Part shown: positions 1 through 45,667 of the stretch, in pieces
Layout: each line of letters begins with the position of its first letter
Position numbering within the stretch: the stretch's first letter is position 1
Source of the DNA: an uncultured Verrucomicrobia subdivision 3 bacterium
Lineage (GTDB): Bacteria; Verrucomicrobiota; Verrucomicrobiia; Limisphaerales; UBA11358
Assembly (NCBI GenBank): GCA_903875465.1
Contig: CAIQWB010000060.1
Span: 1 to 45,667, forward strand
Length of the DNA stretch: 45,667 bases
Reading direction: 5' to 3'
Position numbers and translations under genes: made by a program
Notes under the pieces: model-generated
Told to the model about the DNA's origin: nothing
The model's input: the letters and a program-made list of their open reading frames with translations, nothing else
The model's database searches: none

Positions 1-281
1 ATCCTTCCGGTCACCATTCGGTCCTGGCTGCCCAACCGGACAAAAATGCCAAACCCGTGCTCCTGTTTACCAATCGTTCAAATTAAAAAATGTCCTGGTT
101 TGCTAACTACAAAGAATTCCTGCTTTGAAAACTACACGACACCAGTTCAAATTAGGATTGATTTATTTTCAATAATGATTAAATTATTAGGCAGCATTGA
201 AAGCTGGGGCAGTACAGGGGAATGTAAGTAGTTTGGGTCATAACAAGTTGACAGGAATAGGGATCTGTGATTTATTAGATT
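1..281. other. intergenic, AT-rich, no gene recognised
   Basis: No convincing gene is seen. A 61-codon open frame at 46-231 has a composition unlike a protein and no recognisable motif. The stretch is clearly more AT-rich than the rest of the window. The 10-mer GTTCAAATTA occurs twice, at 76-85 and 145-154. A 17-bp string at 187-203 (TTAGGCAGCATTGAAAG) matches 15 of 17 positions at 26963-26979, next to a possible recombination site discussed elsewhere. Confidence 0.5.
248..278 (+). promoter_or_regulatory. possible sigma70 promoter before the PEP-CTERM gene
   Basis: A perfect TTGACA lies at 248-253 and a TATTAG-like box at 273-278, with a long 19-bp spacer. Transcription would begin at or just after the GTG start at 282, so the message would be leaderless. 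This tension with the chosen start keeps the call weak. Confidence 0.25.
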
Positions 282-977
282 GTGAAGGTTTTTTTCAAAT
301 ATTTTGCGTGCTTGGCTGTTGTTGCATGCCAGCGCCAAATTGTTTGGGCTGACACGGTCATCTACGATACCAGCGCGGGGTACAATACCAATTTTTTCTC
401 CATGTCGAATGGGGAGCAAATTGGCAACCAAATCACCTTGAGCCCCAATACTTGGTCCATGACCAGCTTCAATGTCGAGTATTACACCACCAATATTTTT
501 CAACCTTCCCAAGTGGGGGTGGACTTGCGGTTTTATTTGAATAACGGAGCCGTCGTTAATGGCCGGGCCGCGCCTGGAACCCTTTTTTACGATAGCGGCT
601 GGTCCTACGGATTACCTGCCGGCCCCAATGGTGATACCATCACCTATGAAGCCTCCGACCTGTACAAAGATGCGTTGTTGAATTTGCCCGCTGGTTTTCT
701 GCTGCCCGGATCATTTACCTTCACACTGACATTCACAGGTTTGGATGCTCGGGATACCATTGCGTTGCCCCTCGCAAATTCCCCGGTAAATCAACCCGCC
801 ACCAGTTCGGGTCAATATTGGCTGAATACCGGTGGCCAATGGACTTTGCTGACCAATTCGGCCCCCGCCAACGTGGTGGCCCTGATCACGGGAGTTCCGG
901 AACCGGCGCCTTGGTGCCTCGCCCTGATCGGTGGCGGCCTCCTTTTTGGCCTGCGTTCACGTTTCTTGCGGGCCTGA
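282..977 (+). CDS. PEP-CTERM sorting-domain surface protein
   Basis: A 231-residue exported protein of unknown specific function. It starts at GTG 282 with an N-terminal signal peptide (roughly residues 1-23, ending near WAD) and ends with a PEP-CTERM sorting signal: Val205-Pro-Glu-Pro208, a hydrophobic helix of about 16 residues and a basic tail (RSRFLRA). Proteins of this type are normally handled by an exosortase and displayed on, or released from, the cell surface in exopolysaccharide-producing diderms. The central part is rich in Asn, Thr, Gly and aromatic residues and looks beta-rich. No exosortase gene is in the window, but the many polysaccharide genes here fit the usual link between PEP-CTERM proteins and exopolysaccharide. 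The next in-frame ATG would remove the signal peptide, so the GTG start is preferred. Confidence 0.85.
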   Translation: MKVFFKYFACLAVVACQRQIVWADTVIYDTSAGYNTNFFSMSNGEQIGNQITLSPNTWSMTSFNVEYYTTNIFQPSQVGVDLRFYLNNGAVVNGRAAPGTLFYDSGWSYGLPAGPNGDTITYEASDLYKDALLNLPAGFLLPGSFTFTLTFTGLDARDTIALPLANSPVNQPATSSGQYWLNTGGQWTLLTNSAPANVVALITGVPEPAPWCLALIGGGLLFGLRSRFLRA

Positions 978-1173
978 CACCCCGTTTCCCTGCCGGCAGG
1001 CAAATTGGCAGTCCCCCTGCAGTTGAGCTAAAACAGCCGGCTCCAATCCCGCGGTTTAGGCCCCAATAAACTGCAACCGGTGAGAACGTAGGTTTTGCGT
1101 TCGACACTGGCTTGCCGCCAGTCCGCTTTCACGCTATGCTGCCCCATTCGCGTTTTTTAATGCATTACAACTT

Positions 1174-2412
1174 ATGGCGTATCTCAACGATAATTATTTA
1201 AAACTCAAAGCCGGCTACTTGTTTCCGGAAATCGGCCGCCGCGTCAGTGCTTTTTGCAAGGCCAACCCCGACGCCGCCCAGCGCCTGATCCGCTGTGGCA
1301 TCGGGGATGTTACCGAACCGCTGCCCCCGGCCGTGGTCGCCGCGCTGCACCAGGCAGTGGAGGAAATGGCGGTCCGGGAAACTTTCAAAGGCTACGGCCC
1401 GGAACAGGGTTATGAATGGCTGCGCTCGGCCATCGCCCAGCACGACTTTCGCAGTCGCGGCATCGAGGTGGCGGATGACGAAATCTTTGTGAGTGACGGT
1501 TCCAAATGTGATTGCGGCAGCATCCTGGACGTGTTGGGAAGTAAAAATAAGATCGCCATCAGTGACCCGGTGTATCCGGTGTACGTGGATACAAATGTAA
1601 TGGCCGGCCATACCGGGGAGGCCAATCCCGCCGGGGCCTATGCCAAACTGGTGTACCTGCCCTGCCGGCCCGCAAATGGCTTTATTCCCGAACCGCCCAA
1701 AAAGCACGTGGATGTGATTTACCTATGCTCCCCCAACAACCCCACTGGCGCGGTGGCAACTAGGGAACAACTGACCGCCTGGGTCAACTACGCCCTGGCC
1801 AACCAAGCCATCATTTTGTTTGATGCCGCTTATGAGGCCTATATAACTGATCCCACCATACCCCGGTCCATCTATGAAATTCCCGGCGCGCGGGAATGTG
1901 CAATTGAATTTCGTAGCTTTTCCAAAAACGGCGGTTTTACCGGGGTCCGTTGCGCCTTTACGGTGGTGCCGAAGACCTTGCTGGCGCAAACCAAAGCCGG
2001 CGAGCGCAAACCATTGCACCCGCTGTGGTCGCGCCGGATGACCACCAAGTTCAATGGAGTTTCTTATTTGGTGCAGCGGGCCGCGGCGGCTCTTTATACC
2101 CCGGAGGGCCAGACCCAAGTGAAGGGTTTAATTGAACACTATTTGGGCAACGCCAAAATATTGCGCAGTGGCGCGCGGCAAGCCGGTCTCAAGGTGTTTG
2201 GTGGCGTGAACGCCCCCTATATTTGGGTGCGCACCCCCAAAGGCACCACCAGTTGGCAGGCGTTCGACCAGATTCTCAACCAGGCCAATGTGGTCATTAC
2301 CCCGGGCAGCGGATTCGGGTCCAAGGGTGAGGGCTATTTTCGGATCAGCGCTTTCAATTCACGCGCCAATGCCGTGGAAGTCGCCCGCCGTTTGCAGGAA
2401 TTAAAATGGTAA
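1174..2412 (+). CDS. dapL: LL-diaminopimelate aminotransferase
   Basis: Converts tetrahydrodipicolinate directly to LL-diaminopimelate using glutamate and PLP, feeding lysine and peptidoglycan synthesis. The 412-residue product has the family's usual length. It carries the class I/II aminotransferase signature: a GSKCDCG segment after the PLP-phosphate-binding region, NNPTGA in the middle, DAAYEAY, and the Schiff-base lysine K251 within [10 protein letters not shown]. The single-enzyme DapL route is typical of Chlamydiae, Verrucomicrobia, some other bacteria and plants, which supports the taxonomic guess. The ATG at 1174 opens directly into the conserved N-terminus (NDNYLKL). It stands alone, followed by a GC-rich stem-loop. 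Confidence 0.95.
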
Positions 2413-2426
2413 GGGCCATGGTTCCG

Positions 2427-2460
2427 CCCGCTCCGCGACCCCAAAATGTTGCGGGGCGGG
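2427..2460 (+). terminator. GC-rich stem-loop after dapL
   Basis: CCCGCTCCGC (2427-2436) can pair with GCGGGGCGGG (2451-2460), a 10-bp stem with one G-T wobble and a 14-nt loop, beginning 14 bases after the dapL stop codon. The sequence after it is AT-rich but has no clean T-run, so it is a likely but not textbook intrinsic terminator. Confidence 0.4.
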
Positions 2461-2613
2461 TGGTAATTATACTTTACGGAAGCCCCCCCTTTAACGCATG
2501 CTAAGGCCTTGTGGTTGGTGGTGGCCAGAGCAGGGGACTACGGCCCCCCCACAAAATCTTGGACCTTAATCGGCAACCAATTACATAGGATATCATTTCC
2601 AGCGGTTGAATTT

Positions 2614-3546
2614 ATGCGCATCTTGATTACGGGCGGGGCGGGGTTTCTGGGCTCCCATTTGAGTGATCGTTTGCTGGCGGATGGCCACGAAGTGATCTGT
2701 CTGGATAATTTTTTCACCGGCCGGAAAGCCAACATTCAGCATCTGCTAAGCCACCCGCGGTTTGAACTCATCCGCCATGATGTGATCGACCCGTTTAAAG
2801 TCGAGGCGGACCAAATTTATAATCTGGCCTGCCCCGCCTCCCCACCGCATTACCAGTTCAACCCCATCAAAACCACCAAAACTTCGGTCATGGGGGCGAT
2901 CAATTGTCTCGGCTTGGCCAAGCGCACCCGCGCCCGTGTTTTCCAAGCCTCGACCTCAGAGGTTTATGGCGATCCGGAAATTCATCCCCAGGTGGAAAGC
3001 TACTGGGGCAACGTCAACCCCATCGGCCGCCGCTCTTGCTACGATGAAGGCAAACGTTGCGCCGAAACCTTGTTTTTTGATTATCACCGCGAAAATGGCG
3101 TGGATATCCGGGTCATCCGCATTTTCAACACTTACGGGCCCCGCATGCACCCCAATGATGGCCGGGTGGTTTCCAACTTCATTGTGCAGGCCCTCCGTGG
3201 CCAGGATCTCACCATCTATGGCGATGGTTCCCAAACGCGCTCATTTTGTTACGTGGACGACCTGGTGGATGGATTCGTACGTTTTATGAATCAGACCGCC
3301 ACCGTGGGGCCGCTGAATCTGGGCAATCCTGGCGAATTTACCATGTTGGAGCTGGCGGAAATTATTTTAAAACAGGTGGGCGGAACCGCCAAAATCACCC
3401 ACCTGCCCCTGCCGGCAGATGACCCCAAGCAACGCCGCCCCGACATTTCCCTCGCCCGCAAACACCTCGGCTGGGAACCCCGGGTGCCGCTTGCCGAAGG
3501 CATTGCCCGCACCATCGCCTATTTTCGCACCGAACTGGGCATTTGA
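2614..3546 (+). CDS. uxs: UDP-glucuronate decarboxylase (UDP-xylose synthase)
   Basis: NAD-dependent decarboxylation of UDP-glucuronate to UDP-xylose, a donor for polysaccharide synthesis. This is an extended short-chain dehydrogenase with the Rossmann motif GGAGFLG at residues 7-13, a TSEVYGDP segment and the catalytic Tyr143-x3-Lys147 (YDEGK). The [14 protein letters not shown] region and the later [10 protein letters not shown] are characteristic of UXS enzymes. An open frame extends upstream to 2509, but the ATG at 2614 starts directly at the beta-strand of the Rossmann fold and gives 310 residues, the usual size of soluble bacterial UXS. It precedes ugd by 29 bp, so substrate and product enzymes are adjacent. 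Confidence 0.93.
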
Positions 3547-3575
3547 AACGACTGACTCTGAAAAACCCCTAATCC

Positions 3576-4973
3576 ATGCAATCCAAACCCTCCATGAAAA
3601 TCTGCTGCCTCGGCGCCGGCTATGTCGGTGGCCCCACCATGGCCATGATCGCCGCCAAATGCCCCCATATCGAAGTCCGGGTGGTTGATCCCAACGCGAC
3701 CCGCATTGCCGCCTGGAATTCAGAAAACCTGCCCGTGTATGAACCCGGGCTCTATGAAGTGGTGCAAAGCGCCCGCGGCCGCAACCTGTTTTTCAGCACG
3801 GACGTTGAGGCGGCCATTCGTATTTCTGACATCATCTTCGTAAGCGTTGGCACCCCGACCAAAACCTACGGCGTGGGCGCCGGCCAGGCCGCCGACCTGC
3901 GCTATATCGAACTGGCCGCCCGTACCATTGCCAAGGTGGCGGAGGGACCCAAAATCATTGTCGAAAAAAGCACCATCCCCGTTAAAACTGCGGAGGCCAT
4001 TCTCACCATTTTGCGCTCTAATTCGCGCAATGGGCAGTTCCAAGTGCTTTCCAATCCGGAGTTCCTGGCCGAAGGTACAGCCATTGCCGACCTGCAAGCC
4101 CCCGACCGTGTGCTCATTGGCGGCGAAAGCACCCCTGAGGGACAGGCGGCGGTGGAAGCCCTGGCCAGCATTTATGCCACCTGGGTGCCGCGCGACCGCA
4201 TCCTCACGACCAATCTCTGGTCCTCCGAACTTTCCAAGCTGGTGGCGAACGCCTTTCTGGCCCAGCGCATATCTTCCATCAACTCCATCTCGGCGCTCTG
4301 CGAGGCCACTGGTGCGGATGTGGATGAAGTCGCGCACGCCATTGGACGCGATTCCCGCATTGGTCCGAAATTCCTCAAAGCCTCAGTTGGCTTTGGCGGT
4401 TCCTGCTTCCAGAAAGACATTCTGAACCTTACTTACCTCTGCAAGCATTTTGGCCTGCCGGAAGTGGCCAGTTATTGGGAAAGCGTCGTCCGCATGAACG
4501 ACTGGCAAAAAAACCGCTTCGCCGCCCGCATCGTCAACGACTTGTTCAATACCGTCACTGGCAAACGCATTGCTGTGCTTGGTTTCGCCTTTAAAAAGGA
4601 CACCAATGACACCCGCGAGACTGCCGCCATCAGTGTTTGCCGGGACCTCCTCGCCGAAGGCGCCAAGGTGGTGGTTTACGACCCCAAAGTCTCCGCCGGG
4701 GAAATTCGGAAGGATGTCTTGGGCGACCAACAAAATCCCAACCTGGAAATCGCCAACTCGGCGCTCGCCGCCTGTGCCGACACGCACGCCATTGCTGTGC
4801 TTACCGAATGGGACGAATTCAAGACCCTGGACTTTGATGCCATCCTGAAGGTAATGCACAAGCCGGCCTTTGTGTTTGATGGCCGAAACATTCTGCCCCA
4901 CAAAAAACTCAGTGCCATGGGCTTCCGCGTTCATGCCATCGGCAAACCCGCGCACCCCTTGAAACAAGCTTGA
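3576..4973 (+). CDS. ugd: UDP-glucose 6-dehydrogenase
   Basis: Oxidises UDP-glucose twice with NAD to UDP-glucuronate, the substrate of the preceding UXS. The 465-residue protein has the Rossmann motif GAGYVGG (residues 13-19), a [10 protein letters not shown] segment, [11 protein letters not shown], and the catalytic cysteine C277 in [10 protein letters not shown]. The C-terminal NAD/UDP domain contains [12 protein letters not shown]. Sequence features such as [23 protein letters not shown] and [13 protein letters not shown] resemble the longer, animal-like UGDH group. A second ATG at 3594 (giving MKICCLGAG) is an equally good start. It is probably cotranscribed with uxs. Confidence 0.95.
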
Positions 4974-4987
4974 TGGTTTAGGCTGGT

Positions 4988-5022
4988 CAACCGGGGTCGC
5001 CAGTTACGGGCGACTCTGGTTG
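4988..5022. terminator. stem-loop between convergent ugd and rpoD
   Basis: CAACC (4988-4992) pairs with GGTTG (5018-5022), and inside it GTCGCC (4996-5001) pairs with GGCGAC (5009-5014). The structure lies between two convergent genes and could serve both strands, but no T-tract follows in either direction. Confidence 0.35.
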
Positions 5023-5099
5023 GCTGACATGTGCCGGGCCCGGGCCCCAACCGGCAAAATGGGATGGTGATGGGAAATGCGGGAAATGCGTTTGCGGGG

Positions 5100-6869
5100 C
5101 TATTCCATTTCCCGGCGACGGACCGCCAGGTCCCCCAATTCCAAAAAGCCGTTTAACTGGCGGATGCGCGTCGGGTGACGCATCTTGCGCAGGGCCTTCG
5201 CCTCAATCTGACGGATGCGCTCCCGCGTGACCCGGAATTGCTGCCCTACTTCTTCGAGGGTGCGCACGTTGCCATCCCCCAACCCGAAGCGGAGTTCCAG
5301 CACCTTGCGTTCCCGCTCGCTGAGGCTGCACAGCACGCTGCCCAGTTTGTCCTTGAGCAGGCTGAAACTCGTGATGTCCAGCGGGTTGTCCGCCGACTTG
5401 TCTTCGATGAAATCACCAAAACTGGCCTCGTCCCCATCCCCCACCGGCGCTTGCAGCGAAATCGGTTGCTGGGCCATTTTCAACAAACCGCGCACCCGGT
5501 GCACCGGCAGATGCATCTCCTCGGCCAGTTCATCCGGGGTCGGTTCCCGGCCAAAATCCTGCAGCAAGGTTTTTTGCACCCGCAACATTTTGTTGATGAT
5601 CTCAATCATGTGCACCGGAATCCGGATCGTCCGGGCCTGGTCGGCAATGCTGCGCGTGATCGCCTGCCGGATCCACCAGGTGGCATACGTGGAAAACTTG
5701 TAGCCCCGGCGGTATTCAAATTTTTCCACCGCCTTCATCAGGCCCATGTTCCCCTCCTGGATCAAATCCAGAAACGAGAGCCCGCGATTCGTATATTTTT
5801 TGGCGATCGAAATCACGAGCCGCAGGTTGGCTTCCACCATTTCGGTTTTGGCTTGAATGGCCTTGGTCGAGGCGGCGATCAGCGTTTTGAAGGCTCCCAG
5901 GTAATCCGCATGGGACATGCGCACAAACTCCTCCAGGGCCCGGATTTTTTGCCGTTCGGCCGCGACCAGGTGCTGTTGCGGACCAGATTCCCGCTGGCCC
6001 TCCGCTTCGGCCAGCGCCCGCAAACCGTATTGCAGTTTGTCGTGAATATTCTCCGCAACCAGCGCCATTTCCTCAACCACCTTCTGTTTGAAATAAAATT
6101 TGGCGAAGGTTTGCTGCAGTTTTTCGTCCAGCTTTTTAAACTCCAGTCTGGCTGCCTCCCGCCGGTCGGCCGCACTGTCGCGCCAACTGAGGAATTTGAC
6201 ATCCACCTGCCGGTCCAGTTCGCGCACGCGGGTAATGTGCCGGCGCAGAGCGCGCAAATGAGCCTCCCGGCTGGCCACCTTTTGCTCCAGCACCACCCGG
6301 TCAAAACGTTCGCGTGGGGGCTCCTCCAGGAGTTTCTCCGCCAGGGCAATATGCTCCTTGGCCGTGAAGCCCAAGTCATAAATAATCCCCCGCAATTCCG
6401 CTTCCGCTGCCTCGATCCGTTTGGAAATTTCCACCTCCTGCTCCCGGGTCAGCAGGGCTACCAGCCCCATTTGCTTCAAATACATCCGCACAGGATCATC
6501 GAGGACGTCATAACGGTTGTTCTCCTCCTCCTCTTCCGGCACCTTCACCACATCCACCTCGGCCTGATCCACGATCTCAATCTCCAAAACCTGCAATTTC
6601 GCGTAAACCTCGTCGAGCAGTTCCGGGGTCACTGCGTCTTCGGGAAAAACCTCATGAATGTCGCCATAAGTCAAATGTCCCTGCTCCTGCGCCAGCCGCA
6701 CCAGTTCCTTGATTTTTTGCGCCAGCTCCACCGCCGCCGCAGGCAAGGGCGCCGTCAACAAGGGATCAGCCTCCCGGGGCAAGGACACGGGTGCGGATTC
6801 AACCTCCGGTTTGCTCCCATTGGACCGGGATAAAACGGAACGGGGCTTGCGGACCTTGGCGTTTTGCAT
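5100..6869 (-). CDS. rpoD: RNA polymerase primary sigma factor (sigma-70 family, RpoD)
   Basis: Directs RNA polymerase to housekeeping promoters. The 589-residue product has the full group 1 layout: an N-terminal region 1.1 (about residues 45-105, [15 protein letters not shown]), an acidic linker, region 1.2 ([11 protein letters not shown]), a long non-conserved helical insert, region 2 ([12 protein letters not shown] to [14 protein letters not shown]), region 3, and region 4.2 with the -35-binding helix-turn-helix ([20 protein letters not shown]). The insert between 1.2 and 2 marks it as the primary sigma. A tail of about 20 residues follows region 4. The open frame starts with TTG six bases upstream; the ATG at 6869 is preferred. 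A very long open frame on the opposite strand is a composition shadow. Confidence 0.96.
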
Positions 6870-7016
6870 ACTCAAATCTTTTCCGGGTCACAATCCTTTC
6901 AGAGCGCAATATGTTGGCTCGGCCCGCGTTCGTCAAGCGGCTAAAAGCAGGAATATTTTTGCGGGCTGGCCGCTGGGGTGGAGCTCCTTTCCCGGGCCGG
7001 CTGGCCGGTCGCTGGC

Positions 7017-8354
7017 TCAGCCCAGTTTGCGCGGTGGCGCAATATAAATCCCCCGGGGTTTCAATTGCTCCAGAATCATTTCCACGGTGCGCTCAATCGC
7101 GCCTTGGTTCTCCTGCACCACCAAGCCGGCCTGCTGCCCCATCTCCGCCCGCAGCGCCGGATCGGCCAGCAATTTGCTGATCGCCGGTTCCAGGGCCTCG
7201 GCGTCCGGTACCTGAAGGGCGGCCTTGGCCTGAACAAAATTCCGGGTCACATCGGCAAAATTCTGCATGTTGGGGCCAAATACCATCGCCTTGCGCAACA
7301 TCCCCGGCTCGATGGGATTTTGTCCGCCCACCGAGGTTAAACTTTTCCCCACAAACACCACCGTGGCCAGTTCATAGAAAAACTTGAGTTCACCCGTGGT
7401 ATTGACCAACAAACAGTTCAGTTCGCCTGGCTTGAAACGGGTTTCCGGCCGGATTTCGTTGCGATAAATGAATTTGACCCCCTGCGCCCGCAATTGCCGG
7501 CCCACCTCATGGCAGCGTTCCGCATGCCGCGGCACCAGCACCAAAAACAAATTCGGAAACCGCGAGCGCAACCGCCGGGCAATATTTTCCAGAATGACTT
7601 CCTCCCCGGCGTGGGTGCTGCCGGCCACCAGGATCAAGGCATCCTCGGCCACCCCCAGTTGCCGAAACAGGGCCGGCACGTTCAACGTGCGGCGTTCGCC
7701 CAGTTTCGCCGCGTCAAACTTCAAGTTCCCCAGCACCCGCACCGCTTCCGGCCGGCAGCCCACCTCGCGCAACCGCTGCGCGTCCGCCTCATTCTGGCAG
7801 CCCACCCCCACAAACGCCCCAAATAATTCCCGGAATAAAAACCCAAACCGCTTGTACCGCGGGAATGACCGGTCGGAGATCCGCGCATTGGCCAGAAATA
7901 AAGGAATGCCCAGCCGCTTGGCCCGCCACAGAAAATTCGGCCAGATCTCGGCCTCCACCAGGATAATCGCCTCCGGATTAATCAGCGCCAGCGCCCGGTT
8001 CACATATTTCCGCCGGTCGATTGGATAATAAATTTTGCTGATGTGGGTCGGCAGCCGGCGGCGCAGTTCCGCCATGCCTGTTGTGGTGGTCGTGGACACC
8101 ACGATCTTCATGTTGGGCAGGCGCGGCTCCAGGGCGTAAATCAACTGGGTGCACAAGCCCACTTCCCCGACACTCACCGCGTGAATCCACAAGGCATGAC
8201 TGTTGGTCAAAAACTGTTTGAGCTCCGGCGGGTATTTGGCAAACCGGTGCATAAAATCCTGCCGCCAGTTGCCCCGCCGCTGCAAACGGAAAAAATAGTA
8301 AGGCGAAGCCAGGAGAAAGCCGGTCAGAAATAAAATGTTATACAGGGTGCGCAC
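7017..8354 (-). CDS. waaA: 3-deoxy-D-manno-octulosonic acid (Kdo) transferase
   Basis: Transfers Kdo from CMP-Kdo to lipid IVA in LPS core assembly at the inner membrane; it is direct evidence for a diderm envelope. The 445-residue protein starts at GTG 8354 with a hydrophobic anchor (residues 1-22) and shows the GT30 features: WIHAVSVGE with the predicted catalytic Glu64, STTTTTGM, VEAEIWPNF, LANARISDRS, and in the C-terminal GT-B half GSTHAGEE, LVPRHAERC and the NPIEPG motif that binds the nucleotide sugar. It ends within rpoD's upstream region on the same strand, with 147 bp between them. Confidence 0.95.
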   Translation of the reverse strand: MRTLYNILFLTGFLLASPYYFFRLQRRGNWRQDFMHRFAKYPPELKQFLTNSHALWIHAVSVGEVGLCTQLIYALEPRLPNMKIVVSTTTTTGMAELRRRLPTHISKIYYPIDRRKYVNRALALINPEAIILVEAEIWPNFLWRAKRLGIPLFLANARISDRSFPRYKRFGFLFRELFGAFVGVGCQNEADAQRLREVGCRPEAVRVLGNLKFDAAKLGERRTLNVPALFRQLGVAEDALILVAGSTHAGEEVILENIARRLRSRFPNLFLVLVPRHAERCHEVGRQLRAQGVKFIYRNEIRPETRFKPGELNCLLVNTTGELKFFYELATVVFVGKSLTSVGGQNPIEPGMLRKAMVFGPNMQNFADVTRNFVQAKAALQVPDAEALEPAISKLLADPALRAEMGQQAGLVVQENQGAIERTVEMILEQLKPRGIYIAPPRKLG

Positions 8355-8438
8355 GCAGATTTATAATACCAGAAACGCCCATAATTTCCACCAAACCCTT
8401 GCCCGGCGCAAAGCATTTGTTGGCTTATCCCAGTGTTT

Positions 8439-9707
8439 CTATGACCGGAAGAATACCAGCCATTCAATCACCAGTACTGGCAGCAGCCACGGCACCGAGT
8501 ATTTCCAAACCAGCTCCACGAAGGATGGCATCTTAATTTTTTCCTGGTCCGCAATGGCCTTCACCATGAAGTTGGGCCCGTTACCAATGTAAGTGGCCGC
8601 CCCGAACAGCACCGCGCCCATGCTGATCCCCGCCACCACCAACGCATGTTGCAGCAGTAAGCTAGCCGTGTCCGGTGCGCCCGCCACCCCCATCAAACTT
8701 CGGAAAAAAGCCAGGTATGTCGGCGCGTTGTCCAGCAGACTCGAAAGCAACCCCGTCCCCCAGTAGAACAGCCCCGGGGACGCCGACTGTCCCAGCACCG
8801 CCGGGGCATGCAACTCCAGCCAAGCCAGTGCCGGCATCATGGTCGCAAAAATCCCCGCAAATAAAATTGCCACTTCCTCAATCGGATGAAAATTAAAGCC
8901 GTTGGCCGCATGCACAGATTTGCGCGTGGTGAAGTACGAGCCCGCCGCCGCCGCCACCATCAGCCCCTCACGTAAAAAAACTGGCTGGCTGATGAAAACC
9001 GCGCCCAAAAGCACCGCCAGAAATCCCAAATTCCCTCGTCCCTCAAACCGCCAGTTCGCATTCGCCGTGCCCGTCCCGGCCGGCACCGCCACCGCCCGCC
9101 GCTCATGATAACGGTCCAGCCCGTAAAATATGGCCAGCAGCAGCCCCACCCCTAGCAACCACATCGGCCAGCAATGCTCCGCCACCCACCAAAACGGCAC
9201 GCCCTGCAAGTACCCCAGAAACAGCGGGGGATCCCCAATGGGCGTCAAACACCCCCCTGCATTGGCAACAATGAAAATAAAAAAAACAATATGGTAAGGC
9301 TGAATCCGCGCCTGGTTCAGCCGGATCCATGGCCGGATTAGCAACATCGCCGCCCCGGTGGTCCCCAGCACATTTGCCAGCACTGCCCCCGTCAGTAAAA
9401 AAGCCACGTTAAATAACGGCCGCCCACTCCCCTTGACACCGATGTGAATCCCGCCCGAAATCACGAACAACCCGCCCACCAGCGTCACAAAGCTAATGTA
9501 TTCATGCAAAGCGTGGCCTATGGGGGCCATGGACTGCAAACCCACCAGGTAATAAGTCACCGTGACCGTCCCCAGACCGAGCGCCACTTTGGCATAATGC
9601 CGCAGCCACCACCCATGCGCCACAATGGGGGCAAGGGCCATCGCCCCTAATAACAGGGCAAACGGCACCATTGACCAAGGATTGGGCGAAGGCATGTCCA
9701 AATGCAT
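8439..9707 (-). CDS. NhaD-like sodium/proton antiporter (CitM/ion-transporter superfamily)
   Basis: A 422-residue polytopic membrane protein with about 11-12 hydrophobic helices. The run GGCLTPIGDPPLFLGY, followed by GVPFWW and a later DNAPTYL...GNGPNF pair, is typical of NhaD-type Na+/H+ antiporters in the ion-transporter superfamily, which expel sodium and help with pH and salt homeostasis. The first ATG (9707) and a second at residue 5 (MPSPNPWSM) are both possible. It lies upstream of waaA on the same strand with an 84-bp gap and is divergent from the subtilase gene. Exact ion specificity cannot be read from sequence. Confidence 0.85.
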   Translation of the reverse strand: MHLDMPSPNPWSMVPFALLLGAMALAPIVAHGWWLRHYAKVALGLGTVTVTYYLVGLQSMAPIGHALHEYISFVTLVGGLFVISGGIHIGVKGSGRPLFNVAFLLTGAVLANVLGTTGAAMLLIRPWIRLNQARIQPYHIVFFIFIVANAGGCLTPIGDPPLFLGYLQGVPFWWVAEHCWPMWLLGVGLLLAIFYGLDRYHERRAVAVPAGTGTANANWRFEGRGNLGFLAVLLGAVFISQPVFLREGLMVAAAAGSYFTTRKSVHAANGFNFHPIEEVAILFAGIFATMMPALAWLELHAPAVLGQSASPGLFYWGTGLLSSLLDNAPTYLAFFRSLMGVAGAPDTASLLLQHALVVAGISMGAVLFGAATYIGNGPNFMVKAIADQEKIKMPSFVELVWKYSVPWLLPVLVIEWLVFFRS

Positions 9708-9897
9708 CGCCTCCAGCTTGCCCGCGCCAGTGAAGCCGGGTCAAATAATTTATCGCTTCGGCCCCTGCACGGTCGCGGCCGCTTGGGCCAGCATCGGCAG
9801 CCAGGTCCCCTTCGGCGTTAAGGACCAAGATTGCACCAGTCACCAACACCGGCCAGAAAAGGCTCGCCGTTGAGAAAAAACCGAGGGAAAATGCGGT

Positions 9898-11391
9898 GTG
9901 CTCATGCAAAGGGTCACCCTGATTTTCTGCGCCGCCAGCCTGTTGTGGTTGTCACCATTGCGGATTATGGCAGCTTCACTCGATCCGCTGGCGCGGTACC
10001 GCACCGACCAAATTCTCATCCAACCCCGGACCGGACTGGATGTCTCACTGCTCGCGCAGTTCCATGCCGCACGGGGAACCAAAGTAGTTCAGACCTTCGC
10101 GCACGCCGGCGGCTCCCAGGTCATCACCGTTCCCGCCGGCGAAACCGTGCCTGGTCTCGTAGCCAAATATCAGCAAAGTGGTTTGGTGGACTTTGCCGAG
10201 CCGGATTATCTGGTTCAGGCCGCGGCGACCCTCCCCAACGATCCCGCTTTCACGAATGGCACCTTGTGGGCGCTGAATAATTACGGCCAGAGCGGCGGCA
10301 CTCCGCGTGCGGACATGGATGCGGTGGACGCCTGGGATGTCCTGACCTCGGCCAGTAATATCGTCGTGGCCGTGCTGGACACTGGCATCCGGGCCACCCA
10401 CCAGGATTTGGCGGCCAACATGTGGGTGAACCCCCATGATGGTGGCAATGGGTTTAACGCCTTCACCGGCACCAACAATCCCGCGGATGACAGTGGTCAC
10501 GGCACCCTGGTTGCCGGGGTGCTGGGTGCCGTCGGCAATAATGGGATGGGCGTAACCGGGGTGGCGTGGCGAGTGCAAATGATGGCGGCCAAATGTCTGG
10601 ATAAAAATGGCAACGGCAGCGATGCCACGGTGATTTCCTGCCTGGAATACGCCCTGACCAACGGCGCCCGGATCATGAACCTGAGCCTGGACACCACGAC
10701 GGTCTCCCTCACCCTTTCCAACGCGCTGGTCGCGGCCCGGGCGGCCGGCATAATCATCGTGGCTTCCGCCGGCAACAATGCCGTGAATGTGGATGTCAGC
10801 CCGCATTATCCAGCCTGCTATGGAATCGACAACATCGTTTCCGTGGCCTATACCACGCGCACCGACGCGCTGGGCCAGTTTTCCGACTATGGCGCCACCA
10901 ATGTGACCCTGGCAGCGCCCGGCGACCAGATTTACTCCACCTTTGCCTCGGCGGATAATGGGTATTATCCGCCCTCGGGCCTGGCCATTAATATCGCTGG
11001 CACCTCCTTCGCCGCCGGCTATGTCAGCGGGGCGCTCGCCTTGATGCTGGCCAAATATCCGGCGGAGAACTACCAACAAATCATCCAGCGGTTGCTGAAC
11101 GCGACCGATCCCCTGCCCGCCCTCAAAGGCAAATGCCGCACCGGCGGCCGGCTCAACCTGCGCAAAGCCTTGAATCCAGACATCCGGCTGGCACCGTTGA
11201 CCGCTGACAACTCCGTAGTTCCTGTGCAATTGGCCACCGGTCCCAACCGGCTCTGTATCATTCAGGCATCCACGAACCTCACCAGTTGGACTCCGGTTTA
11301 TACCAACACCACCGGGACCAATGGGACGTTTATCTTCACCAATACCACAACTGCCGCCAAACTATTTTTCCGAGGGACCGCGACTCCTTGA
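9898..11391 (+). CDS. secreted subtilisin-like serine protease (S8 family)
   Basis: An exported protease of 497 residues: signal peptide (about 1-26), an inhibitor-like propeptide (to about 105), and a peptidase S8 domain with all catalytic residues, Asp161 (VLDTGI), His201 (DSGHGT) and Ser370 (GTSFAAG), plus the oxyanion Asn293 (ASAGNN). The propeptide with the FAEPDYL segment and the ALNNYGQSGG start of the mature domain are like fervidolysin-type subtilases. The last 70 residues contain CIIQASTNLTSWTPVY and end FFRGTATP, a small beta-rich module often found at the C-terminus of exported verrucomicrobial proteins (from family knowledge, role unknown). It is divergent from the antiporter gene and probably monocistronic. 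Confidence 0.93.
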   Translation: MLMQRVTLIFCAASLLWLSPLRIMAASLDPLARYRTDQILIQPRTGLDVSLLAQFHAARGTKVVQTFAHAGGSQVITVPAGETVPGLVAKYQQSGLVDFAEPDYLVQAAATLPNDPAFTNGTLWALNNYGQSGGTPRADMDAVDAWDVLTSASNIVVAVLDTGIRATHQDLAANMWVNPHDGGNGFNAFTGTNNPADDSGHGTLVAGVLGAVGNNGMGVTGVAWRVQMMAAKCLDKNGNGSDATVISCLEYALTNGARIMNLSLDTTTVSLTLSNALVAARAAGIIIVASAGNNAVNVDVSPHYPACYGIDNIVSVAYTTRTDALGQFSDYGATNVTLAAPGDQIYSTFASADNGYYPPSGLAINIAGTSFAAGYVSGALALMLAKYPAENYQQIIQRLLNATDPLPALKGKCRTGGRLNLRKALNPDIRLAPLTADNSVVPVQLATGPNRLCIIQASTNLTSWTPVYTNTTGTNGTFIFTNTTTAAKLFFRGTATP

Positions 11392-11460
11392 AGCGGTGTT
11401 TGTGGGGGGGATTCCTTTCCGCCAGTTGCCAAGCAAAGCTTGATCTGCTAGTGTAAAACC

Positions 11461-12025
11461 ATGCTGAGGCGGCCTACCCACCGCTTCACTGTTCAGGAGT
11501 ATTACCGCATGGCGGAAGCGGGCGCACTGCGTCCCGGGGCCAGCGTGGAATTGCTGAATGGAAGGATTAATGACATTTCCCTGATCGGCCCCTTTCATGG
11601 CGAATTGGTCAACCGTCTGATCCGCATTTATGCCGAACGAGCCCGGGGTCGTTGGCAGGCATCAGCCCAAAATCCGTTGCGCTTGGACGATCATTCCGAA
11701 CCCCAGCCGGACTTCATGTTCTTGAAGCCTTCGCCGGACGATTACACGGATCAGCATGCCCGACCGGAAGATGTCATTCTCCTGATTGAGGTATCCGACA
11801 CCACCCTGGATTACGATCACTCGGAAAAACTGCCCGCTTACGGGCAGGCAGGAGTGACCGAGGTGTGGATAGTGAACGTGCCGGAAGCCACCATTGAAGT
11901 GTATCGCGAACCCCATTTCACCGGCTATGGTTCCAAAACTGTCGTGGGGGGTGGGCGGCCAGGTGGCGCCGCAGGCCTTTCCCCAGGAGTTCATTAACGT
12001 GACAGAATTATTGAAACGGCGATAA
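11461..12025 (+). pseudogene. Uma2-family (DUF820) putative endonuclease, frameshifted near its end
   Basis: A PD-(D/E)XK-like protein of the Uma2 family, whose cellular role is unknown; members are abundant in Verrucomicrobia, Planctomycetes and Cyanobacteria. The core is intact: FTVQEYYRMAEAG, VELLNGRI, a PDFMFLKP segment with the conserved Asp, LLIEVSDTT with the Glu of the nuclease core, and YDHSEKLPAYGQAGVTEVWIV. The first frame ends at 11997 with an atypical tail. Shifting by one base at the G6 run 11946-11951 restores the family's normal C-terminus (VAPQAFPQEFINVTELLKRR) and a stop at 12023-12025, giving about 187 residues. Either one extra G is a sequencing error or the gene is a recent pseudogene; the nuclease core would survive either way. 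Confidence 0.8.
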
Positions 12026-12395
12026 AGCGTTCCTTTCAAGCACATAGTCGGTTGGGGAGCCCCTCCAATTCCCCGGCTGCCACGCGGGCAAAATCGCCTT
12101 TGGGGAACCAGTTGTTTACCACTTCACGCTTGAAAGTTTGATCAAACTTCGAACGGGCTTTAACAACGCTCTGATCATCGGTTTTAATTGTTTGATTGTC
12201 TAATCCATTTACCGCCAGTCAATTCGCAGCAACCTCGCTGATCCGTCGGGGAGCCGAGGTGCCTTAAGACCATACCTTTCTGAAAAATCAGCCGCCGTGT
12301 CACTCTACCCCCTCGCAACCGGGCGGATTTGTGATAGCGTCTTGACTATAGACCGGCAATAATCACGCGAACGACAACTGGGAACAGGAATTATT
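12026..12395. other. intergenic region upstream of the WXG100/FtsK cassette
   Basis: Besides the possible transposase relic it contains a perfect 16-bp palindrome AAGTTTGATCAAACTT at 12134-12149. The last 20 bases carry a good ribosome-binding site (CAGGAA at 12385-12390) five bases before the ATG at 12396. A TTGACT at 12342-12347 is a possible -35 element, but no -10 box lies at normal spacing, so no promoter is called. Confidence 0.5.
12036..12215 (-). pseudogene. possible remnant of an IS3-type transposase OrfA
   Basis: On the minus strand an open stretch of about 60 codons without a start codon, ending at TGA 12036, reads KARSKFDQTFKREVV followed by NNWFPKGDFARVAAGEL. The F-x3-FKREVV...G...VA.EL pattern is like the first helix-turn-helix of IS3-family OrfA transposases. 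The reading frame stops early and no OrfB or terminal inverted repeats are seen, so if real it is only a relic. The region is more AT-rich than its flanks. Confidence 0.3.
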
Positions 12396-12668
12396 ATGGC
12401 ACAGGCAATCATGGATCCGGAAAAGGTGCGGCGGTTCGCCGAGGAACTGCAGCGCTTCAACAGCGACTTGGAAAACCGCATGATCCAGTTACAGGCCCGG
12501 CTGGGGGCGCTGGGGGATTCGTGGCAGGATCAGGAGCACGAAAAATTTTCCGAGGAGTTCAAGCAGGCCATGAAGGCCTTGAAACGGTTTGTGGATTCGT
12601 CCAAGGACCACACCCCGTATCTCCTGCGCAAGGCCCAGCGCATTGAGGATTACCTTAACCAGCGCTAA
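12396..12668 (+). CDS. WXG100-like helical hairpin protein (putative type VII-like substrate or partner)
   Basis: A 90-residue, fully helical, leaderless protein of WXG100 size. Two predicted amphipathic helices flank a turn with Trp43-Gln-Asp45 (DSWQDQEHEKF), where classical members have W-x-G. WXG100 proteins are secreted as helical-hairpin dimers by type VII systems driven by FtsK/SpoIIIE ATPases, and such an ATPase is encoded three genes downstream. The canonical C-terminal export motif YxxxD/E is not evident; the C-terminus is EDYLNQR. A clear Shine-Dalgarno (AGGA) precedes the ATG. The gene is two bases from the next, so translation is probably coupled. Function as secreted substrate versus structural partner is inference. 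Confidence 0.8.
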   Translation: MAQAIMDPEKVRRFAEELQRFNSDLENRMIQLQARLGALGDSWQDQEHEKFSEEFKQAMKALKRFVDSSKDHTPYLLRKAQRIEDYLNQR

Positions 12669-12670
12669 GG

Positions 12671-13219
12671 ATGGCCGATTCAGCCAAGGTCAGCTCGGTG
12701 GACGCGATTGAAGCCTTTCGCGCCAGCCTGGTGCTGTATTTGGCCAAAGCCAAGCCGGCCCTGGAGCAGGTGAGTGCGGAGGTGTCGCGCACCCGGGCCT
12801 GGGTGCAAACCTCCCAGCGCGCGCATTGGGAGCACGAGTTAAAACTGCGCCGGCGCAAACTGGAGGAAGCCAACGCGGAATTGTTCAACGCCCGGCTTTC
12901 CCAATTTCAAAATTCCACCCTGCTGCATACCATGGCGGTGCAAAAGGCCCAGCGGGCGGTGGCCGAGGCGGAGACCAAACTGGCCATGTTAAAAAAATGG
13001 AGCCGGGACATGGAAAGCCGCGCGGAACCCTTGCTCAAGCAGATCGAACAATTTCAAGGATATCTGGCCACCGAACTAGCCAAAGGGGCGGTTCACCTGG
13101 AGCAAATCGTCAAAACCCTGGATGCCTACACCGAGACCATGCCAACGGCAAGTGGCGGCGGCGCGGCGAGGGCGCCCGAAACCGCCCCGTCCGGCCCCAC
13201 CCCGGCAACCCTCCCATGA
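12671..13219 (+). CDS. coiled-coil protein of the WXG100/FtsK cassette
   Basis: A 182-residue cytoplasmic protein without signal peptide or membrane segment. Residues about 8-150 are almost continuously helical and charged, with heptad-like stretches (LRRRKLEEANAELFNARLS, then KAQRAVAEAETKLAMLKKW), and the last 30 residues are a low-complexity Gly/Ala/Pro/Thr tail. I do not recognise a named family. Its position between two WXG-like genes, two bases after the first and overlapping the second by ATGA, says that it belongs to the same complex, perhaps as a chaperone, adaptor or filament component for the ATPase; this is inference from context. Confidence 0.75.
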   Translation: MADSAKVSSVDAIEAFRASLVLYLAKAKPALEQVSAEVSRTRAWVQTSQRAHWEHELKLRRRKLEEANAELFNARLSQFQNSTLLHTMAVQKAQRAVAEAETKLAMLKKWSRDMESRAEPLLKQIEQFQGYLATELAKGAVHLEQIVKTLDAYTETMPTASGGGAARAPETAPSGPTPATLP

Positions 13220-13428
13220 ATTTACACGGCAACAAAGCCCAGCTCAGTGGCGCCACCAAGGAACTGCTGTTGCGCTGGTCGGAAACCAAAAATTACTGGC
13301 ACGATGGCAAAAGCCGGGAGTTCGAAGAGCGTTATATGCTCGAACTGATGGCGCGGGTGAACCAGGCCACGACCTTGATTGACAAATTGGAAGAGGTTTT
13401 GCAAAAAGTGCATAAGGATTGTGATTAG
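13216..13428 (+). CDS. second small W-x-D helical hairpin protein
   Basis: A 70-residue protein starting at the ATG that overlaps the previous stop codon (ATGA at 13216-13219), a typical translational-coupling arrangement. It is easily missed because the same frame is open far upstream. Its centre, YWHDGKSREFEERY, aligns with SWQDQEHEKFSEEF of the 90-residue WXG100-like protein, giving a shared W-x-D-x5-F-x-E-x-[FY] motif (Trp28, Asp30, Phe36, Tyr40 here). Both flanks are predicted helices. It therefore looks like a second, shorter WXG100-like partner, possibly forming a heterodimer as EsxA/EsxB do; that is inference. No signal peptide or transmembrane segment is present. Confidence 0.72.
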   Translation: MNLHGNKAQLSGATKELLLRWSETKNYWHDGKSREFEERYMLELMARVNQATTLIDKLEEVLQKVHKDCD

Positions 13429-13429
13429 A

Positions 13430-13447
13430 CCGGTGCTTAAGCACCGG
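13430..13447. repeat. perfect palindrome between the W-x-D gene and the ATPase gene
   Basis: CCGGTGCTTAAGCACCGG is an 18-bp perfect inverted repeat starting two bases after the upstream stop codon. In RNA it would form a 7-bp stem with a TTAA loop, 28 bases before the GTG start of the ATPase. It may tune mRNA stability or the ratio of small proteins to ATPase, or bind a protein; it lacks a T-tract. Confidence 0.6.
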
Positions 13448-13475
13448 CGAGGAAATATTCGGGAACAAAAATACT

Positions 13476-16400
13476 GTGAGCAACCAACCTGGAATCAACG
13501 ATTTGCTGGCGGATTTGGAGCGGCTGAAAAGCGTCCTCGCCGATTTCGCCCGGCGCGAAGAAAAACTGAACCAGACACACCGTGCGCGGACGAATGCGGA
13601 ATCCAGCACCCAGGAGGCGCGCCTGCGGGCCTTGGAGGAAAAATTGACCGCCAGCAGCACCCAGGCGGAACTGGATGAGGCCCAGGCGCTGCACCGCCAC
13701 CAAAGCCGGTGCCAGGCGCGCACCAACCGGATTTATGCCGCGCAAGCGACCCTGAAAAAACGACTCGAAAGTCAATTTGAGACGGCCGAGGCACTGTTGG
13801 GCAATTCCGTGCGGGAACAAACCGCGCTGACTGAACAACAGCGCGATCAGGCACTGGCCCAGGCACAAGCCGCCTATGCGGACTTTCAACAAAAACTGGC
13901 CACCAGCCAGGCGACCTTGGACCAATTGACGGCGCAGGCCGGGAAAGCCTTTGGCGCTTATGGGGCTTTCCGCCGGATGGTGCAACCCGAAAACAGCCTG
14001 GCCGGCATGGGGCCAGGGCCGGATGTGAACCGCGACGAGCCGGCCTTGCATGCGGCCATGGAGGCAACGGCCAGCGATACCGCGGGAAAATTGCAGCAGT
14101 TTGGCAGGTTGCCCGCGCCACTCTTGTTCCGCTTTGCCCCCCTGTGGTTGATTATTCTAGTCACGCTAATCTGGTCCCTGCTGGGGTGCTTCGCACTGCC
14201 GGCGGGCAAACCGACCCTGGCTTGGGATACCCTGCCCCCGGCCGTGACCGTGGGCGGGCTCGCCGTCCTGGGTGGACTACTATTCTTCTTCTGGTGGGGA
14301 CGCCGCTCCGCGCAACCAGCGGCCACCGCCATTGCGGGCCAACTGGCCAGCCTCCGGCAATTGCTGGCGGCGGCGGCGGCGCAGTCCGACCTCCGGCACC
14401 AAGCCGAGCAGCAACGTCTCCAGCAGGCCTGTGACCAGGCTATTCGCGCCCTGAATCAAGCGTGGAAAGAGCAGGTCAAAGAGCTGGCGGCCCAGCGGGC
14501 AAGCCTGCCCCGCAATGTGGATGAAAAAACGCGCCGCGCCGCGCGCCACAGTGAAGAGTTCCAACGGAACGGTGTGGAGCGCCGCAAACGCCGGTTTGCC
14601 GATAGTCTGGCGGAATTGCGGGCCGCGACCACCGCCCAAGCCCGCCAATGCACCGCCGCCCATCAAACGCTGATGGCTGACTTGAAGGAAAAACACGACA
14701 CCGCCTGGCAGGCGTTGCTAACCGAGTGGCAGGCTGCCATCGAGCCCCTCACCCAATCGCTCAGCGCCGTTGCCCAAACGGCCGACACACTGTTTCCCGC
14801 CTGGAATTCGCCGCGCTGGGAAACGTGGGAACAGCCGGCGACATTCGTGAATCTCGCGCCGGTGGGCCGCATGGAAGTAAGCCTGAAAACTTATGCCGAA
14901 GCCCTGCCCAAAGACCCGCGCCTGGCCTTCCCGGCCAGCCTGTCGGTGCCACTGCTGCTCAGTTTTCCGCGCCTGGGTTCCATCCTGCTGCAAACCGGGC
15001 TGACCGGCACCCCGGAGGCCATCGGAGCCATCAACAACCTGATTTTCCGCCTGCTCTCCACCACGCCACCGGGCAAATTAAGCTTCACCATTTTCGACCC
15101 CGTCGGCCTGGGGGAAAACTTTGCCGCCCTGATGCATCTGGCGGATTACGAGGAAAGCGCCATCAACAGCCGCATCTGGACGCAAACCGCGCAATTTGAG
15201 GAAAAGCTCGCAGAATTGAATGAGCACATGGAAAAAGTCATTCAGATGTATCTGCGCAATGACTATGCCACCATCGCCGAATACAACGCCGAGGCGGGCA
15301 CCATGGCTGAGAAATATCATTTCCTGGTCATTGCCTCGTTCCCGGTGAATTTCAGCGACACTGCGGCCCGGCGGTTGCGGAACATCGCCGCCAGTGGCGC
15401 CCGCTGCGGGGTGTATGTTTTCATTCAATGGGATCAGCGCACGCCGCTGCCCCCGGAAATTCTATTGGATGATTTAAAAAAAACCTGTGTCTGCCTGGCG
15501 CACACGCCGGATGGCTTCAAGTTCACGCATCAACCAGTGTATGGCATCCAAGTCCGGCTGGACGCCCCGCCCTCGGCGGATTTTGCGACCCAATTTCTGC
15601 ACCGGTCCGGACAGCAGAGCAAGAATTCGACCCGGGTGGAAGTGCCGTTCGCACAAGTCGCCCCGCCGGCAAACGCGCTCTGGCAGGAAAGCACCGTGGA
15701 GGAATTGCGCGTGCCGATTGGCCGTTCGGGAGCCACCAAATTGCAATACCTGGCCATTGGCAAAGGCACCCGGCAGCACGCGTTGATCGCGGGCAAAACG
15801 GGTTCCGGCAAATCCACCCTGTTCCACGTGATGATCACCAACCTGGCGCTTTGGTGCAGTCCTGAGCAGGTGGAGTTTTATCTGGTGGATTTCAAGAAGG
15901 GTGTGGAATTTAAATGCTACGGCGCCCGCCGCCTGCCGCATGCGCGCGTGGTGGCCATTGAAAGCGACCGGGCGTTTGGCCTGAGCGTGTTGCAACGGGT
16001 GGACGAAGAATTGCGCCGGCGCGGGGATTTGTTCCGCGCCTGCGGGGCGCAGGATCTGGCCGGCTACCATCGCGCTGGCGGGGGCGAGGCGTTGCCGCGC
16101 TCGCTGCTCTTGATTGACGAATTTCAGGAATTTTTCGTGGAGGAGGACCGCATTTCGCAAGGCGCCGCCGTGTTGCTGGATCGCATCATCCGGCAGGGCC
16201 GTGCGTTTGGCATTCATGTGGTGCTGGGTTCGCAGACGCTCGGCGGCGCGTATACGCTGGCCCGCGCCACCATCGGTCAAATGGTCATTCGCATCGCGCT
16301 CCAGTGCAACGAGACCGACGCCTACCTCATCATGGACCAGGACAACCCGGCCCCGCGCCTCCTGTCGCGGCCCGGTGAGGGCATCTATAACGACACGGCC

Positions 16401-17381
16401 GGCTCCATCGAGGGCAACAGCCCGTTTCAAGCGGTCTGGCTGGATGATCAAGTTCGCGACGATTACCTGGCCCGCGTCCGCGCGCGGGCAGATGAAACCC
16501 CCGGCAAATATCCCGGACCGATTGTATTTGAAGGCAGCGCCCCGGCGGACATTCGCGAAAACTTGCTGCTAGCCAGCCTGCTCAAAACCGTGCCGACCGC
16601 TCTCCCCGAGCAAGCCCGGGTCTGGCTGGGCGCGCCCAATTCCATCAAGGGCCCCACCGAGGCCGTGTTCAAACGGCAGGGCGGCAACCATCTGCTGCTT
16701 GTTGGCCAGAGCGAGGAACGCACCCTGAACAGCCTGACCATCGCCCTCGCCACCCTGGCGTTGCAATTTCCGCGTGGGCAGGCACGGTTCATCATCCTGG
16801 ACAGCACCCCGCCAGGCATTCCCCAGCGCGATTATTTTGCGCAGGTCATGCAGGCCGTGCCGCATGAAATCATCCAGGTCAACAATGCGAACCTCACCGA
16901 GGTGATGGCGGAATTATCCGCGGACTTGAAACAGCGTGGCACCGAAGCCGCCGGGGCCGGACCGGAAACGTTCGTACTGATCCAGGGCTTGCAGAACTTC
17001 AAGCGCTTGCGGCCGGAAGATGAATTCAGCTTTGGCGGCAGCGATGCCAGCGCCCCGCCCAATCCCGCCAATGTTTTGCTGGAGCTGATTACCGAAGGTC
17101 CGGCCCGTGGTTTTCACATGCTGGCTGCCATTGATACCTACAACAACGTCAACCGCTGCCTCGGCCGGAAAGCGCTGAGTGAATTTGAAATGCGCGTGCT
17201 CTTCCAGATGAGTGCCAGCGATTCCGCCAGCCTGATTGACGCGCCCGATGCCAGCAACCTCGGCTTCCACCGCGCCCTGCTGTACCTGGACCGTGAAGGC
17301 ACCATTGAAACCTTTCGACCCTATGCCCAACCGGACGGCGGCTGGGTGGCGGCGGTTCGGACCGCGTTAACCACGACCTAG
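13476..17381 (+). CDS. membrane FtsK/SpoIIIE-type ATPase, EccC/EssC-like
   Basis: A 1301-residue putative motor of a type VII-like system, starting at GTG 13476. Order of parts: N-terminal coiled coil (about 1-165), two transmembrane helices (about 219-240 and 255-277) with a short connecting loop, a second long coiled coil (about 290-440), a first degenerate ATPase-like module (about 480-700, FPRLGSILLQTG and FTIFDPVGLG), a canonical FtsK module with Walker A GKTGSGKS (773-780) and Walker B LLIDE (Asp881/Glu882), and a third degenerate module (about 1050-1290, GGNHLLLVGQSEERT in place of Walker A). Three tandem modules next to paired helices resemble EccC/EssC, but no FHA domain is seen and the coiled coils are unusual. 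Chromosomal FtsK is unlikely: there are only two membrane helices and no gamma winged-helix domain. Confidence 0.88.
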   Translation: MSNQPGINDLLADLERLKSVLADFARREEKLNQTHRARTNAESSTQEARLRALEEKLTASSTQAELDEAQALHRHQSRCQARTNRIYAAQATLKKRLESQFETAEALLGNSVREQTALTEQQRDQALAQAQAAYADFQQKLATSQATLDQLTAQAGKAFGAYGAFRRMVQPENSLAGMGPGPDVNRDEPALHAAMEATASDTAGKLQQFGRLPAPLLFRFAPLWLIILVTLIWSLLGCFALPAGKPTLAWDTLPPAVTVGGLAVLGGLLFFFWWGRRSAQPAATAIAGQLASLRQLLAAAAAQSDLRHQAEQQRLQQACDQAIRALNQAWKEQVKELAAQRASLPRNVDEKTRRAARHSEEFQRNGVERRKRRFADSLAELRAATTAQARQCTAAHQTLMADLKEKHDTAWQALLTEWQAAIEPLTQSLSAVAQTADTLFPAWNSPRWETWEQPATFVNLAPVGRMEVSLKTYAEALPKDPRLAFPASLSVPLLLSFPRLGSILLQTGLTGTPEAIGAINNLIFRLLSTTPPGKLSFTIFDPVGLGENFAALMHLADYEESAINSRIWTQTAQFEEKLAELNEHMEKVIQMYLRNDYATIAEYNAEAGTMAEKYHFLVIASFPVNFSDTAARRLRNIAASGARCGVYVFIQWDQRTPLPPEILLDDLKKTCVCLAHTPDGFKFTHQPVYGIQVRLDAPPSADFATQFLHRSGQQSKNSTRVEVPFAQVAPPANALWQESTVEELRVPIGRSGATKLQYLAIGKGTRQHALIAGKTGSGKSTLFHVMITNLALWCSPEQVEFYLVDFKKGVEFKCYGARRLPHARVVAIESDRAFGLSVLQRVDEELRRRGDLFRACGAQDLAGYHRAGGGEALPRSLLLIDEFQEFFVEEDRISQGAAVLLDRIIRQGRAFGIHVVLGSQTLGGAYTLARATIGQMVIRIALQCNETDAYLIMDQDNPAPRLLSRPGEGIYNDTAGSIEGNSPFQAVWLDDQVRDDYLARVRARADETPGKYPGPIVFEGSAPADIRENLLLASLLKTVPTALPEQARVWLGAPNSIKGPTEAVFKRQGGNHLLLVGQSEERTLNSLTIALATLALQFPRGQARFIILDSTPPGIPQRDYFAQVMQAVPHEIIQVNNANLTEVMAELSADLKQRGTEAAGAGPETFVLIQGLQNFKRLRPEDEFSFGGSDASAPPNPANVLLELITEGPARGFHMLAAIDTYNNVNRCLGRKALSEFEMRVLFQMSASDSASLIDAPDASNLGFHRALLYLDREGTIETFRPYAQPDGGWVAAVRTALTTT

Positions 17382-17395
17382 TTCCGGGCACTTTG

Positions 17396-18712
17396 ATGCA
17401 GCATTCGCCGGCAACAACCGCCCCGTCCCTGCCCCGCGTCCTGGGGGTGACCGGACTGGCCTTTGCCTCGTTCAATAGCATCGTGGGCTCGGGTATCTTT
17501 GGGTTGCCGGCGCTGGTCGCCGCCCTGCTGGGACCGGCGGCGATTCTCGCGTATCTGGTGTGCGTGGTGCTGATTGCCCTCATGGGACTGTGCTTTGCCG
17601 AGGCGGGCAGCCGGGTAAACTGTCCGGGCGGGTTGTATGCGTACGCGCACACTGCGTTCGGCCCCGTGGTGGGCGGTGTCGCCGGCACCTTGAACTGGAT
17701 CGCCACCGCCGTGATGCCCAGCGCGGCGATTGCCAATTTTATCACCAGCACCCTGGCCGTGGCCGCGCCCGCCCTGGCCAGCCCCCTGCCCCGCGCGCTG
17801 TTTCTAGCCTTTATTTATCTGACCCTGGCGGCAGTCAATATTCGCGGCACCCGCATGGGGGCCGGCCTGTCCGTGACCATCGGCATTATCAAGCTGACGC
17901 CGCTGGTGCTGCTGGTGGTGGCGGGTTCACTGGCCATCCACGCGCCGAATTTACATTGGACCAGCCGGCCGGCCCCCGAGCTGGTCGGCCAGGGCGCGGT
18001 GCTCTTGTTTTTTGCCTTCATGGGGGTGGAAAGCGGACTGAGCATGAGCGGGGAGGTCCGCCACCCGGCGCGCACGGTGCCCCGGGCGATTGCCCTGTGC
18101 CTGACGCTCATCGCCTTTTTGTATATTGGCTTGCAGTGGGTTGCCCAAGGGGTGCTGGGGCCCGGTCTGGCAGTGGCCAAAGCCCCGCTGGTGGCGACCG
18201 CCACGGCGGTATTCGGCCCTTGGGGCACCCGCCTGCTCTGGATCGCCACCCTCGTTTCGGCCGCTGGTTATCTGACCGGCGATGTGCTGTGTTCCCCGCG
18301 GCTCATGCATGCCCTGGCCGGGACCGGGCAGTTGCCCCGCCCCCTGGCGGGAATGCATCCGCGGTTTGGCACCCCGGCCGTGGCGATTGGCACCTATGCC
18401 CTATTATGCTTTGTCGTGGCGGTCTCCGGCTCGTTCCGTCAGCTCGTTATCATTGCCAGCTCCAGCACCCTCTTGTTGTATTTGATTTGTTGTCTGGGGC
18501 TTTTACGTTTGCGGGCGCGCCAGGTGGCCATGGCCGGCACTCCGTTTCAGGCACCGGGCGGCGCCTTCGTACCACTAGCCGCTGCGGCCATCATTGTCTG
18601 GATGTTGACTACCCTTCCCGGGAAGGAACTCGCCGCAGGCGCGGGGCTGGTGGCCGTGTCCGGCATCATCTACGGTATCCGCACCCGCCGCACCGGGGGG
18701 ACGGTGTTATAA
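17396..18712 (+). CDS. APC-superfamily amino-acid permease
   Basis: A 438-residue inner-membrane transporter with about 12 hydrophobic helices. The first helix carries the unwound substrate-binding signature of the APC fold (FNSIVGSGIFGLP), and GGLYAYAHTAFGP and FFAFMGVESGLSMSGEV correspond to conserved segments of helices 3 and 6. It probably exchanges or imports amino acids with protons; the substrate cannot be deduced. The ATG at 17396 is chosen over the TTG directly before it. It begins 14 bases after the ATPase stop, so it could be read through from that operon, although its function gives no reason to include it. Its last Leu-stop (TTATAA) is shared with the convergent P-ATPase stop. 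Confidence 0.9.
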   Translation: MQHSPATTAPSLPRVLGVTGLAFASFNSIVGSGIFGLPALVAALLGPAAILAYLVCVVLIALMGLCFAEAGSRVNCPGGLYAYAHTAFGPVVGGVAGTLNWIATAVMPSAAIANFITSTLAVAAPALASPLPRALFLAFIYLTLAAVNIRGTRMGAGLSVTIGIIKLTPLVLLVVAGSLAIHAPNLHWTSRPAPELVGQGAVLLFFAFMGVESGLSMSGEVRHPARTVPRAIALCLTLIAFLYIGLQWVAQGVLGPGLAVAKAPLVATATAVFGPWGTRLLWIATLVSAAGYLTGDVLCSPRLMHALAGTGQLPRPLAGMHPRFGTPAVAIGTYALLCFVVAVSGSFRQLVIIASSSTLLLYLICCLGLLRLRARQVAMAGTPFQAPGGAFVPLAAAAIIVWMLTTLPGKELAAGAGLVAVSGIIYGIRTRRTGGTVL

Positions 18713-21100
18713 CCGGGCAGCCTCGCGGACCGGAGTTGCGGCAGCTTGGCGCCAGCGCAACAAACGCAGGGCATTGCCAATCACAATCAAATCCGAGAAG
18801 CCCATGGCGGCAGCGCACCAAACCGGGCTGGCAAACCCCAGGGCAGCCAGGGGTACCCCGAGGGCGTTGTAAAAGAACGCCCAGAATAAATTTTGCTTGA
18901 TGGTCCGCAACGTGGCGCGGGCCAGGCCGAGGGCCTCGGGCACGGCGGCGATTTCCGATTTAAGCAGAATAATATCTGCGGCTTCCCGCGCTATGTCGCT
19001 CGCGCGGCTCACGGCAATCCCGAGATCCGCCTGGGTAAGGGCCGGGGCGTCGTTGATACCGTCGCCCACAAAGGCCACGCGTTGCCCTTGCGCTTGCAGT
19101 TTTTGAATGAACCCGGCCTTTTGTTCCGGGCGCACACCGGCAAACACATGGCCCGCCGGGATGCCGGTTTGTTGGGCAATGCTAGCCGCGGTCAACGGAT
19201 TATCGCCGGTGACTAAATAGGTTTGTAATCCCTGCCGCTGCAGTCGCGCCACCACATCAGCCGCCCCGGGCTTCAAGGTGTCCCGCAAGGCAAAAAGGCC
19301 GGTTAACTGACCGTCACGCGCCAACCCGACAAGCGAGGCCCCCTGCCCTGACCATTCGGTGATGAAGGTGGTTCCGGTCGAAATATCCACGCCGCTCGCT
19401 TGCAGCCAAGTCAGGGATCCCAGACGCAACTCGGCCGGAGCGGGCAGGCCATCCTGCCATGTGGCGGACACACCGGAGCCTTGAATTTCCTGCCAGTGGG
19501 TCAATTCCGGGAGCGGCGTATTGGCGGCAACTTCCGGGTTTCGGGCGATGGCCTGGCTCAGGGGGTGGGTGGAGTTGCGGGCCAGCGCGGCTGCCAGAAG
19601 TGGCCACGCCGGACCAGTGGCCGGCAACAGTTCCGCGAAGGTGGCCACGGTGGGCTGGCCACTGGTGAGGGTGCCGGTTTTGTCAAACAGCACAGCGGTG
19701 ATGCGGCCGGCTTTTTCCAGGGCAATGCCGTCGCGAATCAGAATGCCGCGGCGGGCGGCGGTATTGGCGGCCGCCATGATGGCGGCCGGGGTGGCCAAGC
19801 CCATGGCGCAAGGACAGGCCACGATAAAAACGGCCGCCGCGATGATAAACGCCGCCGCACTGGCCGTCGCGGGGACATGGCCGTGCCAGAGCCAGGGAGC
19901 GAGCCATTCATGAAAATGGCGGGCGCCCGTGTAGTCCAATCCCCACCACAAAGCAGCGCTGATGGCCACCACCACAATGATCGGCACGAAGACATTGCTG
20001 ACCCGGTCGCCCAGACGCTGAATATCGGCCCGGCTGGTTTGAGCTCGTTGCACGGCGGATATGACTTGGGCCAGGGCGGTGGCCTCGCCAATACCCGTAA
20101 CCCGCATGACCAGGCGGCCATTCAGATTCACAGTGCCGGCATAGAGTTGGCCGCCGGCTTGTTTGTCCACCGGCAGGGATTCTCCGGTAAGCATGGCCTC
20201 ATCCACCGCCGATTCGCCGGTGGTCACCACCCCATCAGTGGGCACCCGGTCGCCGGGTTTGAGGACAATGAGATCGCCCGCCGATAAATCGGCCACCGGC
20301 GTTTCAATTTCCGTTTCCGCAACCGGTGCGGCCGCCTTCGGTTTAAAGCTAAGCAGGTCGCGGGCCGATAATTTGGCCGTCGCCGCCACCGCCGGGGCCT
20401 TGGCGAGGCGACGGGCGGTAGCCGGGGCGAGGGTCAGCAGGGATTGCAACGCCCCCGAGGCGCGGTCGCTCACGCGGGCTTCAAACCAATGGCCCAGGCT
20501 GATGAGCGAAATGATGGCGGCGGCCTCCATGAAATAGAGATGGTCAGCTGGCGCGCCGGTGAAGAGCACCCAGCAACTGAAGGCAAAGGCCGTGGTGGAA
20601 CCCAGCGAGACCAGAGTGTCCATGTTGGAACTGCCAAGGCGGAGTTGGCGCCAGGCGCCGCGATAAAACTGGCTGCCGCACCAGACCTGCACCACCCCGG
20701 CGAGGAGGAAGGATAACCACCGATACCACCCCACGGCCATGAGCGCAAAAACCCATTCGCCCAGCATGAGAATGGCGGTGACGCCCACCCCCAGCCAAAG
20801 GTTGAATTGCCACTGGTCGAGCGGCGAGGCGGGAGCGGAACTTCCGGAAACTTCCGGAACCTCGCGAACTTCATAACCGGCCGCCGTGATGGCGGCGAGC
20901 ACGGCGGGCACATTTTTATCCGCCGCCGAGTTCCAGCGGACGGTGGCGTGTTTGGCCGTGAGCGAGATGGTGGCGCTCCGAACACCGGGAACGGACTGGC
21001 TGGCCTCGGTGACGTGGCGGGCGCAATTGTTGCAGGTCATGCCGTCCACTTGGAACTGGGTGAGGGTGGCGGCAGGGACACTGGCAGTTGACGTTGGCAT
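18707..21100 (-). CDS. copA: copper-translocating P1B-type ATPase
   Basis: Exports Cu+ (or Ag+) from the cytoplasm using ATP. The 797-residue protein has one N-terminal heavy-metal domain with Cys23-x2-Cys26 (GMTCNNC), two leading helices, an actuator domain with TGES, the metal-site Cys429-Pro-Cys431 (VACPCAMGLATP), the phosphorylated Asp473 (DKTGTLT), the HP motif (THPLSQ), GDGINDAPALTQAD, and a last helix GFSDLIVIGNALRLLR. The segment between the fourth helix and the actuator domain contains an extra Ala/Pro/Lys-rich stretch of about 25-30 residues (from ARRLAKAP to ETPVADL) not usual for CopA. The ATG at 21100 is favoured over TTG 21112. No cueR-like regulator or copper chaperone gene is adjacent. 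Confidence 0.94.
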   Translation of the reverse strand: MPTSTASVPAATLTQFQVDGMTCNNCARHVTEASQSVPGVRSATISLTAKHATVRWNSAADKNVPAVLAAITAAGYEVREVPEVSGSSAPASPLDQWQFNLWLGVGVTAILMLGEWVFALMAVGWYRWLSFLLAGVVQVWCGSQFYRGAWRQLRLGSSNMDTLVSLGSTTAFAFSCWVLFTGAPADHLYFMEAAAIISLISLGHWFEARVSDRASGALQSLLTLAPATARRLAKAPAVAATAKLSARDLLSFKPKAAAPVAETEIETPVADLSAGDLIVLKPGDRVPTDGVVTTGESAVDEAMLTGESLPVDKQAGGQLYAGTVNLNGRLVMRVTGIGEATALAQVISAVQRAQTSRADIQRLGDRVSNVFVPIIVVVAISAALWWGLDYTGARHFHEWLAPWLWHGHVPATASAAAFIIAAAVFIVACPCAMGLATPAAIMAAANTAARRGILIRDGIALEKAGRITAVLFDKTGTLTSGQPTVATFAELLPATGPAWPLLAAALARNSTHPLSQAIARNPEVAANTPLPELTHWQEIQGSGVSATWQDGLPAPAELRLGSLTWLQASGVDISTGTTFITEWSGQGASLVGLARDGQLTGLFALRDTLKPGAADVVARLQRQGLQTYLVTGDNPLTAASIAQQTGIPAGHVFAGVRPEQKAGFIQKLQAQGQRVAFVGDGINDAPALTQADLGIAVSRASDIAREAADIILLKSEIAAVPEALGLARATLRTIKQNLFWAFFYNALGVPLAALGFASPVWCAAAMGFSDLIVIGNALRLLRWRQAAATPVREAARL

Positions 21101-21308
21101 AGTAATAACCAATGAGAGGGTAACAGGGAAAAGGGCGTTTGTCGAACGGGGGGCTAAAACGACTCTTTGCCGATTTAACCGGTTGAAGCCAGAAATCTGG
21201 AGCCCAGCTGAGGGACTGTTTTACAATTTAACGTAGTAGGACAAAGTGCCCGCCTCTAAAAATGATGCCGGACGGGGTCGTGGGGGAAAATGCGGGCAGC
21301 CATTGGGC

Positions 21309-21656
21309 TCATGGTTTGATATGGGGGTTCATGCCAATGCTCAAATCGCCCACGGAAATCTGAAACGGCACATCCGACCGGGTCTGCGCGCGTAATAATT
21401 GCAACAGCTTGCCGGATTCTTCAATCCTCATCGCGATCAAGACACTGCCATCTTTTTGGACGGTTGGCGTGGCCATACACACACGGCCACCACCTAAATC
21501 ATGCCGGCTTGGCACACCATCGGAAACTTCCACCACCCCCAAATCATAAACGTGCGGACGGACCGTGGCGGCGGCCGACGAAGGCTTGGAGCATCCGGCG
21601 AAGACAAATCCCAAGGCTAGCCAGGCAAGGGGGATGAGTGGCGTCCGCTGGATCAT
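21309..21656 (-). CDS. small hypothetical lipoprotein
   Basis: A 115-residue protein beginning with a lipoprotein signal peptide whose lipobox is FAGC (Cys near residue 21). The mature part has a VYDLGVVEVSDG start and a DGSVLIAMRIEESGK segment of apparent beta-strands; the last residues contain the phrase VGDLSIGMNP. I recognise no named family. It is probably anchored in the inner or outer membrane facing the periplasm. The frame is open 18 codons further upstream from a TTG, but the ATG at 21656 places the signal peptide correctly. It is alone between the copper ATPase and a zinc-ribbon gene on the same strand. Confidence 0.65.
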   Translation of the reverse strand: MIQRTPLIPLAWLALGFVFAGCSKPSSAAATVRPHVYDLGVVEVSDGVPSRHDLGGGRVCMATPTVQKDGSVLIAMRIEESGKLLQLLRAQTRSDVPFQISVGDLSIGMNPHIKP

Positions 21657-21777
21657 ATTAACCAGTTTAACACTGATTTTCAGTCTTAGTTGCGAGCTAA
21701 GTGAGTGCAAAGCAGCGCCCCTGAGAAAGGCACCCAGGTGCTGGTGAAGCTCCGCTGGGGGAAAACGGACAGTACGC

Positions 21778-22068
21778 TTACTCAGGCTTTTCCGGCTTGG
21801 TCTCGGGGTTCGCGAGCCAGGCGTCGGGGAAATGGGTCATCCCGGTTTTTTGCACGGCCGGGGGCACGGAGCTGGCATCGGATTTTTTCCAGCTTTCCGG
21901 CACGAAGGTCATGCCGGATTTTTGCGAACCGGTCGCGGGCTTGGACGCCACGCCGGGAACCACCGTGAGGGTGCGGCACGCCGGACAGGTGATTTGCCGG
22001 CCGGCGAATTGATCGTCACAGGCCAGGCGCTGTTTGCAATGTGAACATTCAAATTTCAATTCGCTCAT
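21778..22068 (-). CDS. small zinc-ribbon protein
   Basis: A 96-residue cytoplasmic protein. Its N-terminus has two Cys-x2-Cys knuckles (CSHCKQ and CPACRT, 20 residues apart), a zinc ribbon of the kind found at the start of many planctomycete and verrucomicrobial proteins (FEC.HC...L.C.....G....CP.C). The remainder is low-complexity and contains a short internal repeat, SGMTFVPESWKK and TGMTHFPDAWLA. No catalytic domain follows, so this may be a free-standing adaptor; function unknown. The next genes on this strand are the lipoprotein and the copper ATPase, but the gaps argue against one operon. Confidence 0.7.
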   Translation of the reverse strand: MSELKFECSHCKQRLACDDQFAGRQITCPACRTLTVVPGVASKPATGSQKSGMTFVPESWKKSDASSVPPAVQKTGMTHFPDAWLANPETKPEKPE

Positions 22069-22341
22069 GCATTTAATTTATAGACAGGATTCAGCTGAGC
22101 ACAAGATTTTCCTTGGCCATAACGATTCAATTCCACGGCAATTAAACGGATAAAACGCAGAAAACCATGGAAGCAATCCGCGAAGGCGCGGTCCGGGGGT
22201 TGGTGGTGAATATCCACCAGCGATTCGGGAGCGTTGGCTGCGCCAAGGGGCAGCGGGTTTGTGTTTGAAATTTGGGCCGGTTTAAAGGACCCTCCCAGCC
22301 ATGGATTGCCAGATCAGAAACCACCCGGAGATGCCAAACTA

Positions 22342-23214
22342 ATGCCGCCGATTTCACTGGTCGTTTGCGTTTACAAAGAAGGTGATTTGTTGCAGCGCTT
22401 GTTGCAGCACATGGCGGGCAATTACGATGACTTGGTGGTGGTGCATGATGGTCCGGATACAACCCAGGTGCGCGCCATCGTGGAGCGCGCCGGGGGCCGG
22501 TTTTTTGCAGGCGGCCGGGAATACCAGCAGGAACCTCACTGGCCATTTGCCTGGGGCCTGGCCCGGCACGACTGGATTTTGCGCCTGGATGCGGATGAAT
22601 TTCCCAGCCCGGAGCTGCACCGCTGGTTGCATGACTTCCGGCAGCAGCCGGACCCGCCCCCGGAGGTCTCCGGCTACACGTGTATCTGGCCGCTGTGGGA
22701 TGGCACGCGCGCCGTTTCCCGGGTCTGGCCGGCCGGCCGGAATTTCTTTTTCGACCGCCGCCGGGTGCGCTTTTTTGGCATGGTGGAACAGGTGCCGGTG
22801 GCGGATGGCCACTACCTTCCCCTGTCCCTGGTCCTGGAGCACCAACCCCGGCGCAAATCCTACGGCCTGTATAACGTGGTGGCCCGCCGCCAGGCCTGGC
22901 ATTGGCGCGACCGGATTGCCCATTCGCTGCTGGGTCCGCCCACCGGCTTGAACTGCTGGCGCTGGCCCCAGGAGGCCTGGCCACCCGAATGGGAGCAGAT
23001 CCGGCAGCGACCCTGGCGCACGGCGGTTTACCGGCTGACAGTGAATGTGTTGCGCGGCATGCGGGATCAATGGCGGCAGGAGGGCAAGGTGTTTCCCTTC
23101 GCCGCCCTGGCCAACCCGGTGCATCATGCGCTGATTTGCGTCCGGTACTGGCAGTTGCGCCGCCAGGGGGCGAAACCGTATCCACCGACCCAGGCCACGA
23201 GCGTGGGTAAATGA
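22342..23214 (+). CDS. family 2 glycosyltransferase
   Basis: A 290-residue GT-A-fold glycosyltransferase that probably adds a sugar to a lipid-linked envelope glycan on the cytoplasmic face. It opens with the family 2 strand [18 protein letters not shown], has [10 protein letters not shown], and the metal/nucleotide-binding Asp83-Ala-Asp85 in LRLDADEF. The second half is rich in Trp and Arg and has amphipathic segments that could contact the membrane. The gene resembles the WaaE/KdtX-like branch; acceptor and donor are unknown. The frame is open upstream to 22234, but the ATG at 22342 begins the fold. It is the first gene of a glycan group with the two epimerases that follow. Confidence 0.85.
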
Positions 23215-23320
23215 TGGGCATTGGCGTAAAAGTCCGGTTTGTACTTTGGCGGAGGTTTGCCTATGCTGCCCCCCGTCGCGAGCTTTAATTAGACAGAAAA
23301 CTTTATGGAAATGGTTCATT

Positions 23321-24373
23321 ATGAATAAAAAACTGCTGGTCACGGGATCAAGCGGTCTCATTGGCAGCGAAGTGGTGACCAGTTTCGCCCAGGCTGGCTG
23401 GGCCGTTCATGGGGCGGATAACAACATGCGCGCGGATTTTTTTGGTCCGCAGGGCGACACGCGCTGGAATATGCAACGCCTCCGCGACACCTTCCCGAAC
23501 TTCCAGCATCATGAGCTGGACATTCGCCATCGCGCCGGCGTGCTGGCCCTGCTCAAGGAACTCCAGCCCGACGCCGTCGTGCACACGGCCGCCCAGCCGA
23601 GTCATGACCTCGCGGCCAGCCGCCCATTTGATGATTTCGATGTCAACGCGGTGGGCACGTTCAACCTGCTGGAAGCCACCCGCCTGGCCTGTCCCGAATC
23701 TCCCTTCGTGCACATGAGCACGAACAAAGTCTACGGCGATGCCCCCAACGAAATCCCCCGGGTGGAACTGCCCACGCGCTGGGATTACGCGGACCCGGCC
23801 TATGCCGATGGCATCGCCGAGAGCTTCCGCATCGACCAAAGCAAGCATTCGATTTTTGGTGCCTCGAAAGTGGCCGCGGACATCATGGTGCAGGAATACG
23901 GCCGTTATTTCAACCTGCCCACCTGCGCCCTGCGTGGCGGCTGTCTCACCGGACCGAATCACAGTGGCGTGGAACTGCATGGCTTTCTGAGCTACCTGAT
24001 CAAGTGCAACCTGGAAGGGCGTACCTACCGCGTGTTTGGTTATAAAGGCAAACAAGTGCGCGACAACATCCACAGCCATGATGTGGTTTCGTTCATGCAG
24101 CATTTCATCGCCCAGCCGCGCTGCGGCGAGGTCTACAACATCGGCGGCGGCCGCGCCAATTCAATTTCCATTTTGGAGGCCTTCGCGCTGATTGCCGAGA
24201 TTTCGGGCAAACCCATGAAGCATGAATATGTGGACCAAAACCGCTCCGGCGACCACATTTGCTACATCAGCAATCTGGCCAAGATGAAAGCGCATTATCC
24301 CGGGTGGGACATCACGAAGAATTTGCGCACCACGTTTGAAGAAATTCACGCCGCCTGGCGGCAGGGTCATTAA
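23321..24373 (+). CDS. NAD-dependent sugar epimerase, CDP-paratose 2-epimerase-like
   Basis: A 350-residue extended short-chain dehydrogenase acting on a nucleotide-linked sugar, most like CDP-paratose/CDP-tyvelose 2-epimerases (family resemblance: [21 protein letters not shown] and STNKVYGD). The Rossmann motif GSSGLIG lies at residues 8-14. Unusually, the catalytic Tyr of Y-x3-K is Phe179 (FGASK183); other homologues with this F exist to my knowledge, so this may be a subfamily trait and the proton relay may differ. The ATG at 23321 begins exactly at the fold, with an upstream in-frame ATG rejected. It is followed by a paralogue that retains the Tyr. Confidence 0.85.
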
Positions 24374-24420
24374 ATAAAAACCGGCCAGGCGCAAGGGTGC
24401 CGGGCGCATTGCCAAACCAG

Positions 24421-25494
24421 GTGAAAATTCTAATAACCGGAGCTGCGGGATTTGTGGGCGGCAGCCTGATTCAGGCCATCAAGGCAGCGGGCTGCCCGTG
24501 GGACCTGATTGGCCTGGACAACCTCAGCCGGCCGGGCAGCGAAGCCCAGCGCACGGAACTGCGCCGCCTGGGCGTGCGGCTGTTCCATGGGGACTTGCGG
24601 TGTCAAAGCGATGTGGACGCCCTGCCGCAGGTGGATTGGATCGTGGACTGCGCGGCCAATCCCAGCGTATTGGCCGGGGCGGATGGCCGCACGAGCAGCC
24701 GGCAGTTGATGGAGCATAATTTGGCGGGCACGTTGAATATGCTGGAGTATTGCCAGCGCTGGGGGGCCGGGTTTGTCCTGCTCAGCACGAGCCGGGTGTA
24801 TGCGATTGAACCGCTGGCCGCGCTGCCGGTGGCGGTGCAGGCGGGGGCGTTTCAGCCGGTCCATCCGGACCAATGGCCGCCAGGTTTTAGTACGCAGGGG
24901 ATTGCGGAATCGTTTTCCACCACGGCCCCCATTTCCTTGTATGGGGCCTCCAAGCTAGCCTCGGAAGCGCTGGCTTTGGAATATGGCGCGACGTTTGATT
25001 TTCCGGTGTGGATCAACCGGTGCGGCGTGATGGCCGGGGCGGGCCAGTTTGGGCGGCCGGACCAGGGGATTTTTGCGTATTGGTTGAATTCGCATCTACG
25101 GCGGAAGCCATTGCGCTACATTGGCTTTGATGGCGGGGGCCATCAAGTGCGCGACTGCCTGCATCCGCGCGACCTCCTGCCCTTGTTGCAACAACAATTT
25201 GCGGTGGGCAAAGCCCCGGGCAAACCGAGGTTGGTGAATGTGGCCGGTGGGCTGGGCTCAGCGATGTCGCTGCGGCAATTGCACGCGTGGTGCGATGAAC
25301 GATTCGGTCCGCATGAAGTGACCAGTGACGCCCGGCCGCGGCGGTTTGACCTGCCGTGGGTGGTGCTCGATTCCCGGCTGGCCGCGGAAACCTGGAACTG
25401 GCAGCCCGCCACCGCAACGCCGCAAGTGCTGGAGGAAATTGCCCGACATGCCGAGGCGCATCCGCACTGGCTCGAAACCTCGGCCCCTGATTAA
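24421..25494 (+). CDS. second NAD-dependent sugar epimerase of the same family
   Basis: A paralogue of the preceding gene, 357 residues from the GTG at 24421. Rossmann motif GAAGFVG near the N-terminus, STSRVYA, the intact catalytic Tyr174-x3-Lys178 (YGASK), RCGVMAGAGQFG and GHQVRDCLHPRDL. It also resembles CDP-paratose 2-epimerases. An earlier in-frame GTG at 24397 is possible but has its AAGG too close to act as a ribosome-binding site. The two enzymes may make two related sugars or act in sequence; which donor sugar is unknown. It begins 47 bases after the first epimerase and is followed 23 bases later by a glycosyltransferase. Confidence 0.85.
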   Translation: MKILITGAAGFVGGSLIQAIKAAGCPWDLIGLDNLSRPGSEAQRTELRRLGVRLFHGDLRCQSDVDALPQVDWIVDCAANPSVLAGADGRTSSRQLMEHNLAGTLNMLEYCQRWGAGFVLLSTSRVYAIEPLAALPVAVQAGAFQPVHPDQWPPGFSTQGIAESFSTTAPISLYGASKLASEALALEYGATFDFPVWINRCGVMAGAGQFGRPDQGIFAYWLNSHLRRKPLRYIGFDGGGHQVRDCLHPRDLLPLLQQQFAVGKAPGKPRLVNVAGGLGSAMSLRQLHAWCDERFGPHEVTSDARPRRFDLPWVVLDSRLAAETWNWQPATATPQVLEEIARHAEAHPHWLETSAPD

Positions 25495-25517
25495 TTACCG
25501 CTCACGACCCTCTCCCC

Positions 25518-26744
25518 ATGTCCAAGCCGGAATCTTTTCCCCGTCTGCTGGTGGCCACCGAATTCCCGCCCAATGCCTCCGGCGGCGGCCCCGCCGTGGT
25601 GCGCCAGATGTTGCGCGACTGGCCCGCGGACCAATTATACTGGTGGAGCTGCCTCCCGGAAACAACCACCACCTTTGGCCAAAAAACCGCCGGTCAGGCC
25701 GTGGCCGCCATCCCGGCCAAACTGTACCCGCACCAGCGGTGGTGCGAACAGAAATCCTGGGTACTGGAAAATATCTGGACGCACGTGGCCACGCGACAGT
25801 TGCGCTCGACCCTGCGCGCTGTTCAACCCGACGTCATCTGGGTGATTCCCCATGGTTGGTCCATTCCCCCGCTGGCCCGGGTGCTGCCCGGGGCCAGGAT
25901 CCCCTGGCACGTCACCTTTCAGGATTACATGGACATCGACAGCTACGCGGTGCGCTACGGAGTGGCCCGCAGCCGGCGGCTCTCGGCGGCGGCCGACCGC
26001 CTGTATGCCGAAGCGACCACGCGGGATGCGACCTCCCATCCCATGATCGCCGATCTGCTCCAGCGAACCGGGGCGCCGGCCGCCCAAATGTTGCATGCCG
26101 GCATAGAAAAAGAAGACCTGGCCTGGCTGGAAGCGGGCCTGGCGGGGAAACCAGATTGCCTGCGCATCGCCCATGCCGGCTCCATTCAATTGGAAAGCGT
26201 GTTCGCGCTCTTCGTGGCGGCGTTGCAAAAAATCCGCGCGCGCCTGCCGGTGCCGGTGACGCTGGAATTTTTTGGAAACCATTCGTACCGCAGCCGTTCC
26301 TGGTTCGATGCCACCTGGATGAATGAACGGGGCAATCTGCCGACGGCCCAACTGACGGCGGCGTTGCGCGAGTGTGCCTGGGGGTTTTCGCCGATGGCCC
26401 TCACCGACGAGGACCCGCGCTACAACCGGCTGAGTTTCCCCACCAAGTTCATCAGCTACCTGGCGGCGGGCCTGCCGGTCATCACGCTGGGCCATCCGGA
26501 AAGCAGTGTGGTGAAGATGGCGAAAGCGTATGACGTGGGGGTATGCATTACCAGCGCGGATGTCGACAAAATCAGCGCCCAACTGGCGCCGGCCCTGGCG
26601 GACGCCCAGCCGCAAAAGACGTATATTGAGGAAATCCGGCGCTGCGCCCGGACGGAATTTGACGCGGTGCGGATGCGGCGGATCCTGTATGACGGTTTGC
26701 GCCAGAGCGCGGCCGGGGCCAACCCAAGTGACCCTGCTGCGTAG
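25518..26744 (+). CDS. GT-B glycosyltransferase (family 4-like)
   Basis: A 408-residue glycosyltransferase. The N-terminal half begins LLVATEFPPNASGGGPAVVR, the typical Gly-rich acceptor-side loop of GT4 enzymes, and the C-terminal half holds the donor-binding region FPTKFISYLAAGLPVITLGHPESSV with a nearby YDVGVCI. It probably transfers a sugar, perhaps the product of the two epimerases just upstream, to a surface polysaccharide; that link is inferred from the 23-bp spacing. No membrane segment is evident. Downstream the GC content falls sharply and the accessory island begins. Confidence 0.82.
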   Translation: MSKPESFPRLLVATEFPPNASGGGPAVVRQMLRDWPADQLYWWSCLPETTTTFGQKTAGQAVAAIPAKLYPHQRWCEQKSWVLENIWTHVATRQLRSTLRAVQPDVIWVIPHGWSIPPLARVLPGARIPWHVTFQDYMDIDSYAVRYGVARSRRLSAAADRLYAEATTRDATSHPMIADLLQRTGAPAAQMLHAGIEKEDLAWLEAGLAGKPDCLRIAHAGSIQLESVFALFVAALQKIRARLPVPVTLEFFGNHSYRSRSWFDATWMNERGNLPTAQLTAALRECAWGFSPMALTDEDPRYNRLSFPTKFISYLAAGLPVITLGHPESSVVKMAKAYDVGVCITSADVDKISAQLAPALADAQPQKTYIEEIRRCARTEFDAVRMRRILYDGLRQSAAGANPSDPAA

Positions 26745-26961
26745 GCGGGGAAAACTGTTTGAATACGACAACCGACCGGAGTTGGGTCAGGCAGCCATTG
26801 CTCGCGATTGGGGATAAAACCCTCCCCCGCTTTGCCTGTGGCTGTTGCCGGTTCCATAATGCCGCCCTTTTTAGCCAAGTGATGCTGGACAGGCCAGATT
26901 TAAATGATTATACCCAGTTACATGAAATGTGCTAAACCACCCAATCGTGGCTGACTATGAT

Positions 26962-26968
26962 GTTAGGC
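26962..26968 (+). other. GTTAGGC site, possible recombination core
   Basis: The heptamer GTTAGGC fits the GTTRRRY core of integron attC sites and lies 13 bases before a small start codon. The same heptamer occurs at 27810-27816 and 28877-28883, each preceded by a conserved 100-bp block. The sequence upstream of this first site is not the conserved block, so alone it is weak. Confidence 0.25.
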
Positions 26969-26981
26969 GGCATTGAGAGTT

Positions 26982-27191
26982 ATGGTAAATATCAAATCAT
27001 TGTTTGGCATAGTGGCGTTCTTTTGTTTGTTATTGGTGGTGGTCGGGCTTATCCGTTTCGGAGTTGATTTGTGGAGCTATTACCACGCTGGCGCAGCGAG
27101 AGTTTTTGATTATCGAGGAGTTGGGATGACATTGAGCGCCTCGGTCCTGTTTGGAGTTTTTATTCTGCTTTTTTGGTTGAGGAAGGATTAG
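26982..27191 (+). CDS. small two-helix membrane protein
   Basis: A 69-residue hypothetical protein with two predicted transmembrane helices (about residues 5-25 and 46-65) joined by a short polar loop with SYYHAGAARVFDY. The ATG at 26982 is used rather than a TTG three codons earlier. Base composition is much more AT-rich than the flanking glycan genes, suggesting recent acquisition. It starts 13 bases after a GTTAGGC site. I recognise no family; a role in immunity, toxicity or phage defence is possible but unsupported. Confidence 0.55.
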   Translation: MVNIKSLFGIVAFFCLLLVVVGLIRFGVDLWSYYHAGAARVFDYRGVGMTLSASVLFGVFILLFWLRKD

Positions 27192-27199
27192 CATGAAGA

Positions 27200-27224
27200 T
27201 GCCTTCTCATGGAAGTCGCCGGAG
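27200..27224 (+). repeat. 25-bp direct repeat, copy 1
   Basis: A 25-bp string that begins TGCCTTCTCATGG and ends AGTCGCCGGAG recurs exactly at 27685-27709. This copy starts 8 bases after the stop codon of the small membrane protein; the second copy directly precedes the 106-bp repeat. Confidence 0.7.
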
Positions 27225-27684
27225 CCCCTATGAGGGTTGTCAACTGGAAGTGAGTTTTTCGAGTAAGATTTTTTGAGTGAAGCATTCGTCACGCGGAACC
27301 CACGGCGTACCGCCAGCGCTAACGGCGCGCCCCATACCAGCCTGGGTCGGAGCGAGCCACGCGAGCGCAGGCCCAGGTACACCATCCGAAGACACTCAAG
27401 GGCCAACGGCCCGCCCCATCGCGTCGAACCACTTCCGTTGAAATCTCAAATTTCCCATTCATTCCCTCACCACCCTTTTTCCCAACCGCCATCGACTACC
27501 CGCCGCGAGGCGAGCGCGTTAACCAGATAGGCCCCCGACACCCTTTGGAAGAACCCGGATCCAATCATGGACCGCTGGCAACAGTGAGTTCGGATGGAAG
27601 CGTGATTCTTTCCCGTCTTGCCAAACGGTCAGCCAACGAATATTAAAACCATGTGCGGCTAAATAATATAACAAACGCCTTGAC

Positions 27685-27709
27685 TGCCTTCTCATGGAAG
27701 TCGCCGGAG
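27685..27709 (+). repeat. 25-bp direct repeat, copy 2
   Basis: An exact second copy of 27200-27224, ending one base before the conserved 106-bp block. Just upstream, ATATAACAAACGCC at 27666-27679 resembles the left end of Vibrio-type attC sites, though it is one base away from the RYYYAAC consensus. Confidence 0.65.
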
Positions 27710-27710
27710 T

Positions 27711-27816
27711 CCGCCGTCCCGTCCGCCGAAGCCTTGGCGAAGGTGGATGGCGCTTGCAGTTCCGCTGTCGCGGTTCACGCCGCGAGTCGGCGGCGGCTCA
27801 GCTTTCTACGTTAGGC
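27711..27816 (+). repeat. 106-bp repeat, copy A, ending in GTTAGGC (attC-like)
   Basis: Aligned without gaps to 28778-28883 it differs at about 11 of 106 positions by my count. Inside are a hairpin half TCCGCC...GGTGGA around AGCCTTGGCGAA and an imperfect hairpin near its right end centred on GTTCACG (CGCGG / CCGCG). It ends CGTTAGGCG. Size, lineage-specific conservation, imperfect dyad and GTTRRRY end are attC-like; a good left R box is missing. Confidence 0.6.
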
Positions 27817-28080
27817 GTTGCTACGCGCATTCACTCAAATTGGCCTTTTTGAAACACCCAAGCTAAACATCCTCCGGCAGCCTCTAAAACTCCGCAATAG
27901 AACAATAATATTGCAAATTGTCGAATTCCTGGATTCATCTGCGGCACCACAGCACCGCCGATAGATGATGGCACACTGGTTCGCTGGTTAACGCCTGCAC
28001 CAGGCCCGATCTGTGAACCGCCGCCGAGACAGTGGCATCGCTATTGCAGAGCTGGTGGTTTTACCGCCTGGAACCTAGCC

Positions 28081-28605
28081 ATGTCGCCTGAGGTGGTAAA
28101 ACTGCTTCAAGCGATCGAGGAGCCGCGCCTTAAACCCTATGATGACCATACCGGCAAAGAAATTAACAATTGGGTGCTCGGTGCGACGATCGGATATGGT
28201 CATCTGATCGCCTCCAAGGAGGAGTGGCCTACTTACAAAGATGGCATCACCCAACCGCAGGCAGATGCGCTTTTCCTTGCCGACGCCGAGCCGAAGGAAC
28301 AGGCTGTTCGCGAGACTATCATCGTGGGCGTCCAGCAGTATGAATATGATGCGATGGTGATTCTGACCTTTAACATTGGCGGTGACGTAAATAATCAAAG
28401 CAAGGGTTTTCGTTATTCATCTGTGGCCAAGCTTATCAATGATCCGAATCCTCCAAAAAATCACCTAGCTTTGCTGGAGACTGCTTGGAAGTCATACAAC
28501 AAATCTCGAAACAAGGAAGGCACCTTGGTGCTCAACAAAGGTCTAGTTAATCGTCGCGCCGCAGAGTGGTGCATCTATACGACCGGAGTCTATAAGCGCT
28601 GGTAA
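28081..28605 (+). CDS. T4-type lysozyme (GH24 muramidase)
   Basis: A 174-residue peptidoglycan hydrolase of glycoside hydrolase family 24, cleaving between MurNAc and GlcNAc. By alignment to T4 lysozyme the catalytic triad is Glu13, Asp22 and Thr36, with the conserved RLKPYDD and TIGYGHL segments and a family-typical GLVNRRAAEW near the C-terminus; an insert of about eight residues separates Asp22 from Thr36. No signal peptide is present, as in holin-dependent phage endolysins, but no holin or other phage gene accompanies it. Codon and base composition are AT-richer than the surroundings. It sits alone between two copies of the 106-bp repeat, consistent with acquisition as a single-gene unit. 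Confidence 0.85.
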   Translation: MSPEVVKLLQAIEEPRLKPYDDHTGKEINNWVLGATIGYGHLIASKEEWPTYKDGITQPQADALFLADAEPKEQAVRETIIVGVQQYEYDAMVILTFNIGGDVNNQSKGFRYSSVAKLINDPNPPKNHLALLETAWKSYNKSRNKEGTLVLNKGLVNRRAAEWCIYTTGVYKRW

Positions 28606-29035
28606 GCGATTATCTTCACACTTTGTAACTTAGCTCGACGTATCAATATCGATGACAGCAACGCCTACCAAGCAAGTGCTCACTATTGACACTCTTTCTG
28701 AAAATGGAACCGGCAGGACACGTCCGGGCGCGCTTCGTTTCCCGAATACAACTGTTGCTCCAATGCTCACAAACTAACCGCCGTCCTGTCCGCCGTAGCC
28801 TTGGCGAAGGCGGATGGCGCGGTCAGTTCCGCTGTCGCGGTTCACATCGCGAGTCGGCGGTGGCTCAGCTTTTTTCGTTAGGCGGCAGCCAAATTGAGAA
28901 TTGAGTTATGACGGAGCCGAAAATTCAACGGGCATTGGGCGAGGACATCGGCGCGATAGCACGGCATTCCCAAAAATCCCGGGCGGTTCCGGTTTGAATT
29001 TGCAACGGCGGACCGGGAATGTTTTACTGGCGGGG
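28606..29035. other. 430-bp non-coding stretch containing repeat copy B
   Basis: Between the lysozyme and the beta-propeller gene. It contains copy B of the 106-bp repeat and, after its GTTAGGC end, about 150 bases leading to the next start. Open frames here translate the repeat (the RRSLGEGGW-type string) and are not considered genes. Confidence 0.55.
28778..28883 (+). repeat. 106-bp repeat, copy B, ending in GTTAGGC (attC-like)
   Basis: Second copy of the block at 27711-27816. The stem TCCGCC (28790-28795) / GGCGGA (28809-28814) is perfect here. The right half folds as TCGCG / CGCGA around GTTCACAT with an outer CCGC / GCGG pairing. CTAAC at 28774-28778, just left of the block, could pair with GTTAG of the terminal heptamer at 28877-28883. 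Confidence 0.6.
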
Positions 29036-30193
29036 ATGAATTTATTGCGCAGCCGGGCTGGCCGGTGGTGGTTTCTGGCATGGCTTGGGCTGCTGCCCGC
29101 ACTCTCCGGGCAGGCGGATGACACCCTGCCCGAGGCCACGAATCTGTGGACGCTACCACTGGGGCATCTGGCCTGCAATTCCTCCCCGGCCCTGGCCCCA
29201 GATGGGACCATTTACCAGGGCACCTTCGATGGCTTGTTGCTGGCCATCAGTCCCACGGGAAAAACCCGCTGGAAATTTTCCACCGGCACGGAGGGCGAGA
29301 TCAAATCCTCCCCCGCCGTCGCCGACGATGGCACGATTTATTTTGGGGCGCGCGACCGGAAATGTTATGCGGTCACGCCCAGCGGCCGGTTGAAGTGGGT
29401 TTTCCCCACGGGTGCTTGGGTGGATTCCTCGCCGGGCATCGCGGCGGATGGCACGGTCTATTTTGGCGGCTGGGACAAAACCTTCTATGCCTTGGACCCC
29501 GCAGGGACGCTGAAATGGAGCTACCCGGTGGGGGCGATCGTCGTTTCCTCCCCCAGCATCGCCACGGATGGCACGGTTTATTTCGGGGCCTTCGACCATT
29601 ACCTTTATGCCCTGACACCGGCGGGCAAGTTAAAATGGCGGTTTGCGGGCCAGGCGGAAATTTGCTCGTCCCCGGCCATCGGCCCGGATGGCACGGTGTA
29701 TTTCACCGCCGTGGACGGATATTTGTATGCGCTCCAGCCGGACGGCACGCAACAGTGGCGTTTTCATTGCGGCAACAATACCGAGGCCTCCCCCATTTTG
29801 GACGAACAAGGCAATGTCTATGTACCCGGCACCGGGAAAGCCGGAGCCATCGGGGAATATGTGGTAACGCGGGAAGGGGTCGGGCACCTGGCCGGCGGAC
29901 TGTCCTGTCCCGTGGATGGCTCGGCGGTGGCGGTGACCGGTCGGGTTTACTGGTCGCGTCCCTGGCGGACGTTTCAAGCCTACCAGCCAGATGGCACGGT
30001 ATTTTGGCGGGCGGATCTGCTGGCCAATTTATCCTCCTCGCCGGTGGTGGGGATGGAGGGCACGGTTTATTTCACCAGCGAACGCTTTTTCTACGCCGTG
30101 CAACCGGTGGGGCCGGGGCTGCCTCTCGCCAAAAGTTCATGGCCCATGTTCCGGGCCAATCCCCGGCATACGGGCCGGGTGGGATCGCCGTAG
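29036..30193 (+). CDS. exported PQQ-binding-like beta-propeller protein
   Basis: A 385-residue secreted or periplasmic protein: signal peptide (about residues 1-27, ending near SGQADD) and seven to eight propeller blades of about 40 residues. Most blades read SSP-x6-DGT[IV]YFG-x2-D-x3-YA-x2-P-x-G-x-LKW, so the DNA also shows a tandem period near 120 bp between about 29180 and 29760. It ends with SSWPMFRANPRHTGRV, a typical closing segment of such proteins. No catalytic residues of quinoprotein dehydrogenases are seen, so a binding or scaffold role (BamB-like or outer-surface) is more likely. The open frame extends upstream, but only the ATG at 29036 gives a signal peptide. Confidence 0.85.
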   Translation: MNLLRSRAGRWWFLAWLGLLPALSGQADDTLPEATNLWTLPLGHLACNSSPALAPDGTIYQGTFDGLLLAISPTGKTRWKFSTGTEGEIKSSPAVADDGTIYFGARDRKCYAVTPSGRLKWVFPTGAWVDSSPGIAADGTVYFGGWDKTFYALDPAGTLKWSYPVGAIVVSSPSIATDGTVYFGAFDHYLYALTPAGKLKWRFAGQAEICSSPAIGPDGTVYFTAVDGYLYALQPDGTQQWRFHCGNNTEASPILDEQGNVYVPGTGKAGAIGEYVVTREGVGHLAGGLSCPVDGSAVAVTGRVYWSRPWRTFQAYQPDGTVFWRADLLANLSSSPVVGMEGTVYFTSERFFYAVQPVGPGLPLAKSSWPMFRANPRHTGRVGSP

Positions 30194-30197
30194 CAGA

Positions 30198-31397
30198 TTA
30201 TTTACCGATGCGCTTGACCAGGTTCCGCCCCCAGGCGATGCCGGGAGTCTCGATGTACTTGAACGCGAGCCAGGCCAGCGCATACGCCAGCGGAATGGCC
30301 ACGGCCAGGCTGGTCAGGAAACGGCGGGCTTCCGACCACTGATCAAAGGGAAACCATTGGCACAGACAGCGCAGCAGCACGATCAAGAGCGGGATGTGGA
30401 TCAAATAAACCCCGTACGAGGCATCGGCGGCAAATTTGCAAAACCGGCTTTCCGGCAGCCAGGTCAGTTTTTTCACCAGCCGTTCCACCGCCGGCATCCC
30501 CGTGCCCCCGGCCAGGGCGAGCTCATAGAATGCAAACACGGTGCAGATCACCAGAAATTTCTTCATATAGAGCCCGGCCACCACCAGCGCCAGCAGCAGC
30601 AGCAAGACTCGTTTGGCCGGGCCAGACGTGGTAAACAGCCCGGCCGCCATCAGCATGCCCACGAGGAAACAGTTGATCTTCAACGGTAAAAACGTGGGAT
30701 AGGGAAAGACCCCCAGTGCTTTCGGCTCGGCCAGAATCCCGACCGCGAACAGGTGCAAGGCCAGCCAGTTGAGGCCGAGGATGGCCACCACGCCGAGCAC
30801 AAACCGGGAACGTTCCAGGAACAGCGCCAGAAAGGGGAAAAACAAATAAAACTGCATTTCCAGGCCAATGCTCCAATCCGGGAGGGGATTGCTCTGGGCG
30901 AACGCCGGAATGAAGCCAAAGGCGAAAGTGAAATGCGCCAAAATATGGGCCAGACTCAAGCCATCCTGGGTGGGGTCATGCGGTCCGTGAAAATCGGCCT
31001 GGTGGAGTGCGAGCCGGTTTTGGTGAATGGCATTCAGCAGGCTGTCATGAAAGACATAAACGATGACCAGCAGGCAATAATACAAGGGGGCAATCCGAAA
31101 AAAACGCCGGGTATAAAATTTCAGGCAGGTGGTGGAAGTCCCCCAGGCCTCCCCCAGGCGGCGGCGTTCGTAAAAATGCCACATCATCAGAAAGCCCGAA
31201 ATCAGCATGAACACATCCACGGCCAGGCCACCCCAGTTAAACGACAAGAGCGGATGATCCCCCGAAACCGTGGAGGCGGTGTGGCTGAACAAGACCGCAA
31301 ACGCGCTCAGGCCGCGCAACAAGTTCAGGGAGGCAAAGGCGTGCTCACCAGCCGGCCGCCCGCCGGGAACACTATGGGCTGGCGGATGTTTGGTCAT
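30198..31397 (-). CDS. acyltransferase family 3 membrane protein
   Basis: A 399-residue polytopic protein of the OafA/YrhL-type acyltransferase family, which O-acylates surface sugars using acyl-CoA from the cytoplasm. About ten hydrophobic helices are visible. The N-terminal LNLLRGLSAFAVLFSHT contains the conserved Arg and His, FNWGGLAVDVFMLISGFLM is the typical second segment, and YTRRFFRIAPLYY and WSIGLEMQFYLFFP match the third and fifth conserved blocks. It is convergent with the beta-propeller gene (4 bp between stops) and divergent from the next glycosyltransferase, which suggests it modifies the glycan made by the neighbours. Confidence 0.9.
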   Translation of the reverse strand: MTKHPPAHSVPGGRPAGEHAFASLNLLRGLSAFAVLFSHTASTVSGDHPLLSFNWGGLAVDVFMLISGFLMMWHFYERRRLGEAWGTSTTCLKFYTRRFFRIAPLYYCLLVIVYVFHDSLLNAIHQNRLALHQADFHGPHDPTQDGLSLAHILAHFTFAFGFIPAFAQSNPLPDWSIGLEMQFYLFFPFLALFLERSRFVLGVVAILGLNWLALHLFAVGILAEPKALGVFPYPTFLPLKINCFLVGMLMAAGLFTTSGPAKRVLLLLLALVVAGLYMKKFLVICTVFAFYELALAGGTGMPAVERLVKKLTWLPESRFCKFAADASYGVYLIHIPLLIVLLRCLCQWFPFDQWSEARRFLTSLAVAIPLAYALAWLAFKYIETPGIAWGRNLVKRIGK

Positions 31398-31499
31398 CGG
31401 GCACAGGCGGCGAATGAGCGGTTAAATTCACGGCGCTTACAGTGGCTTAATTGAAAATTAATGTCCATGTTTTTGGCACTGGCCTGGGGAACGTAGAAA

Positions 31500-32738
31500 A
31501 TGGGGAAGACGCTTGCTTTTCGGGTCATTCCCGGCAAAAATTTTATTTTAGTCCAAATTAGACCTTTGAAACCACTAAAAGTCGCCATCCTAACCACTGA
31601 CAACCGGGAGCACTTTCGCAATTATGGCGAGCGCAAGGTGGTTTTTGGCACCGCGCCGGAAGCTCTGCTGCAGGGACTCGCAGGATTGCCGGAGGTGGAG
31701 GTGCACGTGGTCGCCTGCACTCAGCAGCCCATGGTCTCGCCGGAAAAACTGGCCCCCAACATTTGGTTTCATAGCCTGCATGTGCCCAAAACCGGCTGGA
31801 TGCGCACCCTCTACCAGGGCTGTATCCGGGCCACCCGCAAAAAACTGCGCGAGATCCAGCCCGACATCGTCCATGGCCAGGGCACCGAGCGCGATTGCGC
31901 GGTCAGTGCGGTGCTGTCGGGCTTCCCCAATGTGCTCACCATCCATGGCAACATGAATGCGATCGCCCGGCTCCATCATTCACGCCCCGGCAGTTTCCAA
32001 TGGCTGGCCGCCAAAGTGGAGAATTTCACCCTGCCCCGTACCGGCGGCATCATTTGCATTTCCGAATACGTGCAGGATTTGGTGAAAACCACGCCCGTGC
32101 CCACCTGGCTGGTGCCCAACGCCATCCAGCGCATGTTTTTTGAATTTCCCCGGGCCGTCACCCCGCCCCGGGCCCGTCCCTTGCTCATTAATGTGGGGGT
32201 CATCAGCGAGCGCAAGCGGCAGGTGGAATTACTCGCGCGACTGACCGCCTTGCGGGCGCAAAAGCTGGAATTTGACACCATTTTTGTGGGCAAGGCAGCC
32301 CCCACGGAGTATCCCGCCATCTTTCACCGGCAACTGGCGGCGGCGGACCAGGCGCATGGCGGCTTCAAACATATTGAAAAGCTCGATGATCCCGGTTTCT
32401 GCCGGTTGATGGATGAGGCGGCGGCGATGATTCATTTTTCCAATGAGGAATCCTTCGGGCTGACCTTTGCCGAGGCCATCGCGCGGGGGTTGTATTTGTT
32501 CGCCTCCGATGTGGGCGCGGCCCGGTTTATCGCGCGCGGGGTGGAGCGCGTGCAAGTATTTAACCTGGATGACTGGGCGGGACTGGAAGCTGGCGTGGGC
32601 CAGTGGCTCCGCGCCGGCGGGGACCGCCAACCGCGCCCGGCAGAAGCGCCGGAGGCCTTCCGGCAGACCTTCCATCCCACCGCCGTCGCCCGCCGGCATC
32701 TGGAAATCTACCGGTCAGTCCTCAAAATCGACTCGTAG
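31500..32738 (+). CDS. family 4 glycosyltransferase
   Basis: A 412-residue GT-B enzyme. The acceptor domain has KVAILTTDNREHFRNYG at its first strand and DIVHGQGTERD; the donor half has LINVGVISERKRQ and the E-x7-E motif in FSNEESFGLTFAEAIARG, the hallmark of retaining GT4 transferases. The first 25 residues before KVAILTT are atypical; a later start near 31566 is possible. It faces another glycosyltransferase gene with a 31-bp overlap of their 3' ends. Donor and acceptor are unknown. Confidence 0.87.
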   Translation: MGKTLAFRVIPGKNFILVQIRPLKPLKVAILTTDNREHFRNYGERKVVFGTAPEALLQGLAGLPEVEVHVVACTQQPMVSPEKLAPNIWFHSLHVPKTGWMRTLYQGCIRATRKKLREIQPDIVHGQGTERDCAVSAVLSGFPNVLTIHGNMNAIARLHHSRPGSFQWLAAKVENFTLPRTGGIICISEYVQDLVKTTPVPTWLVPNAIQRMFFEFPRAVTPPRARPLLINVGVISERKRQVELLARLTALRAQKLEFDTIFVGKAAPTEYPAIFHRQLAAADQAHGGFKHIEKLDDPGFCRLMDEAAAMIHFSNEESFGLTFAEAIARGLYLFASDVGAARFIARGVERVQVFNLDDWAGLEAGVGQWLRAGGDRQPRPAEAPEAFRQTFHPTAVARRHLEIYRSVLKIDS

Positions 32739-33718
32739 AGCGTCTTTAATTCCCGGCCGATTTGCACCCAGTCGGCGGGTTTGGGCGGCGGGGCGAGGGT
32801 GGGCGCGGCATCGTAAAATTCCCGCAATACCGTGGCCGTGGCGGCCGCCGGCTGGTTCACCGGACAATATTTGGCGGTTGCGGCAAAGGTGCACCGCGCC
32901 CAGGGCAGGTCGCTGAGCAGCAACGGACATTCACAGGCCGCCGCCTCCAAGGCGGAGAGGCTCAAACTTTCCATGGTGCTTAAGAGCACAAACCCCCGGG
33001 CCTGGCGGTAGATTTCTGCCAGGCGCACCCGGTCATTGATCCCCCCCTCATAGCGAACCAACTCGGGCTGTTGCCGGGCGAGTTGGACGAAGGCCCGGGC
33101 GTAGGGATCGCTTTCAGCGTAAGCCCGGCCAATAATCCACACCGGCGTGCGGGCCAGCACGGCGGCCTGGGCCAGTTCGAGCACCCGTTTGCGCGCGGCA
33201 ATCGTGGCGGTGCAGACCAGCCAGGGGCCGCGCGGTGCGGGAGTGGATTGCAAAAAGGCATCCTCCACGCCATTCGCCACCACATGCACCCGTTCGGGGG
33301 GGGCGCCAAATAAATAGACCATCAGGTGGGCTTCCCAAGGCGTGAGGGCGACCTGGGCATCGGCCAGCTTGTAGGAATCCCAATTAAACGGGGCGGCAAA
33401 ACTGCCCGGTGCCAGGCGTTTGACGGCCTGGGTAATGAGTTTTTGCACGCGCAACTGGCGGGGGGAGCGGGAACCCGGGCCGGTCAGCAGCTCAGCCATG
33501 ACCACCCGCATGCCTTTTTGCCGGGCCAACTCGATCTGCCCCGAGGGCATGCGGCCGAAATAATGGATGATGTCCCCCGTTTGCTGATCATCCCACCAGC
33601 GCAAAGGTTCAGCGGTGACGCCGTTGGCCGCAAGGCCGGCGAGCGTGCGTTCAATCTGGATTTGCTGCCCCCCATGGGCGAGGGCAAAGGGCAGGTTGCA
33701 GTTGAGCAGGATTTTCAT
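32708..33718 (-). CDS. GT-B glycosyltransferase (family 4-like)
   Basis: A 336-residue glycosyltransferase with the typical N-terminus KILLNCNLPFALAHGGQQIQIERTL, VHVVANGVEDAFL in the linker between the two Rossmann halves, a donor-side LVCTATIAARKRVLE and the glutamate pair region LLSTMESLSLSALEAAACECP. The reading frame is open 32 codons further upstream, but the ATG at 33718 starts the first beta-strand. It is convergent with the preceding transferase, overlapping its last 31 bases. Its upstream region is the long non-coding stretch beginning at 33719. Confidence 0.85.
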   Translation of the reverse strand: MKILLNCNLPFALAHGGQQIQIERTLAGLAANGVTAEPLRWWDDQQTGDIIHYFGRMPSGQIELARQKGMRVVMAELLTGPGSRSPRQLRVQKLITQAVKRLAPGSFAAPFNWDSYKLADAQVALTPWEAHLMVYLFGAPPERVHVVANGVEDAFLQSTPAPRGPWLVCTATIAARKRVLELAQAAVLARTPVWIIGRAYAESDPYARAFVQLARQQPELVRYEGGINDRVRLAEIYRQARGFVLLSTMESLSLSALEAAACECPLLLSDLPWARCTFAATAKYCPVNQPAAATATVLREFYDAAPTLAPPPKPADWVQIGRELKTLYESILRTDR

Positions 33719-33902
33719 GGTCCAGGCCCGGGGGCAGGCAGTCGGGCCCAACCCCCCGGGACGCATCCGACCCAGTGTGCCGGATGCCGTCAGATTGGGC
33801 GAGCCCAATTGCAACCAGGCGGGTCAGGCGGGGGTGCAATCAAACCGGTTCCTGGTTGCGCCACACTCTTAAGGTAGCCCAGCAGCCAGGCGCTCGCTCC
33901 GT

Positions 33903-33931
33903 TTGACAAACTCCCCCGGTGGCCATATACT
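33903..33931 (+). promoter_or_regulatory. near-consensus sigma70 promoter without an obvious gene
   Basis: TTGACA at 33903-33908, a 17-bp spacer and TATACT at 33926-33931. The expected start is about 33938. A 24-codon frame begins with the ATG at 33936, at or just before that point, so it would be leaderless if translated. The next real gene starts 700 bases later and has its own promoter. Confidence 0.55.
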
Positions 33932-33935
33932 CATC

Positions 33936-34105
33936 ATGAGAGTGGTTTTATTACTCTCCGCCCAGACCGGACGGCCCCCTTGGCTCGCTGGGTCGAACCC
34001 GGTTCTTTGACATCCCAGAATCGGCGCCCGGTAAATCCGCCTCGATTCGCCCCACCACCAGGGCGAATCCCGGTTAATCCGGGCTAATCCGACTTAATCC
34101 GGCAT
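33936..34105 (+). ncRNA. candidate structured small RNA (speculative)
   Basis: The transcript from the promoter at 33903-33931 would contain a 9-bp perfect stem GATTCGCCC (34044-34052) / GGGCGAATC (34061-34069), then CCCGG-TTAAT-CCGGG at 34070-34084, then further TAATCCG units and an A-rich stretch. No clean terminator is seen. It matches no RNA family I recognise. Confidence 0.2.
34072..34101 (+). repeat. three 10-bp direct repeats of the form nnTAATCCG
   Basis: GGTTAATCCG, GGCTAATCCG and ACTTAATCCG follow one another, from 34072 to 34101. The regular 10-bp phase would put them on one face of the helix, as in an operator array, but they also contribute to local hairpins. Confidence 0.5.
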
Positions 34106-34492
34106 TAAAAAAATCCAACCCTCCAGCCCGATGGGAACTCCTGCACGCACCAACGATCCCGCCCCGCCCTGCCCGGCAAGATCCCCACACCTGCCGACAC
34201 CCGGCCCCTGCCCTTGCTGCCGGGACCCCTGAACCAGCGTTTGCGGTTAAATCCAGGTGAATCGTACCCAATCGTGCCTTTCAAGGTGTTGCCCTTGGAC
34301 CTAAGACTTGGGACGTGGGACGTCTCCCGTCCAGCGCCGTCAACCCCCCTTCGGGCCCTAAAATCGAAGCAAGTCATTGAAATTAAATCAATTGCATCAA
34401 ATCCAGGAAAAACCCCGTCGAGCCCCGTAAAGCCCCCCCTCCCACGGAGGTCTACCCAGCCATCCTGTCCGCCATAGCCCCCCAAGGGCGGC

Positions 34493-34542
34493 GGCGGAAG
34501 CTTTTTGGACCCTCGCACACCGCTTTCTTTAAAGCTTCCGCC
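34493..34542. repeat. 12-bp inverted repeat before the polymerase promoter
   Basis: GGCGGAAGCTTT at 34493-34504 and AAAGCTTCCGCC at 34531-34542 are perfect inverse copies separated by 26 bases. They end 22 bases before the -35 box of the polymerase promoter and could be an operator, or part of the palindromic element that begins TCCTGTCCGCC at 34463. Confidence 0.55.
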
Positions 34543-34564
34543 CGGATTGCAACGATGATTGCGG

Positions 34565-34594
34565 TTGCAGCCCGTTCGGGGGTTGGTTTATAAT
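34565..34594 (+). promoter_or_regulatory. probable promoter of the polymerase/GT9 operon
   Basis: A perfect -10 TATAAT at 34589-34594 with a weaker -35 TTGCAG at 34565-34570 and an 18-bp spacer. Transcription would start near 34601, giving a 5' leader of about 35 bases before the first ATG at 34635. Confidence 0.5.
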
Positions 34595-34634
34595 ACAAAG
34601 GTCAGCGAAGCGGGCAAAACATGCCGTTTCCCTG

Positions 34635-36215
34635 ATGATGAGTCCGCCTATGAGTAACAATAACGTGCCAGCCATCCTGCGCTCGCTGATCATTTATTCG
34701 ATCATCGTGCCGCTGGCGATTTTTGTCGGTTATTCGCTGGCGAACCCCCTGGATTTGGACACGCTGGGTTTTTATGGCGTTTTGGGCATCCTGCTGATCT
34801 CGCCCATCATTCTCCGCTGGCACATGGAAATCCTGGTGTTTAGCTGGTCCTGCAGCGTGGCGGTATTCATTTTACCCGGCCGGCCAGGGCTGTGGCTCGT
34901 GATGGTGGTGATGAGCCTGACCATCTCAACCCTGGAGCGGATCATCAACAGCAAGATGCATTTTATCCGCGTGCCTGAGATTACCTGGCCACTCCTGGCA
35001 TTCATGGCCGTGGTTTATGCCACCGCCGAACTGACGGGCGGGATTGGCCTCAAGGCTTTTGGCGGGTCAGTGTATGGCGGGAAAAAATACATCTATTTGC
35101 TCATCAGTGTCTTAAGTTATTTTGCCATCACCGCCCGCGCAATTCCCCCGCAGAAAGCCAAATTATACGTGGCCCTCTTTTTTCTGGGGCAATTGACGGC
35201 GTTTGTGGGCAATACCTATATCTTCGCGCCCAGTTGGATGGGCCTGATCTATTTGATGTTTCCCCCCTCTCTGGACGACAGCTCTACGTTTGAATTTGGC
35301 GTGACCCGGCTGGCGGGATTTTCCACGGCGGCCACGGGGGTGTATTGTTACATGCTGGCCCGGTATGGGTTGCGCGGCATTTTCTTCGCGGGCAAACTCT
35401 GGCGGCCGGCAATTCTCTTCCTCGCCTTGCTGGTCATTTTGCTCGGTGGTTTTCGTTCCACGCTGATGATGGTGATGGCGACCTTTATCATGATGTTTTT
35501 GCTGGAGAAACTGCATCGCACCCCGGCGATCATGGTCCTGATCTTGATGGGCGGACTGGCGGCCACTGCGGTGATCCCACTGGCCCACCGGCTGCCCTTC
35601 ACCTTTCAACGCGCGCTGGCCTTTTTGCCCTTGGATTTGGACTACGACGCGGTGCTCTCGGCGCAAAGCAGCACTGAATGGCGGTTAACCATGTGGACGG
35701 CCCTGCTGCCACAAATTCCACCCCACCTGCTCCTGGGCAAAGGCCTGGCGTTTTCCTCGTCCGATTACGATGAAATGATGACGGGTAATGAACTGCTCCA
35801 AGGTGCGGCGGAACATTTTGACGCCAGCCAGGGCTCCCTGGCGCTGGCCAACGATTTTCATAACGGCATGTTGTCCCTGATTATTCCCTTTGGGATTTGG
35901 GGGGTGCTCACGGTCTTATGGTTTTTGTTTGCCGGCCTGCGGATCATGTGGCGCAACGTTAAATATTGCCGGCCGGATCTGACCCTGCCCTGCACTTTTC
36001 TGTTCGTCATGTATTTTTGGGAGATGCTGAACTTTGTTTCCTGCCTGGGCGGTCTGCAAATTGCCACCGAGCTGGCAAATTTTTGCGGCTTTCTAGGCAT
36101 GAGCGTGGCCCTCAATAACGGGGTATGCCGGCCGGCGGTGGACCAAGTGGAAGAACGAACCGCCCAGGTACCCCTCCGGGCCATGCCCCGGCCGCGACCC
36201 GCATTCCAACGATGA
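34635..36215 (+). CDS. O-antigen ligase/polymerase-like membrane protein
   Basis: A polytopic membrane protein of up to 526 residues with about 12 hydrophobic helices. A large periplasmic loop (about residues 320-410, from TFQRALAFLPLD to ANDFHNGML) is followed by HNGMLSLIIPFGIWGVL, the typical end of the Wzy/WaaL domain where a His and an earlier Arg (TEWRLTMW) act in glycan transfer. It probably polymerises or ligates lipid-linked oligosaccharide in the periplasm. Three ATGs (34635, 34638, 34650) are possible starts and none has a strong ribosome-binding site. The stop overlaps the next start as ATGA, so translation is coupled to the GT9 gene. Confidence 0.82.
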   Translation: MMSPPMSNNNVPAILRSLIIYSIIVPLAIFVGYSLANPLDLDTLGFYGVLGILLISPIILRWHMEILVFSWSCSVAVFILPGRPGLWLVMVVMSLTISTLERIINSKMHFIRVPEITWPLLAFMAVVYATAELTGGIGLKAFGGSVYGGKKYIYLLISVLSYFAITARAIPPQKAKLYVALFFLGQLTAFVGNTYIFAPSWMGLIYLMFPPSLDDSSTFEFGVTRLAGFSTAATGVYCYMLARYGLRGIFFAGKLWRPAILFLALLVILLGGFRSTLMMVMATFIMMFLLEKLHRTPAIMVLILMGGLAATAVIPLAHRLPFTFQRALAFLPLDLDYDAVLSAQSSTEWRLTMWTALLPQIPPHLLLGKGLAFSSSDYDEMMTGNELLQGAAEHFDASQGSLALANDFHNGMLSLIIPFGIWGVLTVLWFLFAGLRIMWRNVKYCRPDLTLPCTFLFVMYFWEMLNFVSCLGGLQIATELANFCGFLGMSVALNNGVCRPAVDQVEERTAQVPLRAMPRPRPAFQR

Positions 36216-37270
36216 GTGTGCCACCGCTGCAGAAGGGCGGGAGCCGAAAAGCACCCGGCAAACCCGGCTTGCTGGTGGTGGAACTCTGGGGGATGGGTGA
36301 TTTGGTCATCGCGACGCCTTTTCTGCGGGCGGCAGTGGAGAAGTATGAGGTAACGTTGTTGGCCAAGCCATATGCCCGGGGTTTGCAAGAGCGCCTGTGG
36401 CCGGGCATCAAGATCGTCACCTTTAATGCTCCGTGGACGGCCTTCGAGCATAAGTATCAATTTTGGCGCTGGCCACTGGGGGAAATGTGGGGGCTTTGGC
36501 GACACTTGGGCGGCGGGCGTTTTGATTATGGGGTTTCCAGCCGGTGGGACCCGCGGGACCATGCCGTGCTCAAATGGTTGGGCACCCGGCAACGCCTGGG
36601 GTTTCCCCGCTACCGCAGCGGCTGGTTTCTCACGCAGCCACTCCCCCAACCCGAGCCCGTCGCCCACCGTTATGAATACTGGCGGGTCGCCGGCCAGGCG
36701 TTGGGCTTGAGCCTGCCCCAACGGGAAAACCTGCCAGTGACGCGGCGGGGTCCCGGCCAGCCCGTCCTGGTGCACAGTGGGGCCCGGCTGGCCGTGCGGG
36801 TCTGGCCGTTGGAACGTTATCTCGCCCTGGTCCAGCGGTTGCGCACCCAGGGATATGTGGTGCAAGTGGTTTGCGACTTGGAGCAAGTGGACTGGTGGCA
36901 AAAAGCCGGGGAAACCTGGGTGGTTTGTCCCCGCACCGTGGAGGCCCTGCTGGCCATCCTGGATCAGGCGGGCGTTTTTGTGGGCAACGACTCCGGGCCG
37001 GGACACCTGGCCGCCATGGTGGGCCTGCCCACCTTTACAATTTTCGGCCCGCAGTTACCGGAATGGTTTGCCCCGCTGCATCCCCTCGCCGAATGGGTCG
37101 GCGGTAAATCGTGCCCCTTTAAACCCTGCTCGGATTATTGCCGGATGCCCACGCCGGAATGCCTGTGGAATGTGAGCGCGGCCGAGGTGGGCGAACGGGT
37201 GGACCAGTTCGTGCAAAAACATTTGTCTCCCTCCGTGAGTGGCCCGGAGATGCCAGTAAAAACCAGTTAA
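36212..37270 (+). CDS. family 9 glycosyltransferase (heptosyltransferase-like)
   Basis: A 352-residue GT-B enzyme of the ADP-heptose:LPS heptosyltransferase family. The N-terminus has LLVVELWGMGDLVIATPFLRA, in which family members show G-D-xx-x-T-P, and the donor-binding half ends with GNDSGPGHLAAMVGLPTFTIFGP, the best-conserved GT9 block. A Cys cluster near the C-terminus (CPFKPCSDYCRMPTPEC) is a known feature of a subset of GT9 proteins. The start is the ATG inside the ATGA overlap with the polymerase gene; an upstream frame is open but overlaps coding sequence. The true donor may be heptose or another sugar. Confidence 0.88.
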   Translation: MSVPPLQKGGSRKAPGKPGLLVVELWGMGDLVIATPFLRAAVEKYEVTLLAKPYARGLQERLWPGIKIVTFNAPWTAFEHKYQFWRWPLGEMWGLWRHLGGGRFDYGVSSRWDPRDHAVLKWLGTRQRLGFPRYRSGWFLTQPLPQPEPVAHRYEYWRVAGQALGLSLPQRENLPVTRRGPGQPVLVHSGARLAVRVWPLERYLALVQRLRTQGYVVQVVCDLEQVDWWQKAGETWVVCPRTVEALLAILDQAGVFVGNDSGPGHLAAMVGLPTFTIFGPQLPEWFAPLHPLAEWVGGKSCPFKPCSDYCRMPTPECLWNVSAAEVGERVDQFVQKHLSPSVSGPEMPVKTS

Positions 37271-37296
37271 GCCCCCCAGCCGGCACGGCGGGTTGA

Positions 37297-38517
37297 TTAT
37301 TCCAGATTCCGGGACCGGCCGTATTTCAAAATCGGCAGGGAAAACCACCGGTAAACCGCCGCAGCGAGCCCCAGGCTGACCACGAGCGGAACGCCGATAA
37401 CGAGGAAATATTTGCCAATGCCGCCGTTGGTGGGACCAAAAAATCCCCGCGAGAAATAAATCAAGGGCTGGTGAAACAAGTAGCCTTCATAGCTGATAAT
37501 GCCACACCACCGCAGCCACGGAGTGCAAAGCCACCGCGCCCGCGGATTTTCCGGCTGCACCGCGTAAAACAACAAGCTGGCGGACCCGAGATTAAAAACC
37601 CACTCAAACAAGTGCCCGGTCACCGGCGCGTGCCCGGCGGGATTGACGAGTACCCAGGCCGACCCCAGCAACCCCACCAGCACCAATAACCAGCCGACAT
37701 CAGCCACCCAATACCAGCGTTTGCTCCATAGTTTCAGCGCATCCAAACCAGCCACCGTCACGCCCAGACAAAAGGAACTCAGGCCGGTAAAATACGGATC
37801 CTCGATTTGGGGCGCATGAACCGGGGCCAGGCCGGTCAGGGCCTGAATCAAAACGGGCCCTGCGAAGAGCAGCAGGCCAATGACCGCCAGACAAGTTTTG
37901 GCGGACAAGTGCCGGGTCAGGAGAAACAGCAACGGCAACACCACATAAAAATGAATTTCCACCACCAAACTCCACATGACCGGGTTTAGTTTTCCACTCA
38001 CGGGCATGATAAACGCCAGCCCCAGCAGCCACTGCACGGCCGTGACCACAAACAGCCGCGCCTCACCCTGCCACATAATGAACACCGGCGTAAGAATCAG
38101 GATGGATAGAGCCAGCGCAGGATAAATCTTCCAGAACCGGCGCTGGGCATAACCGGCCGGCATCAACGAGTCCGCATTCCTCGCTTTCCGTTTCCAAAAG
38201 GGCCAGGAAATCAAAAAACCGGACAGGGTGAAGAACAATGACACCCCAAAAGCCAGCCGCCCCACTAGGGCATGCACGAATTGATTGGCAAACGTGGGAT
38301 GTTCTTTGAAATAAAGATAATGGCAGCCCATGACCATCAGGAGGGCCAGCCCGCGCAAGCCATCAATGAATTCGTAATCCCGGTTGGCACTGGGTTTCAC
38401 GTGCCACGCATCCAGCCAGTGGCGGGGAGGGGTCTCCGCCGGAAGCGGCTTCAAAGGGGCTTTTGGGGTGGCAGAGTTCACTCTTATGGCGCAGGCGAAA
38501 GGATGGTGGCTCGCCAA
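37297..38517 (-). CDS. acyltransferase family 3 membrane protein
   Basis: A second OafA-like membrane acyltransferase in the window, up to 406 residues with about ten helices. FIDGLRGLALLMVMGCHYLYF carries the conserved Arg and His, FGVSLFFTLSGFLISWPFW the second block, and YAQRRFWKIYPALAL and VMWSLVVEIHFYVVLP the later ones. It presumably acylates a sugar of the surface glycan. The frame starts at TTG 38517 and no good ATG is present; a GTG at 38481 or a TTG closer to the first helix is possible, so the first 45 residues are uncertain. It lies 32 bases after the GrpE-like gene on the same strand and is convergent with the GT9 gene. Confidence 0.88.
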   Translation of the reverse strand: MASHHPFACAIRVNSATPKAPLKPLPAETPPRHWLDAWHVKPSANRDYEFIDGLRGLALLMVMGCHYLYFKEHPTFANQFVHALVGRLAFGVSLFFTLSGFLISWPFWKRKARNADSLMPAGYAQRRFWKIYPALALSILILTPVFIMWQGEARLFVVTAVQWLLGLAFIMPVSGKLNPVMWSLVVEIHFYVVLPLLFLLTRHLSAKTCLAVIGLLLFAGPVLIQALTGLAPVHAPQIEDPYFTGLSSFCLGVTVAGLDALKLWSKRWYWVADVGWLLVLVGLLGSAWVLVNPAGHAPVTGHLFEWVFNLGSASLLFYAVQPENPRARWLCTPWLRWCGIISYEGYLFHQPLIYFSRGFFGPTNGGIGKYFLVIGVPLVVSLGLAAAVYRWFSLPILKYGRSRNLE

Positions 38518-38549
38518 GTCGGGTCACGGGGCGGTGCATGGGCGCCGCT

Positions 38550-39401
38550 TTAATCCTCGGGATCGAGCGGGAGTTGTTCTTGGTTGGGGTCGACCAGGGC
38601 CTTGGACGCGGGCGGAGCGGCATCCCGGGCGTCGCGCAAGCGAACAAGCACCGGCCGGATCATTTTACCCTGGTATTTAAAGCCGGTCCCGACGGTTTCG
38701 GCCACCAGCGCACCCGCCGGCGGGGCTTCTTTGGCACCCATGGCCTGATGCCGTTCCGGGTGGAACGGTTCTTCCGGCTCGGCGGCAAAGGGCACCAACC
38801 CCACGCGCCGCGCGGCATCGTGACAGGCCGTTTGGAATTGGCCAATCTGCGCGGCCAGCCGCGGCTGTCCAGAATGCTCGGCGGCAGAGTACAGGGAAAA
38901 AACTTGATCCAAAATCCGGACCAGGACTTGCAACCATTCTCCCTCCGTGCGCCGGAGTTTCTCGACCTCCAGACGCAGTGCGGCTTTTTCGCCATCATTC
39001 ATGCGGTTCAGGAGTTCGCCAAATTGCCGGACCTCCTCGCCCATGCGGCCGGTCAGGTCCCGGGCGAGGGTGGCGGTTTTTTCGGCCTGGGTTTGGGCGG
39101 TGGTCCAATTGTTGGTACAAGCGGCAATTTGGCCGGCGACCACGTCCAGTTTGGCGATTTTTTCGGTGACAGTTTGGAGGCCGTTGACTTCAATGAGCCG
39201 GGCGGTGGCCTGGTATTCCAGGATATAAGGCCAGACGGCGAGCCCGGCGCCAATCGCCACACAGGCGGCGGCGGTCACGATGACCCAGACGCCAATCGGA
39301 TGCGGCGCTTGCCAGGTCAGGTACCCGGCGGCCAGGAGCAAAACCGCATCGCCCAACAAAAACGGCCATTTGGGCACCGTCCACTCTGTGACATTCGTCA
39401 T
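38550..39401 (-). CDS. membrane-anchored GrpE-like protein
   Basis: A 283-residue protein that joins two N-terminal transmembrane helices (about residues 14-31 and 36-58) to a long helical segment and a C-terminal GrpE-like beta domain. The region from about 160 has LRRTEGEWLQVLVRILDQVF and, later, GLVPFAAEPEEPFHPERHQAM, ETVGTGFKYQGKMIRPVLVRL, which follow the order of GrpE (FDP..HEAM, V..GY...GRV.RPA.V.V). Ordinary GrpE is a soluble nucleotide-exchange factor for DnaK; here it would be tethered to the membrane with the exchange domain in the cytoplasm. No dnaK or dnaJ is nearby. It may instead be a divergent homologue with another role. Confidence 0.7.
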   Translation of the reverse strand: MTNVTEWTVPKWPFLLGDAVLLLAAGYLTWQAPHPIGVWVIVTAAACVAIGAGLAVWPYILEYQATARLIEVNGLQTVTEKIAKLDVVAGQIAACTNNWTTAQTQAEKTATLARDLTGRMGEEVRQFGELLNRMNDGEKAALRLEVEKLRRTEGEWLQVLVRILDQVFSLYSAAEHSGQPRLAAQIGQFQTACHDAARRVGLVPFAAEPEEPFHPERHQAMGAKEAPPAGALVAETVGTGFKYQGKMIRPVLVRLRDARDAAPPASKALVDPNQEQLPLDPED

Positions 39402-39461
39402 ACCCTGCCAGTTTCCGAAAAATCCGGTGACTGCGCAATGGCAAGTTGCAGGGCAGCGACC

Positions 39462-40400
39462 ATGGTTTCTCCTCGACTAATGCCCGCAGAACCACAAAAT
39501 TCCGGCTGCTTGCGAACATGTGTCATCTTCAATCCGGCGGCGCGGGGGAACAAGGCGCGCCATTTTCGGCGGCATCTGGACGAGATTGCCGCGCAAGGGG
39601 CTTTGAAGGCCACTTCGGGCCCGGGGGATGCGCGCCGGCTGGCCGCCCAGGCGGTGGCGGATGGTTTTGATTTAATTGTGGCGGCCGGGGGGGATGGCAC
39701 GGTGAATGAAACGCTCAATGGCCTCGGGGACGCACCGGATGGTTTCGCCCGCGCCCGCCTGGGGGTGCTGCCGCTGGGCACGGTCAATGTCTTTGCCCGG
39801 GAATTAAATATTCCCCTGAAAATCCCGCAGGCGTGGGCGGTCTTGCAACGGGACCGGGAGTTGAGGATCGATTTACCGTGGGCGGAATTTTCGGCCGAAG
39901 GCGTGCGCAGAAAACAATATTTCATCCAATTGGCGGGCGGCGGCCTGGATGCCCGGGCGATTGAACTGGTCAGTTGGTCCCTGAAAAAGCGCTTCGGTCC
40001 CCTGGCTTATTTACTGGCGGGTTTGCAGGCCCTCCGCGAAACGAAGCCAGTCATTACGGTGCAAGCCGGCGGGCAGACCATTGCCGGAGAACTGGTGTTA
40101 ATCGGCAATGGCCGGCTTTACGGCGGCAATTTTGCCGTGTTCCCCGCAGCCAGTCTGAGCAACGGCCGATTTGAAGTGTGCGCCCTGTCTCGTATGAATT
40201 GGGGAACCCTTTGGGGCTGTGCCCCACATTTACTCCTGCGCGGCAAACTGCCCGAACATGCGGTGGCCCGGCTGCAAGCCGGCCGGTTCACCCTCTCCAG
40301 CCCCCAGCCGGCCAGGTTCGAACTGGATGGCGAGTGGGCCGGTCATTTGCCCGTGGAATTCGGTCTCGAACCGCAGCGGTTGCGCGTGGCGGTTCCTTGA
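39462..40400 (+). CDS. diacylglycerol-kinase-family lipid kinase
   Basis: A soluble lipid kinase of the YegS/DgkB type, 312 residues from the ATG at 39462. It phosphorylates a lipid such as diacylglycerol, or a related substrate. Visible motifs are VIFNPAARGNKA for the first strand, the nucleotide-binding GGDGTVNETLNGL, LGVLPLGTVNVFAREL, and the metal-binding end LDGEWAGHLPVEF. A second start at 39480 lacks a ribosome-binding site, whereas AGGG lies about 10 bases before 39462. The very long frame reaching back to 38463 is an artefact antisense to the GrpE-like gene. It is divergent from that gene by 60 bp. Confidence 0.88.
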   Translation: MVSPRLMPAEPQNSGCLRTCVIFNPAARGNKARHFRRHLDEIAAQGALKATSGPGDARRLAAQAVADGFDLIVAAGGDGTVNETLNGLGDAPDGFARARLGVLPLGTVNVFARELNIPLKIPQAWAVLQRDRELRIDLPWAEFSAEGVRRKQYFIQLAGGGLDARAIELVSWSLKKRFGPLAYLLAGLQALRETKPVITVQAGGQTIAGELVLIGNGRLYGGNFAVFPAASLSNGRFEVCALSRMNWGTLWGCAPHLLLRGKLPEHAVARLQAGRFTLSSPQPARFELDGEWAGHLPVEFGLEPQRLRVAVP

Positions 40401-40440
40401 AACTTGCCCGGGCGCACCGGCGTCTGATGAACCGATTCAC

Positions 40441-41745
40441 ATGATCATTAAATTACCCCTCGCTTTGGGCCTTGGTCTGGCACTGCTCCTGACCGGACAG
40501 CTCAACGCGACCATCATTGGCACCAATGTGCCCGCCCGCCCGCTGACCCGCGAGCGCATCGCCACCCTGCCCCCGGAACAGCAACCCGCCTGGCTGGCTT
40601 ATCTCGTCCGGTCGGAAGCGCAAAGGCAGGCGGATCAAGCCGTGCTGCGCAACGAACTAAAAGCCCTCGGCACCAATCAACCAGTGGTCCCGCATGCCAG
40701 CCACTCTGCGGAGGACTTAAAATTGGACCTGCCGGCGGACTGGTACGGCAGCGCCGAGGCCCGGCGCATTGCCGATTGTGTGGTTTCCTACCAAACCGCG
40801 GCGGGCGGCTGGAGCAAAAACCTGAACATGTCCACCCACGCCCGCGCCCCGGGCGAGGCCTTTGGCACGGATGATAACAACCACTATGCTTCGGCCGGTG
40901 ACTTTGACCAGGCCATGGATTTGAAATGGCATTACATCGGCACGTTCGACAACGACGCCACCATCACCCAGTTGGAATTTCTGGCCCGGGTCATTGCCGC
41001 CGGGAAAACCGGCAGCGAGCGCTGGCGAACGGCGTTTCAGCGCGGGTTGGATTATATTTTTAATGCCCAATATCCCAATGGCGGCTGGCCCCAGGTGTGG
41101 CCGCTGGAGGGCGGCTATCACGATGCCATCACCATCAATGACAACGCGTTCTTACATGTGCTGACCGTGCTGAACGACCTCGCCCAAGGGGAGGCCGAAT
41201 TTGCCTGGCTGCCAGCCGCCACCCGGGCGCGGGCACGCCAGAGTTATCAGCGCGGCATGGACTGCCTGCTCGCCGCGCAAATCCATGACCGGGCCGGAAA
41301 ACTCACCGTCTGGTGCCAGCAACATGATGAGCTGGATCTGCGGCCCGCCTCCGCGCGGAATTATGAGATGCCGTCCGCAAGCTCTGCCGAAAGTGCCACC
41401 ATTGTGCTGTTCCTCATGCAATTGCCCGACCCCGATGCCCGGCAGCAAGCCGCCATCCGCGCGGCGGTGGCCTGGTTTGATAAAACCAAAATCCTGGATA
41501 TGGCTTTTAAAAGCACCGGCGCGGGTGGCCGGCAATTAATCTCCGCTCCCGGCAAGGGCCCGCTTTGGGCCCGGTACTACGAGTTGGAAACCGACCGGCC
41601 CATCTTCGGCGACCGCGATAAAACCATCCACGACAATGTGAATGACCTGTCCAAGGAGCGGCGCAATGGTTATGGCTGGTATCGGGACACTCCCAAACGG
41701 GTCCTGGAACATTTTAAACGCTGGAACCGCGACCACCCGGTCTGA
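40441..41745 (+). CDS. secreted pectate lyase, polysaccharide lyase family 10
   Basis: An exported enzyme that cleaves polygalacturonate by beta-elimination. The 434-residue product has a signal peptide (about residues 1-23) and a helical N-terminal extension of about 80 residues, then the PL10 catalytic core with WYGSAEARRIAD, GGWSKN, TDDNNHYASAGDFDQA, NGGWPQVWPL and YHDAITINDNAFLHVL, and near the end LWARYYELETDRPIFGDRD. The PL10 size is normal. The ATG at 40441 is used although the frame is open upstream. No transport or other pectin genes are near, so it may act alone for plant-polymer use. It is 40 bases after the lipid kinase on the same strand. Confidence 0.9.
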   Translation: MIIKLPLALGLGLALLLTGQLNATIIGTNVPARPLTRERIATLPPEQQPAWLAYLVRSEAQRQADQAVLRNELKALGTNQPVVPHASHSAEDLKLDLPADWYGSAEARRIADCVVSYQTAAGGWSKNLNMSTHARAPGEAFGTDDNNHYASAGDFDQAMDLKWHYIGTFDNDATITQLEFLARVIAAGKTGSERWRTAFQRGLDYIFNAQYPNGGWPQVWPLEGGYHDAITINDNAFLHVLTVLNDLAQGEAEFAWLPAATRARARQSYQRGMDCLLAAQIHDRAGKLTVWCQQHDELDLRPASARNYEMPSASSAESATIVLFLMQLPDPDARQQAAIRAAVAWFDKTKILDMAFKSTGAGGRQLISAPGKGPLWARYYELETDRPIFGDRDKTIHDNVNDLSKERRNGYGWYRDTPKRVLEHFKRWNRDHPV

Positions 41746-41762
41746 GCCCGGGCGATTGGGAA

Positions 41763-42221
41763 TTATCGGGCCCCTGGCGTGCCAAAAAGGCGTTGCAGGG
41801 TTTCCCGCCGGTATTTGAAAATTCTCGCCACATCCCGCCGCACGAACAGGGCATTGATCAAATGCCCGCCCCACACGGCATAATCCACCCGGTCCAGGCA
41901 GAGCGTGCCGCCATCTTTCTCGATGAATTCATGGGTGTGAATCCATTGCCGGTAGGGACCGCTCCGTTGCTCGTCGCGGAACCGCAAGGGCGGCTCCCAA
42001 AGCGTGATGTCCGTTTTCCAGCGCACCGGCACGCCATGAATGCGAATTTGATATTCAATCTTGGTGCCCGCGTGCATGGCAATGGGCAGGGGCGTGATAA
42101 TTTTAAAATTCACCCAGGCCGGGGTGATGGCCTCCAAATTCGCCGCGTCCGCAAAAAAGGGGAAGATTTCCGCCCGGGAGCGCGCCAGCCAGAGTTCGTC
42201 CGTAAAGGTATGAATCGTCAT
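41763..42221 (-). CDS. SRPBCC (START/Bet v1-like) ligand-binding protein
   Basis: A 152-residue cytoplasmic protein with the SRPBCC fold: SRAEIFPFFADAANLEAITPAWVNF is typical of the polyketide-cyclase-like branch that binds small hydrophobic ligands, followed by TKIEYQIRIHGVPVRWKTDI and a C-terminal helix RRDVARIFKYRRETLQRLFG. Specific ligand or enzyme activity is unknown. The start codon overlaps the stop of the serine hydrolase (ATGA on the minus strand), so the two are coupled. It is the last gene of the minus-strand group that begins with the FKBP gene. Confidence 0.85.
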   Translation of the reverse strand: MTIHTFTDELWLARSRAEIFPFFADAANLEAITPAWVNFKIITPLPIAMHAGTKIEYQIRIHGVPVRWKTDITLWEPPLRFRDEQRSGPYRQWIHTHEFIEKDGGTLCLDRVDYAVWGGHLINALFVRRDVARIFKYRRETLQRLFGTPGAR

Positions 42222-43459
42222 GGGTAAAAGCTTCCGTGTCCGGGAGGAACCAGCCAGTGGCGGGCCACCAGTTCGCCCAGGTCCGCGTAAAACGGCTCGG
42301 CCACGGTGGCGTAATCGTACTGGTCGCTATTGAGGATGCCCCGGGAATTGGTGTAGATGGCGGCGACCACGAAAACGGCCCGGCCATTGGCCGGGTTGTA
42401 CACATAGGAATTTTCAATCGTGAAGCCATAGGCCTGGCCGATCTTGGCCGTGATCTGAATGCGTTCGGCGGGGGCGGTGGCCGGAAAAACACGGCGGATA
42501 CCGGGCAGCAGGAATTTGCAGTAATCATCCGGGTATTCCGTGACGGCGTAGACCGGGTTGGTGGATTCGCGCGGATATTCGGTCATGGCCCGCAGCAGCC
42601 AGGCGCGATGGGCGGGCGACAAATTCAACGCGGGCGTGCCCAGATCAATGTCCGGCCGCGCCAGTTTGATGAGCAGGGCTTGCAGATCGACCAGCGCGAT
42701 GCCGTTGCCATGGGTAAAATCCATGGGCTCGTTCACCAGCCGGCCACTCCGGATAAACCCCCGGCCCACTTGCAAATGGCGGGCGCGGTTGGTGAAGGTC
42801 AGCGTGCTGTGGCGTTCCGGAATCTCGATGGCGGCCGCCCCGGGGGGATGGAACGTCACTGCGGCGGCCGCCTGGCCACCGGGAACCGACCGGGATTCCG
42901 ACAGGCGATGGTTGATCACCACGGACTCCAGCCCAAGTTGGTGCAGGTTTACATTCAGGTGCTCATGCCCCACCAGGTCAAACAGCCGGTTGAAGGCGTC
43001 GTTGTCCGAGACCAGGGCCAGTTTGCGCAATTCATGCGCCAGCGTGATATAACCGCCCGCGAGATTGGAGGGATCATTGGTTTGGGCCGCATCGCCCGGG
43101 AACAGCGGGGCGATGGTCAGGGGGGCCGCCAATAAATCCGGCGAGTGGTGCTCCGCTTGCAGGGCTTCAATAGTTTGCAGGGCGGTGACGGCCGCGCCCA
43201 GTTTAATGGAACTGGCGGGATAGAAATACTCGGCCCCCACGCGATAACCCCATTGCCGGAGGCTGGGCTGGCCAGCGGCATTCGTGGTGGCTTCCGAAAT
43301 CAAAATCTGCAACCGGTAGGTCTCCGGGTCGGCCAGTAGCCGGCCGAACTTTTCCGGTTGGGATTGCAATAAGGGCGTCAAATCCGCCGGCGGGGGCATG
43401 GCCGCCCGGCCCGGCACCGCCAGCAGACAGATCGCCAAAAAGGCTAAGAACTTAAACAC
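42218..43459 (-). CDS. class A beta-lactamase-like exported serine hydrolase
   Basis: A 413-residue exported protein starting at GTG 43459 with a signal peptide (about 1-20). It has the three serine-beta-lactamase motifs: Ser83-Ser-Ile-Lys86 (PASSIKLG), Ser151-Asp-Asn153 (VSDNDAF) and Lys339-Ile-Gly341 in place of K-T-G. It is longer than true class A lactamases (about 290 residues), and the omega-loop Glu is not obvious, so activity on beta-lactams is doubtful; a peptidase or esterase acting in the periplasm, perhaps on cell-wall peptides, is as likely. Its stop overlaps the SRPBCC start. The gene before it lies 52 bases upstream. Confidence 0.83.
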   Translation of the reverse strand: MFKFLAFLAICLLAVPGRAAMPPPADLTPLLQSQPEKFGRLLADPETYRLQILISEATTNAAGQPSLRQWGYRVGAEYFYPASSIKLGAAVTALQTIEALQAEHHSPDLLAAPLTIAPLFPGDAAQTNDPSNLAGGYITLAHELRKLALVSDNDAFNRLFDLVGHEHLNVNLHQLGLESVVINHRLSESRSVPGGQAAAAVTFHPPGAAAIEIPERHSTLTFTNRARHLQVGRGFIRSGRLVNEPMDFTHGNGIALVDLQALLIKLARPDIDLGTPALNLSPAHRAWLLRAMTEYPRESTNPVYAVTEYPDDYCKFLLPGIRRVFPATAPAERIQITAKIGQAYGFTIENSYVYNPANGRAVFVVAAIYTNSRGILNSDQYDYATVAEPFYADLGELVARHWLVPPGHGSFYP

Positions 43460-43511
43460 GGGGACAATGATAGCACACCCGTGGCCGCCGGGCTAGTTTC
43501 CGCGCGGGTGG

Positions 43512-44414
43512 TTACGGCACCGGCGGCAGGGGAGCTTTGACCACCACCCCCAGCACATCCGCCACGGACCGTTCTTTGGCGTCCGAGGGGGAATTAAGCA
43601 CGCGGAGCTGGGCCGTGGCGGGATCACGATAGACCAGTTCGGTGGAACCACCGCCATCCAGGTTGATGGCACTGTCACACCCCAGGGCAATCATTTCCCG
43701 GGATAATTCCGCCAGGGTCATGCCGATGGAAAGCGCCGGCTGCCGGCCATCCACCACGAACAAGGTCAGGCGCTGCCCGGTGCGGTCCAATCCCACCACG
43801 GTGCGCGGATGCCGGGCGGTGGCAAAGAAATTGGTATAAGTGACCGCCTGGCCGGCGCGCACAATGATCTGGCCACCCCCGACAATTTCCCGGGCGCTGG
43901 CCTCCGGCACGTCCCCGCGCCGGCCGGCCACCAGGCGCGCATGCCGATCGGCCGTGATTTCCAAATACGGCCGGGGCAGTTCGGTCCGGTGCCAGAGGTG
44001 GCCGGCCGTCATCGCCGGACCGACGGGAAATGCCGGCTTGCCCCGCACATAGCCCGTGTTCCGTCCCTCGATGTCTCGGGTGGACAGCGCGTCAAAAAAA
44101 TCGCCGTTGATGGCGATGTCGAATTGTTCGCGCCGGGCAATTTCACTGGGTGGCAGCAGGGTGGTGACCCAGGGTGCACCGTTCGTGGGGGCCGGACCGC
44201 CGGGGGCCACGCGGACCGTGACGCGCGGATCGGCCAGATTGACGGTGACCACATGAATGGAAAAATTGGGCGAATGGCGGACGATGTGCTGGCACGTGAC
44301 CGGGCCATCCCCGGTCAGGTGCGAGCTCTGGGTCGAGGCGCAACCCGCCAGCAGCAGTCCGAGCCAGCCCCCGAGCAGCCAGGTCATTCGATTCCAGTTC
44401 CGTGATAATTGCAT
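43512..44414 (-). CDS. phosphodiester glycosidase-domain (NAGPA-like) lipoprotein
   Basis: A 300-residue protein with a lipoprotein signal peptide and lipobox LAGC (Cys25). The rest is a NAGPA-type domain: IAINGDFFDA, RHPRTVVGLDRTGQRLTLFVVDGR and CDSAINLDGGGSTELVYR are the conserved blocks that form the active site in phosphodiester glycosidases, which remove a phosphate-linked sugar. In bacteria such domains often act on cell-wall or exopolysaccharide phosphodiesters; substrate unknown. The frame is open to 44681, but the ATG at 44414 gives the lipobox. It begins 19 bases after the TPR gene. Confidence 0.86.
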   Translation of the reverse strand: MQLSRNWNRMTWLLGGWLGLLLAGCASTQSSHLTGDGPVTCQHIVRHSPNFSIHVVTVNLADPRVTVRVAPGGPAPTNGAPWVTTLLPPSEIARREQFDIAINGDFFDALSTRDIEGRNTGYVRGKPAFPVGPAMTAGHLWHRTELPRPYLEITADRHARLVAGRRGDVPEASAREIVGGGQIIVRAGQAVTYTNFFATARHPRTVVGLDRTGQRLTLFVVDGRQPALSIGMTLAELSREMIALGCDSAINLDGGGSTELVYRDPATAQLRVLNSPSDAKERSVADVLGVVVKAPLPPVP

Positions 44415-44433
44415 GCGCGTAACGATAGCTCGT

Positions 44434-44934
44434 TTAGAGGGTGGAAATTTCCGGCCACAGCGCGGCCAAATCCGGATCGCCCTGGGCGGACCGGCGCCAG
44501 GCGCTGCCATTTTTCCGGCTGAACAATTTACCCAGCCAGTGGCGGGCCAGGTCGAGGTTGCCCAGGCGGCATTCGTAGCAAGCCAGGTTGTAGGGCAGAA
44601 TTTCCTCCTCGGGAAAACGGCTGAGCACGGGCAGCAATAGGTCGCGGGCCTCCGCAGTGCGCTGCAACTCGTGCAGCGCAAAGGAGCGGTGGATATAGCC
44701 GCTGGGCAGTTCGGGATGCAACGCCACTAGGCGGGCGGCCAGTTCCAGACAAGTCGTCCACTGGCGGCCATTGGCATTGATTTGCCAGTTCAGCTCCAGC
44801 ACCGCCGGGTGCGCGGACCATTCAGGGGCCAGCGCCGCCAGCTCCGCCGCCGCCTCGGCCGGATTGCCCAGTTCCAGCCAGCCTTCGGCGGCGGAAACAT
44901 GATGGCTGGCGGGCGGTTCGAGCGGCGCGATCAT
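44434..44934 (-). CDS. tetratricopeptide-repeat protein
   Basis: A 166-residue all-helical protein with three to four TPR-like units, for example AEGWLELGNPAEAAAELAAL and later LPYNLACYECRLGNLDLARHW, which show the W/L-G-A-P spacing of TPRs. No signal peptide or catalytic domain is present, so it is probably a cytoplasmic protein-protein adaptor. The ATG at 44934 is preferred to TTG 44940. It follows the FKBP gene by 26 bases and precedes the NAGPA-like gene by 19, suggesting an operon. Confidence 0.8.
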   Translation of the reverse strand: MIAPLEPPASHHVSAAEGWLELGNPAEAAAELAALAPEWSAHPAVLELNWQINANGRQWTTCLELAARLVALHPELPSGYIHRSFALHELQRTAEARDLLLPVLSRFPEEEILPYNLACYECRLGNLDLARHWLGKLFSRKNGSAWRRSAQGDPDLAALWPEISTL

Positions 44935-44960
44935 GAGCAAAGCTTGGTCAGGGGCCCGGC

Positions 44961-45296
44961 TTAGGATTCGATGCCCAGCAGTTCGACCTCAAAAATCAGG
45001 GTGGAATTCGGCGGGATGGCCCCGGGATAACCGGCCCGGCCATAGGCCAGTTCTGGGGGAATGGTGAGTTTCACCTTGTCGCCCACCACCATCGTGGCCA
45101 CGCCCGCATCCCAACCCGCGATCACCTGGCCCAGCCCGAGGGCGAAGGAGAACGGTTCCTTGCGGTCCACCGAACTGTCGAATTTGCCACCGTCCGTGAA
45201 CCAGCCGGTGTAATGAACGGACACGACCTGGCCCTTTTTGGGGGCCTTGCCGGTGCCGGTGACGAGCTTCTCAATTTGTAATGCGTTGGTTGCCAT
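44961..45296 (-). CDS. FKBP-type peptidyl-prolyl cis-trans isomerase
   Basis: A 111-residue single-domain FKBP that speeds prolyl isomerisation in protein folding. The conserved pattern is complete: [54 protein letters not shown] and [18 protein letters not shown]. No signal peptide is present, so it is probably cytoplasmic. The frame stays open upstream to 45602 only because CRISPR repeat plus 30-bp spacer is 66 bp, a multiple of three; the ATG at 45296 gives the normal FKBP length and N-terminus ([11 protein letters not shown]). It appears to be the first gene of the five-gene minus-strand group. Confidence 0.93.
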
Positions 45297-45363
45297 GCCG
45301 CAGTGTCGCCGATTCCAGGGGTGGGGGTCAAGTTTTGGGCGGGGCTGGGGGCGGGGAAAAAGG

Positions 45364-45667
45364 CTTGGGGCTTGATTCCAATTACGGCGGGTGCAAACTC
45401 CTATGCGACGGAGGATGTAGTTACCACTGCTTTGCCTTGATTCCAAATACGGGGGGTGCAAACTTTTAATCAAGCCCTGGTGGTGGAAACGATTGCTTTG
45501 CCTTGATTCCAAAAACGGGGGGTGCAAACTTCCTGGTGGGTCGGCTCCAACCAAATAACTGCTTTGCCTTGATTCCAAATACGGGGGGTGCAAACTCGTC
45601 ACCGAAAGTGGAATGCTTTATGTATGGCTTTGCCTTGATTCCAAATACGGGGGGTGCAAACTGGTTA
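45364..45667 (-). CRISPR. CRISPR array, distal end, cut by the window edge
   Basis: Five repeats of 36 bp: 45364-45399 (degenerate), 45429-45464, 45495-45530 (one mismatch), 45561-45596 and 45627-45662. On the plus strand they begin GCTTTGCCTTG and end GGGGTGCAAACT. The four spacers are 29, 30, 30 and 30 bp and unlike one another; a fifth begins at 45663. Read on the minus strand the repeat begins AGTTTGCACC and the leftmost copy is degenerate at its 3' end, as terminal repeats usually are, so the leader and any cas genes should lie to the right, outside the window. A 36-bp repeat with 30-bp spacers is most typical of type II systems (inference). No cas gene or tracrRNA is visible here. Confidence 0.95.

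What the first reader, a model, noticed from the sequence alone, without database searches (positions are those of the whole stretch)
12396..17381. Type VII-like cassette: two W-x-D helical hairpins, a coiled-coil protein and a giant FtsK/SpoIIIE ATPase
Seen directly: four same-strand genes with 2-bp, ATGA and 47-bp junctions; the first and third encode short leaderless helical proteins with a central W-x-D, and the fourth a two-helix membrane ATPase with one intact and two degenerate FtsK-like modules. Known: WXG100 proteins plus an EccC/EssC-type ATPase are the hallmark pair of type VII secretion in Gram-positive bacteria. Inference: this is a minimal, largely undescribed type VII-like machine in a bacterium that also encodes Kdo transferase and therefore has LPS. 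No EccB, EccD, EccE, EsaA, YukD or mycosin-like partner is present, so the set may instead form a protein- or DNA-moving complex with another purpose.
Basis: partly seen in the sequence, partly recalled or inferred. Interest (0 to 1): 0.82.

Follow-up and report, generated by a model that had tools for sequence, protein, structure and literature searches.

The report
Toxin-free type VII-like cassette in Verrucomicrobiota
Four neighbouring genes in a bacterium of the Verrucomicrobiota, a group with an outer membrane, encode a compact relative of the type VII protein-export machine of Gram-positive bacteria, kept as one unit across many related species but without the toxins that some plasmid cousins carry; what it moves is unknown.

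Summary
Four same-strand genes encode a 90-aa WXG100 protein (over the Pfam cut-off), a 182-aa long helical hairpin, a 70-aa WXG100-like protein with W-x-D, and a 1301-aa EccC-type ATPase: coiled coil, two membrane segments, EccC-like "DUF" domain, one catalytic FtsK module, degenerate module like EccC/EssC D3. The order WXG100-hairpin-small-ATPase is kept in 67 of 80 loci (9 contig-cut, 4 incomplete) and 39 of 41 relatives' regions; no other conserved neighbour was found. WXG100 occurs in 95 of 167 genomes of the order, nearly always once.

It is not new in kind. A 2012 table footnote names solo-WXG plus three-module ATPases with only the middle one active, Verrucomicrobia included, as "mobile versions of T7SS"; CoCoNuT/TerY-P operons and Helicobacter carry relatives, some with toxin-like cargo. 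What I did not find in print is the stand-alone, membrane-anchored, toxin-free, chromosomal verrucomicrobial form. Inheritance is mixed: broadly lineage-following, with conflicts. YukC and YukD were not found in the window's genome; secretion is untested. Best reading: a minimal T7SS-like inner-membrane translocase for a WXG100/hairpin complex (confidence 0.5). New variant of a known kind.

The parts
12396..12668 (+). WXG100 protein (W-x-D variant), 90 aa
   Evidence: PF06013 45 bits, cut-off 27.3; best PDB sequence match H. pylori HP0062 3fx7, E 2.1e-5; 83 distinct relatives, window included, each 90 aa when the start codon nearest to 90 aa is taken, with M1, W43, D45 and Y86 invariant
12671..13219 (+). 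long helical-hairpin protein, 182 aa, with a variable, Pro/Ala-rich tail; candidate substrate or adaptor
   Evidence: AlphaFold2 pLDDT 89.2, helices 2-77 and 80-156, then coil of low confidence; no family at a meaningful score; 87 distinct sequences of 165-208 aa when starts nearest to 178 aa are taken, and the gene fills the space between genes 1 and 3 in most loci, so there is no room for a fused toxin domain
13216..13428 (+). small WXG100-like protein, 70 aa, with invariant W21, W28, D30, F36 and C69 (second-last residue in the window's protein)
   Evidence: 87 distinct sequences, 68-73 aa with starts nearest to 70 aa, all with Cys; profile match to WXG100, hhalign probability 79%, E 1.5e-5
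13476..17381 (+). EccC/EssC-lineage ATPase, 1301 aa: coiled-coil-like 1-215, two membrane segments, coiled-coil-like to about 430, DUF-like domain 432-717, active motor about 720-1003, D3-like degenerate module about 1017-1287
   Evidence: Pfam/NCBIfam; AlphaFold2 of 432-1301 pLDDT 80.6; VIA-align and Foldseek matches to EccC/EssC; one Walker A in 72 of 74 proteins. 'Coiled-coil-like' is my reading of the sequence, not a prediction

Best explanation
A compact, stand-alone type VII-like translocase of the inner membrane. Shown or well supported: the ATPase is of the EccC/EssC lineage (EccC-like DUF domain, one catalytic FtsK motor, a C-terminal module like EccC/EssC D3), has two predicted membrane segments, and is encoded with a WXG100 protein, a second WXG100-like protein and a long helical-hairpin protein as one conserved unit. 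Inferred: the ATPase forms a hexamer at the membrane, the D3-like module receives the WXG100 tail as EccC ATPase3 receives EsxB's (recalled), the 70-aa protein acts as WXG100 partner, the hairpin protein is the co-exported cargo or adaptor (in the Helicobacter plasmid relative the genes between WXG100 and ATPase include a toxin-like and an immunity-like gene), and the single motor drives this complex across the inner membrane into the periplasm. With no toxin or immunity gene in the unit and no second WXG100 or LXG match in the window's genome, the export probably serves the producing cell's own envelope or physiology rather than antagonism. About 0.9 for membership in the WXG100/EccC superfamily; about 0.5 for protein export as the job.
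For: WXG100 over Pfam cut-off. ATPase structure: residues 432-717 match the EccC5 DUF domain (8rin, Z 15.4, rmsd 3.9, 226 aligned), 720-1003 match EccCb1 D2 (9jv8, Z 23.3), and FtsK motors cover the same part (6t8b, Z 25.6, 258 aligned); 1017-1287 match EccC/EssC C-terminal modules (6jd5 Z 20.2; 6tv1 EssC D3 Z 17.4); the last two modules together match EccC ATPases 2-3 solved with a signal peptide (4n1a, Z 24.0, 486 aligned, rmsd 8.2); Foldseek's best is EccC 4nh0, E 5.6e-31. Membrane segments: two in 62 of 74 proteins, three in 7, one in 2, none in 3 at a hydropathy threshold of 1.4; at 1.6 two in 60, one in 11, none in 3. Operon order kept, with a 4-bp overlap of genes 2 and 3 in 51 of 67. 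The two most conserved parts are the motor (mean pairwise identity 0.81) and the WXG100 (0.73), against 0.59 and 0.53 for the DUF and D3-like modules, 0.43 small, 0.41 hairpin, about 0.24 coiled coil and membrane region (66 loci), which fits a direct motor/WXG100 dependence. Of 349 plasmid records with a match I examined four of the best; all four loci encode a WXG100 matched by the verrucomicrobial profile (E 1.6e-25 to 1.4e-8 among 26 proteins), and the Helicobacter one places an annotated HNH endonuclease and an SMI1/KNR4 protein between WXG100 and ATPase genes.
Against: No secretion data. No YxxxD/E tail: 0 of 83 WXG100 and 0 of 87 small proteins. YukC/EssB 0 of 59 genomes and YukD 1 of 59, on another contig than that genome's cassette. 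The CoCoNuT relatives lack membrane domains (PMC11090510), and the five plasmid or TerY-P-type ATPases I examined show no comparable pair of segments, so the superfamily need not be an exporter. Homology of the hairpin protein to plasmid toxin leaders was not found (hhalign probability 1.6%, E 0.031; control 0.2%, E 0.31). The module labels are not exclusive: YukB (9qks, DUF part) aligns with the last module instead of the first (Z 15.8), and HerA-type ATPases reach Z about 14. Exceptions to the unit: L020, L043, L050, L080 and G011, an intact WXG100 gene without the other three in 4.2 kb downstream; L079's ATPase is split over two frames and G032 has about 2.2 kb between the small and ATPase genes.
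Confidence: 0.5

Rival explanations
1. A cytoplasmic-face conflict or stress device: the WXG100 and hairpin proteins are regulatory subunits of the ATPase in an anti-phage or stress response, as one may suspect from the TerY-P/CoCoNuT-linked relatives, and nothing is exported.
For: Relatives with the same three-module ATPase sit in TerY-P/CoCoNuT operons (PMC11090510; PMC4978471); Caballeronia and a verrucomicrobial genome, G269, have VWA/WXG100/coiled-coil-nuclease-like/FtsK/CARF/VWA/PP2C loci (the G269 names are my reading of the sequence). Patchy presence and tree conflicts suit a defence trait.
Against: The window cassette has no nuclease, VWA, kinase or phosphatase gene and none is conserved beside it. 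It has membrane segments that the TerY-P-type lacks. G269 carries both types as separate loci. PADLOC models match only the P-loop region: SspH 80.3 bits (767-920), mad8 68.5 bits (744-948).
Confidence: 0.22
2. A DNA-moving pump: the motor is an FtsK/TcpA-type DNA translocase with helical accessory proteins.
For: The highest Z is with FtsK bound to DNA (6t8b, 25.6); TcpA of pCW3 reaches about 22.
Against: The EccC-like DUF domain and D3-like module place it in the T7 lineage. A separate FtsK is in the genome (C14, 229 bits). WXG100 is the usual partner, and no relaxase or mating gene is a conserved neighbour.
Confidence: 0.1
3. A full type VII secretion system whose other membrane parts (EccB/EccD/EccE or EssA/EssB/EsaA equivalents) lie elsewhere in the genome.
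For: T7SSc-j lack T7SSa/b parts and use other ones (PMC11217815, passages); a YukD-like gene exists in relative G022.
Against: YukC 0 of 59 and no YukD in the window's genome, with the B. subtilis control ringing. No other conserved neighbour. The EccB test was inconclusive; EccE, EssA and EsaA were not searched.
Confidence: 0.13
4. A decaying remnant of a mobile, toxin-carrying T7-like element, no longer functional.
For: Zhang et al. 2012 call such sets 'mobile versions of T7SS'; no toxin is present here; a lone WXG100 gene occurs (G011); one ATPase is split (L079); only 4 of 21 tree splits are shared with RpoB+SecA.
Against: 73 of 80 loci have an ATPase frame of 1200 aa or more (6 others are contig-cut, L079 is split), and in these plus the window the P-loop GKTGSGKS is invariant (74 of 74); WXG100 keeps 0.73 mean identity, which is purifying selection, not decay.
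Confidence: 0.05

Closest known systems
Solo-WXG plus YueA-like three-module ATPase sets (Zhang et al. 2012, PMC3482391, Table 1 footnote 6; passages read)
   Same: WXG protein with an ATPase of three FtsK/HerA modules, only the middle one active; Verrucomicrobia named
   Different: The passages read do not mention the hairpin and 70-aa genes, membrane helices or distribution; called 'mobile', whereas here it sits in large single-contig genomes in several species (G309, G312, G377, G567, G585) and broadly follows lineage
FtsK/EssC-like modules of Type III-A CoCoNuT/TerY-P operons (Bell et al. 2024, PMC11090510; passages read)
   Same: three-module ATPase with active centre and N-terminal coiled coil, two WXG100-like proteins, a coiled-coil protein
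   [quoted passage not shown] none of that here
H. pylori HP0062/HP0066 locus and Helicobacter plasmid pNHP190012_1
   Same: WXG100 with W-x-D bend (HP0062 WRD, PMC3397514) and FtsK/SpoIIIE partner in a Gram-negative; HP0062 is the best PDB sequence match of the window's WXG100
   Different: the Helicobacter plasmid set carries an HNH endonuclease gene and an SMI1/KNR4 gene; its ATPase (823 aa) shows only marginal hydrophobic stretches and is 24% identical over the three modules
T7SSa EccC (ESX) and T7SSb EssC/YukB
   Same: membrane-anchored ATPase with DUF domain, FtsK motor and D3-like end module; WXG100 partner
   Different: three modules instead of DUF plus three ATPase modules; coiled-coil-like N-terminus in place of EssC's FHA domains; no YukC/EssB or YukD found in the window's genome; no YxxxD/E tail
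T7SSc-T7SSj (Garrett et al. 2024, PMC11217815; passages read)
   Same: TsxA (WXG100) plus TsxC (ATPase) as the core
   Different: described in Actinomycetota and Bacillota, each ATPase with four predicted NTPase domains, and most with TsxB (YukD-like)

Membership tests
WXG100 superfamily (12396-12668) | match to PF06013 over the curated cut-off, about 100 aa, leaderless, W in the bend | tested here: met
   45 bits against 27.3; 90 aa, W43 invariant in 83 of 83 distinct sequences; D instead of G two residues on; below NCBIfam TIGR03930's cut-off (30.5 against 44.85)
WXG100 superfamily (13216-13428) | match to a WXG100 model | tested here: inconclusive
   no Pfam match; profile-profile probability 79%, E 1.5e-5 over 36 columns; not folded
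EccC/EssC ATPases | two N-terminal membrane segments, DUF domain, FtsK-type motor modules, D3-type end module | tested here: met
   segments; modules; below NCBIfam equivalog cut-offs (TIGR03924 105.9 against 509.15), so not EccC or EssC proper
EccC/EssC ATPases | four C-terminal NTPase-like domains (per PMC11217815) | tested here: not met
   three modules only in the model of 432-1301
Type VII secretion system | WXG100 gene beside an EccC/EssC-type ATPase gene | tested here: met
   67 of 80 loci, 9 contig-cut, 4 incomplete; 39 of 41 relatives' regions
T7SSb | YukC/EssB partner | tested here: not met
   0 of 59 genomes; B. subtilis control rings
T7SSb | YukD/EsaB partner | tested here: not met
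   no match in own genome; 1 of 59, on another contig than its cassette
T7SSa (ESX) | EccB partner | tested here: inconclusive
   0 of 59, but the control genomes also gave nothing
T7SSa (ESX) | C-terminal YxxxD/E signal on the Esx partner (motif recalled) | tested here: not met
   0 of 83 WXG100, 0 of 87 small proteins in their last 30 residues
Type VII secretion system | export of the WXG100 protein depends on the ATPase | not testable with these tools
   needs a bench test
CoCoNuT/TerY-P-linked FtsK module | ATPase without membrane helices, beside VWA, CARF, PP2C/kinase and a coiled-coil nuclease gene | tested here: not met
   two membrane segments; no such conserved neighbours
FtsK/TcpA DNA translocases | DNA translocation | not testable with these tools
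   the motor fold is shared; a separate FtsK is present

The most novel reading that the evidence does not exclude
An outer-membrane phylum has its own native, domesticated type VII-like exporter, reduced to four genes, toxin-free, membrane-anchored and under strong purifying selection, that moves a WXG100/hairpin complex into the periplasm for a physiological rather than antagonistic purpose; with one motor module it would be the simplest T7-type translocase I know of.
Probability: 0.3. Interest if true: 0.78.

Novelty: new variant of a known kind. Interest (0 to 1): 0.52.

Why it matters
Type VII secretion is usually described as a Gram-positive and mycobacterial trait with many membrane parts. 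A four-gene set with one motor in LPS-type bacteria, some of them in culture, would let one ask directly what the minimal WXG100/EccC pair does, and whether T7 arose as, or was tamed into, a toxin-free translocase. It also adds to two pictures in print: that such sets outside Gram-positives are mobile elements, and that their ATPases lack membrane anchors.

Tried and rejected
Toxin in the hairpin slot of the verrucomicrobial loci: none seen; gene 2 fills the space between genes 1 and 3 in most loci. Inspecting odd loci: L036 has two short genes between genes 2 and 3 that look like a toxin-antitoxin insertion (my reading of the sequence), not cargo; L020 and L080 lack the WXG100 gene and L043 lacks WXG100 and hairpin; L050 has a cytochrome-c-like gene, not the small gene, upstream of its ATPase, where only 668 bp are held.

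Hairpin protein as a homologue of plasmid toxin leaders: not shown, though the only aligned stretch is the same 'LxxYxxxxP' end. Its Foldseek matches are generic long hairpins, none at E <= 0.001.

Conserved extra partner genes: apart from the cassette's own genes and their antisense shadows, no cluster of open frames (90 aa or more) reached more than 10 of the 80 loci; 3 kb or more downstream was available in 57 and 4.5 kb or more upstream in 54. The subtilisin-like protease upstream (9898-11391; best NCBIfam model mycosin, 144.8 bits, cut-off 278.75) had no match among the open frames of L002-L110, so it is not taken as a mycosin partner.

Strict vertical inheritance: not supported as such. 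Distances of ATPase and RpoB+SecA trees correlate (r 0.80; best of 2000 permutations 0.50) but only 4 of 21 splits are shared (RpoB and SecA share 12 of 21), with 37 strongly supported conflicting pairs (24 genomes; RpoB against SecA 3). Searches gave lower correlations because the marker proteins of G048 were taken from the wrong frame; one search replaces them.

Universality: rejected. WXG100 in 23 of 387 phylum genomes, two of them only at E 2.4e-4 and 9.1e-4, and the small protein in 70 of 385 class genomes; both were single-sequence queries, so lower bounds.

Prior-art searches were nine in one open-access library; Anantharaman 2012 and Sutcliffe 2011 are not held, so their content is known to me only through citing papers or recall.

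Full report
What is there. Four + strand genes lie at 12396-12668, 12671-13219, 13216-13428 and 13476-17381, with a 2-bp gap, an ATGA overlap and a 47-bp gap. Gene 1 is a WXG100 protein over Pfam's cut-off (45 bits against 27.3); its best PDB sequence match is H. pylori HP0062 (3fx7, E 2.1e-5), ahead of EsxA/EsxB structures. Genes 2 and 3 have no family at a meaningful score. Gene 4 is FtsK_SpoIIIE (107.5 bits) and closest in sequence to EccC structures.

Conservation of the unit. By record title 79 of the 80 read as Verrucomicrobiota or as an unnamed 'bacterium'; one is titled Bacteroidetes. Order and strand WXG100-hairpin-small-ATPase hold in 67 of 80. Of the other 13, 9 are cut by contig ends and 4 are incomplete: L020 and L080 lack the WXG100 gene, L043 lacks WXG100 and hairpin, L050 has none of the three in the 668 bp held upstream. 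Among the 67, L079's ATPase is split over two frames, and gene 3 overlaps gene 2 by 4 bp in 51. Of the 59 genomes, 42 have one WXG100 match each, the window's own included; regions were fetched from the other 41, and 39 show the same order, one is contig-cut and one (G011) has the WXG100 gene alone; in G032 about 2.2 kb separate the small and ATPase genes. The two sets share some genomes. No other open frame is a conserved neighbour: beyond the cassette and its antisense shadows no cluster reaches more than 10 of 80 loci.

The parts. WXG100: 83 distinct sequences (window included), each 90 aa when the start nearest to that length is taken, with M1, W43, D45 and Y86 invariant and YL-x-Q-[RHK] as the ten commonest ends. 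Small protein: 87 distinct sequences, with W21, W28, D30, F36 and C69 invariant; profile comparison aligns its W28-x-D30 with W43-x-D45 of WXG100 (probability 79%, E 1.5e-5). Hairpin protein: predicted as two helices, 2-77 and 80-156, mean pLDDT 89.2, then a low-confidence tail. Across 66 loci mean pairwise identity is 0.81 for the motor module, 0.73 WXG100, 0.59 DUF, 0.53 D3-like, 0.43 small, 0.41 hairpin, and 0.23-0.26 for the coiled-coil and membrane region: motor and WXG100 are conserved together.

The ATPase. Hydropathy gives two membrane segments in the window protein (223-241, 256-274). Over the window and the 73 of 80 loci with a frame of 1200 aa or more (6 others are contig-cut, L079 is split), a threshold of 1.4 gives two segments in 62, three in 7, one in 2 and none in 3 of 74. 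GKTGSGKS at 773-780 is invariant in 74 of 74 and is the only Walker A in 72. The model of residues 432-1301 (pLDDT 80.6, pTM 0.63) divides into an EccC-like DUF domain (8rin, Z 15.4), an active motor (FtsK 6t8b Z 25.6; EccCb1 D2 9jv8 Z 23.3) and a last module like EccC/EssC D3 (6jd5 Z 20.2; 6tv1 Z 17.4); motor and last module together align with EccC ATPases 2-3 solved with a signal peptide (4n1a, Z 24.0, rmsd 8.2). One row goes the other way: YukB (9qks) aligns its DUF part with the last module (Z 15.8), and HerA ATPases reach Z about 14, as related folds do. Foldseek ranks EccC 4nh0 first (E 5.6e-31). So the best description is DUF-motor-D3-like: EccC architecture less one ATPase module. That the D3-like module receives the WXG100 tail is inference from EccC.

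What is missing. In 59 genomes YukC/EssB has no match and YukD one (G022, another contig than its cassette), with B. subtilis ringing as control. EccB gave none, but neither did the controls, so nothing follows. EccE, EssA and EsaA were not searched. LXG has no match over its cut-off in 59 (one below it, G054), control ringing. The window's genome has one WXG100 match and a separate FtsK (229 bits), plus a 28-bit FtsK match elsewhere. The YxxxD/E tail is absent in 83 WXG100 and 87 small proteins.

Distribution and inheritance. WXG100 matches occur in 95 of 167 genomes of the order at least 90% complete (51 of 77 genera; one match each except G049, whose second is weak), in 42 of 59 near relatives, in 23 of 387 of the phylum sample; the small protein in 70 of 385 of the class sample (43 of 174 genera). 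Several carriers are single-contig genomes of megabase size (G309, G312, G377; G567, G585), so the locus is most likely chromosomal there. ATPase distances follow RpoB+SecA (r 0.80, permutation maximum 0.50), yet only 4 of 21 splits agree, against 12 of 21 between RpoB and SecA, with 37 strong conflicts against 3 (24 genomes). Mixed descent: lineage-following overall, with exchange among relatives or noise.

Relatives elsewhere. tblastn found 349 plasmid records with a match, none covering 80% of the query, and 137 phage-collection records, likewise. I examined four of the best plasmid ones, from Deinococcus, Rhodococcus, Caballeronia and Helicobacter, 27-31% identical in the search and 24-30% over the three modules in my alignment. 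Each of these four loci has a WXG100 found by the verrucomicrobial profile. Helicobacter: WXG100, annotated HNH endonuclease, SMI1/KNR4, 77 aa, FtsK. Caballeronia: VWA, WXG100, 436 aa, 113 aa, 76 aa, FtsK, CARF, VWA, PP2C, kinase. A verrucomicrobial genome, G269, has both the stand-alone four-gene unit in the same order and a Caballeronia-like locus; the FtsK of the latter and that of Caballeronia are 50% identical and group apart from the stand-alone verrucomicrobial ones.

What is in print. Zhang et al. 2012 (PMC3482391, passages read) state in a table footnote that lineages including verrucomicrobia have solo WXG domains with a distinct three-module ATPase, only the middle one active, apparently mobile versions of T7SS. 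Bell et al. 2024 (PMC11090510, passages) describe the same ATPase type in CoCoNuT operons with an N-terminal coiled coil but no transmembrane domains, two WXG100 proteins and a coiled-coil nuclease fusion, and suggest that some of these factors are secreted. PMC4978471 (passages) calls WxG plus FtsK in H. [quoted passage not shown] PMC3397514 (passages) gives HP0062 as a WRD hairpin. Garrett et al. 2024 (PMC11217815, passages) describe T7SSc-j in Actinomycetota and Bacillota. Poulsen et al. 2014 (PMC3935865, passages) found WXG100 almost only in Actinobacteria and Firmicutes, with a few in Chloroflexi. Nine searches of this library returned no paper that I recognised as describing the four-gene verrucomicrobial unit; only the listings and the passages cited were seen.

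Verdict. It belongs to the WXG100/EccC superfamily, does not meet the tests for T7SSb and only part of those for T7SSa, and differs from the known relatives by membrane anchoring, lack of toxin and neighbours, and chromosomal, class-wide but patchy presence. Export of a WXG100/hairpin complex is the likeliest job, at about even odds; defence is the main rival.

Noticed in passing
L227 (G269:C1:1716000-1730000): A verrucomicrobial genome carries a TerY-P/CoCoNuT-like locus (VWA, WXG100, coiled coil with a C-terminal nuclease-like part, small gene, FtsK without membrane segments, CARF-like gene, VWA, PP2C-like gene; names are my reading) besides its own stand-alone four-gene unit (L231).
   Followed up: partly
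L144 (G011:C90:4235-4504, - strand): Intact WXG100 gene (79% identical to the window's) with no hairpin, small or ATPase gene in 4.2 kb downstream; next to it an SMP-30/gluconolactonase-like gene.
   Followed up: partly
window 9898-11391 +: Subtilisin-like protease 1 kb upstream of the cassette; best NCBIfam model is T7SS mycosin, but below its cut-off (144.8 against 278.75) and with no match in the other loci held then.
   Followed up: yes
L226 (G022:C90:4928-5317): YukD (ubiquitin-like) gene over its Pfam cut-off beside a short, perhaps PH-like gene and a membrane protein with a Cys-rich N-terminal part, on another contig than that genome's WXG100 cassette.
   Followed up: no
window 44961-45602 -: Open frame made of a repeated 'SLHPP(Y/F)LESRQS' unit, probably a DNA repeat array rather than a gene.
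   Followed up: no
L036 3199-3800: Two short genes that look like a toxin-antitoxin pair inserted between the hairpin and small genes.
   Followed up: no
L050 1-668: A c-type-cytochrome-like gene lies where the small gene would be expected upstream of this ATPase.
   Followed up: partly
H31, phage-collection record MT836827.1 2700-5606: A human-faecal 'Bacteriophage sp.' record encodes a 27%-identical match over residues 522-1173 of the ATPase, spanning its modules.
   Followed up: no
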